Positions 1 to 13,912 of a DNA stretch of 13,912 nucleotides are shown here, piece by piece; position 1 is the first letter of the stretch, and every line of letters starts with the position of its first letter. Under the pieces are notes generated by a model. The model did not search any database. It worked only from the letters and a program-made list of their open reading frames with translations, and was not told where the DNA came from. The stretch comes from Candidatus Thorarchaeota archaeon. Its GTDB lineage: Archaea; Asgardarchaeota; Thorarchaeia; Thorarchaeales; Thorarchaeaceae. The stretch is taken from positions 1 through 13,912 of the forward strand of contig JAEORG010000467.1 in assembly GCA_016841005.1 (NCBI GenBank). The letters are read 5' to 3'. The translations under genes and the position numbers were made by a program.

Positions 1-247
1 CAATCTGTACGGAATCATCTGCTTTATCAGCGATGAAAATGAATGTGAAATCATCTCGGACTGCATAGAAGAACCGTGAAGTTGCAAGATTCATGAATTC
101 CGTTCTACCCTCTAAATCAACACTACCAAGAAAACTCGTAAGATTAACTAGAAATTCTACTAAAGTCTGTCTTGATTCAATCTCTGCATACTCTTTCGTG
201 AAAATTATATTTCCAGTTTGTTCGAGTATGTAGACGCTTCTAATCAT
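1..247 (-). CDS. Longin-like domain protein, C-terminus cut by window edge
   Basis: Reading leftward from an ATG at 247-245, the frame stays open for 82 codons to the window edge, so only the N-terminus is visible. It begins MIRSVYILEQTGNIIF and continues with alternating hydrophobic strands, a helix (LVEFLVNLTSFLG) and a second strand pair (RFFYAVRDDFTFIFIAD). The order strand-strand-helix-strands, opening with a 'V-Y-I-L...G.I.F' strand, is what is seen at the start of longin-type domains such as AP-complex sigma/mu N-termini. It is translationally coupled to the upstream gene: the stop TAA (249-247) shares one base with this ATG, and a GGAGTGA Shine-Dalgarno (260-254) sits six bases upstream, inside the preceding gene. 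In Asgard archaea longin proteins are plentiful and are thought to partner small GTPases. The gene is certain; the longin call is fold-level inspection only. Confidence 0.72.
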   Translation of the reverse strand, partial: MIRSVYILEQTGNIIFTKEYAEIESRQTLVEFLVNLTSFLGSVDLEGRTEFMNLATSRFFYAVRDDFTFIFIADKADDSVQI

Positions 248-1356
248 TAATTGTCACTCCAAGCATTCTCTAGTAACTCAAGGTATCTTATTGCGGCTTC
301 TTTATTTAACTCCTTATCAACATACTTTGCTTCAACAAGATGAAGCACATACTCCGGTAAGAATGATTCTATGATAGGATTTGTAAGAAGTGCCCAGACG
401 TTTTCACTCTCAAAACACATTGCGACTCTCTCTGCTTCAAGAGCCCATAGTGAATTCTGTACAACTGATCTCGGAAATGATGTTCGTTCTGATATTGTGT
501 CAACACTCATTGGTCCATTTCGAAGACTATTCAGGACAATGTAATGCAATCTATGAGCGATTAGTTTAGCAATCTGTTCCCTATCTTCTACTATCGGTGA
601 ATTCGGGTCATCAACAGATAGTGTAGGATTGTATCCCTTGTCTGGCGGTGGTGGTGAGAAGAATGTACGAACAGATGCTGTATATCTGTCCATGATGCTT
701 GGAAATGTTTCATTCGCCTTTTCAAGTGCTTCTACTGGAGGTGCTCTATATCCGAAAATATCTTTCATTAGGAAGACAGTTTCTTTGGTCTTGCCTATCA
801 TCTCTACTTTTACAATTCCACTCCTAAGTAGCGGAGCAACAGCATCCCGTATATCGACCGTGTCACTTTGAATCTCATTTTTCAACCATATAGATAATTT
901 TGCAGCACTTTCTACTCCCTGAGTCTGCATACGCTCAAGGAGTAATGCTGTTGATGGAGTTAGATAAACCTCAGCTAATTTTTGTTCCTCCGTCAGTTCA
1001 GGAAGTATACTTCGATGCTTGAGTATCTCTTCAAGATTGATATCCTCTGGACTCAATGATATCAGCTCGAGTATCAAACGACTCATTCCTGCAATATCTT
1101 CTCCCATTTTAGTGATATCATCGTTTTCTTCTACAACATAACAAATCGTCCATCCTGGATGTTCTTTAACCATATATGATACGATTCTCTTTTCTTGAAT
1201 ATCAGAAACTTTCAGTGTCACATTCTTTTCCTTTGTGTGTTCTGTATATATCAGAATCAATAGTTCCTCATTCAAACTTAGTGATGTTGGATACCTCTTT
1301 TCTACTATGAAGCCTTGATAATCGTCAAAATGCACCACGAATACTGCTTCTATCAT
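247..1356 (-). CDS. Longin-like domain plus two winged-helix domains
   Basis: 369 aa, no signal peptide or membrane segment, so cytosolic. Residues 1-100 look like a longin domain: strand IEAVFVVHF, a turn, strand GFIVEKRYP, helix, strands ending GWTICYVVEEN, then a long helix (MSRLILELIS). Residues about 131-205 (from YLTPSTALLLER) and about 265-335 (from RLHYIVLNSLRN, with GPMSVDTISERTSFP as the helix-turn-helix) each resemble winged-helix modules. Between them lies a proline-rich linker with PPPP at 235-238. A longin followed by winged helices is the general layout of the eukaryotic Nprl2/Nprl3 proteins, and the opening strand is reminiscent of Nprl2; this is a suggestion, not an identification. 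The ATG at 1356 is set by an AAGGTGA Shine-Dalgarno (1369-1363) six bases upstream. It lies 59 bases downstream of the zinc-protein gene and overlaps the next longin gene by one base, which suggests one operon. Confidence 0.75.
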   Translation of the reverse strand: MIEAVFVVHFDDYQGFIVEKRYPTSLSLNEELLILIYTEHTKEKNVTLKVSDIQEKRIVSYMVKEHPGWTICYVVEENDDITKMGEDIAGMSRLILELISLSPEDINLEEILKHRSILPELTEEQKLAEVYLTPSTALLLERMQTQGVESAAKLSIWLKNEIQSDTVDIRDAVAPLLRSGIVKVEMIGKTKETVFLMKDIFGYRAPPVEALEKANETFPSIMDRYTASVRTFFSPPPPDKGYNPTLSVDDPNSPIVEDREQIAKLIAHRLHYIVLNSLRNGPMSVDTISERTSFPRSVVQNSLWALEAERVAMCFESENVWALLTNPIIESFLPEYVLHLVEAKYVDKELNKEAAIRYLELLENAWSDN

Positions 1357-1415
1357 ACTTTGTCACCTTGAGTTGACTGAACCCATGTAAATATCTGTTT
1401 CTCAACTAGATACTA

Positions 1416-1760
1416 TCAAGATTCGAGATGTTCTACACATACGATCTTTTCTTGGTCATCAATCATCCAGCATCGTTCACAGACATGATTCTTACAGCAT
1501 GAGCAAGTTCCTATGCTCTGAGAAAAATCTACAAACTTTTGACTGTTATTATGCAGTGCATGACTCTCGCATAACCCTCTACCACATCTACTACATATCA
1601 CTATTGCTGGATTATCACACTTCTGGCACGATCCTTTCGAATCATTGGAGATTGATTTATCCTTCGAACAGTTCGCATTCTTACATGTCCCAATACCTTT
1701 GTATTCATTACAGATTGGACAATATGGATCGAGTAATGGTGAGGGCTTTTTTTCGCTCGT
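1416..1760 (-). CDS. Triple zinc-binding protein (B-box/RING-like), probable ACG start
   Basis: 114 aa with 15 cysteines. Three zinc modules are visible: CX2C-X8-CX4C at residues 14-31; CX2C-X7-CX2C-X4-CX2H at 45-67, which has B-box-like spacing; and CX2C-X4-CX2C-X10-CX2H at 86-111. The frame has no ATG, GTG or TTG between its upstream TAG stop and residue 54. A GTG at residue 54 would cut off the first module and half of the second. An ACG at 1760-1758 gives the N-terminus (M)SEKKPSPLLDPYCPIC and has a GAGGTG Shine-Dalgarno (1771-1766) five bases upstream and a TATAAAG box (1807-1801) at a fitting distance. I therefore place the start at ACG. An alternative is a frameshift in the A7 run (1753-1747), since one extra A would join this frame to an upstream GTG. 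Function is unknown. Zinc modules of this kind often mediate protein or ubiquitin contacts. First gene of the leftward run and divergent from the EAP30 gene. Confidence 0.68.
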   Translation of the reverse strand, partial: TSEKKPSPLLDPYCPICNEYKGIGTCKNANCSKDKSISNDSKGSCQKCDNPAIVICSRCGRGLCESHALHNNSQKFVDFSQSIGTCSCCKNHVCERCWMIDDQEKIVCVEHLES

Positions 1761-1765
1761 GATAA

Positions 1766-1807
1766 CACCTCTTCTCTAGTTATTAAGGCCACTAAACTTT
1801 CTTTATA
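1766..1807 (-). promoter_or_regulatory. TATA box and Shine-Dalgarno of the zinc-protein operon
   Basis: On the minus strand TATAAAG (1807-1801) is a good archaeal box A. Transcription would be expected to start about 25 bases on, near 1779-1777. That is just before the purine-rich GAGAAGAGGTG (1776-1766), whose GAGGTG is five bases from the ACG at 1760. This arrangement argues against the GTG at 1810, which would place a start codon inside the TATA box. On the plus strand the same bases read TTTATA and might also serve the divergent gene. Confidence 0.5.
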
Positions 1808-1821
1808 CACTCCTAGAAAGG

Positions 1822-4203
1822 GTGAAAAGGGTTCTTCTACACTCGAAATTAGTGGACCAAATGGACCTGAAAGGAAAGGATATCATTGTGCCCGTTATGG
1901 CAATCAAGCCACTTCAAATATCTGGTGGCCCTCCTATGGCACAAGCCGTTCCTGAGGAATATGCACTAGCATCTAACATAATGATGCTTCAAGACCAACG
2001 AAAGGGTGAAGATCTCGAATTTGTTATGAAAGCGTATATTCCAATTAATCTTATTCCAACAGGTATAGCAAATCGTTGTGTTTTCAATGAATTACTTGGA
2101 CTTACGTCAGCGAAAATGAAACTAGCTCCTCCAGACATCCTAACAAAGTCAATCAAATCATTGGATGATTCCAATGACAATGATGAGATTATTAAATTAG
2201 TCAGAGAAGCAGCTCAGTTTCTGAAAGAAATTCCTGATTCACCATTAGAAGTGTATCTGGGTATACTTAGAGGTCCATACGCAGAATCTATTGGGAATAT
2301 ACTTCATTGGCCAAGTAGTGAAGTCATCGAACCACATGCATTAGTTCTCTCTCCAATGATAAATGAGAGTCAACTCAAATCGACCAGTGCAAAGATCCAA
2401 ACTTCTTTCAATTGTCTATCTGGCATTCAAGATAGGATACGACGTTTTGATGATACCCTTGATCAAAAAATTGAGATTATTTCAAAGAAGGCTACTGCAT
2501 CAGTATCGGGTAGGCTTTCACGGCTGGAACAACGGATATCAACTCTCAAAGAAGAGATCGAATATCTAGAGTCAAGGAGCGCTCAATATCAAACCCATGA
2601 TAAGAAATCCTCTGATTCAAAGAAACGACTTGCAGAAATTGACAGAAACTTGAAAGCCAGAAAATCCGCATTAGAGAAGGATTTACAGCGCAAAGATGAA
2701 TTTGAAGAACAGTCCACAGGAATCATCGATTCATTACGTGAAATTCAGCAGAATTTGCGAACACTATTGAAAAGCATCTGGCCTGAAATTGATGATATAC
2801 GTAAGATGCACGTTGGATTTGCTCACAGTTGTCCTAAAAGTGAAACTGACAATCCACGAGTTCTATTACTTCCGATTCTGCTGATTGGATTATCTCGTAA
2901 AGGTCAACTCCGTGTGATGATTATTCCTCCATTACTCCTGAATGAAACTACTGAGAAAGTAAGTTTGCGGAGAGATATCGTCTATCCTTTTACTCATGCA
3001 ACATCTCCAGTTAATGTCATAGTTAGATCCTTATCTGAAAGAGCAAACAATGACATTTCATTTCGCAAAACACTGCGAACGGAGGCCCAAACAAAGAATA
3101 TCCTTGCTCTGGAACCCACTCGTAGACTTCTTCTGGATGGTGCCAATTTACTGTTAGGCGATGGATTAGTAAAGGAGTCAGGTGTTAATGACCTCAAAGA
3201 ACTTCTTTCCAAGATTCCAGTAGTGAAGCAGAAAAAGATTAGGAAACAAGAGACGAGAGCTCCTATTATTCACACTGATGGAGAAATCTGTCGTGTGGTT
3301 TTTAATGTTCATAACGACAGTGGAGAACCAATCGAAGGTGCTGAACTCGAGTTAGGAGCACTCATATTGGAATCAGATGGTTCAGGAAGAATAGAAGTTA
3401 CATTGCCCCCGAGCAATTATGATGGGCTCATCACTGCAAAGGGATATCATAGCAAGCAATTTGATTTTACTCTCTCTTCTCCGGGGAGCATTGCAGTTCC
3501 AATCGTTCTTTTGGAATTGTCCCGAGAAGATCAACTTAGTGAAGAATTGGACCTATTGGTCGAAAAAGCAAAACGACTTGATACTGTAAGAGCAAAGCTG
3601 ACTGAGGCGTTTGATGCGCATGGGGATACAATCCTACAGATTCCTGCATATAGAAGTATACTTGTTGAGTTGCTTTCTGATTTGGGGCTTGAGGCCGAAA
3701 GCTGGATTGCACAAGCTGAAAAGAAACGAGGAATGATGAAACGCCTTCTAAAGCGTGATGAAAGGCGAGAACGAATTAGACGAGATATTCTAAGATTAGC
3801 TGAAGAATCGAAACAAACAGGAGGGGTCATGCTATTATCCGAGCTTCTCGTACGCCTCGATGACATGGGTTGGGAAACTGGTTCCGAAGATGTCGAAGAT
3901 CTTCTAAAAGAAATGACAAAAGAAGGTCTATTGGAAGGAGTCACTAATCTAGAAAATGGAGCACGATTAGTCAAATTCATTCCTGTTGCACTGACTGATG
4001 ACCCTCAGAGAATTCTCGCATTAGCATCAAAGCATGATGGTCGTTTAACAATAGAAGAAGCTGTGGTCGAACTCGGATGGACTGAAGAGCGCGTCAAAAC
4101 TGCACTTGATTTATTATTAGTAAATGGTGTGGCGAAATTGCAGAAGAGCTTCTCTCGAAGTACTCAATATTGGTTTCCTGGTCTTCGGGGACGAAAGAAA
4201 TGA
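1822..4203 (+). CDS. ESCRT-II Vps22/Vps36-like (EAP30) protein with large N-terminal extension
   Basis: 793 aa. The C-terminus from about residue 567 matches the EAP30 family layout: a helical part (RLDTVRAKLTEAF, then a helix ending SDLGLE), a first winged helix from GGVMLLSELL (667) to about 720, and a second winged helix (724-793) with RLTIEEAVVELGW and a terminal YWFPGL at 783-788. Eukaryotic Vps22 has comparable elements, including a GG-[ILM]-[IM]-x-L-x-E-L opening of winged helix 1, a 'P-x-x-L' link, and a YWLPAL-type end. Ahead of it lie a novel globular region (1-200), a coiled coil (about 203-319), a beta-rich region (330-460) and a beta-sandwich (490-565) resembling carboxypeptidase-regulatory/PEGA folds. 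Canonical Vps22 is about 250 aa, so this is much longer. No signal peptide. The start is GTG at 1822; ATG at 1861 (13 codons on) is an alternative that better suits a TATA at 1801-1807. Likely role: scaffold or adaptor in ESCRT-like membrane remodelling. Confidence 0.78.
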   Translation: MKRVLLHSKLVDQMDLKGKDIIVPVMAIKPLQISGGPPMAQAVPEEYALASNIMMLQDQRKGEDLEFVMKAYIPINLIPTGIANRCVFNELLGLTSAKMKLAPPDILTKSIKSLDDSNDNDEIIKLVREAAQFLKEIPDSPLEVYLGILRGPYAESIGNILHWPSSEVIEPHALVLSPMINESQLKSTSAKIQTSFNCLSGIQDRIRRFDDTLDQKIEIISKKATASVSGRLSRLEQRISTLKEEIEYLESRSAQYQTHDKKSSDSKKRLAEIDRNLKARKSALEKDLQRKDEFEEQSTGIIDSLREIQQNLRTLLKSIWPEIDDIRKMHVGFAHSCPKSETDNPRVLLLPILLIGLSRKGQLRVMIIPPLLLNETTEKVSLRRDIVYPFTHATSPVNVIVRSLSERANNDISFRKTLRTEAQTKNILALEPTRRLLLDGANLLLGDGLVKESGVNDLKELLSKIPVVKQKKIRKQETRAPIIHTDGEICRVVFNVHNDSGEPIEGAELELGALILESDGSGRIEVTLPPSNYDGLITAKGYHSKQFDFTLSSPGSIAVPIVLLELSREDQLSEELDLLVEKAKRLDTVRAKLTEAFDAHGDTILQIPAYRSILVELLSDLGLEAESWIAQAEKKRGMMKRLLKRDERRERIRRDILRLAEESKQTGGVMLLSELLVRLDDMGWETGSEDVEDLLKEMTKEGLLEGVTNLENGARLVKFIPVALTDDPQRILALASKHDGRLTIEEAVVELGWTEERVKTALDLLLVNGVAKLQKSFSRSTQYWFPGLRGRKK

Positions 4204-4247
4204 AATTAGGATCTTAGGGTCAAACTAACAACTTTGATTCCCGGGTT

Positions 4248-4565
4248 TCACCATTCGACATCTTCTACATCAAAGTCGTCCTCATCGTCGAAATCATCAT
4301 CCTCATCATCAGCTATGAGATCCTCTTCCTCCTCTTCCTCATCGTCTTCAAAGAGGAATGTTTCTGGATCGACATCATCCTCTTCTTCGATATCGATTTC
4401 TTCAGCTTCAGGTGGCTTTGTCTTCTTTATCTTTTTCTTCAAAGCGTCAGGTGCAAGGCAAAGCATATCTGCTTCGTCAAAATATTGACATTCTGGGCAG
4501 CATTCGCCTTTTCTATCGCAAGTGAGAAATGCTCCACATATCTTGCAACACTTCAGTTCCGACAC
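4248..4565 (-). CDS. Small zinc-ribbon protein with long acidic tail
   Basis: 105 aa. The first 36 residues hold eight cysteines (6, 7, 10, 16, 22, 23, 26, 36), with CKIC and CPEC pairs that suit a zinc ribbon. A lysine stretch (ALKKKIKKTK) follows, and the last 50 residues are almost all Asp/Glu with scattered aromatics, ending DVEDVEW. I chose the GTG at 4565 because a GGTG Shine-Dalgarno (4575-4572) lies six bases before it; the in-frame GTG at 4574 overlaps that site and would add three residues. Divergent from gltX and convergent with the EAP30 gene (44 bases between the stop codons). Acidic tails like this often bind basic partners such as histones, ribosomal proteins or RNA polymerase surfaces, but nothing here shows which. 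I do not recognise the family. The serine-rich open frame on the other strand is an artefact of the acidic codons. Confidence 0.75.
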   Translation of the reverse strand: MSELKCCKICGAFLTCDRKGECCPECQYFDEADMLCLAPDALKKKIKKTKPPEAEEIDIEEEDDVDPETFLFEDDEEEEEEDLIADDEDDDFDDEDDFDVEDVEW

Positions 4566-4662
4566 GATTAGCACCTGTATTAAATCAAATAATAGAATTT
4601 CGCTGAAGGTCCAAATAAGCGTCTCCGTGTTGCCCTCTTTTCTGGTTTGACCATTAAAACGA

Positions 4663-4672
4663 CCTTTAATCC
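4663..4672 (+). promoter_or_regulatory. Candidate TATA box of gltX
   Basis: CCTTTAATCC resembles an archaeal box A and is centred about 30 bases before the GTG start of gltX at 4697. No Shine-Dalgarno precedes that GTG, so the mRNA may be leaderless or nearly so. Confidence 0.4.
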
Positions 4673-4696
4673 ACCAATGTTAAATGAGTAAAGCAT

Positions 4697-6457
4697 GTGA
4701 ATAGTCCGGAGCTGAAAGCTTTGGATGATTTAGAGACCTTCGTGAGAAAGGTAGTTCTTGAAAATGCAGTAAAATACGATGGAAAGCCAAATGCAAAATC
4801 GGTTATGGGCGCTATAATGGGTACTAGAGCTGACCTTCGTTCTAGAGCAAACGAAGTCAAGCCACTCGTTGAAAAATTCGTTGAAGAAATAGAGAGTCTC
4901 ACTTTAGATGACCAAAGAGCTCAACTACTACAAATCGATCCAACAGCTCTGGACGAGAACGAAACTGAAAAGACCGACAAAAAAGAAATCGCTGATCTTC
5001 CAAACCTCGATAAATGGAATCGAAAAGTTGTCATGCGCCTTGCACCATTTCCTTCTGGACCACTTCATATTGGTAATTCACGAATGGTAATTCTGAATGA
5101 TTACTTCGTCAAACGGTATAATGGCAAGCTGATTCTTGTATTTGATGATACGATAGGCTCAGCTGAAAAGCAAGTAGAAACGGAAGCATTTGACTTGATT
5201 CCTGAAGGTCTTGAGTATCTCGGTGTAAAAGTACACGAAACTGTATACAAATCCGACAGGATGGAATTATTCTACAAATATGCTGTAGACCTTATTGAGA
5301 AGGGACATGCATACGTCTGTGACTGTGATGCTAATGTATGGAGAACTAAACATAAGAAAGTTGGAAAAGCTTGTGCCTGTCGAGGTATATCTGTAGAGGC
5401 GAATATTGCCAGATGGGAAAAGATGCTTGATGGTACTTATCCAGAGAAAGCAGCAGCTCTTAGACTAAAGACTGGGATGGATGATCCAGATCCAGCGATG
5501 CGTGATCATGTTGCTCTCAGGATATCTGAAACCGACCATCCTAGAGTTGGCACTAAGTATCGTGTTTGGCCTCTTTTAGAGTATTCATGGGGTATTGATG
5601 ACCATGAACTTGGAATTTCGCATATCATCCGCGGAAAAGACCTCGTAAAGGAAGGGAAGATTGAGACATTTATCTGGAACCTATATGGTTGGAAACATCC
5701 GGAATTGATCTACTATGGTCGTCTGAAATTCCAAGATGCAACTCTGAGTAAGAGTAAATCTCGCCAAGAGGTTCTTAGTGGTGTATACTCAGGATGGGAT
5801 GATCCTCGAACATGGAGTTTACAATCTCTTGAGAAAAGAGGAATCCATCCAGATGCACTTAGGAAGGCGATACTCGATCTTGGTCTAAGTATTGTCGACA
5901 TCTCCATATCTATGAAATCTGTCTATTCGGAGAATAGAAAACTACGTGATGCAGATGCTCGTCGATTCTTCTTTGTGCAGAATCCAGTGTGGGTGAAGTC
6001 AATTGGTTTACCAGATGATGTCACATTCGCAGAAGCTCCTAATCACCCCGACTTTCCGGATCGCGGCGTACGTAAGATTCCTCTCACTCAAGATAGTTCA
6101 GGACTTGAGTTAGGAATACCAGAGAGAGATTTCACTAAAATTGAGGATGGGGGTCTCTTTAGAATGAAAGACCTAGCAAACTATATTCTAAAGAAAGGAA
6201 AGACTCCGTCAATAGAGTTTCATAGTCTGGATGTTGAGGAAGTCAGATCAGCTGGTCGCCCCATTATACACTGGATACCTCGGATTGGAAGTGTTCCTAT
6301 CGAACTAACTCTGATTGATGGAACCATCTCTGATGGGTTAGCTGAACCAAGCTTCAAAGAAACGCATGTCGGTGACTTCATTCAGTTTGAAAGGGTTGGA
6401 TTTGCAAGAATATATGATATTGATGAGGGATTTAAAGTAGCATTTTCACACAAGTAG
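4697..6457 (+). CDS. gltX: Glutamyl-tRNA synthetase, archaeal type
   Basis: 586 aa, typical of archaeal GluRS. It attaches glutamate to tRNA-Glu using ATP; archaeal enzymes of this class are usually non-discriminating and also charge tRNA-Gln, which GatDE then amidates. The class I signature HIGN is at residues 124-127 in the context PFPSGPLHIGN, and the KMSKS counterpart is LSKSKS (350-355). A four-cysteine zinc site is formed by CDC (208-210) and CAC (226-228). The region after about 390 is the beta-barrel anticodon-binding part typical of the archaeal/eukaryotic branch, not the bacterial helical one. An N-terminal helical region of about 100 residues precedes the catalytic core, as in other archaeal members. 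GTG is the only possible start because an in-frame TGA lies at 4685-4687. It reads away from the acidic zinc protein and is followed 63 bases later by the 249-aa orphan. Confidence 0.96.
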   Translation: MNSPELKALDDLETFVRKVVLENAVKYDGKPNAKSVMGAIMGTRADLRSRANEVKPLVEKFVEEIESLTLDDQRAQLLQIDPTALDENETEKTDKKEIADLPNLDKWNRKVVMRLAPFPSGPLHIGNSRMVILNDYFVKRYNGKLILVFDDTIGSAEKQVETEAFDLIPEGLEYLGVKVHETVYKSDRMELFYKYAVDLIEKGHAYVCDCDANVWRTKHKKVGKACACRGISVEANIARWEKMLDGTYPEKAAALRLKTGMDDPDPAMRDHVALRISETDHPRVGTKYRVWPLLEYSWGIDDHELGISHIIRGKDLVKEGKIETFIWNLYGWKHPELIYYGRLKFQDATLSKSKSRQEVLSGVYSGWDDPRTWSLQSLEKRGIHPDALRKAILDLGLSIVDISISMKSVYSENRKLRDADARRFFFVQNPVWVKSIGLPDDVTFAEAPNHPDFPDRGVRKIPLTQDSSGLELGIPERDFTKIEDGGLFRMKDLANYILKKGKTPSIEFHSLDVEEVRSAGRPIIHWIPRIGSVPIELTLIDGTISDGLAEPSFKETHVGDFIQFERVGFARIYDIDEGFKVAFSHK

Positions 6458-6480
6458 CCAAGACTTCATCGCCAAAGAGA

Positions 6481-6514
6481 ACATATAGTCATCTATACAT
6501 CCACATATCAGGGG
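6481..6514 (+). promoter_or_regulatory. Candidate TATA box and Shine-Dalgarno before the 249-aa gene
   Basis: ACATATAG (6481-6488), preceded by the purine run AAAGAGA, could be a box A with BRE. AGGGG (6510-6514) lies six bases before the ATG at 6521 and fits a Shine-Dalgarno. The promoter is tentative because gltX could read through; the ribosome site is convincing. Confidence 0.4.
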
Positions 6515-6520
6515 TTTTCA

Positions 6521-7270
6521 ATGGCCAAGAAGAAAAAGAAATCTTCAGCACTATCTCCAGCTCTATTTAAGCTCACAGGAGCTGACGCCAAGCTGAAGGT
6601 CGATGCAAAACAGAAATCTCTCTACTATTTTGTAGAGAAAGTAAAACCTGAGAAAGCTGCTGAACTAGCTGCTGAAACAGCTGCGGATATCATGAAGACC
6701 ACTCCAGCATCAGTAAAAGTCAGTAAACCTTCTTTGAAATATGATTTCTACTGTATATACGATGCAGAGGTCACTCTGAAATACCTTAGTCTACGTCAAC
6801 AAGAGGTTGGGGTATATGAACAACTACTTGGAGCAGCTATTGGTAAAGAAGTCTTTACACCTATGAAAGGAAAAACAATACCCGGAAAAGCAATCTTTCT
6901 TGATATTGCGGAGCTTTACTCCACAACAAATGCTCAGGAGTATATTCTTGATGGAACTACAGGTTTCAGAGCTAATGCATTAGAGAAGATGCTTAAAGGC
7001 CCGGGTAAGAAAAAGGCTTCTCCAGCTTGGATGCGAACAGCAAAGGTTACTCCCGGGAAATTCAATTCTATTGAAAAGGTGTTGAAGTTCCTGACCACAG
7101 ATGCATCTAAAGTTCCAAAGGATGCAAAACGAGTAATCGAACATTCGCTCGATTTCAAGGTTCTACAGGGATTTTACGTTCCTACATTTTATGTGAAGGT
7201 TACTTATGGCGAAACCTCGAAGATGATGAGAATTAATGCTGTTAACAAGAATGTTGCACTTAAAGTGTAA
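6521..7270 (+). CDS. Uncharacterised lysine-rich protein
   Basis: 249 aa, basic, soluble, with no signal peptide or membrane segment. It opens with MAKKKKK, a flexible basic tail of the kind seen on nucleic-acid-binding and ribosome-associated proteins. Two stretches look like copies of one beta-strand module: residues 72-109 (LKYDFYCIYDAEVTLKY and following) and 215-249 (LQGFYVPTFYVKVTYGE and following). Both read aromatic-rich strand, 'Y-x-V/A-x-V-T', then a strand ending in a glycine or loop. The middle part has a second basic cluster, GPGKKK (160-165). I do not recognise a family and see no catalytic motif. It follows gltX on the same strand at 63 bases with its own AGGGG ribosome site, and its stop is only three bases from the convergent hyuB stop. 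A role in translation or nucleic-acid binding is a guess from the basic tail and the neighbour. Confidence 0.8.
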   Translation: MAKKKKKSSALSPALFKLTGADAKLKVDAKQKSLYYFVEKVKPEKAAELAAETAADIMKTTPASVKVSKPSLKYDFYCIYDAEVTLKYLSLRQQEVGVYEQLLGAAIGKEVFTPMKGKTIPGKAIFLDIAELYSTTNAQEYILDGTTGFRANALEKMLKGPGKKKASPAWMRTAKVTPGKFNSIEKVLKFLTTDASKVPKDAKRVIEHSLDFKVLQGFYVPTFYVKVTYGETSKMMRINAVNKNVALKV

Positions 7271-7273
7271 ACA

Positions 7274-8857
7274 CTACTTTTCGAATCGAGATCCCCAACC
7301 TCCACCACCGGGGGTTTCGATTCTTATCACAGAGCCTTTTAGAGCCTTTACAGTTGTTTTTGCTTGAAGATGGTGTTCATAGTTTTGATGAATTAGGAGA
7401 TTAATTCCAGTTTCACCATTACTACCTGATTCTAAACCCCACGGTGCCCTTGTCCTTCTTTCTGATTGAATGGATACAACACAATCATCTACGAGCAACT
7501 CAATCTCTCGGATTAATCCATCTCCACCTCTCCATTTTCCTTGTCCCCCACTTCCATTTCTAAGTGAATACCTTAAGACTCTGAGTGGATACTCACTCTC
7601 TAGAGATTCAATCGGAGTATTCAAGGTATTAGTCATATGTGAATGGATTCCACTAGTTCCATGAACTCCTGGGGAAGCTCCAATTCCTCCACCAATCGTT
7701 TCATAGAACGAGAATTGTTTCTGAGTTCGTGAATCAAATCCTCCTATTGTTAGGTTATTCATTGTTCCTTGGCTTGCGGCTGGTATACGTCCCGGAGCAA
7801 TTGATGATAATGCACCGAGAACAGTATCCACTATTCTCTGACTTGTTTCTACATTTCCAGCAGACACAGCTGCAGGATACTTTGGATTAAGCAACGATAC
7901 TTCAGGCACATGCACATCAAGTATACTCCAACAGCCATCATTCGTTGGTACTCCATGACCAAAGATGGCTATGAAAACGTAATAGACAGAAGATAGAGTT
8001 GATGCGATTGGACAATTGATGTTTCCATCAACTTGTGGGGCTGTACCATTAAATGAGATAGATACTTTGTCGTCTGAAATTGAAATTGTTGTTTTAATAG
8101 GAATATCAAAATTTCCTGCTCCATCGCTCTCCATATAATCAATAAAGCTCCCATTCTTACCAGAATATCCACTAATCGCGGATATCATCATACTACGGGA
8201 ATAGAATCTTAAATCATCAAATGTTCTCAAGACTTGATTCAATCCATGCCGATGAACGACAGATGCTGTTCTCTTGAGACCAACATTGTTGGCTGCAATC
8301 TGTGCGGCAAGATCACCTTCTCTTTCCTGAGGTGTTCTTGTAGCTTCAAGCAGGTCTCTGACAATCTCCTTGTTTAGTTGTCCATTCCTTACAATTATTC
8401 TGGGAGCAATTACTATACCTTCTTCTTCAATACGCATTGATAATCCTGGCATAGACCCTGGACTAATTCCTCCTACATCTGCATGATGTGCTCGATTAGC
8501 TACAAATCCAATATGTTTGTCATCAATGAATACGGGACTGACAAGCGTAAGATCAGGTAAATGCGACCCTCCAGAATAAGGGTCATTTAGAAGCGCCATT
8601 GTGCCTGGTTTGAGATCCTCTCCAAGTGTAGTAATACATGCTTGAACTGATAGCGGCAATGCACCAAGATGGACAGGTATATCTCTTGACTGTGCAATGA
8701 GTCGTCCTTCATCATCAAAAACAGCGCAACTACAATCTCGACGCTCCTTTATGTTTGGACTGAAAGCCGTACGCTGTAATGCATAACTCATTTCACGTGC
8801 AGTGGAAATTAGTGAATTTTTGATAACTTCGAATGTTATAGGGTCTTCAATCATCAT
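7274..8857 (-). CDS. hyuB: Hydantoinase/oxoprolinase family subunit B (HyuB)
   Basis: 527 aa, the usual length of a free-standing HyuB. With HyuA it forms an ATP-dependent enzyme of the N-methylhydantoinase / 5-oxoprolinase / acetone-carboxylase superfamily. Family landmarks are the start (DPITFEVIKNSL), RRDCSCAVFD near 40-48, NDPYSGGSHLPD at 91-102, NRAHHADVGG at 121-130 and a glycine-rich end (GGGGWG). The His/Asp-rich motifs are the likely metal and substrate site. The start overlaps the hyuA stop by four bases (ATGA), with GGAGGT at 8867-8862. A second ATG one codon on, at 8854, is better spaced from that site (seven bases), so the protein may begin MIEDP. Substrate cannot be told from the sequence. 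Last gene of the leftward GNAT-hyuA-hyuB run. Confidence 0.95.
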   Translation of the reverse strand: MMIEDPITFEVIKNSLISTAREMSYALQRTAFSPNIKERRDCSCAVFDDEGRLIAQSRDIPVHLGALPLSVQACITTLGEDLKPGTMALLNDPYSGGSHLPDLTLVSPVFIDDKHIGFVANRAHHADVGGISPGSMPGLSMRIEEEGIVIAPRIIVRNGQLNKEIVRDLLEATRTPQEREGDLAAQIAANNVGLKRTASVVHRHGLNQVLRTFDDLRFYSRSMMISAISGYSGKNGSFIDYMESDGAGNFDIPIKTTISISDDKVSISFNGTAPQVDGNINCPIASTLSSVYYVFIAIFGHGVPTNDGCWSILDVHVPEVSLLNPKYPAAVSAGNVETSQRIVDTVLGALSSIAPGRIPAASQGTMNNLTIGGFDSRTQKQFSFYETIGGGIGASPGVHGTSGIHSHMTNTLNTPIESLESEYPLRVLRYSLRNGSGGQGKWRGGDGLIREIELLVDDCVVSIQSERRTRAPWGLESGSNGETGINLLIHQNYEHHLQAKTTVKALKGSVIRIETPGGGGWGSRFEK

Positions 8858-10881
8858 TTAGACCTCCTAACCCACATCACATCACTTTTCGTTCTCTCAA
8901 CATTCCAACCTGGCGGTATCCATGATGTCGTATCTAGTTGTTCAACGATTAATGGTCCCTCAAATTGATGATTTATCGGGAGATTATTGCGATGAAACAC
9001 GGTAGCTTCTACATTTGACTTATCAGGAAGAATGACCTCTCGATGGTCAGTTTCTGTAATCATATGATTAGTAGTCTGAAAGGGTTTGGGTGCATTGGAT
9101 TGTGACGACCTGGCAACTACTCTTGCAGTCACCCACTCAAGCTCTCGACTCGGTAATTTGTATCCAAATTGCAATTCATGCTCTTTCTCGAAGAGTCTGT
9201 GTGTCGTTTCTGCAAGTCTTTCCTCTGCGAGTGGAATCGTAATTGAGAGCTCATGAGATTGCCCTCTATAACGCATATCAATAATCCATTCATGACTGAT
9301 GTTATCTCTATTGGCACCTTGAAGCACCAAACGGCTAGATGTATCCTCTGTAAGACTGAAGAGCGTTTCTTTCAGATTCTTTTCATTTTCTTCATTAACA
9401 TCAAGGATAACTGATTGCATGAGATCTACACGAAGGTCTGCGCAGATGAGGCCATACGCCGATGTAATACCCGGATGAGGAGGGATTAGAATTGTCTGAA
9501 GATTCAAACTTTCAGCGATATCTACTGCTTGAGTTGGACCAGCGCCACCAAATGGAACTAATACGAATTCTCGTGGATCCTCTCCCCTCTCAATGGTAAC
9601 CTCTCGAATTGCCTGAACCATATTCGAAGTAGAGATTCGAATTATCCCTGCAGCTGTTTCCTCTATCGTGAAATCAAAACTATTTGCTAACGGCTTTAGC
9701 GCATCCCTGGCGCTCTCTCTGTCAAGCTTGATTTCTCCACCGATAAAGTAATCCGGATTTAGCCTTCCCAGAATCAAATTTGCATCAGTGACAGTTGGAT
9801 GCGTTCCTCCTCTTGCATAAGATGCTGGTCCCGGTTCCGCACCAGCAGATTGAGGTCCTACATGTAGAATACCAGCAGCATCTAACCAGGCTATACTTCC
9901 TCCACCTGCACCAATCGTCTTGACATCAACTGATGGAATTCGAAGAGGTAAACCTGCAATCTCGTTATCAGGTCGCACACGGACTCTATCTACTACTGCA
10001 CTGATATCACAACTCGTTCCTCCCATGTCCAGTGTAAGTGCCCGTGTCACCCCTGTATTCTTTGCTATCTCCCACCCTCCAACAACCCCTCCGGCTAATC
10101 CGGAAATTGCAAGCCCTACAGCATTTCCAAGTGTTCTTGAACAAAGAACAGTTCCTCCATTCGATTGCATGATATTGAGTTTTGCATTTTTGTATTTGAG
10201 AGATACTGATTGATTCAGAGTATTCAGATATCCTAGCACCAATGGGCCTAGATATGCCTCGAGAACAGTTGTAGAGGTTCTCTCGAACTCCCTGAATTCT
10301 GGAAGAACATTAGATGAAGCAACTGTGTATGCGTTAACGGACTGCATAAGTTTTGTAAGAATGGCTCTCTCATGGCTTGGATTACTAAATGAGAAGAGAA
10401 GCGAGATTGCTATGGATTGAGGATTCTTCTTTCTAATTTCGGATACAACTCTATCAATCTCAGTATCATTCAATGGCAAAACGATAGACCCTGAGCTATC
10501 AACTCTTTCTCTAACTCCAATTCTATTAGTACGAGGAACAAGAGGGCTTGGCCTATCTGCAGTGATGTCGTAGATATCAGTTCTGTTCTGTCTTCCAATT
10601 TCAAGAACATCTTCCAAACCTGAGGTCGTGACCAAACAAACTGACGCACCTTTTCTCTGAAGCATTGCATTTGTAGCTATTGTAGTTCCATGAACGACTA
10701 AAAACACCTCATCAGAAGTAATCTTGTGTTTCTCAAGCAATTCATCCATTCCTCTAAGAACTGCCAGATCTTGTGATTCTGGTGTCGATGGAACTTTATG
10801 GACAAACTGTTGACCTGTTTCAATATCCGCCATGATTATGTCAGTGAATGTTCCACCTACATCCACGCCAACTATCTTCAT
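8854..10881 (-). CDS. hyuA: Hydantoinase/oxoprolinase family subunit A (HyuA)
   Basis: 675 aa from the start chosen here. HyuA carries the actin/hexokinase-like ATPase fold of the family and works with HyuB. Visible motifs are GGTFTD (residues 9-14, phosphate-binding), DMGGTSCDIS (285-294), GAGGGS (324-329), GPQSAGAEPGPASY and TVTDANLILGRL, all characteristic. I chose the ATG at 10881 because the protein then starts MKIVGVDVGGTFTD, as family members do. An upstream in-frame ATG at 10953 has 24 extra, non-conserved residues and would overlap the GNAT gene by 20 bases. No good Shine-Dalgarno precedes 10881, so the longer form cannot be excluded; the purine-rich GGAAAGGAGAATGAGG just inside the overlap may aid re-initiation. 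Possible substrates include hydantoins, 5-oxoproline or related cyclic amides; carboxylase-type activity is also known in the superfamily. The coupled hyuB supports a two-subunit enzyme. Confidence 0.93.
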   Translation of the reverse strand: MKIVGVDVGGTFTDIIMADIETGQQFVHKVPSTPESQDLAVLRGMDELLEKHKITSDEVFLVVHGTTIATNAMLQRKGASVCLVTTSGLEDVLEIGRQNRTDIYDITADRPSPLVPRTNRIGVRERVDSSGSIVLPLNDTEIDRVVSEIRKKNPQSIAISLLFSFSNPSHERAILTKLMQSVNAYTVASSNVLPEFREFERTSTTVLEAYLGPLVLGYLNTLNQSVSLKYKNAKLNIMQSNGGTVLCSRTLGNAVGLAISGLAGGVVGGWEIAKNTGVTRALTLDMGGTSCDISAVVDRVRVRPDNEIAGLPLRIPSVDVKTIGAGGGSIAWLDAAGILHVGPQSAGAEPGPASYARGGTHPTVTDANLILGRLNPDYFIGGEIKLDRESARDALKPLANSFDFTIEETAAGIIRISTSNMVQAIREVTIERGEDPREFVLVPFGGAGPTQAVDIAESLNLQTILIPPHPGITSAYGLICADLRVDLMQSVILDVNEENEKNLKETLFSLTEDTSSRLVLQGANRDNISHEWIIDMRYRGQSHELSITIPLAEERLAETTHRLFEKEHELQFGYKLPSRELEWVTARVVARSSQSNAPKPFQTTNHMITETDHREVILPDKSNVEATVFHRNNLPINHQFEGPLIVEQLDTTSWIPPGWNVERTKSDVMWVRRSK

Positions 10882-10933
10882 TGTGTGTCTTGCCCAAATT
10901 CTCGGTGAGATAAGAACGCTTGGGCTAGAGACC

Positions 10934-11896
10934 TCATTCTCCTTTCCAGGCATGGATTATCGTTCGTGATTCAACAGTAAATCCGACACTCTTGTACAGA
11001 TGAAAAGCGTTTGAATTAGTTGTATCAACACCAATGCTCATTCTTGAATATCCTAATTCCTTTGCATGTTGGAGGGTGTATAATAAGAGCGATTTGGCTA
11101 TCCCTTTGCCCCTATACTCGTCAACTATTCCAAACAAATCAATATGTTCCTCATCATCTCGTGAGTGTACCACAACAAATCCGATTATCCTTTCTCCAGC
11201 TTTCCAAACAAATGAAAGATTGTTGTTTACCAAATTATTGTGAATTGATTTGTCAAACATCTCTCTTCTCTGTTTGTCACTACTGTCTAGAAACTCTCTG
11301 TCACAACTAGATGAGAATGTGTTATAGAAGCATCTGTAAAGATCTTCCTCATCAGTACTCACCAAAGAAAATTTTCGAAATGGTTTATTCAATTTCTTCA
11401 TTTTCGATACAAAGTCAAAGTCTTGTAATTGCATTGTTAAATAGACATTATCCTCTAATCTTGTAATTCCATTGAAATCAAACCACCTTGCACTTCTCTC
11501 ATAATCTGGTAGGTTCCTAGTAGTCACTCCATTGAATACACCCTCGATTCGGGTAATTCCATTATTTTTTGCATACTCCAATATTGTCTGAAGTATTAGG
11601 TTGGCGATCTCAAATTCCGATTCTGATTTCTCAATAATTGGTTGCCATCGACCTAGCTCTGCAACAGACTCACTTGCTCTGTCCAGTGAAAGCCATCCAC
11701 ACAGCGCTTCATCTTTTCTAACTAGGAAGATTGTATCTGCTGGGTATCTATTCTGAACGTTTGATAGGTACTGTCTGACACCTTCACTATCACGGGCGTT
11801 TCTGTAGATGCCGATCTTGTTATCAAAAATAAACTGGGCGACATCATCAAGAATTGTTTCATCCCAATTCTTGGTTTCGAGCTGCAATTCAGTCAT
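10934..11896 (-). CDS. Tandem GNAT-family N-acetyltransferase
   Basis: 320 aa, about twice the length of one GNAT domain. The C-terminal half has a clear acetyl-CoA site: the motif A loop YRGKGIAKSL (261-270) after strand HIDLFGIVDE, then DTTNSNAFHLYKSVGF (291-306), the usual last helix-strand. The N-terminal half (about 1-160) looks like a second, degenerate GNAT domain, with LFLV-type strands and LGRWQPI in place of a clean RxxGxG loop. It probably transfers acetyl to an amine of a small molecule or protein; the substrate is unknown. It appears to be the first gene of a run with hyuA (52 bases between its stop and the chosen hyuA ATG), which might mean it acts on a substrate or product of that enzyme. 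A TTTTTTAAG element about 28 bases upstream suggests a leaderless transcript beginning at or near the ATG. Confidence 0.9.
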   Translation of the reverse strand: MTELQLETKNWDETILDDVAQFIFDNKIGIYRNARDSEGVRQYLSNVQNRYPADTIFLVRKDEALCGWLSLDRASESVAELGRWQPIIEKSESEFEIANLILQTILEYAKNNGITRIEGVFNGVTTRNLPDYERSARWFDFNGITRLEDNVYLTMQLQDFDFVSKMKKLNKPFRKFSLVSTDEEDLYRCFYNTFSSSCDREFLDSSDKQRREMFDKSIHNNLVNNNLSFVWKAGERIIGFVVVHSRDDEEHIDLFGIVDEYRGKGIAKSLLLYTLQHAKELGYSRMSIGVDTTNSNAFHLYKSVGFTVESRTIIHAWKGE

Positions 11897-11917
11897 TAAG
11901 TTATGCTAAATCTCTTT

Positions 11918-11928
11918 CACTTAAAAAA
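11918..11928 (-). promoter_or_regulatory. Candidate TATA box of the GNAT-hyuAB run
   Basis: On the minus strand TTTTTTAAGTG is centred about 28 bases before the GNAT ATG at 11896, the distance expected for a leaderless archaeal transcript. No Shine-Dalgarno is seen before that ATG, in line with this. Confidence 0.4.
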
Positions 11929-11960
11929 CTCTTACGAGCGCTAAACGGTATTTCACAACC

Positions 11961-11997
11961 ATTAATTACATAACTGTAATTTCAGGCATTTGTGGTG
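11961..11997 (+). promoter_or_regulatory. Candidate promoter and Shine-Dalgarno of thiI
   Basis: ATTAATTACATAA (11961-11973) is an AT-rich, box A-like element. GGTG (11994-11997) lies four bases before the ATG at 12002 and decides that start over the in-frame TTG at 11990, which overlaps the region just before it. Confidence 0.38.
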
Positions 11998-12001
11998 TCT
12001 G

Positions 12002-13183
12002 ATGGAACCGGTATACTCTGCAGTTTTACTTCGTTATGGAGAGATTGCAATAAAATCCAACCAAACTAGAAGGAGAATGACATCTCTACTTGTCAAGCAT
12101 CTAAAAACTGCACTGAAAGAGAAAGGAATTAGCTATACAAAAATCAGGAATGAATACGGGCGAATCTTCATTGAAACCGATTCTCCCGACGACGTTGCAG
12201 GTACAGCTTCTAAGACATTTGGAATTGTATCCACATCTCCTGTTGTAGTCACATCCTCTGACCTTCAAGAAATAGTTGATACGGGGTTCGCAATTGCTAG
12301 GAACGAATTCAATCGCTCTGACACATTTGCAGTTAGGGCAAGAAGAGTCGGTACCCATGACTACTCAAGTCAAGATATCCGAGAAGGATTAGGTGAAAGA
12401 ATTTTCGAAGAGCTAAAGCTCCCTGTTGACCTCAAAAATCCCGGACAGGAAATAACAGTCGAAGTCCGAGATAGTAAGGCGTACATCTTCACAAAGATTG
12501 TTGAAGGTGTTGGTGGTATGCCCACTGGTACACAAGGCAAAGTGGTCTGCACAGTTTCAACTGGTCTCGACTCCCCTATCGCTGCTTATAAAGTGATGAA
12601 GAGAGGTGTAATTCCCGTCTTTGTATATTTTGACAATGCTCCACATACAGGAGAAGGTTGTACAGACCTAGCAATTCGGCAAACACAAGTCCTCGCAAGT
12701 TACATCTATAATTACGACGTAAAATTATACATTGTTCCTCATGGGCTAGATTTGGATGAAGCAAAAAGCAAAGCAGGAGAGCGTCAAATCTGTGTTTTCT
12801 GCAAACGGAACATGCTTAGACTTGCTCGAGAAATTGCTATTCGAGAGGATGCTGACGCAATAGTGACTGGTGAAATAATAGGAGAACAAGCCTCGCAGAC
12901 AACTGCTAATCTCAGAGCTATAAGTCAAGCAGTAACAGACTTTCCTATCCTTCGACCTCTTGCGGGAGATGATAAAGTTGACATAGAACGACTCGCTCAC
13001 AAGATTGGGACCTACCAGTTTGCTCAAGAGGGTCTTTCTTGTTGTACATTAGCTCCTCAATATCCTGAATTAAATGCCAAGTCTGAAGAACTTGAAGAAA
13101 TTGATTCGAGTATGAATCTTGAAATTATCAAACATGAGGTAGACAACGCTCGTGTTCTAATTCTGAAAAGTGCCAAATCATAA
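12002..13183 (+). CDS. thiI: tRNA 4-thiouridine sulfurtransferase ThiI, archaeal type
   Basis: 393 aa. ThiI adenylates U8 of tRNA and helps replace its oxygen with sulfur. The N-terminal part (about 1-165) is the ferredoxin-like plus THUMP tRNA-binding region, starting YSAVLLRYGEIAIKS. The PP-loop ATPase follows with STGLDSP at 186-192, the counterpart of the usual SGGxDSP. There is no C-terminal rhodanese domain, so sulfur is not delivered by the E. coli route. Instead there is a CXXC pair at C264/C267 (ICVFCK) and a further CC at 347-348 (SCCTLAP). In methanogen ThiI, the CXXC cysteines are known to be needed for thiolation and to bind an iron-sulfur cluster, and the positions here are nearly the same. 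I start at ATG 12002, which gives MEPVYSAVL and has GGTG ahead of it. It lies 124 bases ahead of the histone gene on the same strand. Confidence 0.95.
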   Translation: MEPVYSAVLLRYGEIAIKSNQTRRRMTSLLVKHLKTALKEKGISYTKIRNEYGRIFIETDSPDDVAGTASKTFGIVSTSPVVVTSSDLQEIVDTGFAIARNEFNRSDTFAVRARRVGTHDYSSQDIREGLGERIFEELKLPVDLKNPGQEITVEVRDSKAYIFTKIVEGVGGMPTGTQGKVVCTVSTGLDSPIAAYKVMKRGVIPVFVYFDNAPHTGEGCTDLAIRQTQVLASYIYNYDVKLYIVPHGLDLDEAKSKAGERQICVFCKRNMLRLAREIAIREDADAIVTGEIIGEQASQTTANLRAISQAVTDFPILRPLAGDDKVDIERLAHKIGTYQFAQEGLSCCTLAPQYPELNAKSEELEEIDSSMNLEIIKHEVDNARVLILKSAKS

Positions 13184-13235
13184 CTGATAATCCTCCAAAC
13201 GCGCCATTACTATCGTCCCATTGGTAATATCCAAG

Positions 13236-13274
13236 TTCTTAAATAGAGTGCGTGAAGAAATCGACATTATAAGG
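13236..13274 (+). promoter_or_regulatory. Candidate promoter elements of the histone gene
   Basis: Two box A-like elements lie upstream of the histone: TTCTTAAATAG (13236-13246) and ATTATAAGG (13266-13274). A purine-rich GAGAGATG follows at 13291-13298, a plausible Shine-Dalgarno ten bases before the ATG at 13308. The first box leaves room for that site in the leader; the second would start transcription within it. Confidence 0.38.
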
Positions 13275-13307
13275 CCGTATTTTGGCCAAAGAGAGATGTG
13301 AAATAAT

Positions 13308-13544
13308 ATGCCACGTTCCAGAAAAGATCGCATTATTCCTGTTGCCCCTATTGACCGCCTCATGAGAAAAGCTGGAGCCGATCGAGTTAGTGACAAAGGA
13401 GCAGAACGACTTGCCCAGATACTAGAAGAAATTGGCGAACATCTAGCAAAGATAGCGGCTGAACTTACAGAATATACAGGACGTAAAACAATCATTGACA
13501 AGGATGTGGATCTTGCCTATAAACAGTGGAGAAGATCTCTATAA
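13308..13544 (+). CDS. Archaeal histone with short basic N-terminal tail
   Basis: 78 aa with one histone fold. The core aligns with HMf-type histones: PVAPIDRL (11-18), AGADRVSD for helix 1 and loop L1, a long central helix (ERLAQILEEIGEHLAKIAAEL), then the L2/helix 3 signature GRKTI..KDVDLA. The RKT/D pair and R in L1 are the usual DNA-contact and fold residues. It should dimerise and wrap DNA. It is about ten residues longer than HMfB: MPRSRKDRI precedes the fold as a short basic tail, and the end is KQWRRSL. Tailed histones are known from some Asgard and other archaea, so the tail is compatible with the Asgard assignment. It is transcribed alone or with thiI; the next gene starts 80 bases downstream with its own promoter. 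Confidence 0.96.
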   Translation: MPRSRKDRIIPVAPIDRLMRKAGADRVSDKGAERLAQILEEIGEHLAKIAAELTEYTGRKTIIDKDVDLAYKQWRRSL

Positions 13545-13572
13545 TTTGGATTAAAAGTTGGGTTTCTAAAGG

Positions 13573-13616
13573 CCTATAAGTTACAGAAGACTAGAAACTG
13601 GTTGAACTGCCGGGAG
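13573..13616 (+). promoter_or_regulatory. TATA box and Shine-Dalgarno of the deacetylase-like gene
   Basis: CCTATAAGTT (13573-13582) is a good box A; a start point near 13603 would give a leader of about 20 bases. GGGAG (13612-13616) then lies eight bases before the ATG at 13625. Confidence 0.5.
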
Positions 13617-13624
13617 AATCATCA

Positions 13625-13912
13625 ATGAGCAAGAAAGTCCGTTCTGTAGATGATGGTGTCGCTCTGCTCAGTGTACATGATATAACTCCGCATTACGAAA
13701 ACGAAGTTGTTCAGATTTGTGACATGCTGGACAACATCGGAATAACAAAATTCACTTTACTAGTTTGCCCATTTTATGAAATGAAACGTTCCAATACATT
13801 TGAGAAGAATGAATTCTTTGGACAATATCTCACATCACTTGGTCTTGAGATAGCAATGCATGGGTACTCTCATCAAACAAAGTCTGGAAAAGGAGCCGAG
13901 TTTTCTAGGATG
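13625..13912 (+). CDS. DUF2334 / polysaccharide-deacetylase-like protein, C-terminus cut by window edge
   Basis: 96 codons are visible before the window ends. The N-terminus has the pattern of the DUF2334 branch of the carbohydrate esterase 4-like (NodB/YdjC) TIM-barrel hydrolases: a first strand ending in a metal-binding aspartate (ALLSVHDITPHY, HD near residues 18-19), a helix, a strand (KFTLLVCPFYEM), then LGLEIAMHGYSH, where HGYSH (78-82) carries the paired metal-binding histidines. These enzymes remove acetyl groups from N-acetyl sugars or related amides; the substrate here is unknown. No signal peptide is present at the N-terminus, so it is probably cytoplasmic. It has its own TATA box and a GGGAG ribosome site. 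Confidence 0.85.
   Translation, partial: MSKKVRSVDDGVALLSVHDITPHYENEVVQICDMLDNIGITKFTLLVCPFYEMKRSNTFEKNEFFGQYLTSLGLEIAMHGYSHQTKSGKGAEFSRM

Follow-up and report, generated by a model that had tools for sequence, protein, structure and literature searches.

A long Thorarchaeal EAP30-domain protein, paralogous to the ESCRT-cluster Vps22, carries a coiled-coil module fused elsewhere to small GTPase and longin-type domains

The window (the whole stretch of 13,912 nucleotides that was analysed) contains a gene on the forward strand at 1861..4203 that encodes a protein of 780 residues from the ATG at 1861, referred to here as the long protein. An alternative GTG start at 1822 would add 13 residues to give 793, and a similar extension occurs in some relatives; residue numbers below count from the ATG. 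Divergently oriented upstream is F1 (247..1356, reverse strand), which encodes 369 residues with winged-helix matches in the C-terminal part. A small zinc-finger gene at 1416..1601 (reverse strand) resembles by eye the F5 gene of related loci; its listed open reading frame has 61 residues, and by eye the frame continues upstream without a usual start. F13 (4248..4574, reverse strand) encodes a cysteine-rich protein with an acidic C-terminus and adjoins the long gene in relatives too. At L001, the closest locus, F3 comes after the long gene; in the window (interval 4203–4248) it was not among the open reading frames.

The domain layout of the long protein begins with the N-terminal alpha/beta half of a split domain (residues 1–168, 1861..2364, forward strand, as are all segments of the gene), modelled by AF2 as a block with pLDDT 79–95. 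Residues 169–318 (2365..2814) were long helices in the secondary structure of the model and were read as a coiled coil; Pfam returned matches of coiled-coil type, all below cut-off. The central domain (residues 319–458, 2815..3234) forms the second half of the split domain, which wraps the coiled coil over residues ~34–450. A transthyretin-like/CarboxypepD_reg beta-sandwich (residues 472–554, 3274..3522) precedes the EAP30 domain, comprising a helical part and two winged helices (residues 555–775, 3523..4185).

The C-terminal EAP30 domain of the original prediction was confirmed by matches to human SNF8/Vps22 and by profile-profile comparison with Asgard Vps22. Human SNF8/Vps22 was the best PDB match both to the long protein as a single sequence (E 1.8e-8; yeast Vps22, 9.5e-6) and in a profile search (1.8e-11; yeast Vps22, 6.6e-4, ranked behind a coiled-coil match), whereas no Vps36 chain was found among the single-sequence PDB matches at E ≤ 1. 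Comparison of the EAP30 domain with 20 non-Thorarchaeal Asgard Vps22 proteins gave E 7.6e-39 over 217 columns at 29% identity, and the homology spanned the helical part and both winged helices. Scores with PF04157 were 21.8 bits for the whole protein and 26.5 bits for 3520–4200, both under the curated cut-off of 26.8; the same gene in 15 other genomes was above the cut-off in six (28.5–38.8 bits), below it in six, and unmatched at E ≤ 1e-3 in three. Most invariant columns in an alignment of 53 members of the long family fell in the C-terminal third. In the two closest pairs of relatives (the window's own pair was saturated), dN/dS was 0.076 for the EAP30 domain in each and 0.176 and 0.188 for the whole protein; the long protein is under purifying selection in these relatives. 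Residues ~555–775 are an EAP30 domain and a genuine relative of eukaryotic Vps22.

The AF2 model of the long protein (mean pLDDT 83.7, pTM 0.54) was only partly in agreement with the expected likeness to Vps22/Vps36: the second winged helix was supported, but the tandem winged-helix packing of the whole EAP30 domain was not confirmed. Foldseek with this model gave SNF8 at E 8.3e-5 versus Vps36 at E 0.011, and TM-scores per target were higher for Vps36 (0.42–0.44) than for SNF8 (0.28–0.30). No GLUE domain was detected by Pfam at E up to 1. The preceding ~565 residues, described earlier as without a recognised GLUE domain, are not featureless, as they contain the transthyretin-like domain and a coiled-coil module. 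It is these N-terminal residues that bear out the earlier description of an unusual ESCRT-II protein.

By hhalign, the N-terminal part of the long protein was homologous to a set of module-bearing proteins from the phylum (P 99.5 and E 9.5e-23 over 406 columns that include the coil). With the coil excluded, residues ~35–155 matched the N part of the module (P 97.6%, E 4.4e-12) and the central domain matched its C part (P 97.5%, E 4.9e-12). Twelve crossed control pairs gave at most 1.2% and two reversed controls 0.2%; subsets of the module set gave P 80.9–97.1. The N and C parts are thus homologous and stand in the same order round the coiled coil in the long protein and in the module proteins. 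At E ≤ 1e-3 a module profile had matches in 125 of 227 genomes, although the coil alone may account for some of them. Module genes were found at loci L162–L164, L167, L169–L171, L173, L175 and L176, plus further ones; at L162 and L163 the neighbour is, by reading, a MacB/FtsX-type ABC transporter.

Among the proteins read, some carry the module by itself and others have a longin or Ras-family GTPase domain in front of it. Two proteins (L176 and L196) carry a Ras-family GTPase N-terminal to the module (E 2.4e-55 and 3.7e-56), and seven of 680–720 residues have an N-terminal longin-type domain. Three of these longin-type N-termini were scanned in Pfam: that of L203 passed the PF19036 threshold (family name 'First Longin domain of FUZ, MON1 and HPS1'; E 2e-6), that of L204 was below it (1.1e-3), and that of L198 gave a weak Longin match (0.017), with no longin found for its peptide in the PDB by sequence. 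The longin-type domain of the module proteins also precedes the Arf-like GTPase of F2, a gene located near the long gene in relatives (P 96.9 and E 1.7e-10 by hhalign over 115 columns, against no more than 0.2% in seven controls). The GTPase part of F2 matched Arf at E 3e-19, and its N-terminal domain alone, in two copies scanned in Pfam, had no longin hit above cut-off. Longin, GTPase, module and EAP30 domains thus recur in varying combinations across these proteins, and the tie between F2 and the long protein consists of common partners in addition to gene proximity in relatives. No description of the module was seen in literature searches limited to open-licence PMC papers, figures and supplements apart, and it seems to be a trafficking component that has so far gone undescribed. 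A role for the long protein as a transcription factor with DNA-binding winged helices is very unlikely, as the full EAP30 pattern is present with the helical part and the Vps22 matches, and the company of the module is GTPase and longin domains.

Gene neighbourhoods were counted over 27 loci, several on contigs that end early. F1 was divergently upstream of the long gene in 24, the window counted; F5 separated the long gene from F1 in 18; F3, a YdjM-like membrane gene, was directly downstream in 21; and F2 (longin-Arf) was the second or third gene upstream in 21. The position of F2 lies beyond the window edge, and F2 was seen only in relatives. The F1 family matches 143 of the 227 genomes of the phylum, often in multiple copies that are sometimes close together. 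At L138 (G012) a run of N falls inside the N-terminal part of the long gene and the local gene order differs, and for these reasons its context was left out of the comparison. The location of the long gene in relatives near longin-Arf and winged-helix genes, outside the ESCRT cluster, is what would be seen if the EAP30 domain had been taken out of ESCRT and the long protein were a scaffold of a longin/GTPase system, its winged helices holding other partners. The fusion of the module to GTPase and longin domains elsewhere points the same way, and this alternative is a possible one, although we favour it less than a role within ESCRT-II.

A profile of the long protein (777 columns) was used to search the 227 genomes of the phylum, which were assumed to be Asgard. 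Matches were obtained in 198 and none in 29; near-full-length matches (at least 673 of 777 columns) were present in 35 genomes, and in the other 163 only the region around the EAP30 columns was matched, among the matches listed. Named relatives were Thorarchaeota or Promethearchaeota, and 25 of the 26 loci in genome contigs were from Thorarchaeota. The same architecture was present in many of 98 other sequence clusters. A chimaeric assembly or chance open frame might be suggested by the occurrence of the window's own gene in one contig only; the same architecture in 35 genomes and many other clusters, and purifying selection in relatives, leave this explanation next to no probability, and the independent genomes refute it.

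Five further genomes retained F3 and F1–F2 in order without the long gene. Between F3 and F1, four of the five had only the zinc-finger gene or small open reading frames, and the fifth (L148) had an unrelated 319-residue open reading frame at the long-gene position. All five had an EAP30 match, listed with an open frame of 263–271 residues for G201, G203 and G222 and without one for G198 and G221. The absence of the long gene from genomes that keep F3, F1, F2 and other EAP30 matches indicates that neither ESCRT nor the block needs it; the long gene is dispensable. In a quick tree of five genes of the block (28 rows, five without the long gene), absence required four changes, at least three of them forced by starred branches, and 123 of 500 shuffles needed no more changes than the observed four. 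This tree did not tell gain from loss, and the single shared position of the long gene makes repeated loss the simpler story. Because conservation of the block does not depend on the long gene, synteny alone proves no coupling. The persistence of the block without the long gene counts against the scaffold alternative; the absence of the long gene from these genomes, and its position outside the ESCRT cluster in relatives, also weigh against a role in ESCRT-II.

Fifteen related genomes carrying the long gene were reached through 15 of the 26 loci, the window's own genome being outside this sample. Thirteen of them had a second PF04157 match over the cut-off, in an open frame of 246–320 residues, and Vps25 was found in 13 and ESCRT-III in 14. 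In all 13 genomes with this short Vps22, a Vps25 match was no more than about 0.3 kb away and an ESCRT-III match lay at a distance of about 2.3 kb; at L134 the order was Vps22, Vps25, Vps4 (named by reading) and ESCRT-III. In these related genomes the long gene was not within the ESCRT cluster, where the short Vps22 was found instead (13 of 15). The long protein is a paralogue of the cluster Vps22 and is probably not the main Vps22 of the cell. In G002, G005, G008, G009, G011 and G013 the contig with the long gene also bears a second ESCRT-III match, ~40–42 kb upstream of that gene.

A further possibility is that, in some genomes, the long protein takes the place of the cluster Vps22 as an alternative Vps22. 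Indeed, in two of the 15 genomes (G007 and G012) the long gene was the only EAP30 match. The EAP30 profile of the long protein also aligned over most of the domain in 28 short Asgard Vps22-like proteins (93–132 bits), mostly drawn from the best matches of the 227-genome search, and only over the winged helices in 19 Thorarchaeal cluster Vps22 proteins (77–87 bits); the helical part of the latter has diverged. However, 33 of the 35 carriers had at least two matches to the long profile, not every second match having been read. G007 also lacked Vps25 and ESCRT-III hits, and G012 lacked a Vps25 hit in a record with runs of N, so that both Vps22 gaps may be missing sequence. Replacement of the cluster Vps22 is therefore improbable.

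In trees of the EAP30 domain the long proteins formed one clade (support 100/99, starred; 100/100, starred, in a second tree), with the Thorarchaeal Vps22 proteins apart. The first of these trees, with 59 rows, joined the long family with two EAP30 fusions of 463–471 residues (97/94, starred), with a program warning that long branches meet. These fusions (L102 and L104, in G176 and G173) differ from the long protein in the N-terminal part. Other EAP30 variants, with domains identified by reading, included L103 with TPR-like repeats and L093 with a zinc ribbon; these and L105, L107 and L091 include some with N-terminal extensions (333–386 residues). A common clade of the long proteins with Thorarchaeal Vps22 was not rejected (AU p 0.136 and 0.17), so an origin of the long family from Thorarchaeal Vps22 is neither shown nor rejected by the trees. 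The long stem branch of the family (1.14 and 1.88 in the two trees) is in keeping with removal of the EAP30 domain from ESCRT to serve as a scaffold. Against this, no other part of the protein is as conserved as EAP30, and the whole Vps22 pattern is kept, including the FPGL end, although a repurposed domain could behave likewise.

The best explanation, to which we assign about half of our confidence, is that the long protein serves ESCRT-II as an auxiliary, lineage-specific second EAP30 subunit, targeted by its N-terminal module. Because of its homology, the EAP30 domain would be expected to dock into the Thorarchaeal ESCRT-II core, pairing with the short Vps22 or with itself and/or taking up Vps25, which in turn would recruit ESCRT-III; binding to Vps22 and Vps25 is thus predicted from sequence, and an action in sorting or scission would follow. 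Targeting could be supplied by the split domain on its coiled-coil stalk together with the transthyretin-like beta-sandwich, which might direct the protein to membrane, cargo or a GTPase, a GLUE-like role as in Vps36 but with different parts. As suggested by the fusions of the module elsewhere, the target would most likely be a small GTPase of Arf/Ras type or a longin partner, possibly F2, encoded next to F1. The fuller proposal, that in Thorarchaeia a small GTPase/longin system, rather than ubiquitin and lipid, recruits a second, long subunit of ESCRT-II, and that a Vps36-like role was filled independently, is put forward as a speculation that we rather doubt.

An EAP30 domain behind a module that elsewhere stands alone or joins small GTPase and longin domains suggests a possible link between ESCRT and GTPase trafficking in Asgard. 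If true, ESCRT-II would be wired to Arf/Ras-type GTPases in Thorarchaeia, and the Asgard relatives of eukaryotic cells may have coupled ESCRT to trafficking by GTPases in a manner that eukaryotes do not use. The long protein offers a specific case in which to ask whether such a link between ESCRT and small GTPases predates eukaryotes. A single Vps22/Vps36-like gene has been reported in Asgard genomes (PMC9192718); since most of the carriers found here encode two EAP30 proteins, the long one could be, in one lineage, the second stalk subunit that has been missing. True ubiquitin is reported to be seemingly missing in Thorarchaeota/Thorarchaeia, and Asgard Vps22 to be capable of homodimerisation, the Odinarchaeal protein being monomeric (PMC9192718).

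Among known systems, Asgard Vps22 (asCOG cog.002769, PMC10936438; about 250 residues in the copies read) shares the EAP30 domain and the FPGL-type end with the long protein. It differs in having no N-terminal module and in adjoining Vps25 and ESCRT-III in Thorarchaeal relatives. Diverse Asgard ESCRT-II architectures with several paralogues, including Vps22 fused to a steadiness box, have been reported (PMC10936438). The words 'carboxypeptidase' and 'transthyretin' are absent from the main text of that paper, whose figures and supplements may hold an earlier mention of the present architecture. The archaeal family arCOG09748, from Thermococcales and other archaeal ESCRT systems, has by description an N-terminal domain, a coiled coil, a central domain of no known fold and a C-terminal winged helix, like the long protein; unlike it, and again compared by description only, arCOG09748 as described has a single winged helix and lacks the transthyretin-like domain (PMC10936438). 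Eukaryotic Vps36 differs in its GLUE domain, which Pfam did not find in the long protein, and in that the long protein matches SNF8 and no Vps36 chain at E ≤ 1; the likeness, by layout only, is an extra N-terminal targeting region before EAP30. Finally, the term 'coiled' does not occur in the main text of PMC10933270, and the coiled-coil module is thus not described in that text. Longin-GTPase fusions of Asgard are reported there, and the longin-Arf protein F2 is therefore of a known kind.
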